Below are positions 1 to 64,000 of a stretch of 64,000 bases of DNA, one piece after another. The translations under genes were made by a program, and so were the position numbers. Origin of the DNA: Seleniivibrio sp. (GTDB lineage: Bacteria; Chrysiogenota; Deferribacteres; Deferribacterales; Geovibrionaceae). The notes below the pieces were generated by a model that saw only the letters and a list, made by a program, of their open reading frames with translations, did not search any database and was not told the DNA's origin. The stretch's first letter is position 1. Every line of letters starts with the position of its first letter. The stretch spans positions 1-64,000 of the forward strand of contig NZ_JAJOIL010000008.1 of NCBI RefSeq assembly GCF_021209385.1, written 5' to 3'.

Positions 1-39
1 TTTTTGTTCGGCTGTAAACTGCCGCCTCGTTCTGCTCAT
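1..39 (-). CDS. IS3-family transposase OrfA, N-terminal fragment
   Basis: Thirteen codons are visible before the window edge, starting at the ATG at 39-37 (MSRTRRQFTAEQK). The sequence fits the N-terminus of OrfA-type IS3 transposases, whose helix-turn-helix binds the element's ends. A GGAGG ribosome site lies five bases upstream. OrfA normally works with OrfB (DDE integrase), made by -1 frameshifting further along; that part is outside the window. The call rests on few residues and on the neighbouring IS-like end. Confidence 0.65.
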   Translation of the reverse strand, partial: MSRTRRQFTAEQK

Positions 40-122
40 CTGAACCTCCGATTTCTATTAGTATTTCATATCTATATTTACTTAGAAATACTTTTCTGCT
101 GTCTGAAATCTTGGGTCCACTA
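1..122 (-). mobile_element. Left end of an IS3-type insertion sequence (partial)
   Basis: Read on the minus strand, the cstA reading frame breaks off after the Trp-Arg-Tyr codons and is followed by a terminal sequence beginning about TAGTGGACCCAAG. That is the style of the ends of one large group of IS3-family elements. About 80 bases further in, a transposase start (MSRTRRQF...) follows an ideal GGAGG ribosome site. Only this end is in the window; the rest lies beyond base 1. The exact terminal base is uncertain by about 3-5 bases because the other end and the target duplication cannot be seen. Confidence 0.8.
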
Positions 123-1270
123 TATCTCCAGATGATGTCAAACTCTGTAAGAGAGATAAGAAAGCCGACGATGAACAGAGGAATCGCGATGACAAGCCTT
201 TTCAGGTATGCTTTCTGTTCCATGTTCAGCATCTCGGCGATTATAAGACGTGCGCTTCTGAACGCAGTGTCGCCTGATGTGATGGGGAGCAGAACAACGC
301 CGAGGATAGCGAGAATACCGCCGAATCCGCCGAGCAGAGTTGTTGAAACCTGATTGACGACGTATGCGGGACCGCCCTGTGCAAGAGCCGCGTTAAGTTC
401 TGCGGAGCCGTGATAAAAGGTCATGCCGAGTGTCGCCCAGATAAGAGCTATAGCGCCTTCACCTATCATTGCGCCGTAGAAAACGGCTTTGCCACGCTTT
501 TCGCTTTTAAGACATCTCGCCATCATGGGCGACTGTGTGGCGTGGAAACCGCTGAGTGCGCCGCAGGCAATTGTGATGAACATCAGAGGCCACATGGGCA
601 GGTCAGTTGGGTGTACGTTCATTATTGTGCGCTGGGGATAGAATTCGTGTCCCTGAGCAATGAGCGCGATCGTAAGCCCCACAGCCATGAACAGCAGAAC
701 CGCGCCGAAAACGGGGTAAATTTTGCCGATTATCTGGTTGATGGGCAGGATTGTCGCAAGGAAGTAATACGCGAATATGATACCCACGAGAACAGGAACT
801 GAGAGGTGGGTCATGTTTGTGAGCAGTTTTGCGGGTCCGAGAACGAAAACTATACCCACGAGAAGAAGAAGGATAACAGAGAACCATCTCATGAACTGTT
901 TAAAGAAGTTGCCGAGGTTCTGACCTACGACATCGGGTACGCTGGCTCCGTTATAACGGATGGAGAGCATACCGGAGAAATAGTCGTGGACAGCGCCTGC
1001 GAAGATAGAGCCGATAACTATCCAGAGCAGAGCTGCAGGACCGTACAGAGCGCCGAGAATGGGTCCGAATATGGGTCCAAGACCTGCGATGTTAAGAAGC
1101 TGAATGAGCCAGATCTTCCATGTGGGCATCTCCACATAGTCCACGCCGTCGTATTTTGTTGAAGCGGGCGTGGGTCTGTTTTCATCGGAACCGAATATTT
1201 TGTCAACGATGGTGCCGTAGGTGACATAGCCTACGACAAGCAGAGCAAGACATGCAAAAAATATTAACAT
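123..1270 (-). pseudogene. cstA: Carbon starvation protein CstA, interrupted by an insertion sequence
   Basis: CstA-family proteins are multi-pass inner-membrane carriers for pyruvate or peptides. The frame starts at the ATG at 1270 after a GGAGG site and gives about 382 residues of hydrophobic CstA sequence, including the hallmark GALSGFHATQSPMMARC near residues 230-246 and NIAGLGPIFGPILGALYGP near 50-70. After ...FDIIWRY the family sequence stops abruptly and reads into IS3-type terminal sequence. The C-terminal membrane segments are therefore missing or displaced beyond the IS. The gene lies 122 bases downstream of smc on the same strand. The leader (1271-1392) holds an inverted repeat, CCGTTAAGA/TCTTAACGG at 1282-1290 and 1356-1364. 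The truncated product is probably non-functional. Confidence 0.85.
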
Positions 1271-1392
1271 GGGAATAACCTCCGTTAAGATTTTCAATAA
1301 TATTGCATGTCTTTTGCATATTGAACTGCCGGAATAGCGAACGGTTGTATAAATGTCTTAACGGTGGAATATCGGATTAAACGGTTATACTG

Positions 1393-4300
1393 TTAAAGTA
1401 TGATGGAGAGTATTCTGGAAACACCAGGCTCCTGCATGGTAACGCCGTATATGGAATCAGCCTCCGCCATGGTCTTCTGGTTGTGGGTGATAATAACGAA
1501 CTGTGTGTCCGCAGAGAGTGTATGCACCATACGCAGGAAACGGTCTATGTTGTTTTCGTCCAGCGGCGCGTCTATCTCGTCGAGGAAACAGAAGGGAGTC
1601 GGACGGTAGAGGAACAGCGCGAAAAGGAGCGTACACGCACCCATCGCTTTTTCGCCCCCTGACATAAGGTTCATGTTTTGAAGTCTTTTGCCGGGGGGTT
1701 GTATGAAAATTTCAACTCCGCTGTTCAGAACATCGTCGGGAGTGGTCAGCGTCAGTTCGCAGGTTCCCTGCCCGAAAAGTATTGCGAAGACGCGTTCAAA
1801 GTTTTTCTTAACGCCTTCAAAGGTTTCTCTGAATATCTGAGTTGTATTCTCGTCCATTTCACGGATAAGGTTATGGATGCTCGCCACAGCTTCCTCAAGG
1901 TCATTCTTCTGGTTGGTCAAAAATTCATTGCGTTCCTGAATCTCGTTATATTCGGCTTCTGCGGTCATGTTGAGGGGACCGAGTTCGTCTATCTCGCGTT
2001 CTATGCCCGAAAGGTCGGCTTTTGCCTTCGCCGGCTGAAAATCCTCCATGTCCATCTCAAAATCTTTGACGTTCATCTGGAATTTTTCTTCAAAAGCTTC
2101 GCGCAGGTTTGATATATCGGACTCGAAGCGTTCCTTCTTCTTTTCCGCGTCGAAAATATCGTCCTCTATTCCGCGTATCTCAAGGTTGTATTTGTCTATC
2201 TGTTTTCCGGTCTCTTCCTGTTGTTTTTCTGTTTCGGCTATTTCTGTGTCGAGACGGAATTTTTCCTCGTTGAGCAGATGGCGTTTTTTAATTATCTCGT
2301 GAAACTCGCCGCGCTTTGCTTCAAGTCTGTCTTTCAGGTTCACTATGTCCGATGTAAGAAGCTGCGACAGCCTGTTTTTGGCTGCTGTGAGCTTTATGCC
2401 GGATTCGGAGATGTCTTTGTCTATGAAACCGAGTTCGCGCACGAAACCGTTTATGCTCTCCTGCACGCCGCGCAGTTCAACTTTATATGCTGAGTGTTCA
2501 TCCCGCACGTCCTCGTACATGGCGTCGATATCTTCCAGTTTGCTGTTGAGTTCCTCTTTGCGCTGTTCGGCTTCCGCCATTTGTGCGGAGAACTCTTTGT
2601 TCTGGTTGGTGTAAAGCTCTATCTTCTCTTCGCAGCGCTTTATTTCGCTGCCGATGTTGGCTATCTCGCTGTCTATTATGGAAGCGCGCTTCGTCATGCG
2701 CTCGTGTTTCTGCTTTATGTCGGCGATACTGCGTTCTTTGTCTTTTATATCAAGAGTGGCTGTCTGCTTCATCTGCTGGATCTCTTCCAGCTTGTCGGAT
2801 ATGGTCTCAAGGCTGTCGGATACGTCGGGTATCTGCTCGGAAATGCCTTCAAGAGCGGTTTCTGCATCCTCAAGTTCTTCGCCGCATTGCTTTATCTCAG
2901 CCTGAAGCTTTACGACGGCTTCTCTTTTGTCGTCCGCGCCTGGTTTTCTGTATATAAGCCCGTTGGCTATGACCGCGCCGTATTCTTTAACGGATTGTTC
3001 CGCCGAGTTCAGAAGCTCCTGAACGTCTGTGTCGAAAACGAAGCGGACAGTGTGTTTTACCGATGCGACGCCCTCCATCACCTCGTTTTTTCGGGAAGAG
3101 GGGAAAACCACCAGATCGCCGTATTCGCGCACCAGTGCCGGACTGAGTTTTTCCAGCAGCAGGTATCCGCCGAACTTCTCCATCAGGGCTGAGTTATCCT
3201 GTCCTGATGTTTCGGATTTAAGCCGCGTGTTCAGCATATTGAGCTTGGATTTAGCGGAATTTATCTCAAGTTTCTTTTCATTTGCCTTGTTTTCAAGGAT
3301 GTTCAGTTCGTCTTTCAGTTCTGAATATTTGTCCTTATAAGTGTCGAGCGTGTCGTCAAGCGCTTCTATTTCGGTTTGCAGGCGTTTTATCTCCTGCTCG
3401 GTGACGATGATGTTGTTTTCAGTGAACTGGGTGTCGCGTATGCTCTCCTCTTTTTCCTGAATCAGCTTTTCTCTGTCCTTTTCATATCGGGTGAGCATGG
3501 TTTCGTTCTGAAAGACGGCATTTCTGGCTTCTGAGGCTCTGTGCGCTGTTTTCAGATACTCGTCGTCTGCGGTGAACAGTTCCTCTTTTATATCTTCGCG
3601 CATAGTTTCGTAATCGCTGATGCGCTCTTCAATTTCGTCTATCTTCTCCTGCATGGAGGCAATCTTCTCTGTCTGGTTCGCTTTGGATTCCAGAATATCA
3701 GCTCTGCGGTCTGTGAGTTCCGAGAGTTTCTTTTGCAGGAACTCTATGTCGCTGTGCAGTGTATCTTTGCTTTTTTCAGCCGCCTCTATCTCGTTTTCAA
3801 GCAGCCTGATGTCAGCTTCCGCCCTTCCTGATTCCGCTTCTGCCTTTATGATTGCGTCATTTTTTTCATTAAAGCTTCTGCGCAGTTCCGCTGCCTTCTG
3901 GCGCATTTCGGTTTCTGCCGCAGTAAGCTTTGTGAACCGCTCCGTGTGACCGGCGAGGTTTATTTTAAGAGTGTTTATAGTGTTAAGAACTTCGGAAAGT
4001 TCCTCGAATGTTTTTTTATGTCTGTGGTAGATGATGGATTTTTGCAGTGACGACTGACGCTTTGCAAGGTCGCGGTATCTGCGCACCTTTTCTGCCTGCA
4101 GTGTCAGAGTTTCAAGCTGTCCGCGTATCTCCGCAAGGATATCGGTGACGCGGCTGAGGTTGTCTTTTGTCTGGTTCAGTCTGCGTTCGGCGTCCTTTTT
4201 CCCCTCTTTAAAGCGCATAACACCTGCCGTTTCTTCAAAGAACGCTCTCAGTTCTTCCGGGTTTGACTGGATTATCTTATCGACTTTACCCTGTTCAATG

Positions 4301-4728
4301 ATTGAGATGGATTTTGTGCCGAGACCGGAATCGTAAAAAATCTCGCGTATATCTTTCAGACGGCATTTTTTGCCGTTTATGAGGTAATCTCTTTCTCCGG
4401 TGCGGTAGTGCTTTCTGGTGACGGTTATTTCGCTGAACGAACCCCATTTGGACGTGAGGCTTTCCGGCAGTTCCGACAGAGTGAGCGACACCTCGGCAAA
4501 GCCGGATGCCTTTCTGTGCTGTGAACCTGCGAAAATAACGTCGTCCATGTCGGCTCCGCGAAGTTCCTTCGCGCTCTGTTCGCCGAATATCCAGCGTATT
4601 GCGTCCAGTATGTTGCTTTTGCCGGATCCGTTGGGACCTATGACACAGGTTATGCCGCCGGGGAACTCTATGACGGTCTTGTCAACGAAAGATTTAAAGC
4701 CCTGAACCGTAAGAGATTTGAATTTCAT
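1393..4728 (-). CDS. smc: Chromosome segregation ATPase SMC
   Basis: Structural-maintenance-of-chromosomes ATPase that dimerises and, with ScpA/ScpB, compacts and segregates the nucleoid. The 1,111 residues show the expected order: an N-terminal ATP-binding head with Walker A GPNGSGKS at residues 31-38, a first long coiled coil rich in E/K/Q/R, a hinge around residues 510-600, a second coiled coil, and a C-terminal head with signature LMSGGEKAM and Walker B FCFLDEIDAPLDENN near residues 1020-1060. It is somewhat shorter than the usual 1,150-1,200 residues, and the hinge looks compact. No strong ribosome site precedes the ATG at 4728. scpA and scpB are not in the window. The start MKFKSLTVQGFKSF is the standard SMC N-terminus. 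Confidence 0.97.
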   Translation of the reverse strand: MKFKSLTVQGFKSFVDKTVIEFPGGITCVIGPNGSGKSNILDAIRWIFGEQSAKELRGADMDDVIFAGSQHRKASGFAEVSLTLSELPESLTSKWGSFSEITVTRKHYRTGERDYLINGKKCRLKDIREIFYDSGLGTKSISIIEQGKVDKIIQSNPEELRAFFEETAGVMRFKEGKKDAERRLNQTKDNLSRVTDILAEIRGQLETLTLQAEKVRRYRDLAKRQSSLQKSIIYHRHKKTFEELSEVLNTINTLKINLAGHTERFTKLTAAETEMRQKAAELRRSFNEKNDAIIKAEAESGRAEADIRLLENEIEAAEKSKDTLHSDIEFLQKKLSELTDRRADILESKANQTEKIASMQEKIDEIEERISDYETMREDIKEELFTADDEYLKTAHRASEARNAVFQNETMLTRYEKDREKLIQEKEESIRDTQFTENNIIVTEQEIKRLQTEIEALDDTLDTYKDKYSELKDELNILENKANEKKLEINSAKSKLNMLNTRLKSETSGQDNSALMEKFGGYLLLEKLSPALVREYGDLVVFPSSRKNEVMEGVASVKHTVRFVFDTDVQELLNSAEQSVKEYGAVIANGLIYRKPGADDKREAVVKLQAEIKQCGEELEDAETALEGISEQIPDVSDSLETISDKLEEIQQMKQTATLDIKDKERSIADIKQKHERMTKRASIIDSEIANIGSEIKRCEEKIELYTNQNKEFSAQMAEAEQRKEELNSKLEDIDAMYEDVRDEHSAYKVELRGVQESINGFVRELGFIDKDISESGIKLTAAKNRLSQLLTSDIVNLKDRLEAKRGEFHEIIKKRHLLNEEKFRLDTEIAETEKQQEETGKQIDKYNLEIRGIEDDIFDAEKKKERFESDISNLREAFEEKFQMNVKDFEMDMEDFQPAKAKADLSGIEREIDELGPLNMTAEAEYNEIQERNEFLTNQKNDLEEAVASIHNLIREMDENTTQIFRETFEGVKKNFERVFAILFGQGTCELTLTTPDDVLNSGVEIFIQPPGKRLQNMNLMSGGEKAMGACTLLFALFLYRPTPFCFLDEIDAPLDENNIDRFLRMVHTLSADTQFVIITHNQKTMAEADSIYGVTMQEPGVSRILSIIL

Positions 4729-4789
4729 TTAATATTGTTATTTCAAATCAGGCAAAAAACAAGTGAAATTGATTTTACAGATGCCGTAT

Positions 4790-4823
4790 GTCTGTTAAAG
4801 TTATATTATAACTTATAACAGAC
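4790..4823. promoter_or_regulatory. 34-bp near-perfect palindrome between smc and the PAS gene
   Basis: The outer arms GTCTGTTA (4790-4797) and TAACAGAC (4816-4823) pair. The inner arms AAGTTATA/TATAACTT continue the symmetry almost to the centre. It lies 17 bases upstream of the PAS-protein ATG and about 60 bases upstream of smc, which is divergent. A long symmetric AT-rich site here fits an operator for a dimeric regulator or a hairpin in the PAS-gene leader. There is no poly-T tail, so a terminator is unlikely. Confidence 0.55.
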
Positions 4824-4840
4824 TGAAAAGGTAAAATACA

Positions 4841-5674
4841 ATGAATGATGTTAAGGCAATGATTGAACGTCTGAAAAAAGAACTTGATCTACTTGGCGAC
4901 AACCCGCAGCAGGAAGATGTCAGCGCTGTGATAACTGAGATATTAGGTTGCAGAGGATGTGACATTTCATGCTTTATGACCGACAGCGATGTTTTTCAAA
5001 CCATGCTGGATACCATACCGGTTCCCGTTTATTATAAAAATACCACCGGCAGGTACCTTGCCTGCAATAAAGCTCTCTGTGAGGCGTACGGTTTTGCAAG
5101 AACGGATATCGTCGGCAAGACGGCTTATGATTTTTTCCCGAAAGATGTTGCAGATTCGTTCGCTGTCGGCGACAAGGCGCTGATACATGACGCTTCCGAA
5201 GAGCGTCTTGAACATCGCGGTCGTTTCCCCGGAATGGAAGACAGTTTTCATATCATCCATAAAAGAGCATTCAAACGAAACGGAAATGTTGAAGGAATCA
5301 TCGGTGTTATTCTGGATATGACAGAGATAAAAAAAGTTGAGGACACCGCATGGGCATCTGAGGCGTTCTTCAAAACTCTTTTTGAAACGGCACCAATGCC
5401 GATTGTGATTATAAACGGCTTTAACATGATAATGGATATGAATTCCTCTGCGGCACAGATGTTTGATCCCGTGGCGACTGTCCCCGGACAGGAGATATCG
5501 TCTCTGTTCAGATACCATTCGGATTTTGAAAAGGTGATGTCTGCGGATGGCGGAGCCATCAGGGTGGAGATTCTGGGCAGTGCCGGTGTTGAAGAAGTGG
5601 TGGCGATGGTAAGTTCAAACGTTCTTAACGGCGAAATTTGTTACGCCTTTGCATTTATAAGGACGGATATCTAA
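4841..5674 (+). CDS. Double-PAS sensor protein without output domain
   Basis: A 277-residue soluble protein with a short helical N-terminus, a first PAS domain at about residues 44-160 (DTIPVPVYYKNTTGRYLACNK, ending in the typical GIIGVILDMTEIKK), and a second PAS domain at about 165-275 (FETAPMPIVIINGFNMIMDM). No kinase, cyclase or DNA-binding domain follows, so it probably passes its signal by protein contact. The stop codon is immediately followed by the ATG of the FapA-family gene, so the two are almost certainly co-transcribed and translationally coupled. A weak AAGG ribosome site precedes the start. The ligand is unknown. Confidence 0.85.
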   Translation: MNDVKAMIERLKKELDLLGDNPQQEDVSAVITEILGCRGCDISCFMTDSDVFQTMLDTIPVPVYYKNTTGRYLACNKALCEAYGFARTDIVGKTAYDFFPKDVADSFAVGDKALIHDASEERLEHRGRFPGMEDSFHIIHKRAFKRNGNVEGIIGVILDMTEIKKVEDTAWASEAFFKTLFETAPMPIVIINGFNMIMDMNSSAAQMFDPVATVPGQEISSLFRYHSDFEKVMSADGGAIRVEILGSAGVEEVVAMVSSNVLNGEICYAFAFIRTDI

Positions 5675-7105
5675 ATGAAACAGTCCGATAATTCAAACAG
5701 AGGACAGATATTTGAAGAGTTTGTTTATAAACAGAAACCTGAAATAGAAGTATCCCCTGACAAAATGACCGCAACGGTGAAAATCCCCGAAAACCCGCTT
5801 TATGCAGACGTATTCGGACTGCTGGCGGACGCGGGCATATATGCGGGCATAGATACCGCCGCAGTGCGCGAGGTGAACAGTCTTCTTCTGCGCGGCGGCA
5901 GGATGGAGCGTTCATATACTGTTGCCAGAGGCAGACAGCCCTCAAACGGACAAAACGGCGAACTTATCCTTCGCTCATCCAGACCGCAGGATGTAATACT
6001 TTCTTCCGACGAACTTGTCAGTGTAGATTACAGAATATACAAACAGAAACAGCTTGCCCTGGCGGAGAAGGAACAGCCTATTGCAATGATAATCAACCCC
6101 ACAATGGGGCGCGAAGGCTCCGACATTTTCGGCAGACCTATCCCTGCTAAAGACGGTGAAGAGGTGCAGCTTGAACTGGGTAAGAACGTTTATGTCAGCG
6201 GGAAAAAAGTAATAAGCCTTATTGACGGTCTTGTGGAATACGGCAAAGTAAAAGGTCAGATACATCTTGATGTAAGTGAGGTGTATGTTGTTAAAGAGGA
6301 TGTGGATTTTTCAACCGGAAACATAGATTTCCCCGGCTCTGTCATCGTTAAAGGCAGTATCAAGGCAGGCTTTGAGGTGAGGGCAAAGAACGAAGTTGTT
6401 GCCACTACCATCAGGGGACGTGTTGTTGCCGGCGGAGGTGTTACCGCGCGGCAGGGGATTATTGGCGGGCAGGAAGCAGCAGATATCTATGCGGAAGGTT
6501 CTGTATACGCAAAATTTGTTCATAAGGCAAAAATAATCACCAACGAAGGCGTTTATATCAAAAAATCCATCATGAGTTCTGAAATTTACGCGGAAAAAGA
6601 GGTTATTGTAGATGGTGTTCCGGGAAGTATAATCGGAGGAAAAGTTTTTTCAGTTGAAGGAATTTCGGCGAGGATATACGGTTCTGAAGCATACATAAAG
6701 ACCGATGTTGCCATATTCACATCAGTCAAAGATGTGATGGATATGAAAAGAATGATGGCGCAGCGGTATGAAACATCGAAAATGCTTACCAAGCTTGAAA
6801 CCTATCTTGGCAACAATAAGGAAATACTTATGCGTCAGGGGGAAGACAAGCGGGTCATGATAGATAAACTGCTGATAAAAAGGGAGCAGATGAGAAAAGA
6901 GGTAGCTTTTTTTGACAGCATGATAAAAGAGGTTCAGGCGAAGCTGGTGCTAAAGAATGATAGCCGTATCTTTGTGGGCAGGCATGCTTATCCGGAGGTC
7001 AAGTTCATGATAGGAGGACGTTTTGCCCTGACCAAGGATAAAACAACAAAAGGATACTACTATTTTGATACCAAATCGGAGGAGGTTGAGTTCGGATACG
7101 GTTAA
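5675..7105 (+). CDS. FapA family protein (DUF342)
   Basis: 476 residues of the FapA/DUF342 family: an N-terminal alpha/beta region, then a repetitive right-handed beta-helix core of about 170 residues (SGNIDFPGSVIVKGSIKAG, VVATTIRGRVVAGGGV, EIYAEKEVIVDGVPGSIIGG), then a C-terminal helical segment. Members are cytoplasmic scaffold or polymerising proteins, some linked to flagella, cell shape or signalling; the biochemical role is poorly defined. It begins directly after the stop of the double-PAS protein, suggesting that the PAS protein senses something and acts through this scaffold. The 3' end overlaps the convergent Fic-like gene by four bases. Confidence 0.85.
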   Translation: MKQSDNSNRGQIFEEFVYKQKPEIEVSPDKMTATVKIPENPLYADVFGLLADAGIYAGIDTAAVREVNSLLLRGGRMERSYTVARGRQPSNGQNGELILRSSRPQDVILSSDELVSVDYRIYKQKQLALAEKEQPIAMIINPTMGREGSDIFGRPIPAKDGEEVQLELGKNVYVSGKKVISLIDGLVEYGKVKGQIHLDVSEVYVVKEDVDFSTGNIDFPGSVIVKGSIKAGFEVRAKNEVVATTIRGRVVAGGGVTARQGIIGGQEAADIYAEGSVYAKFVHKAKIITNEGVYIKKSIMSSEIYAEKEVIVDGVPGSIIGGKVFSVEGISARIYGSEAYIKTDVAIFTSVKDVMDMKRMMAQRYETSKMLTKLETYLGNNKEILMRQGEDKRVMIDKLLIKREQMRKEVAFFDSMIKEVQAKLVLKNDSRIFVGRHAYPEVKFMIGGRFALTKDKTTKGYYYFDTKSEEVEFGYG

Positions 7106-8181
7106 ATGCTCAGAAATTTTGAGTTAAAAGCATACCCGTCGGCAGATTCACTTAACAGACCCATATCGATGAATTTTTTAATATCCCTTGCGGCTGTTGT
7201 GCGGCTGACCTTGCCGTAATAGTTTGTGAACGGCTTTTTCAGAAGCATATCCTCATAGCGGAACACGTTTCCTGTTCTGTAAAGCATCAGAAGAAAATCG
7301 TGCTGGCGTTTTATGAGTTCCTTTTCATCCAGAAGAACAGCGAGATATTTTTCCACGCTGTTGTGGCGTATGGTGGCAAGACTTGTACGGATTCCGTCTT
7401 TCATCATCATGATCAGTCTGCGCGCGGTGAAGTCTGCAAAGCCTGATATGTCGGAAGTTCTGTAAAATTCAGAAACATTTTTAAGATATTCTTCCCTGTT
7501 GCTGGCGAACACTTCCTGCATAAGGTACGGCAAATCGTTCAGCCCCAGCTTTCTCATTAAGAAAATACTTGTGATAGCAGCTGTTTTGCCGTTGGCAGTT
7601 GAAAACGGCTGGATCTTTTTCAGATGCAGATGAAGAAGAAGTCCTTTCAGGAATGGGCTGACCTTCGCGGTCTCATCACATGTTAGCCATTCTGTCAGGT
7701 GTTTCATAAGAAAATTGATATCCAGTGCCGAGGCTGGCGGAGTCCATCCGGTTTCGCCGTCTTCACAATGTGCCGCCGTCTTTCTGTAGGTTCCTGCATC
7801 CGCAACGTTCATGCTGCGTGTAAGCTCCGCATGAACCGACGCTGCAAATTCCGGCGTAAGTGGGTCGGTGAGACTGTTTTCGGCATGTTTCAGCGCGTAG
7901 AAGACGTTGATAGTGCTTACAGACTGCATGTCTTGTGTGAAATTGCTGCGGTCGTGGGTTATTATACGGCAGACCTGATCGAATGTGACGTCGCTGTCGT
8001 CCATGCTGATCAGACTGTAGACTGATCTTGCCGTAAGATTGTCCGTGAGATATGAAAAGGCGCCCGGGCGCGAGGGTATGTTGAGCAGCATCTCAATGGA
8101 AGATACCACGGGCATTACTTCTGCCGAAAGCCCGGAATTGAAGAAATAACTGCTTGAATGGAATGTTTTGACTGTTCGCAC
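7102..8181 (-). CDS. Fic-like protein with degenerate active site and C-terminal winged helix
   Basis: 359 residues with the fold order of Fic/DOC regulators: an N-terminal helical region, a central Fic core and a C-terminal winged-helix region (TNYYGKVSRTTAARDIKKF, near residues 310-345). Fic enzymes transfer AMP through HPFxDGNGRxxR. Here the equivalent segment at about residues 190-201 reads QPFSTANGKTAA, so the catalytic His, the acidic residue and the Arg are replaced by Gln, Thr and Lys. No clear inhibitory S/TxxxE(G/N) motif is present. It is therefore probably a pseudo-enzyme acting as a DNA-binding regulator. It starts at GTG 8181 with a weak GGTGAG site. A 21-bp perfect palindrome lies just upstream, a likely self-operator. 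It follows mazG on the same strand after 50 bases. Confidence 0.7.
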   Translation of the reverse strand: MRTVKTFHSSSYFFNSGLSAEVMPVVSSIEMLLNIPSRPGAFSYLTDNLTARSVYSLISMDDSDVTFDQVCRIITHDRSNFTQDMQSVSTINVFYALKHAENSLTDPLTPEFAASVHAELTRSMNVADAGTYRKTAAHCEDGETGWTPPASALDINFLMKHLTEWLTCDETAKVSPFLKGLLLHLHLKKIQPFSTANGKTAAITSIFLMRKLGLNDLPYLMQEVFASNREEYLKNVSEFYRTSDISGFADFTARRLIMMMKDGIRTSLATIRHNSVEKYLAVLLDEKELIKRQHDFLLMLYRTGNVFRYEDMLLKKPFTNYYGKVSRTTAARDIKKFIDMGLLSESADGYAFNSKFLSI

Positions 8182-8191
8182 CGCTCACCAT

Positions 8192-8212
8192 ATTGATTAA
8201 AATTTAATCAAT
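8192..8212 (-). promoter_or_regulatory. Perfect 21-bp palindrome upstream of the Fic-like gene
   Basis: ATTGATTAAA and its exact complement TTTAATCAAT flank a single central base, ending 11 bases before the GTG start. The minus-strand arm TTGATT also resembles a -35 hexamer. The size and position fit an operator for the winged-helix dimer encoded immediately downstream, giving autorepression. This is inference from position and symmetry. Confidence 0.6.
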
Positions 8213-8231
8213 ACTATTACGGGTCAGCGGA

Positions 8232-9008
8232 TTATTCAAGTCCTTTCGCCTGAATCCACAGATTTTCCATTTCATCAAGTGCTGCTTCCTCACATGAACG
8301 TCCGTTCTTTTTGAGCTCTTTCTCTATATGTTTGAAACGTTTGATAAATCTATCGTTTGCTTTTCTGAGGGCTTCGTCAGGATTCACTTTGCAGAAACGG
8401 GACATATTTATGATTGAAAAGAGAACATCGCCTATTTCGTGTTCCATCTTTTCTCTGTCGCCCTCATCGAAAGCCTCTTTAAACTCGTCAATCTCTTCGT
8501 CCAGCTTTGCCATGCAGTCTTCGGGTTTTTCCCAGTCAAAACCGACCTTGCGCACTTTTTCCTGAATTTTCAGCGCGCGCATGACTGACGGGTATGCGGC
8601 GGGAATATCGCTGAGTATTGATTCAGCCTGTTTTGCTTTTTTCTCTTCCTTTTTGATCTCGTCCCAGTTTGCTATGACTTCGTCCGAGTCAGAAACGGAT
8701 AGCGTTCCGAAAACGTGCGGGTGTCTGCGCACCAGTTTTGCGGAGACCTCGGAAAGAACCTCGTCAATGTTAAAGCGTTTTTCATCCTCTGCCATAACGC
8801 TGTGAAACACAGTGTGAAACAATACATCGCCCAGTTCTTCGCGTATGTTTGGGATATCTTTTCTGTCAAGGGCATCCAGAAGCTCAAAAGCTTCTTCTAT
8901 AAAGAGGTTTTTTATTGAGAAGAGATTTTGCTCTCTGTCCCACGGACAGCCGTTTTCGCTGCGTAACGTTTTGACAATGTTTACCAGTTTTTCAAATTCT
9001 TCACTCAT
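8232..9008 (-). CDS. mazG: Nucleoside triphosphate pyrophosphohydrolase MazG
   Basis: MazG hydrolyses (d)NTPs to the monophosphate and pyrophosphate, clearing damaged or surplus nucleotides and lowering (p)ppGpp signalling in E. coli. The 258 residues match the two-domain form. The first domain carries the Mg-binding pattern FIEEAFELLDAL...IREELGDVLFH at residues 32-70. The second carries LDEEIDEFKEAF...EIGDVLFSI near 170-205. The N-terminal LRSENGCPWDREQ is typical. It starts at ATG 9008. The Fic-like gene follows after 50 bases, possibly with its own promoter. Confidence 0.95.
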   Translation of the reverse strand: MSEEFEKLVNIVKTLRSENGCPWDREQNLFSIKNLFIEEAFELLDALDRKDIPNIREELGDVLFHTVFHSVMAEDEKRFNIDEVLSEVSAKLVRRHPHVFGTLSVSDSDEVIANWDEIKKEEKKAKQAESILSDIPAAYPSVMRALKIQEKVRKVGFDWEKPEDCMAKLDEEIDEFKEAFDEGDREKMEHEIGDVLFSIINMSRFCKVNPDEALRKANDRFIKRFKHIEKELKKNGRSCEEAALDEMENLWIQAKGLE

Positions 9009-9102
9009 TTAATTGATTTCCTATCCGATAAATTATACAATATTACGTTGATTCAAACATAAAAGTTACGGGGAGTTATTTAACTCAATTTTGAGGTGAA
9101 GT

Positions 9103-11394
9103 ATGCGCTTTATTAAATTAAGTATCAAGCAGTATGTTTCAATAGGGGTGTACATAGGGATACTGCTTATAACGGTGATACTTTCAGGATACGACTATCT
9201 TTCGCTCCGCGGAACTATGATAAAAGATGCCGCATCCGATATGTCCTCCATGTCTGATATTATTAACGAAAGGCTCAATGAAAAGCTGGGTGATATCTCC
9301 CTGACCGTCAAGTCCATTGCCGATGATCAGGAAACAGCCGGTATGCTTGCCGCAGGAGACCGCGAAGGGCTTATCGGAAAATATAAGAAATATTACGAGT
9401 CAGTTAAAGATTCAGGCGTTGTTCAGTTTCAGTTCCACACGCCTCCTGCAACCAGCTTCCTTCGTCTGCACAAGATAGATAAGTTCGGTGACGATCTTTC
9501 TGCGTTCAGAGGAACCGTTATTCAGGCGAATAAAACGCTTAAACCTGTTATCGGTCTTGAGGTGGGAAAGGGCGGTCCCGGACTTCGCTCTGTTTTTCCC
9601 GTAGTGTATCAGGGACAGCACGTCGGTTCTGTTGAATTCGGAGGTTCCATTGACCCCCTTGTGGACTATATGAGCAAATCATTTGATGTATCATTTGCCG
9701 TTGGCATAAAAGAGGACGTCATAGCTAAATCCGAAGGAATGGACAGGCAGTCTTCTGATGTTGATAAAGACGGAATAAGGTATTACAGGAACAACCTTGA
9801 ACATGCAGAAGAATTCGTAAACGCATATAAAGGCGACGGCATCTCTGAAATAGACGGACACAGTATTTATATCTACAACTTTGCACTTAAAGACTATAAA
9901 GGCGACGACATCGGAAATATCCTGTTCTTTAAGGATATGACCCCTCAGCTTAAAAGCGCTCTGCTTGCAGCAATCAAAAAGTTCATAATCGGTTTTGTTA
10001 TGGCATCCATATTTGCCGTAATACTGTACTACACTCTGCAATACTATCTGAAACTCATAGACAAGCTGGGACAGATCGCCGACGCTGTTACAACCGGCAA
10101 CGGCGACCTTTCAAGACGTCTGCCCGTTAAGAAAGAGGGCAACGAGCTTGAGACAGTTTCATTTAAAATGAACAATTTCCTCGGCACTCTTGATAAAAAC
10201 CTGACAAAGACCATACATACTCTGGGCGACCTGCTCTCAGGCGTTATGCCCATTTACTACGCTTTGGTGGACGTGCGCAAAGCGGCGAACCAGAACGTTG
10301 ACCTCTCCGCAACCGTAGCGGCGGCTGGAGAGGAGATGAGCGTTACAGTTGAGGAGATATCACGCAACACAGCCGAAGTGGCGGAAAAGGGCGAAAGAAC
10401 CCTTGTGATGGCACAGGAAGGCTCCGCCATAGTTCAGGAAGCAACCGAGAAAGCGGAACACGTTAAGGAAGTTGTTGCGTCGCTGGCAACAGACATCAGC
10501 TCGCTGACTGAAAATGCCACTACAATCGGTTCGGTTGTTAACGTTATTAACGACATATCGGAACAGACAAACATGCTGGCTCTTAACGCCGCCATCGAAG
10601 CGGCAAGAGCTGGTGAAGCGGGCAGAGGTTTCGCAGTTGTTGCGGACGAGGTTCGCAAACTGGCGGAAAAGACACTTGCCTCCACAAACGAGATAGAGAA
10701 GATTGTCAAAGTGATTCAGGAGAACGTTAAGAAAGCAAACGGAAACGCAAAACTTGTTGAAGAGAACATCATTGAGCAGGTTCAGGCAACTGAAAAAGCC
10801 AACGAACGCTTTAACGAGATACTCCACTCCGTTATGGATCTGAACGCTCTGCTTCTGAACACATCCACAGCATCCGAAGAGCAGGCGAGTGCCACTGCGG
10901 ACGTTGCAGGCAATATTGAAAAAGTTGCTGAATCTTCAAAAGAATCCAGAGACAGGGTCGAAAGCCTTATGGATGAGATCGACACGCTCATGGATGCACT
11001 GAGCAATATAGAAAAAGACCTTATTCAATATGAACTTTCCTGCAGTTCGCTCCTGTTTGTCAAAGCGAAAATGGCTCACGTTAAATATCTTAAAAATGTG
11101 TATAATTCCTTTATGAAAGGCGTTGCGCCCACCAACCTGAAAGACCATGCAAGCTGCGATTTCGGCAAAATGTATTACAGCAAACAGTCTCAGGCGATTT
11201 TCGGCAGCGACCCTGATTATAAGGCTATTGAGAAACCGCATATGGAAGTACATAAGCTTTCCCACCAGATCGCCGACCTTCTGCAGAAGGGCGAACGTGA
11301 AAAAGCGCAGGATGTTCTTTATGTCATGCGTCAGAATGTGGAACACCTTATCGGGCTTCTGGATAAAATGTTTGAAAAGGCGAAATGCCTGTAA
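9103..11394 (+). CDS. Methyl-accepting chemotaxis protein with dCache sensor and C-terminal CZB zinc domain
   Basis: 763-residue chemoreceptor. TM1 is at about residues 11-32. The periplasmic dCache_3-type sensor runs to about 285, with [15 protein letters not shown] and [23 protein letters not shown]2 is at about 290-315, followed by HAMP. The signalling hairpin includes [24 protein letters not shown] domain closes the protein, with the zinc pattern His (AHVKYL), Cys-x-Phe-Gly (SCDFGKMY) and HMEVH. CZB domains bind zinc and can sense hypochlorite through the cysteine (known for the family); here that is inference. The ATG follows GAGGTG. A 14-bp palindrome GAGTTATTTAACTC (9073-9086) lies in the leader. 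A good terminator follows, so the gene appears to be a single transcription unit. Confidence 0.95.
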
Positions 11395-11403
11395 GATATA
11401 CGA

Positions 11404-11430
11404 AGGCGCACTTAACGGTGCGCCTTTTTT
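11404..11430 (+). terminator. Rho-independent terminator after the CZB chemoreceptor
   Basis: An eight-pair perfect GC-rich stem AGGCGCAC/GTGCGCCT with a six-base loop is followed by a run of T. It begins ten bases after the chemoreceptor stop codon. Confidence 0.9.
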
Positions 11431-11465
11431 CTTGATTTATCTGTAAAACGTGCGATTCTATTGAT

Positions 11466-12368
11466 ATGAATATCGACGAAGCATCAGCAATTTATCTTGA
11501 CTTCATGCAGAACGAGAAGGGCGCCTCCCGCCATACAATCGTGAACTATTCAAAAGACCTTGCAGACCTCTGCACATATCTGGAAGAGGCAGGCATAAAC
11601 ACTGTTGAAGAAGCGGATTTTTTCATGCTCCGCGGGTTTGTCGCCATGCTGTATGAAAAAGGATTCTCCAAGTCCACCGTTGAACGTAAGATAGCCTGTC
11701 TGAAATCTTTCTTTAACTTTTTGCAGAAGAAGAACAAATCAGAAGATAACCCCGCGCGGATGCTCAAATTTCCGAAAAAAGAGAAAAAAGCGTTCGACGT
11801 GTTCAATATCGACAGCATCATGACTTTGCTTGAATTGCCTGACAAATCAGCTCCTTTCGGACTGCGCGACGCGCTTTTGCTTGAGATGATGTACGGAACC
11901 GGTGTGCGCGTCAGCGAGCTTGTTGGGCTTGGCATAAACGATATCGACTTCGGCGGTCTGCGTATCCGTGTCAAAGGAAAGGGCAAAAAGGAGCGCATCG
12001 TGCCGCTGGCTGATATGCATATCGAGATGATAAAAGAATATCTGGACAGACGTGCGGACGATTGCGGCGGATATGTCAAAGACGGCGAAGCGCTGTTCAT
12101 AAATAAGCTGGGAACGCGTCTCACGGACAGGTCGGTCAGACGCATAGTAGAGAAATACCTTCTGCTCGCCGGACTGCCGTTGGACTATTCTCCTCACTCG
12201 TTTCGTCACACCTACGCAACGCATCTGCTCGAAGGCGGCGCAGACCTGCGCACCATACAAACCCTTCTTGGACACGAATCTCTGTCTACAACGCAGAAAT
12301 ATACCCACCTTAACCTCTCAGAACTTCTGAAAGTGTATGACAAGACACATCCCAAAGCCAAAAAATAG
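11466..12368 (+). CDS. Tyrosine recombinase XerC/XerD type
   Basis: 300-residue site-specific recombinase of the Xer family, which resolves chromosome dimers at dif. An N-terminal SAM-like core-binding domain spans about residues 1-90 (EKGASRHTIVNYSKDLADL). The catalytic domain carries the R-K-H-R-H-Y set: Arg in GTGVRVSELVG near 148, His/Arg in HSFRHTYATHLLEGG near 244-247, His in LLGHESLSTTQ near 270, and the nucleophile Tyr in KYTHLNLSEL near 279. The length and lack of extra domains fit XerC, XerD or single-recombinase XerH rather than a phage integrase. No dif-like site is recognisable nearby. A tandem pair of palindromic repeats begins two bases after the stop. Confidence 0.92.
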   Translation: MNIDEASAIYLDFMQNEKGASRHTIVNYSKDLADLCTYLEEAGINTVEEADFFMLRGFVAMLYEKGFSKSTVERKIACLKSFFNFLQKKNKSEDNPARMLKFPKKEKKAFDVFNIDSIMTLLELPDKSAPFGLRDALLLEMMYGTGVRVSELVGLGINDIDFGGLRIRVKGKGKKERIVPLADMHIEMIKEYLDRRADDCGGYVKDGEALFINKLGTRLTDRSVRRIVEKYLLLAGLPLDYSPHSFRHTYATHLLEGGADLRTIQTLLGHESLSTTQKYTHLNLSELLKVYDKTHPKAKK

Positions 12369-12370
12369 TG

Positions 12371-12493
12371 GTTGCTGTTGATATGCATCGCATTACGGCG
12401 TCAGCTCTTCCTCGGAACTGCTCACATACAAACAAGTATGCTCGCAGCCCGCTCGGAGCATCTTCCTTGTACTGCTCGCATCTGAACAGCAAC
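12371..12493. repeat. Intergenic palindromic repeat, copy 1
   Basis: Outer inverted repeats begin GTTGCTGTT and end AACAGCAAC. The conserved left block GCATTACGGCGTCAG and right block CTTCCTTGTACTGCTCGCAT flank a centre of CACATAC...GTATGCTCGC. The element folds as one long imperfect hairpin of about 123 bases. It starts just after the xer stop codon and is followed one base later by copy 2. Confidence 0.85.
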
Positions 12494-12494
12494 C

Positions 12495-12617
12495 GTTGTC
12501 GTTGATATGCATCGCATTACGGCGTCAGCTTTTTAATTTTTCGGGTCATGTACTTCTATGTACATTCCCCTTCAAAATCAAAAACCTTCCTTGTACTGCT
12601 CGCATCTGAACAGCAAC
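12495..12617. repeat. Intergenic palindromic repeat, copy 2 (tandem with copy 1)
   Basis: Same outer ends and blocks as copy 1, but the middle arms are different: CTTTTTAATTTT on the left pairs with AAAATCAAAAA on the right, and the centre reads CATGTACTTCTATGTACATT. Pairing is kept although sequence is not. A remnant of a further left end (AGCTGTTGATGAACGTCGTC) follows at about 12621-12641. Together with copy 1 it fills most of the 353-base gap between xer and the next gene; the remaining bases up to 12721 are AT-rich and show nothing else clear. Confidence 0.85.
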
Positions 12618-12721
12618 CGTAGCTGTTGATGAACGTCGTCATTTTTCAACTCCATCTTATCTACACAAAAACTTCTTAATTTTTCCTTAATATGTACGAA
12701 TATATTGAACAGAGGTTATAT

Positions 12722-13702
12722 ATGGAAGATTTTCGTATAACAATGCCGGATATGGAATTTGGTCAGTACAATACCGCTTCATTTCGTGGGGTCAGTCTGT
12801 CGAGTCTTCATCAGCAGAATTCTGAAATGGATAAAACTGACATTTCGTCTATAGCTGAAAGGCTCAAGTTTCAGGCTGAAGCCATGCTCGAATCAAGTGT
12901 AGAAGATTCAGGTAAACCGATCGTAAACGGCATTGATGCTGACTATATAAATACAATTATTGAACTTGGAAAGGCAATGCCGAAGGGTGATGTGGACATC
13001 GACGATCTCTCGTGGGGATTAATAGTTAAAATGGGCATGGAAATGGGCATTGAGGATGCGGATGTTCTGAAAGAGCTGAAAATTTCGGATGTTGACACCT
13101 ATTTCTACGAAGCTGTTTATAAAGAAGCGGCAATTAACGCAGGCATGAGTCGTTTTGATGAAAACGGTCAGGCTGTGGCATACAATAGGGCGTCTGATAT
13201 CTGGAAAGATATGTTTCTGACAGACGACGAAGGCAACTTCTTAAAAGATGAAAATGGCAAACCCGTTAGGAATGAAAATTTCGTCCAATACCGTATCCAG
13301 ACCAAAGGTGCAAAAGTTACCGGTTACAGCACGGATGCACCGGTATGGAATTTTAAAAATTATGAAGGGAAACTCACAGGTCTGCAAGGAGGCTTTTTAC
13401 AAAACCTGCTTCTTGCTGTAGACAGCGAAGACCCGTACATGTACCGATACGTTCGCGAACAGGTGACAAGCAGAATGCCGACATGGTCAGCGGAGACAAC
13501 TGCTAAGATGAGTGAAAGTGAAAAAACAGATTTCTATATCAGACAGCTTACATATTCATACAAACTGCTTAAGTCGTCAATGATCAGCTCTATGACGATA
13601 AAACAGCAGCTCGATGAACTGAAAGCCATGTATTCAGATGGGAAATGGGAAAAGGTCAAACCGGGCGGCGGTATGACAGGTTATCTTATCGGCAGCAGGT
13701 AG
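12722..13702 (+). CDS. Conserved-looking hypothetical protein, 326 residues
   Basis: The function is not recognised. The chosen ATG at 12722 has an AGAGG site six bases upstream; the in-frame ATG 30 bases earlier has none. The product is soluble and acidic, with no signal peptide or membrane segment. Its N-terminal 60 residues are low in hydrophobics and rich in S/Q, like proteins that are secreted or bind partners. A helical middle follows (LSWGLIVKMGMEMGIEDADV), then a segment with DDEGNFLKDENGKPVRNENF that could form a beta-hairpin or Ca-binding loop, and a helical C-terminus. Codon use resembles the neighbours. It is convergent with the histidine kinase gene (4-base gap). It might be an effector or a structural protein, but nothing in the sequence decides this. 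Confidence 0.75.
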   Translation: MEDFRITMPDMEFGQYNTASFRGVSLSSLHQQNSEMDKTDISSIAERLKFQAEAMLESSVEDSGKPIVNGIDADYINTIIELGKAMPKGDVDIDDLSWGLIVKMGMEMGIEDADVLKELKISDVDTYFYEAVYKEAAINAGMSRFDENGQAVAYNRASDIWKDMFLTDDEGNFLKDENGKPVRNENFVQYRIQTKGAKVTGYSTDAPVWNFKNYEGKLTGLQGGFLQNLLLAVDSEDPYMYRYVREQVTSRMPTWSAETTAKMSESEKTDFYIRQLTYSYKLLKSSMISSMTIKQQLDELKAMYSDGKWEKVKPGGGMTGYLIGSR

Positions 13703-13706
13703 TCAG

Positions 13707-14681
13707 TCAGTCGCTGCTGCAAAGAGCGTCGCTGTGGTCGTTTTCTAAGAGGATAGTAAACTCCACTCCGTCGGAACAGTTATGGAATTCAAGCTGTCCG
13801 TGCAGAAAATTCGTCATGACCGTTTTTGCTGTATAAAGCCCCAGTCCGGTTCCGTTTCCTGTGTTTTTCGTGGTGAAATAGGGCATGAATATCTTGTCTT
13901 TTATTTTTTCGTCAATGGGTTCGCCGTTATTTTTTATACAGATGGAGATCAGGCTTGGGCTGACCACAACACTGACATTTATAAATCCTTTTGAGATTAC
14001 TTTCTTTTTGAGTGCTTCGCAGACGGCTTCTTTCGCATTATCTATTATGTTTGTGAATACATGGTTAAATTTCATGACGTCAATCATGTTTGAAGCTAAA
14101 TCGTACGAGCATGCTGGGTAAGTTTCAAATGAATCGAAAATTTCAGTTTTGTTTTGGCATGTGCAGCTGAAGTGAAGGTCTGTATTGTTGAACTCAATTT
14201 CAGGCTGGTATAATTTCAGAAGATCAAATATATGATGAACAATGTTTTTTCTTGTTTCAACCCTTTCGCAGTTCAGAGATGAGATGAACTTGTCAATAAC
14301 TGCTGACATGTCCTGAATTGTTCCCATTGCTCTTTTTCCAAACTCTTTGATATCACCGTTGCTCAATTTGTTCAAATCGTGAAGTTCGCACAGGTCCTGC
14401 ACCGAAAGAGCAAGAACGTTCAACGGCTGACGCCAGTGGTGTGATATGGTCGTCAGCAGCTTATTTACGTCGTTTTCGCGTTCTTTGAGAAATAGATTGT
14501 ATTCTTTGCAGCATCCATCGTCAGAATTTGCCTTGGATTCAGTGGAAAATGATATTTTTTCCGCTGAATCACATACAACGGAGTGTTTCATGACTTCCCC
14601 CTCATTCTCTGCAGCAAATCTATTGAGCTCATGTGTGGATGACGATGGTATTTTAACTATAAAATAACTGTAATCAGCCAT
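13707..14681 (-). CDS. Cytoplasmic sensor histidine kinase (orphan)
   Basis: 324 residues with no membrane segment. An N-terminal region of about 75 residues has no recognisable domain. The dimerisation/phosphoacceptor helix follows with SHHWRQPLNVLALSVQDL (phospho-His near residue 80), the variant typical of HWRQPL-type kinases. The ATPase domain from about residue 180 has N-box NHVFTNIIDNAKEAV, a G1-like KNNGEPI in place of the usual D-x-G-x-G, F-box MPYFTTK and G2 GNGTGLGLYTAK. No response regulator is adjacent, so its partner is elsewhere. It starts at ATG 14681 and shares an AT-rich 233-base region with the divergent XRE regulator. Confidence 0.88.
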   Translation of the reverse strand: MADYSYFIVKIPSSSTHELNRFAAENEGEVMKHSVVCDSAEKISFSTESKANSDDGCCKEYNLFLKERENDVNKLLTTISHHWRQPLNVLALSVQDLCELHDLNKLSNGDIKEFGKRAMGTIQDMSAVIDKFISSLNCERVETRKNIVHHIFDLLKLYQPEIEFNNTDLHFSCTCQNKTEIFDSFETYPACSYDLASNMIDVMKFNHVFTNIIDNAKEAVCEALKKKVISKGFINVSVVVSPSLISICIKNNGEPIDEKIKDKIFMPYFTTKNTGNGTGLGLYTAKTVMTNFLHGQLEFHNCSDGVEFTILLENDHSDALCSSD

Positions 14682-14914
14682 ATGTCACCTTATAACTGTA
14701 CAATAAGACCAGCAATCTGGTACCATGGAATCGTCGTGACCATGCAGGAGGCATTGTTGAGTTATGTAAAGATACCAATATATTACATGATTTCATTTAT
14801 GACATTAATCACACGGTCTGAATATAATTGTATATTATATAGTCAAGATTCGTCAACAATATTATTTCGGTATATTCTATTCATTTGTGTTTATACTTAG
14901 AATATTGTCTAGTT
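14682..14914. other. AT-rich divergent promoter region between kinase and XRE regulator
   Basis: This 233-base gap separates two divergent starts. It is much more AT-rich than its surroundings and contains an inverted pair ACAATATT (from about 14855) / AATATTGT (from about 14901) close to the regulator start, a possible binding site for the XRE protein. A -10-like TATACT lies 18 bases before the XRE ATG, but no matching -35 or clear ribosome site is visible. No gene is convincing here. Confidence 0.4.
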
Positions 14915-15268
14915 ATGTGTAATAAAAATCATCATTTAGTTGAAATTGGAAAGCGTATTAAAGACGCCAGAAAAGCGAAAGGCTGGTCGCAGGAAACACT
15001 TGCGGAACATGTCAATATTCATGCTACTTATATGTCACAAATTGAAACAGGAAAGGTGAACCTTACTGTTAATATACTGAAATCCATTGCGGACAATCTT
15101 GAGATATCCATGAAGGATCTGGTTTCCGAATACCATGATGAAAACGAACTTCCTGAGTTCCTGAGAGAGGTAAGGGCTGGATATTTCAAGGCAAAAGAGA
15201 CCGAGCGCGGTTCATATATTAAAGCCGTGCGCGGAATAATCTATGCCTTCACATCCAGACGCAAATAA
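14915..15268 (+). CDS. XRE-family HTH transcriptional regulator
   Basis: 117-residue DNA-binding protein. A Cro/CI-type helix-turn-helix covers about residues 9-66 (IGKRIKDARKAKGWSQETLAEHV, YMSQIETGKVNLTVNILKSIA), followed by a short tail that could dimerise or bind a ligand. ATG 14915 was chosen because the HTH follows directly; upstream in-frame codons lie in AT-rich non-coding sequence. No strong ribosome site is seen. The gene is divergent from an orphan histidine kinase and convergent with carbonic anhydrase. Its target is unknown; the kinase or itself are the obvious candidates. Confidence 0.88.
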   Translation: MCNKNHHLVEIGKRIKDARKAKGWSQETLAEHVNIHATYMSQIETGKVNLTVNILKSIADNLEISMKDLVSEYHDENELPEFLREVRAGYFKAKETERGSYIKAVRGIIYAFTSRRK

Positions 15269-15282
15269 TCCCGCACTGCCTG

Positions 15283-15909
15283 TTATTCCTTTATAAGTTC
15301 AAATTCCTGTGTTTCCTTGTTATAGTTATAAACCTCACCTGTGGCTATCACATAATACCAGCCGTAAATATTAAGTTTTCCTGCTTTATATCTGTCGGCG
15401 ATAAGCGGATATGAAAGGATGTTTTTCATCTGTTCAACGATATTTACCTGCTCTGTTATCCACTCCCGCTCTTCTTCGGTGGCGCCGGGGTAGTTTTCCT
15501 CCACCTGTTTGCGTATGTCGCCAGCCTGTTCCAGCCAGTGTTCAACGTTCGGGATATCTTTGAAGTATTCTTCGTCTTTGAACAGTGCATGGCAGCCCCC
15601 GCAGTTGGAGTGTCCGCATATTACTATATTTTCAACGCCGAGGGTCATTACTGCAAATTCGATTGCGGCAGTGGTCGCGGCATATTCTTTTGATATACGG
15701 TATTTAGGTACGATGTTTGCGATGTTGCGCACGACGAAAAGTTCGCCGGGCATCGCTTTTGTGATAAGTTCCGGGACAACTCTGGAATCTGAACAGCCGA
15801 TAAACAGGGTATGCGGTTTTTGTCCATGTCCGAGGTTACGGAAGAATTCTTTATGTTTTTCAAAGCTGCGTTCGCGGAAGCGCACAGCTCCTTTAAAAAG
15901 ATTGTCCAT
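15283..15909 (-). CDS. Beta-class carbonic anhydrase
   Basis: Catalyses CO2 + H2O to bicarbonate + H+. The 208 residues match the beta class. The zinc ligands are Cys39 (GCSDSRVVPE, with the Asp41/Arg43 dyad), His100 and Cys103 (ICGHSNCGGCHAL). AGGAG lies six bases before ATG 15909, immediately after the pckA terminator, so it may be expressed at a reduced level by read-through from pckA. The pairing is logical: bicarbonate/CO2 supply next to PEP carboxykinase. Confidence 0.95.
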   Translation of the reverse strand: MDNLFKGAVRFRERSFEKHKEFFRNLGHGQKPHTLFIGCSDSRVVPELITKAMPGELFVVRNIANIVPKYRISKEYAATTAAIEFAVMTLGVENIVICGHSNCGGCHALFKDEEYFKDIPNVEHWLEQAGDIRKQVEENYPGATEEEREWITEQVNIVEQMKNILSYPLIADRYKAGKLNIYGWYYVIATGEVYNYNKETQEFELIKE

Positions 15910-15920
15910 GCGGTCTCCTG

Positions 15921-15954
15921 AAAAAAAGGGTCTGTACCTTTTGGCACAGACCCT
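15921..15954 (-). terminator. Terminator between pckA and carbonic anhydrase
   Basis: On the minus strand a nine-pair stem AGGGTCTGT/ACAGACCCT, extended by GCC/GGT, with an AAAA loop is followed by seven T. It sits ten bases past the pckA stop codon and directly upstream of the carbonic anhydrase ribosome site. Confidence 0.88.
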
Positions 15955-15963
15955 GACAAATTA

Positions 15964-17553
15964 TCAGATAACGGGTCCGCCCGCAATGATTTCTGCGGAA
16001 GTGACCGCTTCGTATTTCTTAAAGTTTTCTTTGAAGCCGCTTGCGAGAGCTTTAAGTTTTTCCATGTATTCGTCTTTGTCCTTCCAGCTTTCGATGGGTT
16101 GAAGAACGTCTGTGGGGATATCGCCAAGTGTTTTGGGGATACCGAATCCGAATACTGGATCAGCCATGAATTCAGATTTGTTGATTTCGCCTGAAAGGAT
16201 GGCTTTTATGATTTTACGGGTATATTTGATTTCAAATCTTTTGCCTACTCCGTAGGGTCCGCCTGTGAGACCGGTGTTTACAAGGTAGCAGCTTGCGCCG
16301 TGTTTAACTATCTTGTCGCCGAGCAGCTTGGCGTAAACGGAGGGGTGCCATACCATAAAGGGTTCGCCGAAACATGTGGAGAACACTGCTTTGGGTTCTG
16401 TAACGCCTTTTTCGGTACCCGCAACTCTGGCTGTGTAGCCGGAGATGAAGTGGTACATTGCCTGGGGAACAGTCAGTTTGGATACGGGAGGAAGAACACC
16501 GAAAGCATCGTATGTAAGGAAGATAACCACATTGGGGTGTCCGCCTTTTCCTGATTCAACAATGTTGGGGAGTGAATCTATGGGATAAGACGCTCTTGTG
16601 TTCTCTGTATATTTTTCATCGTCAAGGTCGATTTTTCTGTTTTCGTCCATCACAACGTTTTCAAGGATGGTTCCGAATTTCTGCGTACAAGCGTAGATAT
16701 CGGGTTCCTGAACGGGAGAAAGCTTGATGACCTTTGCGTAGCATCCGCCTTCAATGTTGAAAACGCCTTCGTCGCTCCAGCCGTGTTCGTCGTCACCGAT
16801 AAGGTGTCTTTCGGGGTCAGTGGAAAGGGTTGTTTTTCCTGTTCCTGACAGACCGAAGAAAAGAGCTGTGTCGCCGCCTTCGCCGATGTTGGCGGAGCAG
16901 TGCATGGACATGATGCCTTTTTTGGGAAGGACATAGTTCATAACTGTGAAGATGGATTTTTTGATTTCGCCGGCATAGCTTGTTCCGCCGATGATAACCA
17001 GTTTCTTTTTAAAGTTGAGCAGTATGAAAGCTTCGCTGTTTGTTCCGTCTTCTTCCGGGTCAGCGTGGAAACCGGGGCAGCCGATAACAGTGAAGTCAGC
17101 TGCGAAATCCTGAAGATTGCGCTCGTCGTTCTCAGAGATGAACATGTTGCGCGCGAAAAGGTTCTGCCATGCGGAGTCGTTTATAACGCGGACTTTAAGT
17201 CTGCTGTTTTCATCAGCTCCGGCATAACATTCCTGAACGTAGATGTCTCTGCCCTGCATGTATGCTTTAAGCTTTCCGAAAAGTCTTTCAAATTTTTCTT
17301 CAGAGATGGCAACGTTACCTTTTCCCCAGTTAACGTCAGCCTTTGTGGTTTCTTCTTCAACGATGAATTTGTCGTTGGGGGAGCGGCCTGTGCATCTGCC
17401 TGTGAGGCATACCACAGCGCCTTTATCAGCGATTTTTCCTTCGCCGTTTTTAACAATTTCTTCATACAGTTCTGCGGCTGTCAGGTTTCTTTTTATTTCA
17501 CCGAGGTTGGTGAAGCAGTATCCGTCGAGCACACATATTTCTGCTTTACTCAC
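15964..17553 (-). CDS. pckA: Phosphoenolpyruvate carboxykinase (ATP)
   Basis: Interconverts oxaloacetate + ATP and PEP + CO2 + ADP, linking the TCA cycle to gluconeogenesis. The start is GTG 17553 because a perfect AGGAGG lies five bases upstream; an in-frame ATG 51 bases earlier lies in the leader, upstream of this ribosome site. The 529 residues match ATP-PEPCKs. The kinase-1a P-loop GLSGTGKTTLSTDP is near residues 233-246. The metal-binding kinase-2 segment HLIGDDEHGWSDEGVFNIEGG follows. Further family blocks are VNTGLTGGPYGVGKR and YTARVAGTEKG. A strong promoter lies upstream and a terminator downstream. Confidence 0.97.
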   Translation of the reverse strand: MSKAEICVLDGYCFTNLGEIKRNLTAAELYEEIVKNGEGKIADKGAVVCLTGRCTGRSPNDKFIVEEETTKADVNWGKGNVAISEEKFERLFGKLKAYMQGRDIYVQECYAGADENSRLKVRVINDSAWQNLFARNMFISENDERNLQDFAADFTVIGCPGFHADPEEDGTNSEAFILLNFKKKLVIIGGTSYAGEIKKSIFTVMNYVLPKKGIMSMHCSANIGEGGDTALFFGLSGTGKTTLSTDPERHLIGDDEHGWSDEGVFNIEGGCYAKVIKLSPVQEPDIYACTQKFGTILENVVMDENRKIDLDDEKYTENTRASYPIDSLPNIVESGKGGHPNVVIFLTYDAFGVLPPVSKLTVPQAMYHFISGYTARVAGTEKGVTEPKAVFSTCFGEPFMVWHPSVYAKLLGDKIVKHGASCYLVNTGLTGGPYGVGKRFEIKYTRKIIKAILSGEINKSEFMADPVFGFGIPKTLGDIPTDVLQPIESWKDKDEYMEKLKALASGFKENFKKYEAVTSAEIIAGGPVI

Positions 17554-17602
17554 ATTGTCCTCCTGATGGGATGAAAATAGTATGGGGTTTTGCAAACGCG
17601 GC

Positions 17603-17631
17603 ATTCTACACGATTGTCAGAAGGTGTTCAA
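17603..17631 (-). promoter_or_regulatory. Sigma70-type promoter of pckA
   Basis: On the minus strand, TTGAAC (17631-17626) and TAGAAT (17608-17603) are spaced by exactly 17 bases. The predicted transcription start is near 17596, giving a leader of about 43 bases before the GTG start. Confidence 0.7.
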
Positions 17632-17867
17632 GCTATATTTGACATTTTTTTTTATGTGGTTTTTTTGCACCAAAGTGCTTCATTATTAGTGATTTAAGTT
17701 CCAAATACGCTTATTTGGTTTTTCAATATCAATAAATGGTGACAGTAAGTTTCCTAATAAGAGAGTGCTTTACGGTGAAATTTGTCCGAAATGGTTTTTA
17801 TGCTGTTTTGTGATTTTTTCATCAATTCTTGCATTTCGCTGAACACATCTATATAATCCCTGCTGAA
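17632..17867. other. Non-coding region between pckA promoter and HNH gene
   Basis: AT-rich sequence without a convincing gene. It contains two small perfect hairpins: GCAC-CAAA-GTGC near 17667-17678, and CCAAATA-CGCT-TATTTGG at 17701-17718 followed by five T. The second could terminate plus-strand transcripts or be a binding site affecting pckA. The HNH gene upstream region shows no clear promoter. Confidence 0.35.
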
Positions 17868-18164
17868 ATGGAAATGTTCTTCATTCCTGCCGACGACAGG
17901 CACATAAAAAAAGAGAAAGAGAAGGCGAGAGAACTGCGCCGCACGCAATGGTGGAAAAACAAAGTTGCGGAAGGCGTATGTTATTATTGCGGCGAAAAAT
18001 TTCCGCCTGCTGAGCTTACAATGGACCACATTGTGCCTGTGGCTCGCGGCGGTATGTCCACCAAAGGGAATGTCGTTCCCGCATGCAAAGAATGTAACAA
18101 CAAGAAAAAATATCTATTACCCATAGAGTGGGAAGAGTACCTTAATACTCTCAAACGGAGTTGA
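17868..18164 (+). CDS. HNH endonuclease-fold protein
   Basis: 98 residues. A basic helix (DDRHIKKEKEKARELRR, WWKNK) precedes a compact HNH motif: CYYCGEKFPP, MDHIVPVARGG, then NVVPACKECNNKKK, giving two CxxC zinc pairs and the catalytic His. HNH proteins of this small type are metal-dependent nucleases often found as single housekeeping-like genes; the substrate is not known. The start MEMFFIPADD (17868) was chosen where family-like sequence begins; an in-frame ATG six bases later is possible, and no good ribosome site is seen. The stop codon lies one base before the alaS ATG, so the two are co-transcribed. Confidence 0.8.
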   Translation: MEMFFIPADDRHIKKEKEKARELRRTQWWKNKVAEGVCYYCGEKFPPAELTMDHIVPVARGGMSTKGNVVPACKECNNKKKYLLPIEWEEYLNTLKRS

Positions 18165-18165
18165 T

Positions 18166-20793
18166 ATGACTGGTCATGAGATACGAAAAAAGTTTCTGGA
18201 ATATTTTAAGCAGCACGGACACGTTGTGGTCGGTTCATCGTCACTTGTGCCAGCGGACGACCCCACGCTGCTTTTCACAAACGCTGGAATGAACCAGTTC
18301 AAGGATACATTCCTCGGACGTGAAACCAGAAGCTATACCAGAGCCGCCACATGCCAGAAGGTTGTGCGGGCGGGCGGAAAACACAACGACCTTGAAAACG
18401 TGGGCGTAACCTCACGTCACCATACATTTTTTGAAATGCTCGGAAACTTCTCTTTCGGCGATTACTTCAAAGAGGATGCAATAAAATTCGGATGGGAGTT
18501 CCTTACCAAAGAGATGGGACTGCCCGCCGACAAGATGTTTGTCTCTGTATATAATGATGACGACGAAGCGTTCGCCATCTGGCGCGACGTTATCGGTCTC
18601 GATGAAAAAGACATCGAACGCCGCGGCGAAAAGGATAACTTCTGGTCAATGGGCGACACGGGACCCTGCGGTCCCTGTTCGGAGATACACATTGATCAGG
18701 GCGAAGGCACCGGCTGCGGACGACCCGAATGTGACCGCAACTGCGACTGCGACAGACACCTTGAGCTGTGGAACCTCGTTTTTATGCAGTTCGACCGCTC
18801 CGCAGACGGCAAACTGACACCTCTTCCCAAGCCCAGCATCGACACCGGAATGGGACTTGAGCGTGTTACATCCGTTGTTCAGGGTGTAACAAGCAACTAC
18901 GAAACCGATCTTTTCAAACCCATACTTGAATATATCTCGGAACTTGCAGGGCATAAATACGGCACAGATACTAAAAAGGATATCTCTGTCAGGGTCATAG
19001 CCGACCACAGCCGTTCCACCACTTTCCTTGTTGGTGACGGTGTGCTTCCGGCAAACGACGGACGCGGTTACGTTCTTCGCCGTATAATGCGCCGCGCTAT
19101 GCGTCACGGTAAAATGCTCGGATTCGAGGGGACGTTCTTCTATAAGGTATGCGAATTCGTAGTGGACTTCATGAAAGGTCACTACATTGAACTTGCAGAC
19201 AAAAAGCCTTTTATATCTAAGGTTGTCACAAACGAAGAGCAATCTTTCAGCAGAACTCTTGGAATAGGGCTTAAAATAATAGACGAACTTCTCGAAAAGC
19301 ATAAAGAATACAAGGTCATCAGCGGCGAGGACATCTTCCGTCTGTACGACACATACGGTTTCCCCGTCGACCTGCTCACAGATATTGCCGAGGATGCGGG
19401 ATACGCACTCGACACGGCAGGATTTGAGCAGGAGATGCAGGCACAGCAGGAACGCGCTAAAAAATCATGGGCGGGAAGCGGCGAAAACAGAGTTGCGGAT
19501 ATCTATATCCAGCTTGCAAGCCGTCTGCATACCGAGTTCACAGGCTATGACAGCCTGAAAGAATCCACTACCGTTCTTTCTATAATTAAGGACGGAGCTG
19601 AGGTCAGCAAGACCGAAGGCGAGTGCGACATAGTGCTTGCGAAATCACCCTTCTATGCAGAGGGCGGCGGTCAGACTGGCGACTGCGGATATATCAAAAC
19701 GGATTCCGCAGTATTCAAAGTGACTAAAACGTCAAAATACGGCGACGGCATGATAGCAATGCACGGTGTTGCTGAACTCGGCGCTATCATAAAAGGTGAA
19801 AACGTTACTGCGGAGGTTGACAGACCCTCCAGAAAGGCGACTGAAAAGAACCACACTGCGACCCACCTTCTTCACAAGGCTTTGCAGGAAGTTCTCGGAG
19901 ATCACGTCCGTCAGGCAGGCTCAATGGTCACGCCGGACAGACTGCGCTTTGACTTTAACCACTATGCACCCGTTTCCCACGAGGAGATTGAGCGCATAGA
20001 GGAGAGAGTGAACGCTGTCATTCAGGAAAACGACGAAGTATCAAAAACATATATGAGCAGGGACGAAGCTGTTCATGCCGGTGCGATGGCGCTTTTCGGC
20101 GAGAAATACGGCGAAAGGGTGCGCGTTGTCCGTGTTGAGGATTTCAGCATGGAACTTTGCGGCGGATGCCACGTTGACAGAACGGGTGACATCGGCTTCT
20201 TTAAGATTGCAAGCGAAGCTTCAGTGGCTTCCGGCGTGCGCAGGATAGAGGCTGTTACGGGAATGAACGCGGTCTCATACGCTCAGAAAACCGACAGCAC
20301 AGTCAAAGAAGCTGCAAAACTGCTGAAAGCGGCTCCCGACAACGTACTTTCCAGAATAGAAGAGACAATGGACGCTCTGAAAGAGCGCGAGCGCGAGCTT
20401 AAAAAACTTGGCGACAAGATAGCTTCCGCTCAGTCAGAGGAACTTCTTGATAATATCATCGACGTTAAAGGCGTGAAACTGCTTGCAGTCACACTTGAGA
20501 ACGCCGACACAGAGGCGCTGCGCAAGTTCGTGGACACAGCCCGCGACCGTATGAAAAGCGGCGTTGTAGTGGTAGGTTCTGTGAACGATGGAAAAGTGAT
20601 GTTCGCATGCGGCGTCACAAAAGATACAATGGACAGGGTTAAGGCGGGCGACGTTGTCCGCGAAGTGGCTAAGATTGCTGAAGGTTCAGGCGGCGGAAGA
20701 CCCGACATGGCGATGGCGGGCGGAAAAAATCCGGCGAAGCTGGGCGAGGCGATTGCCGCTGTACCTGCTGTCGTGGAAAAGCTGATTGGCTGA
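18166..20793 (+). CDS. alaS: Alanyl-tRNA synthetase
   Basis: Class II synthetase charging tRNA-Ala. The 875 residues cover all domains. The catalytic core includes LLFTNAGMNQFKDTFLG near residues 35-51 and MGDTGPCGPCSEIHID near 165-180. A tRNA-binding domain follows. The editing domain carries zinc ligands HTATH near 564-568 and CGGCH near 664-668. C-Ala ends the protein with SGGGRPDMAMAGG. It begins one base after the HNH stop codon with CGGAG as ribosome site, and its end overlaps the Nudix gene by eight bases. Confidence 0.98.
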   Translation: MTGHEIRKKFLEYFKQHGHVVVGSSSLVPADDPTLLFTNAGMNQFKDTFLGRETRSYTRAATCQKVVRAGGKHNDLENVGVTSRHHTFFEMLGNFSFGDYFKEDAIKFGWEFLTKEMGLPADKMFVSVYNDDDEAFAIWRDVIGLDEKDIERRGEKDNFWSMGDTGPCGPCSEIHIDQGEGTGCGRPECDRNCDCDRHLELWNLVFMQFDRSADGKLTPLPKPSIDTGMGLERVTSVVQGVTSNYETDLFKPILEYISELAGHKYGTDTKKDISVRVIADHSRSTTFLVGDGVLPANDGRGYVLRRIMRRAMRHGKMLGFEGTFFYKVCEFVVDFMKGHYIELADKKPFISKVVTNEEQSFSRTLGIGLKIIDELLEKHKEYKVISGEDIFRLYDTYGFPVDLLTDIAEDAGYALDTAGFEQEMQAQQERAKKSWAGSGENRVADIYIQLASRLHTEFTGYDSLKESTTVLSIIKDGAEVSKTEGECDIVLAKSPFYAEGGGQTGDCGYIKTDSAVFKVTKTSKYGDGMIAMHGVAELGAIIKGENVTAEVDRPSRKATEKNHTATHLLHKALQEVLGDHVRQAGSMVTPDRLRFDFNHYAPVSHEEIERIEERVNAVIQENDEVSKTYMSRDEAVHAGAMALFGEKYGERVRVVRVEDFSMELCGGCHVDRTGDIGFFKIASEASVASGVRRIEAVTGMNAVSYAQKTDSTVKEAAKLLKAAPDNVLSRIEETMDALKERERELKKLGDKIASAQSEELLDNIIDVKGVKLLAVTLENADTEALRKFVDTARDRMKSGVVVVGSVNDGKVMFACGVTKDTMDRVKAGDVVREVAKIAEGSGGGRPDMAMAGGKNPAKLGEAIAAVPAVVEKLIG

Positions 20794-21349
20794 AATTTGC
20801 GAAATATCAGAAATTCAAAAAAAGATATCATCATATAAACGCAGAACTCTGGCGGCGACACCCCGTGTTGCCGCTGTTCTGCTTCTTCTGGTGCCGGAAG
20901 GCACACAGTACAATGTAATTCTGACAAAACGGATGCGCAGTCTGGAACACCACGGCGGAGAGGTTTCTTTTCCCGGCGGAAGTGTGGAAAACGGCGAAAG
21001 CCTGTGCAGTGCTGCACTGCGTGAAACCTGCGAAGAGATAGGTATCTGCGGTGAATCGGTAAAACTGCTCGGCGCGCTGGACGACGAGATGTCCCGCTGG
21101 GGACACAGGGTAACGCCCTTCGTAGGTGTCGGAGGCGGCACGGATTTCAGGATACAGCAGACAGAGGTTGACAGGATATACAACGTACCGCTGACACATT
21201 TTGCTTTCAGACAGACCTACTGGACGGAAAAATGGTTTCGCGGACGGGAATCCCGCACTGTTCACTTTTTCCGCTGGCAGAACGATATAGTTTGGGGGCT
21301 TACGGCTCTTATACTTGATAAATTTGTACATATTTTATCACAAGAATAA
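20786..21349 (+). CDS. Nudix hydrolase, CoA pyrophosphatase type
   Basis: 187 residues starting at TTG 20786, inside the end of alaS (8-base overlap, so translational coupling is likely). The Nudix box GGSVENGESLCSAALRETCE continuing EIGI is near residues 66-89. It is preceded by the UPF0035-type signature RMRSLEHHGGEVSFPGG, characteristic of enzymes that split coenzyme A into phosphopantetheine and 3',5'-ADP. The C-terminus has the FPY-like hydrophobic segments of that subgroup. Alternative substrates such as NADH or oxidised CoA cannot be excluded. Confidence 0.88.
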   Translation: MAEICEISEIQKKISSYKRRTLAATPRVAAVLLLLVPEGTQYNVILTKRMRSLEHHGGEVSFPGGSVENGESLCSAALRETCEEIGICGESVKLLGALDDEMSRWGHRVTPFVGVGGGTDFRIQQTEVDRIYNVPLTHFAFRQTYWTEKWFRGRESRTVHFFRWQNDIVWGLTALILDKFVHILSQE

Positions 21350-21410
21350 TGTTGGCAAAGAGATTGATTCGGTCTATTATGTTAAATACAGCGGAACACG
21401 GGAGGAAAGT

Positions 21411-21878
21411 GTGAAAGCAGAATACATAAATCCCTTCATAGCATGTACCATCAACGTATTTGAAACCATGACAGGACTTAAGCCGGTCAAGGGCGACCTA
21501 TACATTAAATCTGATGAGAACCTGCATTATGACGTTTCCGCCGTTATCGGTATTGTCGGCGACGTAGTGGGATATGTTTCGGTCAGTATGCCCGAGGCGC
21601 TGGCAACGAAGGTTGCATCCATCTTCCTGATGGAAGAGAAAGAAGAGGTGGACACGGACGTAGGCGACGCCATCGGCGAGCTTATCAACATGATAGCCGG
21701 CAGTACGAAAAAAATGTTCACCGATAAAGGTCACAGATTCAGCATTTCCGTTCCGAACGTTGTTGTGGGCAAGGGTCACACTATACAAAGACCTGCGCAC
21801 ATCATCTGCGTCGGTGTCAAATTTAAACTGGAAAATACCACTTTTGTCATTGAGATAGCACTTAAAGACAAAAACTGA
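21411..21878 (+). CDS. cheX: CheX-like CheY-P phosphatase
   Basis: The start is GTG 21411 because GGAGG lies five bases upstream; the open frame before it is non-coding. About 155 residues of the CheC/CheX/FliY family, which dephosphorylate CheY-P. The catalytic E-x-x-N pair is present once, in GDAIGELINMIAGSTKKMF at about residues 82-100, as in CheX. The beta-sheet segments SAVIGIVGDVVGYVSVSMPE and FVIEIAL are also typical. It is set between Nudix and GDH genes rather than in a chemotaxis cluster; chemoreceptors occur elsewhere in the window. Confidence 0.9.
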   Translation: MKAEYINPFIACTINVFETMTGLKPVKGDLYIKSDENLHYDVSAVIGIVGDVVGYVSVSMPEALATKVASIFLMEEKEEVDTDVGDAIGELINMIAGSTKKMFTDKGHRFSISVPNVVVGKGHTIQRPAHIICVGVKFKLENTTFVIEIALKDKN

Positions 21879-21941
21879 TATCATTCAGTACCAAATTATT
21901 TCTTTTAAAAGGGTTGACTGCGCAGAAAACAGGAGGAATCC

Positions 21942-24900
21942 ATGATCAATCCGTCTTTATTCAACTGCGTAACAAGAACAGATTTTGGTCAGAACCGCTT
22001 ATCAATGCTGACAAAAAGACACGAAAACATTTTTTCAAAGTACAAAAACGACAACATCCTCTTTTACAATTTTGCCGGACTGATGATAAACCATATGCCG
22101 GCTAATTTCCTCAGTTTCCTCTCCGACGAAGACCTCGACGGTTTTTTTCTTTATCTTTTTAAGATTTTCGACGGACGGAAAAAGAAAAAACTTTCCGTTG
22201 TAGCAGAGGCTCTTGAGACAAAGCCATTTTTCGTGGGAAATTTCAGTCTCGTTTCGATAATAACCGACGACAGACCCTTCCTTTACGACAGTGTCTGGGC
22301 ATATTTTCAGGAGAACGAGACCAAAGAACTTTTTATACTCCATCCTATTTTCAGCACAGAAAGGGACAAACAGGGCAATCTGACAAAAGTTTCCGAGACT
22401 GCCATCGGCTCTAAGAACGAGTCGTTCTTTCTGATATTCCTTGAGCATATGGAAGTGCCGCAGCTTAAGAACATAACGAAGAATCTCTCGTCCGTTTATG
22501 AGTGTGTGATGGCGGCTGTGGACGATTTCCACCGCATGACGGAGCTTATGCACAACCTCGCCAGCGAACTGCGCGAGAGCGAACCGGAGGTTTCAAGGTT
22601 CATACACTGGCTTTTACAGGATAATTTCATCTGGCAGGGCGCCAGGGTTATAAACATAAAGACCGAAGACGCGTCTATGACGAACACTGATATCGGTATA
22701 TGCACTCTGTCGGCAGAACAGCCCGATGCGAAAGCTCTTTTGTCTGTCATTGAAGGTGGAAAGCTGAACTATGTGGACGGGCATCCCGTTGTGGTTGACA
22801 TCTCACTTGAAAGATCGAAGGTGAAGACACGCGGATATCTGAACAGGCTGATGTTTGTTGACAGACACGAGAAGTTCGTGCGTGTGGTCGAGGTGTTCGG
22901 AAAGTTCACATACAAAGGGCGCAGATGCCCTCCTCATGAGATACCCATCGTACGCGACAAGATAAAACAGGCTCTTGACCATTTCAATTTCGTTCACGGT
23001 TCCCACGATTACAAATGGGTTCGCTCCCTCATCGACGATTTCCCTAAGATAGAGCTTTTCAATTTCAACACCAGACTTACCATAGAGACCCTTGAGCTTA
23101 TCCTCACCATGCAGGGTTCGGAACAGATACGTATATGTTACAGGGATTTCAGACCTCTGAACAATTTATTCTTTTTCATCGCTCTGCCTTTTGAAAAATA
23201 TTCGACGGAACTTGTCGCAGATCTGCGTGAGTTTCTGGCGGAATTTTTCGATGCGGAGCTTCTGGACACAAGCGTGCGAGAAGACGAGCATAAACGCTAT
23301 TACATGCATTTCCATCTGTTTCTGCGCGATACGGAAACCCTCATAAAGATTGACGACAACCTGCTTAAGAACAGAATACTCTCCATGCTGCGAACATGGG
23401 ATGCCAACCTCTACGACCTTCTGCACGACAGGCTGGATTCGCCGGATATAGACAGGGTCTACGCCAGATACGTCAGTGCGTTCAATGATGTCTACAGATC
23501 GCGAAACAGTCCGGAGGCGGGCTTCGCGGATATTATGTCACTTGAGAGGCTGGAAGGCGTCAAGGCACGCATCTATGCCGAGAATGGACGGGCGATTCTA
23601 AAGATATATGCGCAGTCAAGGTTCCTTCTGACCCAGCTCATGCCGGTTCTGGACAACATCGGGCTTAAGGTTTACGAGGAGGACACTTTCAGGCTTCAGC
23701 TTGAGGACGGCGAGCGCTACATAAACGCGGTGTATCTTGCGGATATCGAATATCCGGAAGAGTTCTGCGATATGTATAAGGAAAATGTGCCTCAGCTTAT
23801 GGTTCATGTGTTAAGCGGCACGGCGGAGAACGACAGGCTGAACGGGCTTGCCGTCACGTCTTCACTGAAATACCGCCAGATAGCGGTTCTGCGTGCGCTT
23901 CGCAACTTTATCAGACAGATTGATACCAGCTTCACGCTGATAACCCTTACAAACGCTTTTACAAACAATCCCGACATTGCCGGACTTATCGTGCGGCTGT
24001 TCGAGGCGAAATTTGATCCTTCGGTAAAAAAGGCGGACATTGACGGCATCATACAGATGATAATGCCCATGATAGACAGGGTTGTTTCCGCAGCGGAGGA
24101 CAAGGCTCTGAGGGACTGTGTTCAGGTTCTGGGCGGCATGGTGCGCACGAACTATTATTGTGCGCCGGAACGTCCGTATATTTCGTTCAAGGTCAGAAGC
24201 CGCGAACTGGATATCATACCCGAACCGCGTCCGCTGTTCGAGATTTTCGTACACTCTGCACAGATGGACGGAATACATCTGCGCGGCGGAAAGGTTGCCC
24301 GCGGCGGTCTGCGTTTTTCCGACAGACCGGATGATTACCGCACGGAGATTCTGGGACTGGTCAAGACCCAGATGGTTAAGAACGCTGTAATCGTCCCCGT
24401 CGGGTCGAAGGGCGGCTTTATCGTCAAGACCAGATACAAAGATAAAACTCAGGATAAAGATAACGTAATTGCTCAATATAAAAACTATATACGCGCTCTG
24501 CTGGATGTTACGGACAACATAAAAAACGGCAAGGTCGTTCATCCCGACAATGTTAAGATATATGACGAGAAAGACCCGTATCTCGTTGTTGCGGCAGATA
24601 AAGGAACGGCTGCGTTCAGCGATATCGCGAACTCCGTTTCGGTTGAGCGCGGATTCTGGCTGGGCGACGCTTTCGCGTCGGGCGGCAGTGTCGGCTATGA
24701 CCACAAAAAAGTGGGTATCACAGCCAAGGGCGCATGGGAATGTGTAAAACGTCACTTCCGCGAGACGGGCAAGGACATACAGAAAGAGGAATTCACCGTA
24801 TTCGGTATAGGTGATATGGGCGGCGACGTGTTTGGTAACGGTATGCTTCTGTCAAAGAAGATACTTTTACAGGCGGCGTTCAATCATATGCATATCTTCC

Positions 24901-26654
24901 TCGACCCCGCACCTGATGCGGAGAAGAGTTTTGCCGAACGCAAAAGACTGTTCGCCGTAGGACCTGCGGGTTCGTGGGCGGACTATGACAGAACGATAAT
25001 TTCAGAAGGCGGCGGCATCTTTGAACGCTCCGCCAAAAAGATAGAGCTTTCACAGCAGGTGCGCGCGATGCTGGACACCGATAAGCAGTACCTTTCAGGC
25101 GAAGAGCTTATCGGATTTATCCTGCGGATGCGTGCGGAACTGATGTGGAACGGCGGCATAGGCACCTATGTCAGAGCCACTTCCGAGACCAACGCGCAGG
25201 TCGGCGACCCTGCGAACGATTCGGTGAGGATAACATCACACGAGCTCCGCGCGGTAGTTGTCGGCGAGGGCGGAAACCTCGGGTTCACGCAGAAGGCGCG
25301 CATTGAGTATGCAGAAAACGGCGGAAAGATAAACACCGATGCGCTGGACAACTCCGCAGGCGTGGATATGTCCGACCACGAGGTAAACCTCAAAATAATG
25401 TTCTCCAAACTGATGAAAGACGGGGACATGAAGGATTTTGCCGAGCGCAACAGATACATCAAAAAGCTCACCTCACAGGTTGAGGCGCTGGTTCTGCGGG
25501 ACAACTACCTGCAATCGGGCTGTATCAGCATGGCACAGCGCGGGTACGAATCCAGCCCTGTTATTTACAGGGAGTTCGCCAAACACTTAAGAGATAGGAA
25601 GCTTCTGGATTTCAACATTGAGAAGATAGAGTTTGTCGATGGCGACAAAGCTCCCACAAGACCGGAACTGTGCGTTCTGCTCGCCTATTCAAAAATATTC
25701 CTTTACGGCGAGATAGAGCAGGGGCTTGACGTTAACGACGAGCTGGTAAAACGCGAATATATGAGCTATTACCCGGCGGACATGCAGGCGCAGTACGGCG
25801 AAAAGCTGTACGACCATATTCTGCGCCGTGAGATAGCCGCGACAGTTATCATAAACAGGCTCATAAACCGCACGGGTCCCGTGTTCTTCTATGAACTGTA
25901 CAAGAACAACAATATAGATTTCAGCCGCCTTGTAAATGCGTACATGCTGGCGGAGGACGCTCTTGAGCTTAAGAGCATCCGCCTTGAGCTTGAATCTTTT
26001 GACGGCAAAGCGGAAACCGAATCTGTTTATACTGCCATGAGCGAACTTGAAAAGACGATGAAGGTTGCAACCGTCTGGATAGCCGACGAAGCCAGAGCGC
26101 AGAGAGTCAGGGAGCGCAGAGAAGAATTCGGCGAGATAGTGAGGCTTATCCCAAGACATCTTTCCGCAGGACTGAAAGAGAACCACGACGCAATGTGTGC
26201 GGAACTGATTGAAGGCGGCATACCCTCGTCACTCGCAAAACGCATTGCGGCGGTTCGCTATGCAAAGGCGGCGTTCGATATTTTCGACATCCATGTGAAG
26301 ACCGGGCGAGCCGTAAGAGATATACTTTCCGCATATTACGAAGCGGATTCAGTTTTTTCAATTACGGAACTGACAAGCGGAATAAAATCGGTTAAGATAC
26401 GAACCGAATGGGAGCGGGTGAACATGGAAAGCCTTGTGAACCGCCTCAAACAGATACAGAAAATGACAGCCGTTTTTCTCTGTGACAAGGGAAGGGCGGG
26501 GCTGAACGGGCTTAAAGCTTCCGAAAGGACGTTCTTTGAGAACTATAATGCATTTCTGATGTCTGTGAGAAGCAGGGACATAGACAGCCTTGTTCCGTAC
26601 AACGTTGTTGCGGATATGTTCTCACGCCTTGCGGAGAAGTTCGGAGAAAACTGA
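21942..26654 (+). CDS. gdhB: NAD-dependent glutamate dehydrogenase, large (L-GDH) type
   Basis: Converts glutamate + NAD to 2-oxoglutarate + ammonium. The 1,570 residues are the GDH-180 type found in Proteobacteria, actinomycetes and relatives. A long N-terminal regulatory region with ACT-like modules spans roughly residues 1-700. The dehydrogenase core at about 770-1190 has GGKVARGGLRFSDRPDDYRT, VPVGSKGGFIVK and GIGDMGGDVFGNGMLLS. A helical C-terminal region follows. GGAGG precedes ATG 21942. The stop overlaps the M16 peptidase start by one base. As this enzyme is normally catabolic, it points to amino-acid use, consistent with the Liv transporter at the end of the window. Confidence 0.96.
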   Translation: MINPSLFNCVTRTDFGQNRLSMLTKRHENIFSKYKNDNILFYNFAGLMINHMPANFLSFLSDEDLDGFFLYLFKIFDGRKKKKLSVVAEALETKPFFVGNFSLVSIITDDRPFLYDSVWAYFQENETKELFILHPIFSTERDKQGNLTKVSETAIGSKNESFFLIFLEHMEVPQLKNITKNLSSVYECVMAAVDDFHRMTELMHNLASELRESEPEVSRFIHWLLQDNFIWQGARVINIKTEDASMTNTDIGICTLSAEQPDAKALLSVIEGGKLNYVDGHPVVVDISLERSKVKTRGYLNRLMFVDRHEKFVRVVEVFGKFTYKGRRCPPHEIPIVRDKIKQALDHFNFVHGSHDYKWVRSLIDDFPKIELFNFNTRLTIETLELILTMQGSEQIRICYRDFRPLNNLFFFIALPFEKYSTELVADLREFLAEFFDAELLDTSVREDEHKRYYMHFHLFLRDTETLIKIDDNLLKNRILSMLRTWDANLYDLLHDRLDSPDIDRVYARYVSAFNDVYRSRNSPEAGFADIMSLERLEGVKARIYAENGRAILKIYAQSRFLLTQLMPVLDNIGLKVYEEDTFRLQLEDGERYINAVYLADIEYPEEFCDMYKENVPQLMVHVLSGTAENDRLNGLAVTSSLKYRQIAVLRALRNFIRQIDTSFTLITLTNAFTNNPDIAGLIVRLFEAKFDPSVKKADIDGIIQMIMPMIDRVVSAAEDKALRDCVQVLGGMVRTNYYCAPERPYISFKVRSRELDIIPEPRPLFEIFVHSAQMDGIHLRGGKVARGGLRFSDRPDDYRTEILGLVKTQMVKNAVIVPVGSKGGFIVKTRYKDKTQDKDNVIAQYKNYIRALLDVTDNIKNGKVVHPDNVKIYDEKDPYLVVAADKGTAAFSDIANSVSVERGFWLGDAFASGGSVGYDHKKVGITAKGAWECVKRHFRETGKDIQKEEFTVFGIGDMGGDVFGNGMLLSKKILLQAAFNHMHIFLDPAPDAEKSFAERKRLFAVGPAGSWADYDRTIISEGGGIFERSAKKIELSQQVRAMLDTDKQYLSGEELIGFILRMRAELMWNGGIGTYVRATSETNAQVGDPANDSVRITSHELRAVVVGEGGNLGFTQKARIEYAENGGKINTDALDNSAGVDMSDHEVNLKIMFSKLMKDGDMKDFAERNRYIKKLTSQVEALVLRDNYLQSGCISMAQRGYESSPVIYREFAKHLRDRKLLDFNIEKIEFVDGDKAPTRPELCVLLAYSKIFLYGEIEQGLDVNDELVKREYMSYYPADMQAQYGEKLYDHILRREIAATVIINRLINRTGPVFFYELYKNNNIDFSRLVNAYMLAEDALELKSIRLELESFDGKAETESVYTAMSELEKTMKVATVWIADEARAQRVRERREEFGEIVRLIPRHLSAGLKENHDAMCAELIEGGIPSSLAKRIAAVRYAKAAFDIFDIHVKTGRAVRDILSAYYEADSVFSITELTSGIKSVKIRTEWERVNMESLVNRLKQIQKMTAVFLCDKGRAGLNGLKASERTFFENYNAFLMSVRSRDIDSLVPYNVVADMFSRLAEKFGEN

Positions 26655-27961
26655 TGATAAACAAAAAACTGATTTGTACGATTATACTTTTTATATTCTG
26701 TTTCGGAGGTTATGCTTTGGCGAATGAAACAGCAAAGCTGGATAATAACTTAACGCTTATTTACAAGTACATCCCGGGGGTTAAGGTCGTTTCGGTGCAG
26801 ACATGGATGAGAACCGGATCTGTTAACGAAACTGCCGAAGAGAGCGGGATTTCACATTTTCTTGAGCATATGGTGTTCAAAGGAACGAAAAAATATAAAC
26901 CGGGTGAGATAGACACAGTTGTCGAGGGCAAGGGCGGTGTTATGAATGCCGCCACCAGCAAGGATTATACCTTCTATTACATCAACATCCCCTCATATAA
27001 CGCGGAAGTAGCTTTTGACACCATAAGCGAAATGGTGTTCCGCGCATCGTTCATTCCCGACGAGATAGAAAAGGAAAAACCTGTCGTGGTTCAGGAAATA
27101 AAGATGGGCAAAGATCGTCCCACATCCGGTATGTGGGAGGAGTTTTCAAAGGTAATGTTTCAGGACACTCCCTATGAAAGGGAGATAATCGGAACGGAAG
27201 ACACCGTAAATTCCTTTACCCATGATATGCTTTTGGATTACTACAACAGATACTATCACCCCGACAATATGACCCTCGTTGTTGTCGGTGATATCTCATA
27301 TGACGAAGTGCTGAAACTCGCAAAAAAATACTACAGCGATAAGCGCAGTGTCAAAGCGGGCAAAAGATATGACAAGGACGGGCTTACAAAGATAGCCAAG
27401 CCTGTTGAGCTGTCAGTTAAAAAGGATATCAATCAGGAATACGGAATCTTAGCTTATCCCGCAGAGGGCATATCCCGGATAGATATATTTGCGATGGAGG
27501 TTCTGGGCGAGATACTTTCCGGCGGCGAATTCTCTGTTCTGAACCAGAAATTCAGATATGACAACGATCTGGCTAACAGCATAAATGGCGGTTATTACGG
27601 TTTGAAACACAGAGGCACCTTCCTTTTCACATACAACTGTCAGATAGGGAAGGGCGACGCTGTTAAAGCTGAAATAATTAAAACTGTCAAAGATATAGAT
27701 AAGTATATCACCGAAGAGAATATTGAAAAGGCAAAGAACAGACTGAAAAGCCAGACTATGTTCCAGCGGGAGAAAACGTCAAGCGAGGCAAACGACATCG
27801 GATATTCATATACAGTGGAAAAACCTTCATATTATGATAATTTTGTTGAAAATATTAATAAAACAGATAAGCTTAGTATTGAGAAAGCCATTAAAACTAT
27901 TTTTAAGTCGGAGTATGTTTGGGTCAGAACCATGCCCGACGGAAGAAGTGAGCAGCCATGA
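26654..27961 (+). CDS. Exported M16-family zinc peptidase
   Basis: 435 residues. A signal peptide (about residues 1-23, MINKKLICTIILFIFCFG... ending ALA) directs it out of the cytoplasm. The M16 catalytic domain carries the inverted zinc motif HFLEH at about 64-68 and a downstream Glu (VVVQEIKMGKDRPTSGMWEE). The second, catalytically inactive domain begins about residue 200 (YYHPDNMTLVVVGDISYDE). This is the mitochondrial-processing-peptidase or PqqL-like type. It overlaps GDH by one base and the TPR protein by four, so it belongs to the same unit. The substrate is unknown. Confidence 0.93.
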   Translation: MINKKLICTIILFIFCFGGYALANETAKLDNNLTLIYKYIPGVKVVSVQTWMRTGSVNETAEESGISHFLEHMVFKGTKKYKPGEIDTVVEGKGGVMNAATSKDYTFYYINIPSYNAEVAFDTISEMVFRASFIPDEIEKEKPVVVQEIKMGKDRPTSGMWEEFSKVMFQDTPYEREIIGTEDTVNSFTHDMLLDYYNRYYHPDNMTLVVVGDISYDEVLKLAKKYYSDKRSVKAGKRYDKDGLTKIAKPVELSVKKDINQEYGILAYPAEGISRIDIFAMEVLGEILSGGEFSVLNQKFRYDNDLANSINGGYYGLKHRGTFLFTYNCQIGKGDAVKAEIIKTVKDIDKYITEENIEKAKNRLKSQTMFQREKTSSEANDIGYSYTVEKPSYYDNFVENINKTDKLSIEKAIKTIFKSEYVWVRTMPDGRSEQP

Positions 27962-30594
27962 ATATTTCCGACCTAATACCTGTCAAACGGGGCGGGTTTC
28001 CGGAAACCGTGTGCGAGGCACTGGAATCCGGTTTATCAGACAGTTACCGTATATTTAACCTCTACGGACACAAGGGAACCGGCAGAACTTATTTCGCCGA
28101 TTTTCTTAAAAACGAACTTAATCATGAAACCTATCTGGTCATGTATATGGACGCGCAGAAGAGTTGCGCCTGCTATCCTGAGCAGGGGCTTATAGAACTC
28201 AGAGACTGCGTTGCCGGAGAAACTGCGGATTTTTTCGCGGTATTCGACATATCCGTACTCGTGCGCAGTGAGAAGATAAACGGAAAGCTGAAGACAGAAG
28301 CGGAGTGCTTTTTTCAGAACAACTCTCCCATGATGTCAGAGGTGATCTCTAAGGCTCCTTCAAAGTATAACTTCACAAGAAGCATGTATGACGAAGTAGG
28401 TAAAAGCTTTTCCGATGAATGGTTTAACAATGAGGTTCGCCCGAACGTCATAAACATGTTCAAAGAGGCGAACCACATGAACTGGCAGATATGTCTGGAC
28501 TGTTTTGCGGCTTGCCTTAAAAAGATAAAAGAAAAAGCGGGGCTTCTCCCCGTGATCATCATAGACAATGCAGAAAACCTTTACCCCGCCTTCGACGGCG
28601 GAATGAGCTGGGTTACCAAGCTTGTTGAAAAGGCGGACTGTTCAACTATCATCTATATCTCCGAAGAACCGCTTCCGCAGGAGCGCTACGGTTATATTTC
28701 GCAGGAAATTCAGGCAGAACCTTTCACGCGCATGGAATCAGACGAATTCTGTAAAAAGAACGGACTGGAAAGGGAATCCATGTCGGAACTCATATTTGAG
28801 AATACCGACGGACACCCGGCGCTGACAGCTTTCAGTCTTGAAACGTATAAGCTGATAAAGACCAACGAAGGACACGAACCGGGACCGGAGGTTTTTGAAA
28901 GCGATCCGCAGAGCATCGTTCACATGAATCTCAGCAGTCTGAAAACCGATGAGTCAACCATGGCAAAGCTTTTAGGCTGTTGCCGCCTCTTCGATGAAGG
29001 ACTTTTCAAGGCCGTTGCAGGCGAATTCACATCGGTGGCTGACAAACATGATCTGTTCAGTGCTTTCATCTCCCGCAGTTTTGTTAGCAGTATTGGCGGC
29101 GGGTTTTACTGTCTCCATCCTCTCTTCTCCATGCACAGCCACTCGGTTCTGGATTCAGACCTGATAGAGAACGTCAACTACTCAATCTACCGCTATCACA
29201 TCGGTGCGGCTGAGAGCAATTGCGATTATAAAGATTTGACATATCACATAAAAGAATCTGTTTATCACGCCATGAACGTTATGGAGATCGACGGTTTTGT
29301 CGAATGGTTTTCGTCCCTTGAAAAGAAATTTTTCAGTGTCGAGTTTTTTAACTTCTGGCTTGATATGCTGGAAATGGCGAAACAGCACATAGCCGGCATC
29401 CTTGGGGATACGCACCCGCAGATAGCCGTTTATTTTGATAAGCTGGCGTTCATGTATCTGAAATCCGGCAGGCAGCTTTCCGCCGAAAAGGTACTTCAGG
29501 AAAGACTCTCTGCAGCAGAGGAAAAATCCGGCAAAAACTCTGCCGATGTAGTACCTTACATGAATAAGCTTGCAAACTTCTACATAGACACCGGCGACTT
29601 TTCAGCCGCTGAAGCCATAATGAAGAAAGGACTTGAGATCCGCGAGAAGTTCCACGGCAAAAAAAGCCCTGATTATGCGGACAGTATGCTGAAACTGGGC
29701 AAGCTGTACCATATTGCCGGAGACAGGGAAAACGCCCTGAAGAACCTGAACGAAGCGGAAGAAATATACGATAAAACTATGGATGTCAAAGACATTGCAC
29801 GCCTTGAGGCGGACGAGGTCATGGCATCAATTTACAGCGCTGCAGGGCAGATAGCCAAAGCCGCGCTGATATACCATAAGCTGACGACTGTCAGAAATGA
29901 AAAGATGGGACCAACGAGCAAAGAGGCAGTGAAGAGCCTTGGCGACTATGCCCAGATTGTTTTCAAAAACGGCAACTCCCGCAAGGCAGTCAAACTTTAT
30001 GAAGACCTTATAACCAAGACCAAAAAGATATACGGCGAAAACAGCCGCATGGCAGCCGCCGTCGCAAACGACCTTGCCGTTGCATACCAGAAGGTCAAAG
30101 ACTATGAAAAATCCGAGAGTATGCACACGGAAGCTCTGAACATCAAACACAGCATATACGGCGCAAACCACCCCAGCACCGCAGTTTCATATACGAACTT
30201 CGGTCAGCTTAAATATGCCATGGGCGATCTGCGCAACGCGGAACCTTACTATTTCAAAGCTCTCCAGATATACGAAACAGTGTTCGGCACGCACCACGAA
30301 AAAACAGCCGTGGGGCTTAACAACATGGGGTTCATAACATCCCGTATGGGGCAGTTCGAGCGTGCGCAGGAATACTATGAAAAGGCGCTTGAAATCAAAA
30401 AAGAGATAGGCGGCGAAAGGAGTATCTCCGCAGCCGCAGCAATGAATAACCTCGGTGAATTGCTCTACAGAATTGGTAAGAAAGAGGAAGCAAAAGAGTT
30501 CCTTTCAAGCGCATATGAGATTTATAAAGAGATAATGGGCGAGGAACACGAATACACCAAGCTGGTGGCAAAGAACCTAGCCGCCGTAAGCTAA
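27958..30594 (+). CDS. P-loop (STAND-like) NTPase fused to kinesin-light-chain-type TPRs
   Basis: 878 residues. The N-terminal ~320 residues resemble an AAA/STAND ATPase, but the P-loop at residues 37-44 is GHKGTGRT (Arg for the catalytic Lys). The Walker B-like strand is PVIIIDNAENLYP with Asn where Glu is usual. A GHPALTAFSLETY segment matches the helical lid of STAND proteins. A helical linker (about 320-470) is followed by some eight or nine TPR units of the long KLC type (YADSMLKLGKLYHIAGDREN, TAVGLNNMGFITSRMGQFER). No signal peptide is present, so it is cytoplasmic. It overlaps the M16 peptidase by four bases. It may be a scaffold or sensor whose nucleotide binding is regulatory; the partner is unknown. 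Confidence 0.8.
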   Translation: MNISDLIPVKRGGFPETVCEALESGLSDSYRIFNLYGHKGTGRTYFADFLKNELNHETYLVMYMDAQKSCACYPEQGLIELRDCVAGETADFFAVFDISVLVRSEKINGKLKTEAECFFQNNSPMMSEVISKAPSKYNFTRSMYDEVGKSFSDEWFNNEVRPNVINMFKEANHMNWQICLDCFAACLKKIKEKAGLLPVIIIDNAENLYPAFDGGMSWVTKLVEKADCSTIIYISEEPLPQERYGYISQEIQAEPFTRMESDEFCKKNGLERESMSELIFENTDGHPALTAFSLETYKLIKTNEGHEPGPEVFESDPQSIVHMNLSSLKTDESTMAKLLGCCRLFDEGLFKAVAGEFTSVADKHDLFSAFISRSFVSSIGGGFYCLHPLFSMHSHSVLDSDLIENVNYSIYRYHIGAAESNCDYKDLTYHIKESVYHAMNVMEIDGFVEWFSSLEKKFFSVEFFNFWLDMLEMAKQHIAGILGDTHPQIAVYFDKLAFMYLKSGRQLSAEKVLQERLSAAEEKSGKNSADVVPYMNKLANFYIDTGDFSAAEAIMKKGLEIREKFHGKKSPDYADSMLKLGKLYHIAGDRENALKNLNEAEEIYDKTMDVKDIARLEADEVMASIYSAAGQIAKAALIYHKLTTVRNEKMGPTSKEAVKSLGDYAQIVFKNGNSRKAVKLYEDLITKTKKIYGENSRMAAAVANDLAVAYQKVKDYEKSESMHTEALNIKHSIYGANHPSTAVSYTNFGQLKYAMGDLRNAEPYYFKALQIYETVFGTHHEKTAVGLNNMGFITSRMGQFERAQEYYEKALEIKKEIGGERSISAAAAMNNLGELLYRIGKKEEAKEFLSSAYEIYKEIMGEEHEYTKLVAKNLAAVS

Positions 30595-30718
30595 TTGCTG
30601 CTTATATGCAGCACATTACTGTGTCAGGTTTTCCTCGGAACTGCTCACATAGTTGTTCGTATGCTCGCAGGCCCTCTCCTGCAAAATCTTCCTTGTACTG
30701 TTTGCATCTAAACAGCAA
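30595..30718. repeat. Intergenic palindromic repeat, copy 3
   Basis: Begins TTGCTGCTTATATGC and ends GCATCTAAACAGCAA, with the left block CATTACTGTGTCAG and right block CTTCCTTGTACTGTTTGCAT slightly diverged. The centre reads CTCACATAGTTGTTCGTATGCTCGC. It starts exactly after the TPR gene stop codon and lies tail-to-tail with the superoxide reductase terminator. Confidence 0.82.
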
Positions 30719-30770
30719 GTCTGAAACCAGTCTTCTTTCCAGACTATGAATGCATTTATTAACAACAAAA

Positions 30771-30792
30771 AACCCGCTCGGCTGAGCGGGTT
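30771..30792 (-). terminator. Terminator of the superoxide reductase gene
   Basis: A nine-pair stem AACCCGCTC/GAGCGGGTT with a four-base loop. On the minus strand it is followed by TTTTTTGTTGTT, so it serves the superoxide reductase gene; on the plus strand it is followed by TTATTATTT and may work in both directions. Confidence 0.88.
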
Positions 30793-30818
30793 TTATTATT
30801 TGCGGTTTTAAGCAGTTA

Positions 30819-31205
30819 TCAGAACTTAACGTCTGTTTCGCTTTCCCAGAGACCGTGGATATTGCAGTATGATGTTGCAATAAGTTTGCCGGGCTGGGTA
30901 AGTTTCAGCTTGAAAGTTGAGCAGGGGTCAGCGTGTGCGGGTCCCTGATTTGCGCCTGCAACAGCTTCACCGTGCGCCATGTATTCAAACCTTGCAACGT
31001 TGATAAGGTTGCCTGTTTCCGGTTTGAAGTAAACTGATATCCAGTTGATAAAGTGCTCTGTTGTGTTGGGGTGGGCGATCTCCTTACCCACGGAAACTTC
31101 AACTGTGAAAGCTTCGCCTGAAACTATTTTTTCGGGCAGAACAATAACAGGAACGTGCTTTTCTGATTTGTAATCTGCTGATTTAACAAGTTCTCCGATA
31201 GCCAT
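30819..31205 (-). CDS. Superoxide reductase (neelaredoxin type)
   Basis: Reduces superoxide to hydrogen peroxide using an Fe(His)4Cys centre, an anaerobe's defence against oxygen. The 128-residue one-domain form lacks the N-terminal desulforedoxin iron site. The iron ligands are visible: His17 (SEKHVPVI, with Glu15 and Lys16 beside the site), His45 and His51 (HPNTTEHFINW), Cys114 and His117 (SYCNIHGLW). ATG 31205 has a perfect AGGAGG upstream. A strong promoter and a terminator frame it as a single-gene unit. Confidence 0.95.
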   Translation of the reverse strand: MAIGELVKSADYKSEKHVPVIVLPEKIVSGEAFTVEVSVGKEIAHPNTTEHFINWISVYFKPETGNLINVARFEYMAHGEAVAGANQGPAHADPCSTFKLKLTQPGKLIATSYCNIHGLWESETDVKF

Positions 31206-31244
31206 TTCGTCCTCCTGATTGCTTTTGTTTGATCTGATACTTAG

Positions 31245-31273
31245 TGTATAACACAAGTTTCATATTAAATCAA
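31245..31273 (-). promoter_or_regulatory. Sigma70-type promoter of superoxide reductase
   Basis: On the minus strand, TTGATT (31273-31268) and TATACA (31250-31245) are spaced by 17 bases. The start of transcription would be near 31238, leaving a leader of about 33 bases that includes AGGAGG. Confidence 0.7.
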
Positions 31274-31324
31274 ACTAAAAAAGTCTGATTCAAAATATTT
31301 TTTGCTAAAAATTATCTATAAGCT

Positions 31325-34300
31325 CTAAACGGTGAAATACTCCGCAGATGCATTATGTATAATTATAGCACATGTTGAGTATTCCGGTACCATTTCATAA
31401 TTTTCTGTAAGTTTGACGTCAATATCTTTGAATCCCAGAAAGCCGTCAAGCTGGGCGTTCTGCGCAAGATCGGGACATGCGGGGTAGCCGAAGCTATATC
31501 TGCGCCCCTGATATTTAAGCGAGATCACGCCGTGTGCTGATTTCGCATCCTGCCCGTCTATGCCAAGCTCCGCGCGTATCTGTTTGTGGAAATATTCTGC
31601 CAGTGCCTCGGTCAGTTCCGTGAAGAACCCGTGATACTGGTAGTATTCCTTATATTCGTGTGAGTTGAAAAGCTCTTTACAGAGGTGTTCAGCCTTCTGT
31701 CCTGCTGTGACGATGTGGAAAGCGACCACATCCTTCTTACCGGAAGTTACCGGAAGGAAATAGTCGGACAGGCATACGCCGTTCTCTATGTTTTGTCTGG
31801 GGAACTCGAAAACGGAGAGTATTTCGTCCGTATCACCTTTGTAAACTATGAGTTTTTCACCGTCGCTGTTACAGTTATAGAACCCGCAGATTGCTGAAAG
31901 TTCAGCAAGTTTTTCAGCTTTGACCCTTGCGACAGTCTTTTCATATTCGGGATAAACAGTCTCTTTCAGCATAGCGGAATATTCATCCTCCGCCATGTTT
32001 TTGCGGCTGTAGCCCCATCTGTGGTTGAAGAGCGCAAGTTTGTTCATATACTCAAGCACTGTGTCTATGTCGATGTTCTTAAACACTTTTGTGCCGATGA
32101 AAGGAGCCTGCGGAATATTATCGGTTATTTCAGGTTTTTTAATTTTAACAGCTTTCGGCTTTGCTTCTTTCATGGGTTTGTTGGGAGCTTTTGCGTCGCT
32201 TTCGCCACCGCCCAGTACCTTGAGTGCGTCAAAGGCATCGCGGCAGTAATGCACATGTCCGGGCATGATGGGTTTGCAGTCCTGCTCAACGAATTTTTCC
32301 GTGAGTGCCGCGCCGCCAAGAAGCACCTTTGTGTGGACGTTCTGGCGCATCAGTTCCTCTATGTTCTCTCGCATTATGTTTGTGGATTTAACCAGCAGAC
32401 CGCTCATGCCGATGGCGTCCGCCTTGACCTCGATGGCTTTCTTTATCATTTCTTCAACAGGCACTTTTATGCCGAGGTTGTGGACGGTAAATCCGTTGTT
32501 TGACAATATGATATCCACAAGGTTCTTGCCTATGTCGTGTACGTCGCCCTTAACGGTTGCCAGAACAATTGTTCCGCGTGACTGTGCGTCGCTGCGTTCC
32601 ATATAGGGTTCAAGCAGACTGACTGCCGCTTTCATCACCTCTGCGGATTGCAGAACGAAAGGCAGAAGCATTTTGCCCGCGCCGAACAGTTCGCCCACTT
32701 CCTGCATGGCAGGAAGCATCAGGTCGTTTATCATGTCGATTGGCTTCATGGTCTGGCGCAGTTCGTCAAGAACGGGTTCCAGCCCTGCTTTTTTACCTTT
32801 CATTATGTGCTGTTTAAGTGTCTGGTCGGCGGGGAGATTCTGTTTCTCCTCCTGTTTTTCCACGCCCTCTTTGGAGGCGAAATATTCTATGAATGTGTTG
32901 AGCGCGCCCTCTTCACCGTTAAGAAGTGCTTTGCAGTGCTTAACGTCCTCCGCGTCTATCATTGATTCGGGGATGACCTTTGACGCGTGTACGATAGCCA
33001 TGTCCAGTCCAGCCGTAACAGCTTCGTGGAGGAAAACAGAGTTCAGCAGGGGACGGCTTGCCGCAGATAGTCCGAATGATATGTTTGAAAGTCCGAGAAC
33101 GGTCTTTGTGCCTTTCAGTTCCGCTTTGATGCGTCGTATGGCATTCAGCGTCTCTATTGCCGCCGTAGTGAGGGTTGCGTCGCCGCTGCCTATGGAAAAT
33201 GTCAGCGGGTCGAATATAAGGTCTTCCGGTTTCAGCCCGTACTGCTCCGTATATACTTTATAAATCCTTTCCGCTATGGCGAATTTCCTGTCGGCAGTCA
33301 TTGCCATGCCCTCTTCGTCGATGGTGAGCGCTATGACCGCGGACGGGTGCCTTTTGACAATATTGAGTATGCGGTGGAGTTTCTCACCGCCGTCCTCGAA
33401 GTTTATAGAGTTTATAACGGGCTTGCCCGCATAGTATTTCAGTGCCGTTTCAACGACGTCAGGCTCGGTTGAATCCACAACCACGGGAGCTGTGAGGGTT
33501 TTGTTCAGAAGCAGCATGAACTGCCTCATATCCTCTTTTTCGTTCCTTCCGGCATAGGCAACACAGATGTCTGTGAAATGCGCGCCCGTGTCCTCCTGTT
33601 CCTTCGCAACGGAGAGCATGCCCTCAAGGTCGTCTTTCAGCAGGAGTTCGCGGAAAGCCTTGCTGCCGTTTGCGTTTGCCCGCTCGCCTATGAGAGCGGG
33701 GGCAGGGGACTGCACTATTGATGTCGAGAAGTAAAGACTGGCACATTCGCCCGCATATTCACCCGCGAGGGGGGCTTTGGGCTTGTTGCGGTCGGCAACG
33801 GGGCGAAGCGCCTTTATGTGTTCGGGTGTCGTTCCGCAGCATCCGCCGAGAACTGCAACCGGATATTCTTTTATCAGTCCTTCCATTATCTCTGCCATGC
33901 GTTCGGGTGTCATGGAATAGACCATCTTTCCGCCTTTGTTTTCCGGCAGTCCGGCGTTTGGCAGACAGGATATTCTTCCTGCGAAATGTTTTGAAAGCGT
34001 TGCAACGGGATTGTGCATCAGGTCGGGACCTGTCGCGCAGTTAAGCCCCAGAGAGAATACGGGATAATCCCTGATGAGCGTTGCAACGGCTGTCAGGTCG
34101 CTTCCCATAAGCATGGTTCCGTTCTGCTCTACAGTCACGGAGACCATCACGGGAGCATTTGAGCCGTTGGCTTCTCTGGTTTCAATAACGGCATTCAACG
34201 CCGCCTTTATCTGTAAAAGATCCTGACACGTTTCTATTATGAACAGGTCGACACCGCCTTCCAGAAGTGCCTGAGCCTGTTTTCTGTACATTTCAAAAAG

Positions 34301-34681
34301 CTCGTCATAGGTTATCTGCCCAAGACTGGGAAGTCTCGTCCCTGGACCTATAGAACCTGCTACAAACCTGCCGTATTTGTCGGCTGCCTGTCGGGCTATC
34401 TGCGCGCCTTTGAGGTTCAGCTCGTATGTCATCTCCTCAAGTCCGTATTCGGACATAACAAGCTCTGTTCCGCCGAACGTGTTAGTCTCTATCACGTCTG
34501 CACCCGCCTCAAGGTACTGTTCGTGTATCTCGCGGATGATATCCGGCGCGGCAGCGTTCAGCCATTCACTGCACCCCTGTTTTCCCTGCCAGATATCGTC
34601 GGTTATTTCGTATTTCTGTATGGACGTACCCATTGCGCCGTCAAATAAGATTATTCTGTTGTCTGCGTATTCTCTGAACAT
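31325..34681 (-). CDS. metH: Cobalamin-dependent methionine synthase
   Basis: Transfers methyl from 5-methyl-tetrahydrofolate to homocysteine through cobalamin. The 1,118 residues hold all four modules. The homocysteine domain has zinc ligands in GLNCATG near 213 and GGCCGTT near 278-280. The pterin domain spans about 330-600. The cobalamin cap and binding domain carry the axial-His motif DVHDIGKNLVD near 711. The AdoMet reactivation domain at about 880-1118 has the GYPACPDL signature. GGAG precedes ATG 34681. No cobalamin riboswitch is visible in the 150-base upstream region. Confidence 0.98.
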   Translation of the reverse strand: MFREYADNRIILFDGAMGTSIQKYEITDDIWQGKQGCSEWLNAAAPDIIREIHEQYLEAGADVIETNTFGGTELVMSEYGLEEMTYELNLKGAQIARQAADKYGRFVAGSIGPGTRLPSLGQITYDELFEMYRKQAQALLEGGVDLFIIETCQDLLQIKAALNAVIETREANGSNAPVMVSVTVEQNGTMLMGSDLTAVATLIRDYPVFSLGLNCATGPDLMHNPVATLSKHFAGRISCLPNAGLPENKGGKMVYSMTPERMAEIMEGLIKEYPVAVLGGCCGTTPEHIKALRPVADRNKPKAPLAGEYAGECASLYFSTSIVQSPAPALIGERANANGSKAFRELLLKDDLEGMLSVAKEQEDTGAHFTDICVAYAGRNEKEDMRQFMLLLNKTLTAPVVVDSTEPDVVETALKYYAGKPVINSINFEDGGEKLHRILNIVKRHPSAVIALTIDEEGMAMTADRKFAIAERIYKVYTEQYGLKPEDLIFDPLTFSIGSGDATLTTAAIETLNAIRRIKAELKGTKTVLGLSNISFGLSAASRPLLNSVFLHEAVTAGLDMAIVHASKVIPESMIDAEDVKHCKALLNGEEGALNTFIEYFASKEGVEKQEEKQNLPADQTLKQHIMKGKKAGLEPVLDELRQTMKPIDMINDLMLPAMQEVGELFGAGKMLLPFVLQSAEVMKAAVSLLEPYMERSDAQSRGTIVLATVKGDVHDIGKNLVDIILSNNGFTVHNLGIKVPVEEMIKKAIEVKADAIGMSGLLVKSTNIMRENIEELMRQNVHTKVLLGGAALTEKFVEQDCKPIMPGHVHYCRDAFDALKVLGGGESDAKAPNKPMKEAKPKAVKIKKPEITDNIPQAPFIGTKVFKNIDIDTVLEYMNKLALFNHRWGYSRKNMAEDEYSAMLKETVYPEYEKTVARVKAEKLAELSAICGFYNCNSDGEKLIVYKGDTDEILSVFEFPRQNIENGVCLSDYFLPVTSGKKDVVAFHIVTAGQKAEHLCKELFNSHEYKEYYQYHGFFTELTEALAEYFHKQIRAELGIDGQDAKSAHGVISLKYQGRRYSFGYPACPDLAQNAQLDGFLGFKDIDVKLTENYEMVPEYSTCAIIIHNASAEYFTV

Positions 34682-34753
34682 CGGATTCTCCTATATGCCT
34701 ATAGGTTTTATCCGAAAGAAGCCACTGTGTAAAGGGCGGATGCTGTTTTTTTG

Positions 34754-34789
34754 TGCAGTTTCCAATAAAATATTGATATTGAAACTGCA
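34754..34789. promoter_or_regulatory. Inverted repeat between metH and the sulfotransferase gene
   Basis: The nine-base arms TGCAGTTTC and GAAACTGCA match perfectly, with further CAATA/TATTG symmetry inside. It lies in the 151-base divergent region, 44 bases from the sulfotransferase start and 73 from metH. It is a possible shared operator; no T run follows on either strand. Confidence 0.45.
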
Positions 34790-34832
34790 TAGGGGTAAGA
34801 TTTTGAACCGAAATATAAAAAGGGAACGGCAA

Positions 34833-35849
34833 ATGCAGGAAAAAAAGAAGATCAGACCCAGAACAATTACAATGACGACATCAATGGAAGTGCCCATCGC
34901 AAGAGGCACAGTGGAATATATCGCGGGGATCAATCCGGAAGAGACATGGGCGCCTGTTCTTGGCGAAGATATCGACGAGGACGGACAGAGAGCGCTTGGC
35001 AACAAGCATCTTGAGATGATAAGAGAAGCTGAGCAGACTGAAGAATATAAACAGAAGCTCGGCGAATTTATGAAAGAGACAGTGACACTGTTTCAGGCGA
35101 TTACTAAAGGCGACAAGGAAACTATGAGTCCTTATACCGGCGGTAAAAAGTTCAATTTTGTTCTCGGTATGCCCAGAACAGGCGGAACAACTGTCTATAA
35201 CGCTCTTTCATCCGCTTACGGCTGGCCATGGGAAAAACTGCTTTTCTCCATGACCCACAACATGATGCCAAACGCACTGTTTGTTCAGCCCAACCCCTAT
35301 TCAGAGTTTGACATGGGCTGGAGACTTCCGTGGAATTTTAACAACGTGGTTTTTGAGCTTTGCCAGTTCCTTGTCTATGCAAAACGGGAAGCGCCGGACA
35401 GCCAGCATGTTTTTATAAAAAGCACACCCCTTTCATACGCAATAAAAATGCTTAACTACCTGTTTGCAGATCAGGCGCAGTATGTCGTGACTGTACGTCA
35501 CCCCGGCGCCATCGCCCTTACGAAAAACACAGGTGAGGAAGTGAGAAGAGAAGACCATCTGGAAGTTATGTCCATGTGGGCAAACCTTTACTCTTCCATA
35601 GTGCGCGAGTGCAGACCCCTCGGCAATATTCTGCTGGTTGAGTACGGTGACAAGATGACTGAGTTTATCAACAGTATTTTCGAGAAGAAGAAATACGGCT
35701 CAAGAGCTGAAGAAACCGCCTTTTTCGAGTATGACGAATATGATAAGGATTTCTATAACAGCGACATTGTCCAGAGGTCTTTTGACTACGTCAGAAACTC
35801 ATGGAAACTTTTCGGAATGGATTTCCCTATCCCTGAGAAATGTATATAA
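34833..35849 (+). CDS. Sulfotransferase family protein
   Basis: 338 residues from ATG 34833, which has AGGGA upstream; the longer open frame before it runs antisense to metH and is not coding. The PAPS-binding P-loop is GMPRTGGTTVYNALSS at about residues 113-128, matching the 5'-phosphosulfate loop (PRTGTT). The 3'-phosphate site is YVVTVRHPGAIALTKN near 222-238. A TSMEVP N-terminus and conserved His/Asp segments complete the fold. The acceptor is unknown, and no PAPS-synthesis or polysaccharide genes are next to it. No signal peptide, so it is presumably cytoplasmic. Confidence 0.82.
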   Translation: MQEKKKIRPRTITMTTSMEVPIARGTVEYIAGINPEETWAPVLGEDIDEDGQRALGNKHLEMIREAEQTEEYKQKLGEFMKETVTLFQAITKGDKETMSPYTGGKKFNFVLGMPRTGGTTVYNALSSAYGWPWEKLLFSMTHNMMPNALFVQPNPYSEFDMGWRLPWNFNNVVFELCQFLVYAKREAPDSQHVFIKSTPLSYAIKMLNYLFADQAQYVVTVRHPGAIALTKNTGEEVRREDHLEVMSMWANLYSSIVRECRPLGNILLVEYGDKMTEFINSIFEKKKYGSRAEETAFFEYDEYDKDFYNSDIVQRSFDYVRNSWKLFGMDFPIPEKCI

Positions 35850-35873
35850 GTTGAGCTGATTTATAAATCAAAT

Positions 35874-35944
35874 GAGACTGCTTCGCCCTTGGCTCGCAGA
35901 GACGGAACGCGTCTTCGCGAGGACTGTAAGGACGAAGCGATCTC
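35874..35944. repeat. Second type of palindromic repeat (GAGACTGCTTCG...CGAAGCGATCTC)
   Basis: A 71-base element whose ends GAGACTGCTTCG and CGAAGCGATCTC pair imperfectly, with an inner ACGCGTCTTCGCG. It resembles the common intergenic palindrome of many bacteria that reads GAGATTGCTTCG ... CGAAGCAATCTC. It lies between the convergent sulfotransferase and oligopeptidase genes. Confidence 0.65.
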
Positions 35945-35954
35945 TTTATCCCGT

Positions 35955-37891
35955 CTACTTTATTCCGTTGACCCTGAGCAGGCTGTCGTTGTCGGGCTGT
36001 CTGCCTGCGAACTGCTCAAAGAGTTCCATCATGTCCATACTTCCGCCGCTGCTGAGAACCGTATCCATGAATTTCTCGCCTGTTTTGCCGTCGAACACCC
36101 CGTTATCAACGAAGATGCTGTAAGCGTCGCATGAAAGGCGCTCTGCCCATTTATAGCTGTAATATCCCGCAGCATAACCGCCTGCGAATATGTGACTGAA
36201 ACCGTGCTGGAATTTATTGTACGCCGGCGGCAGAATTATTGAGGTCTTTTTTCTTATTTCGTCCAGTATCTTCTGCACTTCGTCGGCTGTGTATGCGTCG
36301 GCATGGATTGTCATGTCGAATATGCCGAACTCAAGCTGGCGAAGCATCCCAGAAGCCGCCATAAACGTGCGCACTCCGTCCAGCCTGTCTATCATTTCAT
36401 CAGGCAGAACCTCGCCTGTGCGGTAATGTTTTGCAAACATTTTAAGCACTTCCCTGTTATAAGCGAAAAGTTCAAGGAACTGCGAAGGAAATTCTATTAC
36501 GTCCCAGTCAACCCCGTTAACGCCGCTGACCTCTGCTTCGTCAACTTTTGAAAACAGATGGTGCAGAGCGTGTCCTGTCTCGTGGAACAGCGTCACAACG
36601 TCGCTGTGGCGCAGAAGGGAAGGGTTGTCGGGCGCCGCCTGCGGAAAGTTGCCGCATATCAGACCGGAAGCAAGGACAGTATTGCCGTCCGCATCTTTGT
36701 GATGTGTCTGCCATTCGTTCATCCATGCGCCGTCTCTTTTGCCTTTGCGTGCCTCAAGGTCGGTGAACAGCCTTGCGAACACTTTGCCGTCCCTTGACAT
36801 GTCGTATGCTTTTACGGTTTCGTGCCAGACGGGTACGTCAACCTGTTTGAAACTTACGCCGAAGAGTTTTTTCACGAAGTCGAAAAGACCTTTTACAACG
36901 GAATCCTGCTCGAAATACGGGCGGTATTCCTGTTCGTCGTATCCGCATTTGATACGGCGGAGTTTTTCAGAATAAAATCCGGTGTCATAGCTTGCAATAT
37001 CTTTAAGGTTTGCCAGCTTCTTAAGCTCTTCCATCTCCTTTTTTCCCTGCGCGTATGCTTTTTCGGCAAGGTCAGTGAGAAATTGCAGAACCTCTTCGGG
37101 TTTTTTCGCGTTCTTGCGCTCTATGGACAGGTCGGAGAATCTGGAGAACCCCAGTATATTTGCCATCTCCTTGCGGAGTTTCAGAGTTTTTTCGATTATT
37201 TCGGCGTTCTGCGGTGCGCGTGTGCAGAATGCGTGATACAGTTTTTCGCGTATTTTGCGGTTGGGACCGTATGCCATATATGCCATATAGCTTGGCAGTT
37301 TCAGAGTGAAACACCATCCCTTTTCACATTCAGCCGTCTTCAGGTCGGGTGCCGGTATGCCCTCCACGTCTTTGGGGTCTTCAATGAGGAGTTCAAAGGA
37401 ATCGGAATCTTTCAGCACGTTCTGAGAAAAGTCGGTGGAAAGATTTGTCAGTTCAAGGTTAATCTCCATGAGCCTTGCTTTCTGCTCATCGGGCAGGTGT
37501 ACGCCAGAGAGTCTGAAGCCTTTCAGCATTTTTTCAAGCACTTTCACCTGAGCCGGTTTTAACGTTTCTTTTTCAGCTTCAAAAATGTCCAGAACCGCTT
37601 CATAGATATCGGTGCGCTGTCCCAGCTCCGTGCCGTATCTGGTTATTTCCGGCATGCAGTAGTTGTATACGTCCTGAGTCTGTTCGGAGTTGTTGACATA
37701 GTTGACATGGGACACGGGAGTGATGAACTCATTTATCAGCATGTCGGTCTCCATCATCGGGCGGATGAAGTTCATGTATGTTTTTGCGGAATCCGTAAAA
37801 GTTCTTCAATGGTCTGTTTGTTTGTTTTCAGTATATTATCAAGCTCGGTTTTCGCATTTTCGAGCTGATCGGGTCTGTAGTTTTTAAACAT
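35955..37891 (-). pseudogene. M3-family oligopeptidase, frameshifted near the N-terminus
   Basis: Zinc oligopeptidase of the PrlC/thimet family, which degrades peptides in the cytoplasm. The authentic start is ATG 37891 (MFKNYRPDQLENA) with AGGAG six bases upstream. After IPQK the frame reads HT-stop. One base over, it reads TYMNFIRPMMETDMLINEF, which is the expected continuation, so a single base is missing at the A5 run (T5 at 37781-37785 on the plus strand). The remainder is an intact 606-residue frame with HETGH in LFHETGHALHHLFS and the GGYAAGYYSYKW signature near the C-terminus. The internal ATG 37775 has no ribosome site. With the base restored the protein would be about 645 residues, normal for the family. 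It could be a real mutation, a sequencing error or programmed slippage. Confidence 0.82.
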
Positions 37892-37949
37892 AATTTCTCC
37901 TCTTGATTTGATAATGGCTTTAGAATACATATAATATCGGGAGGCAGGA

Positions 37950-38126
37950 TTGGAAAGGATAAACTGCCGTAAATGCATACATTTTTATGTGACATGGGAT
38001 AAACAGTTTCCCTACGGATGTAGGGCGCTGGGGTTTAAAACCCAGACGATGCCGTCTGTTCGGGTGTTTCAGACATCGGGAATGGACTGTTTGCAGTTCA
38101 AAGAGAAGAAATTCAATAAAGAATAA
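37950..38126 (+). CDS. Small cysteine-containing protein, 58 residues
   Basis: A short gene starting at TTG 37950 with GGGAGG five bases upstream. The translation contains INCRKCIHFYVTWD, YGCRALGFKTQTMPS and SGMDCLQFKEKK, with four Cys arranged as CxxC, C, C, suggesting a small metal-binding or iron-sulfur protein. I recall similar short proteins with this CRKCxHFxVTWD...GCRxxGFK pattern in other anaerobes, without assigned function. It is divergent from the oligopeptidase (58-base shared promoter region), and its 3' end overlaps the convergent Crp/Fnr gene by 14 bases. Confidence 0.75.
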   Translation: MERINCRKCIHFYVTWDKQFPYGCRALGFKTQTMPSVRVFQTSGMDCLQFKEKKFNKE

Positions 38127-38778
38127 CGGGTTCCTTGACCAGCATGCTGTCGTCTTTGACTTTTATGGCGCCTTCCAGAGAGAGTATCTTGAGGCATTTC
38201 GTCACAGATTCCCTTGATGCGCCTATCATGTTTGAAAGCTCCTGATGGGTGTACTTTCTGATGGTGTAAAATCCGTTCACCGGATCCTGTTCGTCTTTAA
38301 CGCTGTCCAGCAGAAACTTCATTATACGTTCCTTAACATTCAGAAACGCCAGTGATTCTATGAGTTCGTCGGCTTTTCTTAAGCGTTCGGTAAGAGTTTC
38401 CAGAAGATAGAGCGTTACGTTGAAATCTTTTTGCAGAAGCTCGTTAAGGGCTTTTCTGGGGATGAGAACGATTTCTGAAAGTTCGTCAGCGATGAGTGTT
38501 CCGGTGCGTCCAAGCCCGTCTATCATGCTCATTTCGCCCACAACACCGCAGGGGAAAATCACCGAAAGGATGATTTCATCTCCGTTGCCGTCAACAAGCA
38601 CGACGCGGAAACTGCCGGATATCACCACATAAAGGTCTGTTCCTACGTCACCTTTGTGGAACACAACTTCGTCTTTTGCGAACTTTTTTATTTTGCAGAA
38701 GCTTGCCAGCCTCTCAAGGTCGTTTTTTTCAGTGGTTTCAAAAATTGCCGCTTTAGCGATCTGTTCAGCAAGATTCAC
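38113..38778 (-). CDS. Crp/Fnr-family transcriptional regulator
   Basis: 221 residues. The cyclic-nucleotide-binding-like beta-barrel covers about residues 12-130 (VVFHKGDVGTDLYVVISGSFRV, GVVGEMSMIDGLGRTGT). A long dimer helix follows, then a winged helix with recognition segment LSNMIGASRESVTKCLKIL near 180-200. The N-terminus has no four-Cys cluster, so it is not an oxygen-sensing FNR of the classical type. The GVVGEMSMIDGLGRTG block is close to the cAMP-pocket pattern. It starts at GTG 38778 after GGAGG. A Crp/Fnr-type half-symmetric site lies just upstream. Confidence 0.92.
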   Translation of the reverse strand: MNLAEQIAKAAIFETTEKNDLERLASFCKIKKFAKDEVVFHKGDVGTDLYVVISGSFRVVLVDGNGDEIILSVIFPCGVVGEMSMIDGLGRTGTLIADELSEIVLIPRKALNELLQKDFNVTLYLLETLTERLRKADELIESLAFLNVKERIMKFLLDSVKDEQDPVNGFYTIRKYTHQELSNMIGASRESVTKCLKILSLEGAIKVKDDSMLVKEPVILY

Positions 38779-38814
38779 GCCGTCCTCCGGTCAAAGATGA
38801 AAGTAATCCATATT

Positions 38815-38828
38815 TTGTTATAGATCAA
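38815..38828 (-). promoter_or_regulatory. Possible Crp/Fnr-type binding site
   Basis: On the minus strand TTGATCTATAACAA matches TTGAT-N4-ATCAA with one mismatch, 36 bases upstream of the Crp/Fnr-family start codon. Autoregulation is plausible. It is a single short match, so confidence is limited. Confidence 0.4.
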
Positions 38829-38835
38829 AATTGAG

Positions 38836-39894
38836 CTACCGTACACCATCTTTTTTTATTATATCGAACAATTCGCGTACAAGTTCAGTTTCCGCTACTT
38901 TTTTTATAGCTTCGCCTTTTTTAAAAATAATGCCCTGTCCGCGTCCTCCGGCTATGCCGTAGTCAGCATGTTTCGCTTCGCCGGGACCGTTCACCGGGCA
39001 TCCCATAACGGCGATGCTTATGGTGTCGTTTAAGGCGGCGGCGGTCTCTTCCACCTCTTTCGCCAGCGCCTCAAGCTGTATTTCCGTGCGCCCGCAGGTG
39101 GGGCATGAGATTATTTCGGGTCCGCGCCTGCGTATCTCCAGAGCGTTTAAAAGCTGCCATGCGACGCGCACTTCCTGTTCAGGGTCGCCTGTGAGCGAAA
39201 CCCGCATTGTGTCGCCTATGCCGTTTAAGAGCAGTGCGCCTATCCCAGCGGCTGATTTGACAGTTCCCGCGAAGAAGGTTCCCGCTTCCGTGACTCCTAT
39301 GTGCAGAGGATAATCCGACTGTTCCGAGAAAAGTTTATACGCCTGAAACGTCAGCGGAACACTGCTCGCTTTCAGGCTGACCTTCATATCGTTAAAGCCC
39401 ATGTCCTCTATCATGCGTATGTTTCTGAACGCCGATTTGACAAGCGCTTCGGCTGTTATGCCGTGTTCTTTCAGAATATCTTTTTCAAGTGATCCGGCGT
39501 TAACGCCAACCCGAATCGCGGAGCCGTTAGCCTTTGCCGCGTCCACAACCGCACGCACCTTTTCCGGCGAGCCGATGTTTCCGGGATTGATGCGTATTGC
39601 GTCCGCCCCGTGTTCCATGGAAGCGATGGCAAGTTTATGGTCAAAGTGGATGTCCGCTATTATAGGTATGTTCACAGCGTCGCGTATGGCGCGGAAAGCC
39701 TTTGCCGCTGCTTCGTCAACGACAGCGCAGCGCACTATCTCGCATCCTGCCGTTTCAAGCCTTTTTATCTGGGATATGGTGGCTTCCGCATCCCTTGTGT
39801 CGGTGTTGGTCATGGACTGCACCGATACCGGTGCGCCGCCGCCAACGGCAACGTTTCCTATATGTATCTGTCTGGTGTTTCTTCTTGTGATCAT
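38836..39894 (-). CDS. ispG: 4-hydroxy-3-methylbut-2-enyl diphosphate synthase
   Basis: Iron-sulfur enzyme of the non-mevalonate isoprenoid pathway, converting MEcPP to HMBPP. The 352 residues include a TIM-barrel N-terminus (VQSMTNTDTRDAEATI, RINPGNIG) and the C-terminal 4Fe-4S domain with its three Cys in SCPTCGRTE near 261-265 and MGCPVNGPGEAK near 296, plus YGIAGGRGQG. The ATG overlaps the stop of the phosphohexomutase gene by four bases, so the two are one operon. Confidence 0.97.
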   Translation of the reverse strand: MITRRNTRQIHIGNVAVGGGAPVSVQSMTNTDTRDAEATISQIKRLETAGCEIVRCAVVDEAAAKAFRAIRDAVNIPIIADIHFDHKLAIASMEHGADAIRINPGNIGSPEKVRAVVDAAKANGSAIRVGVNAGSLEKDILKEHGITAEALVKSAFRNIRMIEDMGFNDMKVSLKASSVPLTFQAYKLFSEQSDYPLHIGVTEAGTFFAGTVKSAAGIGALLLNGIGDTMRVSLTGDPEQEVRVAWQLLNALEIRRRGPEIISCPTCGRTEIQLEALAKEVEETAAALNDTISIAVMGCPVNGPGEAKHADYGIAGGRGQGIIFKKGEAIKKVAETELVRELFDIIKKDGVR

Positions 39895-41318
39895 TTCAGT
39901 TTTTCCAGTTCGGAAGTTATTATTGCCATTATTTTTTCAAGCTCCGCTTTATTGACCGCCTCGTAGCGTGTAACAAGCAGAGGCTCCGTGTTGCTTGCCC
40001 GCACCAGCGCCCAGCCCTTTTCAAACTGCACCCTGATACCGTCTATATCCGTTATGCTTTTTGTACCGTAAGTACCGTTTTTCAGGTATTCTCCGAAGAC
40101 TTCGGCAAGTTTTTCAATCAGCGCGAATTTCTTATCGTCAGGATAGGCTTCCCGTATCTCCGGCGTGTTGACATATTCCGGTATCTCCGCCGTCATATCC
40201 GCCGAATTGCGGAATCTGCCGCTTTTAAGCCCGTTCACATATGCCCGTAAAAGCCTCAGAGAGGCGTATATCCCGTCGTCAAATCCGAAATAGCCGTCGG
40301 AGAAGAAGAAGTGTGAACTCATCTCCCCGCCTATGACCGCGCCTACCTCTTTCATTTTCATTTTTATCATGGAATGACCCGATTTGTACATAACGGGTTC
40401 CATCCCTTTCGCCGCTATGAACTCGTAAAGTCCCTGTCCGGCTTTAACGTCCGCGACTATCTTACGCCCTCTGTTTTCGGCTGCTATGTCGTCTGCGAAG
40501 ATACAGAGCAGTTCGTCTCCCCATATCATTTCGCCGTTACAGTTGAGCGCGCCGAGCCTGTCGGAATCGCCGTCGTAACTTACGCACAGATCAGCTTTTT
40601 CTTTCAGCAGAAGTGCTTTTGCTTCTGCCAGATTTTTTTCTACAGTAGGGTCGGGGTGGTGTCCGGGAAAACTGCCGTCCTCCGTGCAGTAAAGCGGAAG
40701 CACTTTAACACCCAAATATTCAAAGAGCCGGGGAGCGATTGTGGATGCCGTGCCGCTTCCGCAGTCTATGACAACCTTTATCTCCCTGCCAAGTTTTTCT
40801 ATGTCCCTTTTCAATACTGCAAAAGATTCCTGAATATATCCGATGTATGCTGTTTTTATGTCAAAATGAGTTTTTTTGCCCTGTCTGTCAGGGTTAGGAA
40901 AATTGCCTGCCGCGATGTCTTCATAGATGCGCATTATCTTTTCCGAGTGGTATACGGTGTTCTTCGTTCCGACCTTTAATCCGTTGAACTGCGGCGGGTT
41001 GTGGCTGCCTGTCACCATAACGTAGCCATCCGCAGGAGTGCAGTACATTGAGAAATAGGTGAGTGGTGAAGGGCAGATTCCAAGCATTTGGACATCTGCT
41101 CCGCCTTCTTTCAGCCCGAGACAAACGGCGTTTGCCAGAGATTCGGATGAAAATCTGACATCTCTGCCTACTGAAATAAGCGGGTGATTTTTACCCGTCT
41201 CCTGACGCGTATGTTCCGCAAACACCCGTGCGGCGCTTCTGGCAACAGAATCCGTTAATTTCTCTCCGTAAATTCCCCGTATATCATAGCTTCTGAAAAT
41301 TTCTTTAATCTGTAACAT
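39891..41318 (-). CDS. Phosphomannomutase/phosphoglucomutase
   Basis: Alpha-D-phosphohexomutase interconverting sugar 1- and 6-phosphates for cell-surface polysaccharides. The start is ATG 41318 (MLQIKEIFRSYDIRGIYG) with AGGT five bases upstream; 18 earlier codons of the open frame look non-coding. In the 475 residues the catalytic phosphoserine is in MVTGSHNPPQFNGLK near 103. The metal loop is YDGDSDRLGALN near 248. The sugar-binding loop is GGEMSSHFFF. The phosphate-binding C-terminus is VRASNTEPLLVTRYEA. This is the AlgC/ManB type. Its start region overlaps the -35 of the divergent HATPase gene. Confidence 0.95.
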   Translation of the reverse strand: MLQIKEIFRSYDIRGIYGEKLTDSVARSAARVFAEHTRQETGKNHPLISVGRDVRFSSESLANAVCLGLKEGGADVQMLGICPSPLTYFSMYCTPADGYVMVTGSHNPPQFNGLKVGTKNTVYHSEKIMRIYEDIAAGNFPNPDRQGKKTHFDIKTAYIGYIQESFAVLKRDIEKLGREIKVVIDCGSGTASTIAPRLFEYLGVKVLPLYCTEDGSFPGHHPDPTVEKNLAEAKALLLKEKADLCVSYDGDSDRLGALNCNGEMIWGDELLCIFADDIAAENRGRKIVADVKAGQGLYEFIAAKGMEPVMYKSGHSMIKMKMKEVGAVIGGEMSSHFFFSDGYFGFDDGIYASLRLLRAYVNGLKSGRFRNSADMTAEIPEYVNTPEIREAYPDDKKFALIEKLAEVFGEYLKNGTYGTKSITDIDGIRVQFEKGWALVRASNTEPLLVTRYEAVNKAELEKIMAIITSELEKLK

Positions 41319-41320
41319 TA

Positions 41321-41350
41321 TTGACCTGCGGAAAATCTTTGTGGTATAAT
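41321..41350 (+). promoter_or_regulatory. Consensus-like sigma70 promoter of the HATPase gene (leaderless)
   Basis: TTGACC (41321-41326) and TATAAT (41345-41350) are spaced by 18 bases. Transcription should start 6-8 bases after the -10, at 41356-41358, which coincides with the ATG at 41357. No ribosome site is present. The -35 lies only three bases from the divergent phosphohexomutase start. Confidence 0.75.
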
Positions 41351-41356
41351 CTACAC

Positions 41357-42169
41357 ATGAAAAAAATAGCATGTTTTATTAATGATAGCAACCTCTTGGA
41401 GAGAGTTAAGGAATTTTGCGCATTGGAAAGGTTTCAGGACGAGATAATCTGCGACCCTTCCCAGTTTGTCTATGACGTTGCAACAGTGCTTTATATCACA
41501 GATGATTCCGAAGCTCTCGCACCGGATGGTATTAAAGATATAAAAGTATGCTATGTCGGAGAGGAAAGACCGAAAGATGCGAAAATGTTCTTTATGCCTT
41601 CGGATTTTAAATTCATCCATATGCGTCTTCTGGTGGATGCGGTTATCCACAACGGATGTTTTGAACCCAGCATCGCTTCCGTTCTGCCGGAATTTCTGCA
41701 TCAGTCTTTCAGGATAAAGAACGACATTTTTAACGTTGAGCGCATAGTTTATGCTCTTACAAAGGACTTTGTGTATTTCCTTAATTTTCAGTCGCTTGAA
41801 AAGGTGCGGGTGGGGCTTGCGGAGATGCTTACAAACGCCATCGAGCATGGCAATCTCGGCATCACGGGCGAAGAGAAGATGCATGCCACAGAGAACGGTA
41901 CCTATTACGACCTTGTCAGCACCAGAATGAACGATTTCTACTACATGTCCAGACATGCCACTTTCACATATTATGTTGACGCGCTGGGATTGAAAATGAG
42001 CCTTGAGGACGAAGGCGAAGGATTCAACGTTAACAGCCTTCCTGACCCCACAGATCCAGAAAGCCTGTTGAAACTCCACGGGCGCGGGATACTCATCACC
42101 AGAATGTACTTTGACGAAGTGAAATATAACGACAAAGGGAATCTTGTTTCCCTTTCAAAGAGGTTCTGA
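41357..42169 (+). CDS. HATPase-domain signalling protein with receiver-like N-terminus
   Basis: 270 residues. The first ~110 residues look like a degenerate response-regulator-type alpha/beta domain (MKKIACFINDSNLLERV, DVATVLYITDD, IKVCYVGEERPKDAKMFFMP). The rest is a GHKL ATPase of the anti-sigma/RsbW type, with N-box VGLAEMLTNAIEHGN near 153-167, then SLEDEGEGFNVNSLPDP and LHGRGILITRMYFDEV. There is no phosphoacceptor His domain, so it should phosphorylate a protein partner or bind a sigma factor rather than act as a classical kinase. The start has no ribosome site and matches a leaderless transcript. It overlaps the metallo-beta-lactamase gene by one base. Confidence 0.82.
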   Translation: MKKIACFINDSNLLERVKEFCALERFQDEIICDPSQFVYDVATVLYITDDSEALAPDGIKDIKVCYVGEERPKDAKMFFMPSDFKFIHMRLLVDAVIHNGCFEPSIASVLPEFLHQSFRIKNDIFNVERIVYALTKDFVYFLNFQSLEKVRVGLAEMLTNAIEHGNLGITGEEKMHATENGTYYDLVSTRMNDFYYMSRHATFTYYVDALGLKMSLEDEGEGFNVNSLPDPTDPESLLKLHGRGILITRMYFDEVKYNDKGNLVSLSKRF

Positions 42170-42978
42170 TGCTCTATCTTCTCGGCACCAGAGGCACACT
42201 GCCTGTTTCAGGACAGAAGTTCGTGAAATACGGGGGAAATACCACCTGTCTCATGGCTCCGGTGGACGAGAAGACCTGTCTGATATTTGATGGCGGCACA
42301 GGAATCATGAGCCTTAATAAATACGATAATTTCGAGGAATTTCACATATTCCTGTCACATCTGCATTGGGATCATATTGTTGGTGTTCCAATCTTTCAGG
42401 CATTTTATAACTCCAAAAAAAAGATTAACATCTATCTTGAGAATAAAGAGACATTGCACTCCACTGATATTCTGGATGTGCTGTTCAATCCGCCTTTTTT
42501 TCCGGTTCCGAAGTCAAAACTGAGAGCCGATATAAAGCTGAACCTCATTGAAGGGGGCGACCAGTTCAAATTCGGCAATATTCAGGTTCATTCAGCAGAC
42601 GGCAACCATCCCGACGGTGCGCTTATGTATAAGATAGTGTTTCCATCTAAGAGTATACTTTATACATCAGACTATGAACACGGAACGACTGTAGACGATT
42701 TTCTCATAGAGTTCGCGTACGGCTGTGATTATATGATTTACGATACAACCTACTTTCCGGAAGAGTATGCAGGTGTAAACGGGCAGTCCGGTAAGGTCGG
42801 CTGGGGACATTCAACATATCTTCAGGGTATCGAGTTTGCCAAGAAAGCTAACGTGAAAAATCTGGTCATGGCGCACCATAATCCTGATTACGACGATATT
42901 ATGCTGGACGAAATGCAGATATTGGCGAGACGATTGTTTCCGAATTCGGTAGCCGCTTACGACGGCATGATCCTCTGA
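42169..42978 (+). CDS. Metallo-beta-lactamase fold hydrolase, phosphodiesterase-like
   Basis: 269 residues. The N-terminal LLGTRGTLPVSGQKFVKYGG and the metal motif HLHWDH at residues 64-69 identify the MBL fold. Later ligands include His in DGNHPDGAL, Asp in YTSDYEHG, and His in MAHHNPDYDD. It resembles the RNase Z/cyclic-nucleotide phosphodiesterase branch more than glyoxalases or lactamases, so a phosphodiester substrate is likely. The one-base overlap with the HATPase gene ties the two together in one signalling unit. Confidence 0.85.
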   Translation: MLYLLGTRGTLPVSGQKFVKYGGNTTCLMAPVDEKTCLIFDGGTGIMSLNKYDNFEEFHIFLSHLHWDHIVGVPIFQAFYNSKKKINIYLENKETLHSTDILDVLFNPPFFPVPKSKLRADIKLNLIEGGDQFKFGNIQVHSADGNHPDGALMYKIVFPSKSILYTSDYEHGTTVDDFLIEFAYGCDYMIYDTTYFPEEYAGVNGQSGKVGWGHSTYLQGIEFAKKANVKNLVMAHHNPDYDDIMLDEMQILARRLFPNSVAAYDGMIL

Positions 42979-42980
42979 AA

Positions 42981-43102
42981 TTGCTGTTGATATGCTTCGC
43001 ATAACCGCGTCAGTTTACTTTCACTCGCAACACATACTCCGTATGTATGCTTTTGCTCGTTTTAAGTAAGCCTTCCTTGTTCTGCTCGCATCTGAACAGC
43101 AA
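42981..43102. repeat. Intergenic palindromic repeat, copy 4
   Basis: Ends TTGCTGTTGATATGC and GCATCTGAACAGCAA; left block GCATAACCGCGTCAG; right block CTTCCTTGTTCTGCTCGCAT. The middle arms GTTTACTT and AAGTAAGC are specific to this copy and still pair. The centre is ACATACTCCGTATGTATGC. It begins directly after the MBL gene stop codon and is followed three bases later by copy 5. Confidence 0.83.
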
Positions 43103-43105
43103 TTA

Positions 43106-43224
43106 TTGCCTTTTATAACACTTCGCATTTCTTCGTTGTCCTCAGAAAAATCTGCCTCACATACTCTTTGTATGCTCGTTGATTTTTCATCGTCCGCCTT
43201 GAACTGCTCGGTTCTAAAAAGCAA
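43106..43224. repeat. Intergenic palindromic repeat, copy 5 (tandem with copy 4)
   Basis: The most diverged copy: ends TTGCCTTTTATAACAC and GTTCTAAAAAGCAA. The middle arms GAAAAATC and GATTTTTC pair, and the centre CTCACATACTCTTTGTATGCTCG keeps the family core. It lies downstream of the convergent small membrane protein gene. Confidence 0.72.
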
Positions 43225-43262
43225 TTAAGTGTAACATTTCCTTTAAGTTTCTATTTTTTTCC

Positions 43263-43757
43263 TCATTTCTTTTTCCATGGCTTAAATACTGAAACGTAAA
43301 TAGTGAATATTATTATCCCATTCTGAATCGAACCGAATATCAGGTTCATTCTCTGATTATAGAGGTAAGCGGGGTCGGAAAGGGCAGCTAATCCCATGTT
43401 ACCTGAAATATGCAACATATTCTTTTCCCAAACACCGAGGTAAAAAGTTCCGAAAAGGATGGCCGAGATGGTGACAACCCATTTGAAAGTCAGCCAGCGA
43501 TGTTTGAAGAAGCCCCAGTTGGTGAACATGGAATAGATAAAACCTGTTATCAGACAGCCTATAGCTCCGAAAATAACTACTATATAGCTGTCAATAAAAT
43601 GAAGGCTTCTGTTTATGCCGTAAAGCTCGCCTCCGTCAGTAACCCCCTGTTTCATGAAATACATAAGGCACATTGTGAATCCGCCGACAGCCCAGCATGC
43701 CGCTGTAAAAATATGTATCGTTTTTAAAGCTTTTTGTCCGTTTGTGCTGAGTTTCAT
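43263..43757 (-). CDS. Four-helix membrane protein under MarR control
   Basis: 164 residues with four predicted membrane helices at about residues 10-32 (IHIFTAACWAVGGFTMCLMY), 55-76 (YIVVIFGAIGCLITGFIY), 87-107 and 138-158. The arrangement resembles DUF2269-like small integral membrane proteins; no enzyme motif is visible. It is divergent from the MarR gene across a gap holding two palindromic operators, so it is very probably the regulated target. It may handle stress or membrane redox, but this cannot be decided. Confidence 0.82.
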   Translation of the reverse strand: MKLSTNGQKALKTIHIFTAACWAVGGFTMCLMYFMKQGVTDGGELYGINRSLHFIDSYIVVIFGAIGCLITGFIYSMFTNWGFFKHRWLTFKWVVTISAILFGTFYLGVWEKNMLHISGNMGLAALSDPAYLYNQRMNLIFGSIQNGIIIFTIYVSVFKPWKKK

Positions 43758-43779
43758 TTTTTATCCTCTTATTGGCAAT

Positions 43780-43814
43780 TGACAATATATTGTCATAATG
43801 ACATTATACTGTCA
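43780..43814. promoter_or_regulatory. Twin MarR operators
   Basis: A perfect 16-bp palindrome TGACAATATATTGTCA (43780-43795) and a near copy TGACATTATACTGTCA (43799-43814) are centred 19 bases apart, in the 78-base gap between the MarR gene and its divergent membrane-protein gene. The arms TGACA/TGTCA are shared. Their spacing would place two dimers on nearly the same DNA face. Confidence 0.8.
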
Positions 43815-43835
43815 ATTAAAAATTGAGGTGAAAGA

Positions 43836-44279
43836 GTGGAGCATACGGAAGCCGGATTAAAATACACCGACTTGATATTGGCGGTTTTCAGACTGAACGG
43901 ACAGCTTGTGCTTGAGGGTGACAGGCTCGCAAAAGAGGACGGGCTTACCAGTGCGAAATGGCATGTTATGGGTGCGCTGATATATTTCGGCGAGCAGAAT
44001 ATCACCGTTTCCCGCATCGCTTCCAGAATGGGATTGAGAAGGCAGGGGGTTCAGAGAATCGTCAATGAGTTATGCGAAATGGGGCTGGTTGTCTTTAAGG
44101 ATAACCCCTACCATAAAAAGGCAAAGCAGATCGTTCCCACAGAAGAAGGTTTAAAAAGATTTAATTCTGTTATGCAAAAGCAGATTCCTTGGGCAAACGA
44201 ACACGGCGGAAGTTTGGGGTCAGACGAGCTTGAAACCGCTCTCAGAGTGATAAGAACGATTTCCGCCAGATTGCCTTAA
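43836..44279 (+). CDS. MarR-family transcriptional regulator
   Basis: 147 residues starting at GTG 43836 with GAGGTG five bases upstream. Winged helix-turn-helix: SAKWHVMGALIYF, then ITVSRIASRMGLRRQGVQRIVNELCEMGLV (about residues 52-85) and wing VVFKDNPYHKKAKQIVPTEEG. Terminal helices provide the dimer interface. MarR dimers usually repress their own and a divergent gene until a small phenolic or oxidant binds, and both features fit the paired operators next to it. Confidence 0.93.
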   Translation: MEHTEAGLKYTDLILAVFRLNGQLVLEGDRLAKEDGLTSAKWHVMGALIYFGEQNITVSRIASRMGLRRQGVQRIVNELCEMGLVVFKDNPYHKKAKQIVPTEEGLKRFNSVMQKQIPWANEHGGSLGSDELETALRVIRTISARLP

Positions 44280-45466
44280 TTGCTTACTATCCTGTTACGC
44301 CCTGACTGTTTAGCAGTATAAAGCCTTTCGTCGGCAAGTTTGATGGCTGATTCCGCAGTGTCATCAGGCTTGAACTGGGCGATACCGAAGCTTGCCGTTA
44401 CGTTGAAAGAGCAGTCTTTCAGACTGAAATTCGTAGCTTCAAGTTTCTTGCGTATCATCTCAGAAACGTGGGTGGCGTTTCTTGCGTCCGCGTTTACAAG
44501 CAATATCATAAACTCCTCTCCGCCGTAGCGGAAAGCGAAGTCTGTTCTTCTTATGTTCTCTTTAATAAGCTGCGACATATGCTTAAGCACCTGATCGCCC
44601 ACCTGATGTCCGTAAGTGTCGTTGATTGATTTGAATTTATCAATGTCCGCCATTACAATGCTGAAAGGGGTTCCCATTCTTTTGAATCGCTCTATCTCTT
44701 CTGTCAGCTTCATATCCATATATTTACGGTTGTAAAGCCCTGTCATGTGATCCTGTATTGACTCGTTTTTATACCTGTTCAGGTCGGACTGGAGCTGATT
44801 AACCTGATTTTTGTACTGTTCCAGTTCATTGTTAACGTTTGAATACTCTGTTGCGATTGTTCCGAGATGATCTCTTTTTGTGGTTGTTTTCTGGTCAAAG
44901 GTGTTGACGAATGACGAGAAAGAATCCAGCATTTTGGATTTAAGGTATTCAATTGAATCTTCGCTTTTAAGGATTCTGTGCATATCCTGTGCTTCGTTAA
45001 GAAGCTTTTTGTCCATGGCGAGGTCTTTTTCAACAAATTCGATATTATGACCGAGACTGCTTGTAAGGTCGGCCTGCAAATTTACGAATTTTGAGAAAAC
45101 ATCATCTATGAAGGCGCTGAATTTGTGCTGGCGTTTTTCGAGCGAGAGCAGGTGGTCGGAAACCGTGCGCAAAAGGGCATCCATGGTTTCATCATGGGTT
45201 CTTTTCGGGTCGAAAACCATGTCTTCGACAGTTTTAAGTCCCTGATCTGAAACAAAGCCGCGCAGAGGGGTGACGTATTTTAAAACGTCGGATTTGTCTC
45301 CACCGGTCATGACTGTATGAACCAGATTTCTGAATTCATTGCTTTCCGACAGGTAATTTGAAATACTTGAGGATGATACTTTTGATTTTTCCGTAGCCAT
45401 TTTTTTCAGAACAGCTGTCACAATTTGCCCTAATTGAGACGCTATATAAGCCGATTTGTCCGCCAT
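44276..45466 (-). CDS. Diguanylate cyclase (GGDEF)
   Basis: 396 residues from ATG 45466, preceded by GGCGGAG. A long helical N-terminal region of about 220 residues has no recognised sensor and ends in a coiled coil (EYSNVNNELEQYKNQVNQL). The GGDEF domain follows, with DHMTGLYNRKYMD, active site RYGGEEFMILL near 314-318 and the inhibitory I-site RRTD upstream, so product feedback is expected. It makes cyclic di-GMP. There are no membrane helices, so it is cytoplasmic. The 3' end overlaps the MarR gene by four bases. Confidence 0.94.
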   Translation of the reverse strand: MADKSAYIASQLGQIVTAVLKKMATEKSKVSSSSISNYLSESNEFRNLVHTVMTGGDKSDVLKYVTPLRGFVSDQGLKTVEDMVFDPKRTHDETMDALLRTVSDHLLSLEKRQHKFSAFIDDVFSKFVNLQADLTSSLGHNIEFVEKDLAMDKKLLNEAQDMHRILKSEDSIEYLKSKMLDSFSSFVNTFDQKTTTKRDHLGTIATEYSNVNNELEQYKNQVNQLQSDLNRYKNESIQDHMTGLYNRKYMDMKLTEEIERFKRMGTPFSIVMADIDKFKSINDTYGHQVGDQVLKHMSQLIKENIRRTDFAFRYGGEEFMILLVNADARNATHVSEMIRKKLEATNFSLKDCSFNVTASFGIAQFKPDDTAESAIKLADERLYTAKQSGRNRIVSN

Positions 45467-45605
45467 TTCTCCGCCCTTATAATTCGTTTTTTGTATTATT
45501 TGACAAAACCGACAGTGATGCAACTACAAAATTATGTAATTTTTAACTATATTGCTCACATGTTTCTCTGCTTGATTTTTCATATGTAAAAGGGCAAAGT
45601 ATCTG

Positions 45606-45634
45606 TTGACTTATACAGCAAGTTTTGATAAAAA
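45606..45634 (+). promoter_or_regulatory. Possible promoter of the ATP synthase operon
   Basis: TTGACT (45606-45611) and TAAAAA (45629-45634) are spaced by 17 bases, about 65 bases before the first atp gene ribosome site. The -10 match is only fair, and other start points in this AT-rich gap are possible. Confidence 0.4.
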
Positions 45635-45704
45635 ATCTCTGACTTGTACACTGTATACAGAATACCGTTTTATAAATTCTGACCTACCGGAGGGGATTGC
45701 GTCC

Positions 45705-46127
45705 ATGCTTTACATCGATTACACTTTAGCCATCCAAATTGTTCAGTTTCTTGTGATCATCTTCATCGGAAAGAAAATGATACTCGATCCCGTCATGGGA
45801 ACTGTGAATTCCCGCGATTCCAAAATCGAAGGTATGAAGCAGGAGGCAGAAGGCCTCAAAGCAAAAGTTGAGCAATATAAAGCCGACTACACCGAAAAAA
45901 TGGTTCAGATGCGCGCAGAGCTTGCTGACCATCACAAAAAACTTAAAGACGCCGCTTCAAAAGAGGCCGCAGAAAAGATCGCCGCTGTTAAAGCGGATGT
46001 CGATGCGAAGATCCTCTCAGCCCGTACTGAGATCCAGTCTGAATCTGCAAAAGCAAAAGCTGAAATGGATTCTATGATAAAAGAGATCTCAGACCTTATC
46101 GCAGACAGAATAATGCTTTCCGCATAA
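45705..46127 (+). CDS. ATP synthase Fo subunit b'
   Basis: 140 residues from ATG 45705 (MLYIDYTLAIQIVQFLVIIF), nine bases after GGAGGGG; the longer open frame upstream is non-coding. One membrane helix (about residues 7-22) is followed by an extended charged coiled coil, the form of the second b-type stalk subunit. It pairs with subunit b encoded next to form a heterodimeric peripheral stalk. It is first in the operon; subunits a and c are not present upstream. Confidence 0.9.
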   Translation: MLYIDYTLAIQIVQFLVIIFIGKKMILDPVMGTVNSRDSKIEGMKQEAEGLKAKVEQYKADYTEKMVQMRAELADHHKKLKDAASKEAAEKIAAVKADVDAKILSARTEIQSESAKAKAEMDSMIKEISDLIADRIMLSA

Positions 46128-46145
46128 TACCTTTAGGGGGATATA

Positions 46146-46718
46146 GTGAAAAAGGTTCTTACAGCACTATCGCTTGGACTTGTGTCCTTTGCAGCTTTCG
46201 CAGCCGAACACGGCGGCGAACATGCACCGGACATGCACGCTCTCTGGAAAAACTTCGGTTTCAGAGTTCTCGTGTTCGTCCTTCTTGTTGTTATCCTTGT
46301 TAAACTCGCTAAAAAACCTCTTCTTGATTTCCTCGACAAGAGAACCGCTGACATCGAAAAAGCTATCAAAGATGCTCAGGATGCCACTGCAAATGCAAAA
46401 GCGGAGCTTGCCGAATATGAGATTAAGATGAAAGGTTTTGAAAAAGATCTTGAAACAATGAAAGAAAACTCTATGAAAGCAGCAGAAGCAGAAAAAGCAA
46501 TGATTCTGGAAGACGCTGCAAAACAGGCAGACAAGCTTAAGTCATTTGCTGAGAGTCTCATTGATTCAGAGCTTAAAAGAGCCAAGGTTCAGCTTAAGAA
46601 AGATGCCGTTATGGCTGCAATCGCAGCTGCAGAGGCGAAGATCGGTAAAGAGCTTGATGCCGACAGACAGAAAAAGATTCTTGATGATTACATCAGGAAA
46701 ATCGAGGTGGCAGGGTGA
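46146..46718 (+). CDS. atpF: ATP synthase Fo subunit b
   Basis: 190 residues starting at GTG 46146 with AGGGGG upstream. The N-terminus (MKKVLTALSLGLVSFAAFA) is a hydrophobic stretch resembling a cleavable signal. It is followed by the membrane anchor FRVLVFVLLVVILVKLAKKP at about 38-57 and a long coiled coil reaching F1. An extra N-terminal hydrophobic segment on subunit b also occurs in other non-model bacteria. The stop overlaps atpH by four bases. Confidence 0.93.
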   Translation: MKKVLTALSLGLVSFAAFAAEHGGEHAPDMHALWKNFGFRVLVFVLLVVILVKLAKKPLLDFLDKRTADIEKAIKDAQDATANAKAELAEYEIKMKGFEKDLETMKENSMKAAEAEKAMILEDAAKQADKLKSFAESLIDSELKRAKVQLKKDAVMAAIAAAEAKIGKELDADRQKKILDDYIRKIEVAG

Positions 46719-47251
46719 AAGAGAATATAGTTGCCGCACGCTACGCCGAAGCTCTTTTTCAGGAGGCTCAGGCAGAGAACAAACTGGATCAGGTCATTGC
46801 TCAGCTTGCTGATGTTTCGCTGGCGTACGAGCAGTCAGAAGATTTCAAAATGCTCATCAAAAGCCCGCTCATCTCAAAAGATGAAAAACTGGCTGTTGTT
46901 GACGTTCTGAAATCCAAAGGAATGATCGACGAGTTTCTTTACAAATTCCTTAAACTTCTCGTCAGCAAGAACAGACTTAACCTGCTTGAGCTGATCTCCA
47001 CTGAAGTTAAGGCAATGGACAGAAAAGCTAAGGGCGAAGCAGAAGCTGTTGTTACAGTTGCTGTTGCTATGGATGAAAAATCCAAAGGCACTCTTAAAGC
47101 CGTTCTGGACAAGATTACAGGTAAGAAAATTACCATTTTGGAAAAAGTTGACAATTCTATCCTTGGCGGCGTTGTCGCACAGGTGGATAGCAGTCTTTAT
47201 GACGCAAGCGTCAGAGGACAGCTTAATAAGATTAAAGAACAGTTGGTATAA
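46715..47251 (+). CDS. atpH: ATP synthase F1 subunit delta
   Basis: 178 residues from GTG 46715 (GTGA overlap with atpF). The N-terminal helical domain begins NIVAARYAEALFQEAQA. The C-terminal domain has the family-typical KLLVSKNRLNLLELI and a final GGVVAQVDSSLYDASVRGQL. Delta caps the alpha3beta3 head and binds the b/b' stalk. Confidence 0.95.
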   Translation: MKENIVAARYAEALFQEAQAENKLDQVIAQLADVSLAYEQSEDFKMLIKSPLISKDEKLAVVDVLKSKGMIDEFLYKFLKLLVSKNRLNLLELISTEVKAMDRKAKGEAEAVVTVAVAMDEKSKGTLKAVLDKITGKKITILEKVDNSILGGVVAQVDSSLYDASVRGQLNKIKEQLV

Positions 47252-47272
47252 ATAATTTAAGGAGATTGGCTA

Positions 47273-48781
47273 ATGCAGATCAAAGCCGAAGAGATAAGCC
47301 AGATCATTCGTGATCAGATTAAAAACTTCGACCAGAAAGTTGAGATGCAGGAAGTCGGTACTATCATCACTGCCGGTGACGGTATCGCTAAAGTATATGG
47401 TCTCGACAATGCTATGGCGGGAGAGCTTATTGAGCTTCCCGGCGGAGTTTACGGCGTTGTGTTCAACCTTGAACAGGACAACGTCGGTCTCGTTATTATG
47501 GGTGAATATGCCCACATCCGTGAAGGAGATACCGTTAAAAGAACAGGCAGAATCGCATCTGTTCCCGTTGGCGAAGCTCTCATAGGACGTGTGGTTAACG
47601 CCCTTGGACAACCCATCGACGGCAAAGGCGCCATCGATACAAAAGAATTTGACGTTATCGAGAAAATCGCTCCCGGTATCATCAAAAGAAAACCCGTACA
47701 CGAACCCGTTCAGACAGGTATAAAAGCTATCGATGCTATGATCCCGATCGGTCGCGGTCAGAGAGAGCTTATCATCGGTGACCGTCAGACAGGTAAAACA
47801 GCTATCGCTATCGACACCATCATAAACCAGAAAGGTCAGAACATGATCTGCGTTTATGTGGCTGTCGGTCAGAAAAGATCAACTGTTGCAAGAGTTGTGG
47901 ATACTCTGGAGAAACACGGCGCAATGGACTACACTATCGTAGTTTCAGCTTCCGCTTCAGACCCCGCATCAATGCAGTATATCGCTCCCCTCGCAGGAAC
48001 AACAATGGGCGAATACTTCCGCGACAGAGGCAAACACGCACTGGTTATCTATGATGACCTTTCTAAACAGGCTACGGCTTACAGACAGATGGCTCTGCTT
48101 CTGAGACGTCCTCCCGGCCGTGAAGCTTTCCCCGGCGACGTTTTCTATCTTCACTCACGTCTGCTTGAAAGAGCGGCAAAACTGTCCGATGCAGAGGGCG
48201 CAGGTTCTCTTACCGCGCTTCCCATCATCGAAACACAGGCGAGTGACGTTTCCGCATATATCCCCACAAACGTTATCTCCATTACCGATGGTCAGATATT
48301 CCTTGAGACAGACCTTTTCTACTCAGGTATCCGTCCCGCGGTTAACGTTGGTATCTCAGTTTCAAGGGTTGGCGGTTCAGCGCAGATCAAAGCTATGAAA
48401 CAGGTTGCAGGACGTCTGAGACTCGACCTCGCACAGTTCCGTGAACTTGCGGCGTTCGCTCAGTTCGGTTCCGACCTTGATGCAGCGACTCAGGCACAGC
48501 TTAACAGAGGTGCTAAACTGGTTGAGATCCTTAAACAGGGTCAGTACAAACCTTTCAACGTTGCAGAGCAGATTGCAATCATCTTCGCTGGTGTTAACGG
48601 TCTCCTTGATGATGTTGCTACCTCAGCACTTGCTAAATTTGAGGCAGAGTATCTCTCATACCTTAAAAGCAGCAAACCCGAAATTCTTGAGGAAATCAAC
48701 ACTAAGAAGGCTCTCTCCGACGAACTTACAGCTAAAATGAAAGCTGCTGTTGCGGAGTTCAAAAAAGTCTTCACAGCATAA
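47273..48781 (+). CDS. atpA: ATP synthase F1 subunit alpha
   Basis: 502 residues, the usual length. P-loop [13 protein letters not shown] at 169-181; the alpha-subunit signature [17 protein letters not shown] near 360; arginine finger in the SRVGG segment. AAGGAG precedes ATG 47273. Non-catalytic nucleotide-binding subunit of the hexamer. Confidence 0.99.
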
Positions 48782-48791
48782 GGAGCTGTAA

Positions 48792-49655
48792 ATGCCGGGT
48801 GTAATGGACATAAAACGGAAAATCAAATCCGTTAAGAACACGCAGAAGATCACAAAGGCTATGAAAATGGTCTCCGCCGCCCGTATGAGAAAGGCGGAAG
48901 AGGCTATGACAAACGCCAGAGCTTATGCGAATAAGATTTATGAGCTTGTCGGCGGAATCGCTGACAGAGTGGAGGCCGACAGCCATCCTCTTCTGGTTGC
49001 CAGAAAAGAGGTTAAGAACGTTTGCCTCGCCATTATAACCAGCGACAAGGGTCTTTGCGGTGCGTTCAACTCAAACGTGGTAAAAAAGACGCTTGCGTTT
49101 GCAAGGGAAAACCAGGACAAGAACATCAAACTCATCTGCATCGGAAAGAAATCATATGATTTCCTCGGCAAAAAAGAGTTTGAGGTACTTGAAAAATACG
49201 TTTCCTTCGGCGGCAAGATAACTTACGACGAAGCGAACGAAATCGGCGACAAACTGGTAGCTTACTTTCTGAGCGAAGACGTGGACGAAGTTCATATCGT
49301 ACACAACGAGTTCAAATCGACAGCTTTTCAGGTTGCGAAGGTTACAAAGGTTCTCCCCCTCGTTCTGGAAAAGCAGGAGGCAGTTGCGGATACGACAGAT
49401 TATATCTACGAACCGCAGGCCGAAGCTCTTCTGAAAGAGATAATGCCCAGATACATCAACTTCACCGTATTCTTCTCAATTCTTGAGTCGATTGCGGGCG
49501 AACACGGCTCAAGGATGGTTGCTATGGACAACGCCGCAAGAAACGCAGGCGAAGTTATCACAAAACTGACGCTCACCTTCAACAAGGCTCGTCAGTCTGC
49601 AATCACCAACGAGATTCTGGACATTGTGAACGGTGCTGAAGCACTCAACGGATAA
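48792..49655 (+). CDS. atpG: ATP synthase F1 subunit gamma
   Basis: 287 residues. Conserved N-terminal rotor helix MDIKRKIKSVKNTQKITKAM and C-terminal helix SRMVAMDNAARNAGEVITKL. It forms the central shaft. AAGGAG precedes ATG 48792; gap to atpA ten bases. Confidence 0.98.
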   Translation: MPGVMDIKRKIKSVKNTQKITKAMKMVSAARMRKAEEAMTNARAYANKIYELVGGIADRVEADSHPLLVARKEVKNVCLAIITSDKGLCGAFNSNVVKKTLAFARENQDKNIKLICIGKKSYDFLGKKEFEVLEKYVSFGGKITYDEANEIGDKLVAYFLSEDVDEVHIVHNEFKSTAFQVAKVTKVLPLVLEKQEAVADTTDYIYEPQAEALLKEIMPRYINFTVFFSILESIAGEHGSRMVAMDNAARNAGEVITKLTLTFNKARQSAITNEILDIVNGAEALNG

Positions 49656-49671
49656 TAGAAAATTACAATAA

Positions 49672-51092
<1,421 letters not shown>

Positions 51093-51093
<1 letters not shown>

Positions 51094-51518
51094 TGGCAGA
51101 GACTGTAAGGCTTGAACTTGTTACTCCGGTGAGACAAATTCTCTCCGAGGATGTAGACGAAGTGATAGCACCCGGCGTAGAGGGCGACCTTGGTGTTCTG
51201 CCCGACCACGCACCTCTCCTTACTGCTTTGAGAGTTGGCGAGCTTGCCTACAGAATTAAAGGCAAACTCGAATACGTTGCGATAGTCGGCGGCGGATTCC
51301 TTGAAGTGAACAACAACAGGGTTATCGTGCTTGCAGACGACGCCGAACTCGGTCATGAAATTGACCTTGAAGAGGCTGTTCAGCGAAAACTTAAAGCGGA
51401 AGCAGCACTTGAACGTGAGCGTAAAGCTGACGAAAAAACATTCAAGGCTGTGGAGATTGAGCTTATGAAAGAGCTCATCAGAGTGCAGATCGCTGAGAAG
51501 TATAAGGGAGCCAAGTAA
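51093..51518 (+). CDS. atpC: ATP synthase F1 subunit epsilon
   Basis: 141 residues. The N-terminal beta-sandwich has VEGDLGVLPDHAPLLTALRVG, followed by a helical hairpin (DLEEAVQRKLKAEAALERER). It regulates the rotor and couples it to the c-ring. It is last in the operon, followed by a terminator. Confidence 0.97.
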
Positions 51519-51540
51519 GACTTCTTTAACAACTAAATCG

Positions 51541-51567
51541 AAGGGCAGCTTAACGGCTGCCCTTTTT
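51541..51567 (+). terminator. Terminator of the ATP synthase operon
   Basis: A nine-pair stem AAGGGCAGC/GCTGCCCTT with a six-base loop and a T5 run, 22 bases after the atpC stop codon. It is followed at once by palindromic repeat copy 6. Confidence 0.9.
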
Positions 51568-51570
51568 GCT

Positions 51571-51693
51571 TTTAGCGTTTATATGCGGAGCATTACGGCG
51601 TCAGCTTTATAATCTCTCGGGTCATGTACTTATATGTACACTCCCCTTCGTGATTAAAAATCTTCCTTGTACTGCTTGCATATAAACGCTAAA
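51571..51693. repeat. Intergenic palindromic repeat, copy 6
   Basis: The outer arms TTTAGCGTTTATATGC and GCATATAAACGCTAAA are perfect 16-base complements, although they differ from the TTGCTGTT arms of other copies. The left block GCATTACGGCGTCAG and right block CTTCCTTGTACTGCTTGCAT are conserved. The middle arms TTTATAATC/GATTAAAAA pair, and the centre is CATGTACTTATATGTACACT. It lies between the atp terminator and a glycosyltransferase gene. Confidence 0.87.
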
Positions 51694-51708
51694 TTTAGAT
51701 GCTGATGC

Positions 51709-51743
51709 GGTCTCCGCGAGGAACGGCAGCGACGCGGCAGTCT
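51709..51743. repeat. Probable half copy of the second palindrome family
   Basis: GGTCTCCGCGAGGAACGGC followed by AGCGACGCGGCAGTCT resembles the right half of the element at 35874-35944 and the common TGCGAGGAACG...GACGAAGCAATCT pattern. No left half is recognisable. The match is partial, so this is tentative. Confidence 0.4.
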
Positions 51744-51765
51744 ATTCTTATTATAGGTGCGCTAC

Positions 51766-52818
51766 ATGAACATCTGTTTCATCAACTTTAACAAACGCTG
51801 GGGCGGAGTAAAAACCTGGACGATAGACTACGGCAGCCAGCTGGTTAAGCGCGGGCATAAGGTCGTTGCTGTTGTGCGTCCGGACACACCGTTCGTTCAG
51901 AAATGCATCGACGCAGGTTTTGAAACTCACGTTATGCGACCCGGTATGAAATATAACCCTGTGACTATAGCAAAGATATTCTCAATCCTCAAAAGCAGAA
52001 AAGTTGACGCGGCTGTGGTCAATATCTCAAAAGATGTCAATATAGGCGCTGTTGCATGTAAGCTGGCAGGCGTTCCGGTGTATCACCGTGTGGGGTTGCC
52101 TCAGGATTATAAAAACACCTCTGAAGAAAAAAGACTGCACGGGTTCATAAAAGGAATCATCGTTCCAAGTCAGGGACTCAAAGAAGATATATCAAAACTG
52201 CCTTGGATGCGGGCTGATATAATAAGCGTCCTTTTCAACAGTAAGGACAGAGAAAAATTCAAACCGAAGATGCCTTCTGATAAGATTGACATAACCATCG
52301 GCGTTTCAAGCCAGTTATCTGTGACAAAAGGACACATATACCTTCTGGATGCCGCAAGGATGCTTGCTGATGACGGTGTGAAGTTTAAACTGCTCATAGC
52401 CGGAACTGGCAGTAATGAAGCACAGCTTAAAGAGTATGTCGCAATTCAGGAACTTAACGAATTTGTTGAGTTCTGCGGATTCCAGACCGATGTTCCAGCA
52501 TTTTTGCAAAGCCTTGATGTATTCGCTCTGCCCAGTCTTGAGGAGAATTTTCCCAACACCCTGCTGGAAGCTATGTTCACTGGGCTTCCCTGTGTTGCCT
52601 TCAATGCGGGTGCTGTTAAGGAGCTTACGGGTGATGCATGCATAATCCTTGACAAAGGCGATTCAAAGGGGCTTTATGATGCAATAAGGCTCTTTGCGGA
52701 ACATTTAGATATGAGAAAAAAATACGGTCAGGCGGCACGGAAAAGGTGTCTTGATCTGTTTGACATAGAAAAGAATACGGAAAAACTTGAAAAGATTCTC
52801 AGCGGAGAAGTGATATGA
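51766..52818 (+). CDS. Glycosyltransferase family 4 (GT-B)
   Basis: 350 residues from ATG 51766 (MNICFINFNKRWGGVKTW), AGGT eight bases upstream. A two-Rossmann GT-B fold: N-terminal acceptor domain, then a nucleotide-sugar domain with IGVSSQLSVTKGHIYLLDAA, LLIAGTGSNEAQLKEY and the E-x7-E motif EENFPNTLLEAMFTGLPCVA near 260-280. It uses an activated sugar to extend a surface glycan or lipopolysaccharide; donor and acceptor are unknown. The stop overlaps the LysE-type gene by four bases (ATGA). Confidence 0.92.
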   Translation: MNICFINFNKRWGGVKTWTIDYGSQLVKRGHKVVAVVRPDTPFVQKCIDAGFETHVMRPGMKYNPVTIAKIFSILKSRKVDAAVVNISKDVNIGAVACKLAGVPVYHRVGLPQDYKNTSEEKRLHGFIKGIIVPSQGLKEDISKLPWMRADIISVLFNSKDREKFKPKMPSDKIDITIGVSSQLSVTKGHIYLLDAARMLADDGVKFKLLIAGTGSNEAQLKEYVAIQELNEFVEFCGFQTDVPAFLQSLDVFALPSLEENFPNTLLEAMFTGLPCVAFNAGAVKELTGDACIILDKGDSKGLYDAIRLFAEHLDMRKKYGQAARKRCLDLFDIEKNTEKLEKILSGEVI

Positions 52819-53423
52819 CCATACAGACATCAATAGCCTTTGTTCTTGCAATGTCATTGTTTGTTGCAAGCCCCGGTCCCGGCGCACTGGGTGTTGTGGC
52901 GGAGAGTATGCGCAACGGGCTGAAAAGCGCGGCGTATTTTATTTTGGGGATGATCGCAGGCGATATGGTTTATCTCGTGTTTGCTATCTTCGGTCTTGCC
53001 GCAGTCGCATCTGTCATGGGCGAAGCGTTCATGTATATCCGCATAGCGGGCGGCGTATATCTTCTTTATCTGGGTATAAAACTGCTCTTCTCAAAGGAGC
53101 AGAAAACACAGAAACCCGCACTTCCTAGCGGAAAGGGCAGGTTTTTCGGCGGTTTTTTCATAACAATAACAAATCCCAAAGTCATAATCTTCTATTGCGG
53201 TTTTCTGCCCAACTTCATGGATCTGACGAAGCTGTCTCTTGGGGATGCAATGATAACTGCTGTTCTGGTGGCGTTCGTAATAAGCTGTGTTATGGGTATC
53301 TATGCATATGCGGCGCACAGAACAGGCAGGTTCATCAGCGGAAAGGGCGGACGGAATCTGAACCGTGCCGCGGGTGCAGCCCTCATCGGCACTGGTTCGT
53401 TCCTTATCTTTAAAAGACCTTAA
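52815..53423 (+). CDS. LysE/RhtB-family exporter
   Basis: 202 residues with about six membrane segments. The family motif near residues 15-35 reads [18 protein letters not shown], and [11 protein letters not shown] plus [20 protein letters not shown] are characteristic. These carriers export amino acids or homoserine-lactone-like compounds by proton exchange. It overlaps the glycosyltransferase by four bases and converges on the chemoreceptor gene with a four-base overlap. Confidence 0.93.
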
Positions 53424-55693
53424 ACTTTGAATCTGTTTACAACATCGTGGAGGCTCGCAGCTTCCTGTTCCTGATCGGAGATGGTGTTCGACACGTTCGA
53501 CAGCGCGGCGTTGCTCTCTTCGATACTTGCTGATATGCTTTGCACGTCGCTGTTCACGGAATCTATTGTGGTCATTTGTTCCGAAACTGAGTTGTTTATA
53601 AATGTGTTAGCTTCTTTAATATCCGTAACGGAGCTGACTATGGTATCAAAAACGCTTCTGGTCTGCTCCATCATATGAACCCCTTCGTTGACAGACGTTT
53701 CCGCTGAATCCATATTTTTCGTTGCAGACTTTGTTTCAGACTGAAATTCCATGATAATTGAATGTATTTCGCCTGTTGCCGATTGTGTGCGCTCTGCCAG
53801 TTTGCGTACTTCGTCTGCTACAACTGCGAAGCCCCGTCCGGCTTCTCCTGCTCTTGCCGCCTCGATGGCTGCGTTAAGGGCAAGCAGATTGGTCTGGTCT
53901 GCTATGTCATTAATAACGTTTACTATGTCCGAAATCTTTGTGGATGATTCCGAAAGATTATGTATAGTTTCGCCGAGTTCAGTTGTTTTCTGCTTAATGT
54001 CGCCTATCTTGCCGACAGTTTTGTCTATCATGCCTTTTCCGTTGTTGGTGATGTTGGCGGCGTTTTCCGCTTTTTGCATTGCGGACTGACAGTTATTCAT
54101 TATCTCTGCCGTAGTGGCGTTTAGTTCATCCATTGCGGATGCAACGGACGATATGCTTTGTGCCTGTTCCGCAAATGTGCCGCTGAGCTGTTCGGTTGTG
54201 GTGGCGAGGTCTGTTGTGCCTTTTGATACAGTGGCGGAAGAATTCTGTACGTCTCGGACGATATTCCCCACGTTTTCAATGAATTTATTGAAATAGCCCG
54301 ACAGGTCGCCTATCTCGTCGTTTGCCGTGATGGGGATGCGCTGGGTAAGGTCGCCGTCGCCTGTGGCGATGTCTTTGGTTACTTTAGTAAGTCCCCGTAT
54401 CTTGTCAACAACGAACTTTTTAATGAAAATGAGGGCTACTGAAGTGAAAATGACTATAAGGACTAATGCCGTGATGATTATCATATTTCGGAGCTTATAG
54501 GCTCCTGCGAGAGCTTCGTCTCTGTCCATTTTTACGATGAGTTCCATATCCGCACCGAAAAATTTTACCGGCAGATAGGAAGCCATTACAGTTTTCCCGC
54601 TGGCAGATTTGGCTGTTACAGAACCTGTTTCACCGTTGACGGCTTTTTTCCCGTAATCGGTATCCACCTTCATGACGGAGACGGTGGTTCCTGCTTTTTT
54701 TATTTCAGGAAAATCCATGGTTTCGGCAAATCTGCTGTTGCTGCGCATATACCCGTCTTTTCCTATGAGATATGATTCGCCTGTTTTGCCCAGCCCAGCC
54801 TCTTCGTATGCTCCGCCGAAGTTGGTTATATCTGTGATATTGGCAGGATCGAGCTGAAATACTATGTAGCCTATCTTTTCGTCTTCAACCCTTACGGTTG
54901 TTCCGACAAAAGCGGATGGAGTGTTCCAGCTTGGCAGGTAGGGTGCGAAATCGGAAAAATATACTTTGTCTCCCTCTTCGTTTTCCATGGATGCGAAGAG
55001 TTTTCCGAGACCCGTGTCTTTTATGTATCCTTCTTTAAGGTTGAGCCCCAGATCCATCTCTTTGCTGACTGAGTAGAGAACGTTTCCTTCGTTATCTATG
55101 AGATAGATGTCTTTCAGGTGGAGCTTTTCCATTATACTTCTGAACTGGTGGTGGTACTGGGCGTGGGTTGTGCAGTAGGAACAGATATGTTTTGCCCTGT
55201 CCAGTTTCATCCTGTTGTTTACGTCGTTGGGGTTTTCGTATATCATTATCTGCTGAACAAGTTTTCCGCTGTACGAAGGCGGAAGATACGCCGACGGAGC
55301 CTGTTTCTGCTGTGAGTTCAGTATGCTGAAGTTTATCTTTTCCAGATAGTCCTTTTCGTACATTGAAGAAAGCATAGAATCCAGCTTCGATTCTTCGGTA
55401 TTGAGAAACTGCGGAAGTTTTGCGAAGCCGTCGGTGAAATCTTCAACGGCAACAAGTGTTCCCTCCTGCGAAGCGATGACCTGCAGAGATGCGGAGACGT
55501 TTGACGAAAACTCTTCGATGGCAAGTTTCTGCGAACGGCTGATGGAATCAAGCTTTTGTGTTGTGGCTTCTGTCAGACTGTTTATACTGCTGTTGACTGA
55601 GACAAGAGTGACAATAAGACCGAGCATTATAAAGCCGGAAAGAGTTATGAATGATAATTTTAAGCTGATGGATATGCGTTTTTCTTTCTTCAT
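53420..55693 (-). CDS. Methyl-accepting chemotaxis protein with periplasmic dCache-type sensor
   Basis: 757 residues from ATG 55693. TM1 at about 10-32 ([19 protein letters not shown]). The large periplasmic region includes [16 protein letters not shown], with two close Cys and several His that could bind metal or haem, then [20 protein letters not shown] and [20 protein letters not shown], typical of double-Cache sensors. TM2 is near 400-420 ([19 protein letters not shown]), then HAMP and a methylation/signalling hairpin with [20 protein letters not shown]. No CheR-binding pentapeptide is seen. The TTG six bases earlier is a less likely start. The ligand is unknown. Confidence 0.94.
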
Positions 55694-55801
55694 GGTCAAA
55701 CCCGTATTGTGATATATTTATAAATCAATATGTTTAAACTTTGCGATTATGTTACTGTGCAAAAATAATGTCAATAATAATTATAGAACGGTAATTCCAA
55801 A

Positions 55802-56518
55802 ATGCAGAAAACTATAGACCCGATAATAAAAAGCGATATTAGAATATGCCAGCCGGAGAACGGTTTCCGATTCGGAGTGGATTCGGTGTATCTTGCATGG
55901 TTTGCTCAATTATCTGGTAATAAAAGAATTGTTGATATAGGCTCAGGCAGCGGCGTTATTACGGCACTGCTTGTGAAGCTTAAAGGAATTAAACAATGCG
56001 ATGCTGTTGAAATGCAGCCTGTTATGTTTAACTGTCTGGATGAAACTGTGGGGCTTTGTGAAATTCAAAACAACGTTAAACAAATGAATATCGACATAAG
56101 GTCATACAGACCGGATTTCCAGTACGATGGCGCAGTGTGCAACCCTCCATATCGCGACCCGTCATCCGGAAGGGTTCCGACTGATGAAACAGAACTGAAT
56201 GCCCGATTTACAACCACTTTGACAGCGGATGATATTTTTTCTTTCTGCCGCAGTTTTCTGAAGTTCGGCGCAGGACTGTTTTTAAGCTATGATGCTGATA
56301 TGATGCCCGTGCTTTTTGAATCGGCGAATAAGTTCGGGTTTGAGGCGAAAAGGCTGATGCCTGTCTGTCCGGATATAAACGTTAAACCGAAAGTGATACT
56401 CATGGAATTCCGCAAGGGCGGAAAAAGGGAGCTTTCATTTGAGGCGCCGCTTTACCAGAAGATAAACGGCGTACCTTCGCCGATGCACGAAAATATTTTT
56501 TCAGGAGAATGGATTTGA
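55802..56518 (+). CDS. tRNA1(Val) adenine-N6-methyltransferase-like (TrmN6 family)
   Basis: 238 residues of a Rossmann SAM-dependent methyltransferase. The N-terminus has NGFRFGVDSVYLAWFA, as in YfiC/TrmN6. SAM motif I is VDIGSGSGVITALLVKL near 41-57, and the catalytic NPPY is in AVCNPPYRDPSSGR near 117-130. It is predicted to methylate A37 of tRNA-Val. The end overlaps the next rRNA methyltransferase start, so the two RNA-modification genes form an operon. No strong ribosome site. Confidence 0.88.
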   Translation: MQKTIDPIIKSDIRICQPENGFRFGVDSVYLAWFAQLSGNKRIVDIGSGSGVITALLVKLKGIKQCDAVEMQPVMFNCLDETVGLCEIQNNVKQMNIDIRSYRPDFQYDGAVCNPPYRDPSSGRVPTDETELNARFTTTLTADDIFSFCRSFLKFGAGLFLSYDADMMPVLFESANKFGFEAKRLMPVCPDINVKPKVILMEFRKGGKRELSFEAPLYQKINGVPSPMHENIFSGEWI

Positions 56519-57678
56519 AATACGAAACTTACATAAAAGATACTGCATACGGCGGCTATGGTGTGGGAACCATGCCCGACGGTCGGGTTGTGTTTATTCC
56601 GCATACCGTTGAGGGCGATACTGTGAGCTACCGCGTAGCGGAAGATAAAAAGAATTTCACATACGGAGAGCTTGCGGAAGTGATTACTGCATCGGATAAA
56701 CGGGGCGAGCGCTATTGCCCGCATCTGGGCATATGCGGCGGCTGTACGTTCGGACATATAGCGGCTGAACATCAGACGGAGATAAAGAAGAATTTTGTGC
56801 TGGGACAGCTTAAAAGAGCTGGTATTGCTCACACTGAACCGGAAGTGCTGTCAGCTGATTTCAGGGAATTCAGAAATCGGGCAACTTTCCGCATAAGAGA
56901 CGGGAGAATAGGTTTTTTTAAGTTCAAATCCAACGATTTTCTGCCTGTGAATGACTGTCCCGTCATAAAAAGAAGCATAGTTGAAAAAGCGCAGGCTCTT
57001 GCTTCAAAAATAAGCGGAAGCCACACTCTTTATGTCACAGAGAACGAAGAGGGGATGGCGCTTGGTAAAACATATGCTTCAGTGAACGGGTTATGCGGCT
57101 TTTCAGGTCTGGAAACTGAAGATGGCGTAAGCGGATTGAAAACCATCCTGTTCGGGACTAAATACGGCACTTTTCATGCAGGATTCAGCACTTTTTTGCA
57201 GGGGAACAGGTATCTTTCCGGCTATTTGCAGGATTTCGTTTACGAGAACTCCGCAGGGAAAAACGCACTGGAATTATACTGCGGTTCCGGATTTCTGACG
57301 CTGGCGCTTGCCATGAAATGTGAGCGTGTGACGGCGGCGGAGATAGCGAAGGAATCCATTGCACTCGCAAGACGCGCGGAACTTAAGAACGTGAACTGGA
57401 TGGCTGTTTCCAGTGAAACTCTGATTGGACGACTGAGGGAAAAGTATGACATGGTTGTTGTTGACCCGCCCAGAACAGGGCTTGATAAAAGTGTTACGGA
57501 TTTTATAAAAAACAGCGGTGCGAAAAAGGTAGTCTATATCTCATGCAGCCCCGACACCCTTGCGCGCGACATAAAAAGACTTTCAGAAAAATACCGTGTG
57601 GCAAAGCTCACCGTGGCGGACATGTTTCCCGGTTCATACCATGTGGAGAGTGCTGTATTGCTGGAACTGTATAATTAA
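56515..57678 (+). CDS. 23S rRNA (uracil-5-)-methyltransferase, RlmD/RumA type
   Basis: 387 residues if TTG 56515 is used: AGGAG lies seven bases upstream, and the TTGA overlap with the previous stop suggests coupling. ATG 56509 is only one base after the AGGAG and is less likely. An N-terminal TRAM domain is followed by a 4Fe-4S site in YCPHLGICGGCTFGHIA, a methyltransferase core with ALELYCGSGFLTLALA, VDPPRTGLDK and the catalytic Cys in VYISCSPDTLARD near 344. It methylates U1939 or U747-type positions; which one cannot be told. Confidence 0.92.
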   Translation: MKYETYIKDTAYGGYGVGTMPDGRVVFIPHTVEGDTVSYRVAEDKKNFTYGELAEVITASDKRGERYCPHLGICGGCTFGHIAAEHQTEIKKNFVLGQLKRAGIAHTEPEVLSADFREFRNRATFRIRDGRIGFFKFKSNDFLPVNDCPVIKRSIVEKAQALASKISGSHTLYVTENEEGMALGKTYASVNGLCGFSGLETEDGVSGLKTILFGTKYGTFHAGFSTFLQGNRYLSGYLQDFVYENSAGKNALELYCGSGFLTLALAMKCERVTAAEIAKESIALARRAELKNVNWMAVSSETLIGRLREKYDMVVVDPPRTGLDKSVTDFIKNSGAKKVVYISCSPDTLARDIKRLSEKYRVAKLTVADMFPGSYHVESAVLLELYN

Positions 57679-57702
57679 AGGTTATTTTCCGGTAAAATCT
57701 CT

Positions 57703-57740
57703 TGCTATTAAATTCGTAGCATGCTATTAAAACAATAGCA
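57703..57740 (+). promoter_or_regulatory. Paired TGCTATT operators upstream of dmpI
   Basis: TGCTATT-AAAAC-AATAGCA (57722-57740) is a perfect inverted repeat. A second, weaker copy, TGCTATTAAATTCGTAGCA, ends at the base before it (57703-57721), so the two sites are in register 19 bases apart. It lies 31 bases upstream of the tautomerase start and is probably bound by the HxlR regulator encoded downstream. Confidence 0.7.
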
Positions 57741-57771
57741 GTGCTGCAATAAATAATTTTAGAGGTTGAAT

Positions 57772-57966
57772 ATGCCAGTAATAACTATCCAGATGGGCAA
57801 AATGACAGTTGATAAGAAAAAAGAATTTGTAGAAAAGATAACTGCGGCAGCTTCTGAGATCACGCAGATTCCCTCAGCTTCTTTCGTTGTGTTTGTTGAT
57901 GAGTACGACTATGAAAGCATCGGCGTCGGCGGACAGACTCTGGCGGAAAAGCGAGCCGGAAAATAA
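57772..57966 (+). CDS. 4-oxalocrotonate tautomerase, DmpI type
   Basis: 64 residues from ATG 57772, chosen because the family needs Pro immediately after the initiator Met as the catalytic base (MPVITIQMGKMT); the TTG six bases upstream would spoil this. AGAGG lies seven bases upstream. VDKKKEFVEKITAAASEIT and SIGVGGQTLAEK match the DmpI subgroup. The residue equivalent to Arg11 of classical enzymes is not Arg, as in other DmpI proteins, so the natural substrate is uncertain. A hairpin and an HxlR gene follow. Confidence 0.9.
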   Translation: MPVITIQMGKMTVDKKKEFVEKITAAASEITQIPSASFVVFVDEYDYESIGVGGQTLAEKRAGK

Positions 57967-57981
57967 CAAAAAACTACGATA

Positions 57982-58016
57982 TGCCGCTCTCTTTTCGGGA
58001 GGGCGGCAGATTTTTA
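57982..58016 (+). terminator. Hairpin with T run between dmpI and the HxlR gene
   Basis: A ten-pair stem TGCCGCTCTC/GGGAGGGCGGCA with one G-T pair is followed by TTTTT and then the HxlR ribosome site AAGGAG. It may end most dmpI transcripts while letting some reach the regulator gene. Confidence 0.7.
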
Positions 58017-58026
58017 AGGAGTTCAT

Positions 58027-58395
58027 ATGTCTATACCGTCACCTGGCAAACCCGTAAGAGGCTCACATTCAGGAGCTCCTATAATGGCAATTTTTGATCT
58101 TTTGGGCAGAAGTTGGGCTATGGGTATCATATGGAACCTGAACGGGCATGCCCTTACATTCAGAGAGCTTCAGGAAAGGTGCGAATCCATTTCACCGTCA
58201 ATACTTAATACCCGTCTGAAGGACCTGCGCAATGCTGATATTGTTGAGAGAACACTGGACGGTTATCAGCTTACGGAAAGGGGCAGAGAGTTGATTCAGC
58301 TTCTTTTGCCTTTCGGCGCATGGTCGCTGAAATGGTCAGAAGAGGTTTTCGGTTTTACAGACCACTTTGCGTTTAAGAAGAAATCCGATAAGTAA
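58027..58395 (+). CDS. HxlR-family transcriptional regulator
   Basis: 122 residues of a winged helix-turn-helix dimer: FDLLGRSWAMGIIWNL, FRELQERCESISPSILNTRL (recognition region about 55-75) and wing DIVERTLDGYQLTERG. The HxlR family responds to reactive electrophiles or quinones in several bacteria. The HxlR-typical Cys near the N-terminus is absent here, so the sensing mode may differ. AAGGAG precedes ATG 58027. The TGCTATT operators upstream of dmpI are its likely target. The gene ends one base from the convergent transporter gene. Confidence 0.9.
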   Translation: MSIPSPGKPVRGSHSGAPIMAIFDLLGRSWAMGIIWNLNGHALTFRELQERCESISPSILNTRLKDLRNADIVERTLDGYQLTERGRELIQLLLPFGAWSLKWSEEVFGFTDHFAFKKKSDK

Positions 58396-59298
58396 TTAAT
58401 GCCTGAGCGAAAACAGACTGTTCAGGACTATTCCGCCCACTATAAGGGATATACCCGCAATTCCTGACATATCCGGTATCGCTTCGCCAAGCAGCAGCAT
58501 GCCGCCCAGAAGAGAAAAGATAACCTCGAAAGCCTGTGTGGATTCCACAGCGGCGAGCCATCTTATGTTTGTTTTAACCATATCCGTTGCTTTGAAAAAG
58601 AGCAGAGTGGCTGTCACACCGGAAAAAAGAGCTACAAGAAACGCCTGAAAACTCTGACCCGCCGATGGCGCTCCTTTTGCGAATAAACCGTAAACACTCA
58701 GTATCAGCCAGAAAGGCATACTGCACAGCGTCATTCCATATACCCTTTCCATTGTTGATATTTCACTATTGCAGACGAGCATCATCTTCCTGTTACCGAG
58801 AGGATATGCAAAAGCGGCTATAAGTATCGGCACAAGAGTATAAACTGCGGAAGATGCACCAAATTCATGTATTTCGCGTGTCTGGAGCATGAAAACACCC
58901 AGAAGTATCACAGCGGAAGCAGCGAGGTTGCGCATTGATATCTTTGTATTGAAAAGAGGCGAAAGAAGCACGCCTGCGGTTATGGTTATCTGCCATGATG
59001 CCGCCACAAGCCATGCCTCGCCGTGGTCTCCGGCAAAGGCTACAGGTGCATAGAACAGACCGAAGCCCACCGTACTCCACAGAAGCCATTGCTTCGGAGT
59101 GTTCCCTATGGCTGAGTGAATATTTCTGAATCCGTAGCGTTGTCCCACAATCACAGCGAGTATCGGCAGTGTGAAAAGATAGCGCAGGCTGGCGCTCCAT
59201 ATCCAGTTTCCGCCTGAAAGATGCATACTTTTGTTCAGAACGAATGTGAACGCGAAGAAAAATGCCCCCGCGATGCCTAAAATAACAGCTTTTTTCAT
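58396..59298 (-). CDS. EamA/DMT-type membrane transporter (multidrug-resistance efflux-like)
   Basis: 300 residues with about ten membrane segments, in the two-fold repeat arrangement of drug/metabolite transporters. The sequence MKKAVILGIAGAFFFAFTF, NWIWSASLRYLFTLPILA and VESTQAFEVIFSLLGGMLLLGE match the PF13536-like branch, which is often annotated as multidrug efflux; actual substrates are unknown. It is convergent with HxlR and divergent from the GT-C gene. Confidence 0.9.
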   Translation of the reverse strand: MKKAVILGIAGAFFFAFTFVLNKSMHLSGGNWIWSASLRYLFTLPILAVIVGQRYGFRNIHSAIGNTPKQWLLWSTVGFGLFYAPVAFAGDHGEAWLVAASWQITITAGVLLSPLFNTKISMRNLAASAVILLGVFMLQTREIHEFGASSAVYTLVPILIAAFAYPLGNRKMMLVCNSEISTMERVYGMTLCSMPFWLILSVYGLFAKGAPSAGQSFQAFLVALFSGVTATLLFFKATDMVKTNIRWLAAVESTQAFEVIFSLLGGMLLLGEAIPDMSGIAGISLIVGGIVLNSLFSLRH

Positions 59299-59353
59299 TC
59301 CGGTTGCTATATCACAAAATAATGTATGAAATCAATTTGAACGTTATGCGGTA

Positions 59354-59382
59354 TTGACAGCGAAGATTAAAAAGGTTACTGA
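59354..59382 (+). promoter_or_regulatory. Possible promoter of the GT-C gene
   Basis: TTGACA (59354-59359) and TACTGA (59377-59382) are 17 bases apart. A small inverted repeat GTTAC...GTAAC (59375-59390) overlaps the -10. GAGGGG precedes ATG 59407. Confidence 0.4.
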
Positions 59383-59406
59383 TTTGTAACAATTTAGAGG
59401 GGTTGG

Positions 59407-60703
59407 ATGGAAAAAAGGGTCGGTTTATTCGCTGTTATTACGTTTGCGCTTGTTTATCACCTTTTATTTTTCAGGCACGCTATGCCTGTTCAGGAGGGCT
59501 GGTTTCAGCTTTTCGGCGAAAATATACTCAAAGGTCAGATGCCTTATAAGGATTTTTATTCTCATTTCCAACCTGTTTATCTTTATATACACGCGTTCCT
59601 TGTCGGAGCTTTCGGTGACGGTTTCATGGTCGGAAGGATCTACGGCATTTTTGAACGTATCCTTCTGCTTTCATCCGCATATCTCCTTCTGACACGTTTT
59701 TTTTGAACCCAAATATGTCTTCACTGCACTTGTCACGTCGCTGATGGTCTATTCCGGTGCAGCCACCGACGGAATTATGTCATATAACCAGCTTTGTCTG
59801 ACGTTTGCACTGTTCTCCTGCTTTTTCGCATCGTTTTATATTGTTGACCTTTTTTCCCGCGCGTCGTTGCGGCTGCTTTTTCTGGGCGGCATCTTCGGCG
59901 GACTTAGTTTCCTTACCAAACAGACCACGGGGCTTTTCGTTCCGCTTGCCATATTTGTCGTGATATTTTTACAGGGAGTCAAAACAAGAAGGCTCGCGGG
60001 TATAATGGTTTATGCTTTCGGCAGTCTTTTTCCGTCTGCTTTGTTCATGCTGTTTCTCAACAGACACGGCGCTCTTGGGGATTATTTTTCGCAGGTTTTC
60101 ACAGCGGCATCCGGCGGAGGTTCTGTATTCAGCCTCTCATCCGGTTTTTTGACATCGACAATGGTGCCTGGATACATCATTCCGTTTTTTGTCATAGCAT
60201 TATTGCTTGCGGCTGTATGCATAGCCTTTGAAAAAGCACTCCCTATGCGGAATGAACCTGACGGCAGTCTCGGCAGATATGAAATGCTTGCAGTGCTGTC
60301 ATCGTTCTGCCTTGTCATCCTGTTTCTGCATGCCAGTGTTGATTTCTGGTCGTGGTTTTACAGCGCGTCGCATGTGCGGGGATGGTTCGATGGTATCAGA
60401 CAACAAATTGTTATCTACAGTTTCTTCTTTATCATGTGCTATTTCCTTTATTACATCGGCAGAGTGCTTTTCGTCTATGAATACGACCGTCTTGTGGTTT
60501 TCAAGGCTCTCGTGAGTGCATTAGGACTTGCTGTCATGTATTTTTCTCAGGGTGTCGGGGCGCTCGCAGTAATCCCTTCCATGACAGTTATGCTTGTTTT
60601 TCTTTTTTCTGCGGACTATCCGTTTGTCATAATCAAAAATAAGATTCTTTATTTATTTTGTTTTCTGATAATCCTGTTTTCGGCGGCACAGAGATTCCAA
60701 TAA
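59407..60703 (+). pseudogene. GT-C-type membrane glycosyltransferase, broken at a T8 tract
   Basis: A hydrophobic protein of the GT39/PMT type. The first 99 codons (MEKRVGLFAVITFALVYHLL, VQEGWFQLFGENILKGQMPY, KDFYSHFQPVYLYIHAF) end ...LLTRFF-stop at the T8 run 59697-59704. Removing one T continues as RFFEPKYVFTALVTSLMVYSGAATDG straight into the second open frame, giving a protein of about 431 residues with some ten membrane helices. As sequenced the product is truncated. The T8 tract could switch by slippage, or be a sequencing error. These enzymes use lipid-linked sugars at the membrane; this one's role is unknown. Confidence 0.75.
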
Positions 60704-60806
60704 CAGTTGTGGAAAGAATATGTGCAGTTTCCCTGAAACTTGTTCAATTATATTGAAATTAGATATCTAAAGTTATCAATAAGTTAATGAGTCCTTTATA
60801 TAGCGC

Positions 60807-60835
60807 TTGACTGTCAAATTAAGTTTCTTTACAAT
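60807..60835 (+). promoter_or_regulatory. Sigma70-type promoter of the liv genes
   Basis: TTGACT (60807-60812) and TACAAT (60830-60835) are spaced by exactly 17 bases, 39 bases before the livJ ATG, which is preceded by AGGAGG. Confidence 0.75.
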
Positions 60836-60874
60836 TCCCCTTTACGCTTGAAAAGATACCAATAGGAGGAAAAA

Positions 60875-62050
60875 ATGAAGAAACTGCTTCTTTTTGCCCT
60901 TGCGGCAATGTTCGTTTTTGCAGGATGCAGCCAGAAACCGAAAGAAGAGGCCAAGCCTGCGGAACAAGCTCCCGCTGCCGAAGCTGCGGCACCCGCAGCA
61001 ACAGGCGATGTTATCAAAATAGGTGTTGCAGGCGCACATTCAGGCGACCTTGCTTCCTATGGTCTTCCCTCTGTGAAAGCTGCTGAATTTGTTGTTAAGG
61101 ATATCAACGACAAAGGCGGTCTGCTCGGTAAAAAAGTTGAGCTTGTTGTTGTTGACGACGTTTGTAAACCCGAAGTAGCAGTAAGCTCTGCTAACAAACT
61201 CGTTTCCGAACACGTTGTTGCCGTTCTCGGTCACATCTGTTCAGGCGCAACAAAAGCAGCTATGGGAACATACCTTGCGGCTAAAATCCCCGTTATGTCT
61301 CCCTCTGCAACAAGCCCCGAACTCACAAAGTCAGGCGAATATCCTAACTTCTTCAGAACAATCGCTCCCGACGATTCTCAGGCAAGACTTGAAATCGACT
61401 ACATCACAAACGTTCTGAAACTTAAAAAAATAGCTATCATCCACGACAAAGGCGACTATGGTAAAGGTCTTGCAGAATTTGCAAAAGGCTTTGCAGAAGC
61501 AGACAAAAAACTTGATATCGTCCTTTACGAAGGTATCACCCCCGGCGCGGTTGACTATTCTGCCATAGTTCAGAAGATCAAACAGTCCGGCGCTGAAGTT
61601 GTTCTTTACGGCGGTTACCACCCCGAAGCGGCTAAGATCGTTACCCTGCTTGCTAAGAAAAAACTCAACGTTAAGTTTGTTTCCGATGACGGCGTTAAAG
61701 ACGACACATTTATCAAAGTTGCAGGTCATTATGCTGAAGGCGTTTATGCGACAGGTCCCAAAGACGTGTCCAAAAACCCTCTTGCAATCGAAGCCACAAA
61801 AAAACATAAAGACGCTTACGGTGAAGATCCCGGTGCGTTCTATCTGAACGCTTACACTGCTATGCTCGCTATCACAAACGCTATCGAGAAAGCAGGTTCA
61901 ACCGACTATGACAAGCTCACCAACGCTCTCAGAACTGAAGATGTTGAAACACCTATCGGCAAAATCAAGTTTGACGAGAAAGGCGATGCTATCGGCGCTG
62001 AGTTCTCTGTTTATCAGGTACAGAACGGCGCATACGTCGAAGTTAAGTAA
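60875..62050 (+). CDS. livJ: Branched-chain amino-acid ABC transporter substrate-binding lipoprotein
   Basis: 391 residues. The lipoprotein signal ends at Cys18 (MKKLLLFALAAMFVFAGC), followed by a Pro/Ala/Glu-rich tether (residues 19-45) and a type I periplasmic-binding fold: IKIGVAGAHSGDLASYGLPS, INDKGGLLGKKVELVVVDD, VVAVLGHICSGATKA. It delivers Leu/Ile/Val or related amino acids to the LivHM permease encoded next. A strong promoter precedes it. A terminator lies between it and livH, which favours higher livJ than permease expression. Confidence 0.96.
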   Translation: MKKLLLFALAAMFVFAGCSQKPKEEAKPAEQAPAAEAAAPAATGDVIKIGVAGAHSGDLASYGLPSVKAAEFVVKDINDKGGLLGKKVELVVVDDVCKPEVAVSSANKLVSEHVVAVLGHICSGATKAAMGTYLAAKIPVMSPSATSPELTKSGEYPNFFRTIAPDDSQARLEIDYITNVLKLKKIAIIHDKGDYGKGLAEFAKGFAEADKKLDIVLYEGITPGAVDYSAIVQKIKQSGAEVVLYGGYHPEAAKIVTLLAKKKLNVKFVSDDGVKDDTFIKVAGHYAEGVYATGPKDVSKNPLAIEATKKHKDAYGEDPGAFYLNAYTAMLAITNAIEKAGSTDYDKLTNALRTEDVETPIGKIKFDEKGDAIGAEFSVYQVQNGAYVEVK

Positions 62051-62068
62051 CAATTCAAAAGAAGAACT

Positions 62069-62097
62069 GCGGGGAGCTTGCGTTCCCCGCTTTTTTT
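62069..62097 (+). terminator. Terminator/attenuator between livJ and livH
   Basis: Seven GC-rich pairs GCGGGGA/TCCCCGC with an eight-base loop and a T7 run, 18 bases after the livJ stop codon. livH follows 34 bases later without a clear new promoter, so partial read-through is likely. Confidence 0.88.
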
Positions 62098-62130
62098 ATT
62101 CCGGCTTGATAAAACCATAAAGAGGTTATC

Positions 62131-63033
62131 ATGGATTATTTCCTTGAACTGTTCCTCGGCGGACTGACGAGGGGCAGCATATATGCTCTTATCGCACTTG
62201 GATACACCATGGTGTACGGAATTGTTCAGCTTATCAACTTTGCCCACGGCGAAATATACATGATAGGCGCATTCACGGCACTTATAGTAGCCAGTGTTCT
62301 GACCATTTTCGGTCTGAACTCCGCCGCGATATTAGTTATAGCCACTGCGGCGGCGATAGTTTATTCCTCCGCATACGGATACACAGTCGAAAAAATAGCT
62401 TATAAACCGCTGAGAAACGCTCCGAGGCTTTCGCCTCTTATCAGTGCAATCGGTATGTCCATATTTCTTCAAAACTATGTGCTTCTTGCACAGACATCCG
62501 ATTTCCTGCCATTCCCTAGATTAATACCTGAGTTCGCTTTCATGGAACCTGTTTCACATATTTTCAGTTCTGCCGAGCTGGTCATTGTGGTGACCACAAT
62601 GGTTGTTATGGTGCTTCTGACAGTGTTCATCAAATTCACCAACATCGGCAAAGCGATGCGCGCAACCGCACAGGATAAGACAATGGCTCTGCTCATCGGT
62701 ATAGACGTTGACAGGGTTATTTCGGTGACATTCATCATCGGTTCTTCCCTTGCAGCGCTTGGCGGCGTTCTCATCGCAAACCACATAGGTCAGATAAACT
62801 TTTATATCGGCTTCATCGCCGGTATCAAAGCGTTCACAGCGGCTGTTCTGGGCGGGATAGGCTCTATCCCCGGCGCGGTTCTGGGCGCACTGATTCTTGG
62901 CTGGACAGAGAGCTTTGCAACAGGATACGTCTCCAGCGACTATGAAGACGTGTTCGCTTTCGCTCTTCTCGTACTTATACTTATCTTCCGACCTGCCGGA
63001 CTTCTCGGCAAGTCTGAGACCAAGAAGGTGTAA
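62131..63033 (+). CDS. livH: Branched-chain amino-acid ABC transporter permease LivH
   Basis: 300 residues, about eight membrane helices. Family blocks ALIALGYTMVYGIVQLINFAHG near 23-45, IGKAMRATAQDKTMALLIGI and AFTAAVLGGIGSIPGAVLG are present. GAGG precedes ATG 62131. It pairs with LivM to form the membrane channel; the gap to livM is three bases. Confidence 0.97.
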   Translation: MDYFLELFLGGLTRGSIYALIALGYTMVYGIVQLINFAHGEIYMIGAFTALIVASVLTIFGLNSAAILVIATAAAIVYSSAYGYTVEKIAYKPLRNAPRLSPLISAIGMSIFLQNYVLLAQTSDFLPFPRLIPEFAFMEPVSHIFSSAELVIVVTTMVVMVLLTVFIKFTNIGKAMRATAQDKTMALLIGIDVDRVISVTFIIGSSLAALGGVLIANHIGQINFYIGFIAGIKAFTAAVLGGIGSIPGAVLGALILGWTESFATGYVSSDYEDVFAFALLVLILIFRPAGLLGKSETKKV

Positions 63034-63036
63034 GGT

Positions 63037-64000
63037 ATGATAGCACAGGAGATAATTAAATCGTTAAAAGCTGCCATATGGTTTATGTTTCTGACATTTC
63101 CCATAATGGTGATAAAGGTTAACACGGTCTACAAAACAATAGAATGGCGCTGGATGAACATGGTGTTCATCGGTGTAGGGGTTTTTGTGGGTTCCTTTGT
63201 CTGGCGTTGGCTCCTTGAACGCAAGGATAAGCCCTCCGCGAAAAAAGAGAGTATTTCAACACGCACGCAGGCATATTTAGCCGAAAATCCCATTTCAAAA
63301 AGAGCCTTGCAGGGCGCATTGCTTGTGGCTCTTCTTTTTTTCCCTATGTTCATGGACGCTTACCAGATAAACATATTCACGGTTGCGCTTATGTATATCG
63401 TGCTTGGTCTCGGACTTAACATAGTTGTGGGACTGGCTGGTCTTCTTGACCTCGGCTACGTTGCTTTCTATGCGGTGGGTGCTTACACTTATGCGCTTCT
63501 TAACACGACATTCGGAATGTCGTTCTGGATTGTGCTTCCCATCGGCGGAGCGCTCGCGGCGATATTCGGCATACTGCTCGGTTTTCCCGTGCTTCGTCTG
63601 CGCGGCGACTACCTCGCAATTGTTACACTGGGCTTTGGAGAGATAATCAGGCTGGTGCTTGAAAACTGGAACGATTTTTCACATGGTCCCAGCGGTATCG
63701 CTGGCATAGATAAACCGAACTTCTTCGGTCTGGAACTGAACCTGAACCAGATGACTGACGGCGTATATTACATGATGGTGGTGTTCACCATCATTACCAT
63801 ATTCTTCGTCGGCAGACTGCAAAACTCCCGTATCGGGCGTGCATGGCTGGCTCTCCGCGAGGACGAGATAGCCTGTCAGGCGATGGGTATCGGGCGTACC
63901 AGAACAAAGCTCATGGCTTTTGCACTGGGCGCAACATGGGCTGGTCTCATGGGTGTGGTATTTGCAGCTAAGACATCGTTCATCAACCCCGCTTCGTTCA
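63037..64000 (+). CDS. livM: Branched-chain amino-acid ABC transporter permease LivM (partial, runs off the window)
   Basis: 321 codons visible from ATG 63037. A cytoplasmic/TM N-terminal extension of about 100 residues precedes the core permease domain (YIVLGLGLNIVVGLAGLLDL, VLRLRGDYLAIVTLGFGEI, GPSGIAGIDKPNFFGL, ALREDEIACQAMGIGRTRTK). LivG and LivF ATPases presumably follow past base 64000. Confidence 0.96.
   Translation, partial: MIAQEIIKSLKAAIWFMFLTFPIMVIKVNTVYKTIEWRWMNMVFIGVGVFVGSFVWRWLLERKDKPSAKKESISTRTQAYLAENPISKRALQGALLVALLFFPMFMDAYQINIFTVALMYIVLGLGLNIVVGLAGLLDLGYVAFYAVGAYTYALLNTTFGMSFWIVLPIGGALAAIFGILLGFPVLRLRGDYLAIVTLGFGEIIRLVLENWNDFSHGPSGIAGIDKPNFFGLELNLNQMTDGVYYMMVVFTIITIFFVGRLQNSRIGRAWLALREDEIACQAMGIGRTRTKLMAFALGATWAGLMGVVFAAKTSFINPASF

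Follow-up and report, generated by a model that had tools for sequence, protein, structure and literature searches.

Two overlapping genes in a Seleniivibrio sp. contig raise the question of why an ATPase of anti-sigma type, predicted to be made from a leaderless mRNA, should be encoded together with a phosphodiesterase of the metallo-beta-lactamase (MBL) fold. The pair lies in a stretch of 64,000 nucleotides, referred to here as the window, from an organism whose genus also includes a Seleniivibrio woodruffii MAG (order Deferribacterales); its features are listed in Table 1. We favor the view, with a probability of roughly two in three, that the pair is a conserved two-gene signalling operon of the Deferribacterales, which co-expresses a partner-switching component and an off-switch for cAMP. 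Computation established the order and overlap of the genes, the conservation of the -10 box, the domains with their motifs intact, and the pattern of co-distribution; we infer from these that transcription starts at A41357, as well as what the enzymes act on, which partners are bound and whether there is crosstalk.

Table 1. Positions of the features of the two-gene locus, numbered from the first letter of the window.
Feature	Position	Strand	Basis
Promoter	41321..41350	+	TTGACC 41321-41326, 18-nt spacer, extended -10 TGG-TATAAT 41342-41350
Gene 1, degenerate-receiver/Bergerat (HATPase_c_2) protein, 270 aa, LvrC-like, predicted leaderless	41357..42169	+	profile match, orthologues, model
N-terminal pseudo-receiver, residues 1-97	41357..41647	+	AlphaFold2 and profile alignment
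D49 codon	41501-41503	+	invariant; phospho-acceptor column
Bergerat-fold domain, residues 113-270	41693..42166	+	invariant motifs
Gene 2 Shine-Dalgarno site (GAGGT 42160-42164) and one-base TGATG stop/start overlap	42160..42171	+	sequence
Gene 2, MBL-fold phosphodiesterase of atypical class-II type, 269 aa	42169..42978	+	PF12706, motifs, model
S63-HLHWDH motif of gene 2	42355-42375	+	HxHxDH invariant in orthologues

The initial annotation had proposed that a near-consensus promoter, TTGACC-18-TATAAT, places the transcription start on the ATG of gene 1 with no ribosome site, and both the promoter and the missing ribosome site held up. The promoter scored 11/12 and was the best promoter-like site within positions 40000-44500, where 14 such sites were found against 7.0 ± 2.4 expected in shuffles. 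Its -10 box ends at 41350, 6 nt ahead of the ATG at 41357, so that transcription is predicted to start at 41357 or at most 1 nt away, and no Shine-Dalgarno (SD) site was found before this ATG. A divergent phosphomannomutase-type gene with a probable start at ATG 41318 lies upstream, and the promoter is contained in the 38-nt gap between the two genes. We aligned 33 gene 1 orthologues at gaps of 0 to 49 before the start codon and scored a -10 box as a match of at least 5/6 to TATAAT, with A2 and T6 required. Such a box was present at gap 6 in 20 of the 33 starts and at any other gap in 0-3; it was usually extended (TGn) and was retained down to ~36% protein identity, usually without an SD site. 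Most of the other orthologues, including those of families f5 and f6, had a weaker or shifted box (gap 5-9), and most f4 members lacked the gap-6 box. In f4, gene 1 comes after CheX-like and M16-peptidase-like genes, which were identified by eye (L033, L042, L043 and L044). The -35 hexamer was conserved only in the host genus and the sister genus g4. At the sequence level, gene 1 thus has a -10 box that places the start at the AUG and has no SD site, and it appears to be leaderless through most of the Deferribacterales, although promoter matches alone do not prove a transcription start.

We also compared this arrangement with ~670 ORFs of the host genome and its relative G007, using simple start calling of limited power, and found no excess of TATAAT at gaps 5-7 (6.7 versus 6.6 and 6.3 versus 5.7 per gap). 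Widespread leaderless usage was therefore unsupported in these two genomes, and we regard the start of gene 1 as a conserved exception, since the two genomes sampled have no general excess of such starts. A published survey assigns an ordinary anti-SD to the Deferribacteres (PMC10783764). As in other leaderless (TA-led) bacterial genes, the -10 box directly precedes the start codon and an SD is absent (PMC3160421, PMC12340547); in contrast, here one gene holds the box across most of an order, while such starts are in no general excess in the two genomes sampled. A 216-aa ORF (L210, - strand) and a 389-aa ORF (L199, - strand) likewise have TATAAT at gap 6 ahead of a start that lacks an SD, and may also be leaderless genes.

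The combination of receiver-like and ATPase domains in the gene 1 protein, which had been recognized at the outset, was borne out. PF13581 (HATPase_c_2) matched residues 142-268 with 62.7 bits against a cut-off of 27.4, and the receiver-like fold of residues 1-97, which has no Pfam basis, was recognized by AlphaFold2 modelling and by aligning profiles. In the predicted structure (AlphaFold2, mean pLDDT 91), the N-terminus forms an alpha/beta domain whose strands are ordered as in a receiver but which has few of the receiver helices; a SpoIIAB/RsbW-like domain follows. The Bergerat motifs were invariant (N box E156/N160/E163/H164, DxGxG 218-222 and GRG 242-244), and ATP binding is therefore expected; the ATP-binding boxes and the N-box catalytic Glu of the RsbW/SpoIIAB type are intact. 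In the N-terminal domain, D49 was invariant in 33/33 orthologues and was placed in the phospho-acceptor column by the profile alignment, but the positions of the receiver acidic pair and Lys were not conserved and a canonical phospho-receiver pocket was not found. Because the Asp is kept while the acidic pair and the Lys are unconserved, we regard the protein as a variant of a known architecture in which a pseudo-receiver takes the place of the receiver.

That architecture is represented by LvrC of Leptospira (PDB 9qih), the best full-length Foldseek match of the gene 1 model. LvrC is described as a receiver-Bergerat response regulator that has been proposed as an anti-sigma factor and whose canonical receiver is phosphorylated by LvrB at D53 (PMC13269768). 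Both proteins have an N-terminal receiver, a Bergerat anti-sigma-like domain and a common HATPase sequence (E 4e-24), and gene 1 has the layout of the LvrC type, namely a receiver-like N-terminus and HATPase_c_2 in ~270-310 aa. A comparison of gene 1 with canonical relatives by hhalign gave 100% probability over 265 columns. Unlike in LvrC, the receiver pocket and Lys of gene 1 have degenerated, which leaves the Asp alone invariant, and the passages of the LvrC account considered here mention neither an MBL partner nor a leaderless start (PMC13269768). The Bergerat fold and the intact N, DxGxG and GRG motifs are common to gene 1, SpoIIAB and RsbW; however, gene 1 has the pseudo-receiver in addition, contains a helical insertion behind its N box, has no adjoining STAS or sigma gene, and scored far under the cut-off of the RsbW equivalog NF003144 (14.7 versus 145 bits). 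The protein is thus best described as a LvrC-type derivative that may work like LvrC, and not as a canonical member.

The initial annotation knew of no described system of this composition, a statement that needs to be narrowed. The part types are known: the union of a receiver with an RsbW-type ATPase has already been described for LvrC (PMC13269768), and ~300-aa relatives with canonical receivers were found in Riflebacteria, Desulfobacterales, Bacteroidales, Chlorobiota, Spirochaetes and others. For the whole, no description was found in the open-access literature, and as far as found there, neither the combination nor an order-wide leaderless start has been reported. In the outgroup f10 (L174, L175 and L176), the receiver-HATPase gene adjoins a CheW-like gene; the protein has ~304-317 aa in L175 and L176, and that of L175 has Glu in the phospho-Asp column. 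A Denitrovibrio MAG (G011, L008) has one in-frame TGA in gene 1, which points either to a gene that recently became a pseudogene or to a fault in the assembly.

The one-base overlap with an MBL gene was also confirmed, with the gene 1 TGA at 42167-42169 and the gene 2 ATG at 42169-42171 having one base in common, and this layout makes translational coupling of gene 2 to gene 1 probable. The gene 2 protein matched PF12706 at 50 bits, and HxHxDH, H147, D168, HST214-216 and HH236-237 were invariant in 21 MBL orthologues. It carries both the fold and the [T/S]HxHxDH signature of the atypical class-II phosphodiesterases Rv1339, YhfI and CpdA (PMC9293780). The model (pLDDT 87) matched RNase Z, YhfI and PhnP in fold, and YhfI was among the top matches (6kns/6knt, TM 0.69-0.79). 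Gene 2 shares with Rv1339, YhfI and CpdA the PF12706 fold, the signature, the metal-ligand residues and the YhfI-like structure (PMC9293780), but stands apart as a subfamily of its own, marked by conserved FFPV and GWGHST motifs and tied to an anti-sigma-like gene, and it scored 38.2 bits against a cut-off of 400 for the cyclic nucleotide-degrading phosphodiesterase equivalog NF041851. In cell extracts, Rv1339 hydrolyses cAMP, cGMP and 2',3'-cCMP and does not hydrolyse c-di-AMP or c-di-GMP (PMC9293780). A link to phage counter-defence of the Apyc1 type was considered and dropped, as only one weak, partial phage match was found.

We surveyed 46 Deferribacterales genomes and found gene 1 in 44 of them, as well as in 40/40 relatives; the two genomes that lack it have a completeness of 57% and 86%. 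An MBL orthologue was present in 22 of the 44 and lay directly downstream of gene 1 in all 22, overlapping or nearly so, in five families at 36-90% protein identity and with varying upstream neighbors. The pair is therefore genuine and conserved, but it is not obligate: 22 further genomes (f4, f5, f6 and part of f3) kept the HATPase gene but have no MBL orthologue, and in f9, a family of another order of the class, two genomes have the MBL gene without gene 1. Because gene 1 persists without the MBL gene, we regard the two as co-expressed parts of two pathways. Gene losses separate the two genes, so that gene 1 most likely has its place in partner switching and gene 2 in the turnover of cAMP. 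The f9 lineage, a single one with small genomes, lacks gene 1, all STAS proteins and all SpoIIE proteins together, in line with gene 1 being on the partner-switching side. The suggested search for a STAS or sigma partner beside the pair returned neither; STAS and SpoIIE-type phosphatase genes are present in nearly all surveyed genomes, at places that do not adjoin gene 1. At one such place (L184:4603-6508, - strand), a SpoIIE-type phosphatase adjoins a STAS protein that bears the motif NSSG, near chemotaxis-like genes. Pairs of this type are widespread and have no kinase of their own nearby, which makes them candidate partners of gene 1.

The presence of the MBL gene followed that of a CHASE2-class III cyclase (PF00211) in 48 genomes of the class Deferribacteria. 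The cyclase was found in 25 genomes, including 24/24 MBL-positive ones, and the 23/23 cyclase-negative genomes had no MBL orthologue. The families with gene 1 alone accordingly had neither, except for G021, the one cyclase-positive genome without an MBL orthologue. In G021, the cluster L163:4512-11874 encodes FecR-like and TPR-like proteins, an MBL-GAF-HD-GYP fusion and the CHASE2 cyclase, and so links domains of the cAMP and c-di-GMP types; the MBL domain is related to that of gene 2, but is fused to GAF and HD-GYP and does not stand beside gene 1. Within genus g6, G027 has both cyclase and MBL and G013 and G020 have neither, and in Calditerrivibrio the cyclase lies two genes upstream of the pair. 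The cyclase has Lys and Thr at the base-recognition positions, which is typical of bacterial adenylyl cyclases. STAS, SpoIIE and PF00027 did not show an MBL-like presence pattern in the class, although PF00027 counts were higher in cyclase-positive genomes (mean 6.6 versus 2.6).

This match has to be read with its phylogeny. The Fisher p of 1.6e-12 ignores relatedness; on the gene 1 tree, the MBL trait needs three changes, each common to the cyclase, and with only three independent switches the match is not significant alone. The losses fall partly in small genomes, and since G013 and G020 also lost other signalling genes (SpoIIE down to one), their co-loss of cyclase and MBL may belong to a wider loss. 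Additionally, among 27 genomes of other phyla, which are not independent of each other, 13/15 MBL-positive genomes had 13-75 cyclases and 11/12 MBL-negative genomes had 0-3 (Mann-Whitney p 4e-5; per Mb p 1.4e-4). The f9 genomes count against a role in cAMP signalling, as they keep cyclase and MBL but have no PF00027 receptor. Because the MBL gene tracks the cyclase across the class, cAMP is the most likely substrate of gene 2, as judged from distribution and motifs. The nucleotide messenger of the initial annotation is thereby supported and narrowed, with cyclic mononucleotides, cAMP above all, being likelier than dinucleotides; a cyclic-dinucleotide substrate was not favored, since the co-distributed enzyme is a class III mononucleotide cyclase. 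A CRP-family regulator with a cNMP-binding domain (PF00027) is encoded in the window at 38113-38778 (- strand); its orthologue is confined to f1, and it found no support beyond f1 as a co-inherited receptor. In L166, L168 and L185, LPP20/FecR/CsgG-like envelope genes (by eye) neighbor the CHASE2 cyclase in some places and an RsbV-like STAS gene in others.

Other explanations differ in how far they depart from this picture. It is quite conceivable that the genes are mere co-transcribed neighbors, a LvrC-like regulator and an unrelated MBL phosphodiesterase sharing a promoter without joint function. This would explain why each gene occurs alone in the families named above and why ~50 LvrC-like loci from other phyla, many of them covered with as much as 10 kb of flanking DNA, had no MBL gene nearby; on the other hand, all 22 co-occurrences are immediate and are maintained in five diverged families despite changing upstream neighbors. 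In the opposite direction, the operon could be a real junction of partner switching and cAMP, whose proteins regulate one another or act on a common target and whose leaderless start, retained at the depth of an order, ties output to the state of the ribosome, with 70S initiation favored under stress; we consider this rather unlikely.

Two further alternatives concern single genes. RNase Z was the best match of the MBL protein in both sequence and fold, and PhnP-family enzymes also match in fold, so that an RNA-processing RNase Z-like enzyme or a PhnP-like phosphodiesterase might be expected in place of a cyclic nucleotide phosphodiesterase. We judge this improbable. The score of 67 bits is far below the TIGR02651 cut-off of 293, nearly all 40 genomes, MBL-negative ones among them, have a separate, higher-scoring RNase Z-like gene of 326-344 aa, and co-distribution with a cyclase is unexpected for tRNA processing; identity with the housekeeping RNase Z was rejected for gene 2. 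Even less probable is a normal leader for gene 1, with its promoter farther upstream in the divergent phosphomannomutase gene or its true start codon downstream. Sequence alone leaves room for shorter starts, but the orthologues align from residue 1 onward, consistent with ATG 41357 as the start codon, the only + strand promoter-like site within 40000-42850 sits at this ATG, and the gap-6 box is held across families whose remaining upstream DNA is dissimilar.

Under the favored reading of a two-gene signalling operon, transcription from the TGn-TATAAT promoter would start on the AUG, and protein 1 would be made from leaderless mRNA and protein 2 via its own SD and the stop/start overlap. Protein 1 would be a LvrC-type switch, in which a Bergerat domain with the SpoIIAB/RsbW fold binds ATP and is fused to a pseudo-receiver keeping only the Asp, and it would probably phosphorylate a STAS antagonist and/or hold a sigma factor; these targets are guesses, because the operon contains no partner. 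Protein 2 would be a cyclic-nucleotide phosphodiesterase with a binuclear metal site, degrading the cAMP supplied by the co-inherited cyclase. One promoter would thereby put partner switching and cAMP turnover under joint expression. The locus offers a predicted cyclase/phosphodiesterase pair for cAMP signalling in a little-studied lineage, which is directly testable, and a natural case of one gene apparently leaderless through most of an order whose sampled genomes make no wide use of such starts, from which the purpose of leaderless initiation could be studied. With it, the recently described LvrC family of receiver-anti-sigma proteins gains members whose receiver is degenerate. A third signalling gene, encoding a GGDEF protein, was observed close downstream of the pair in the window (44276-45523, - strand), and its position is conserved in f1.
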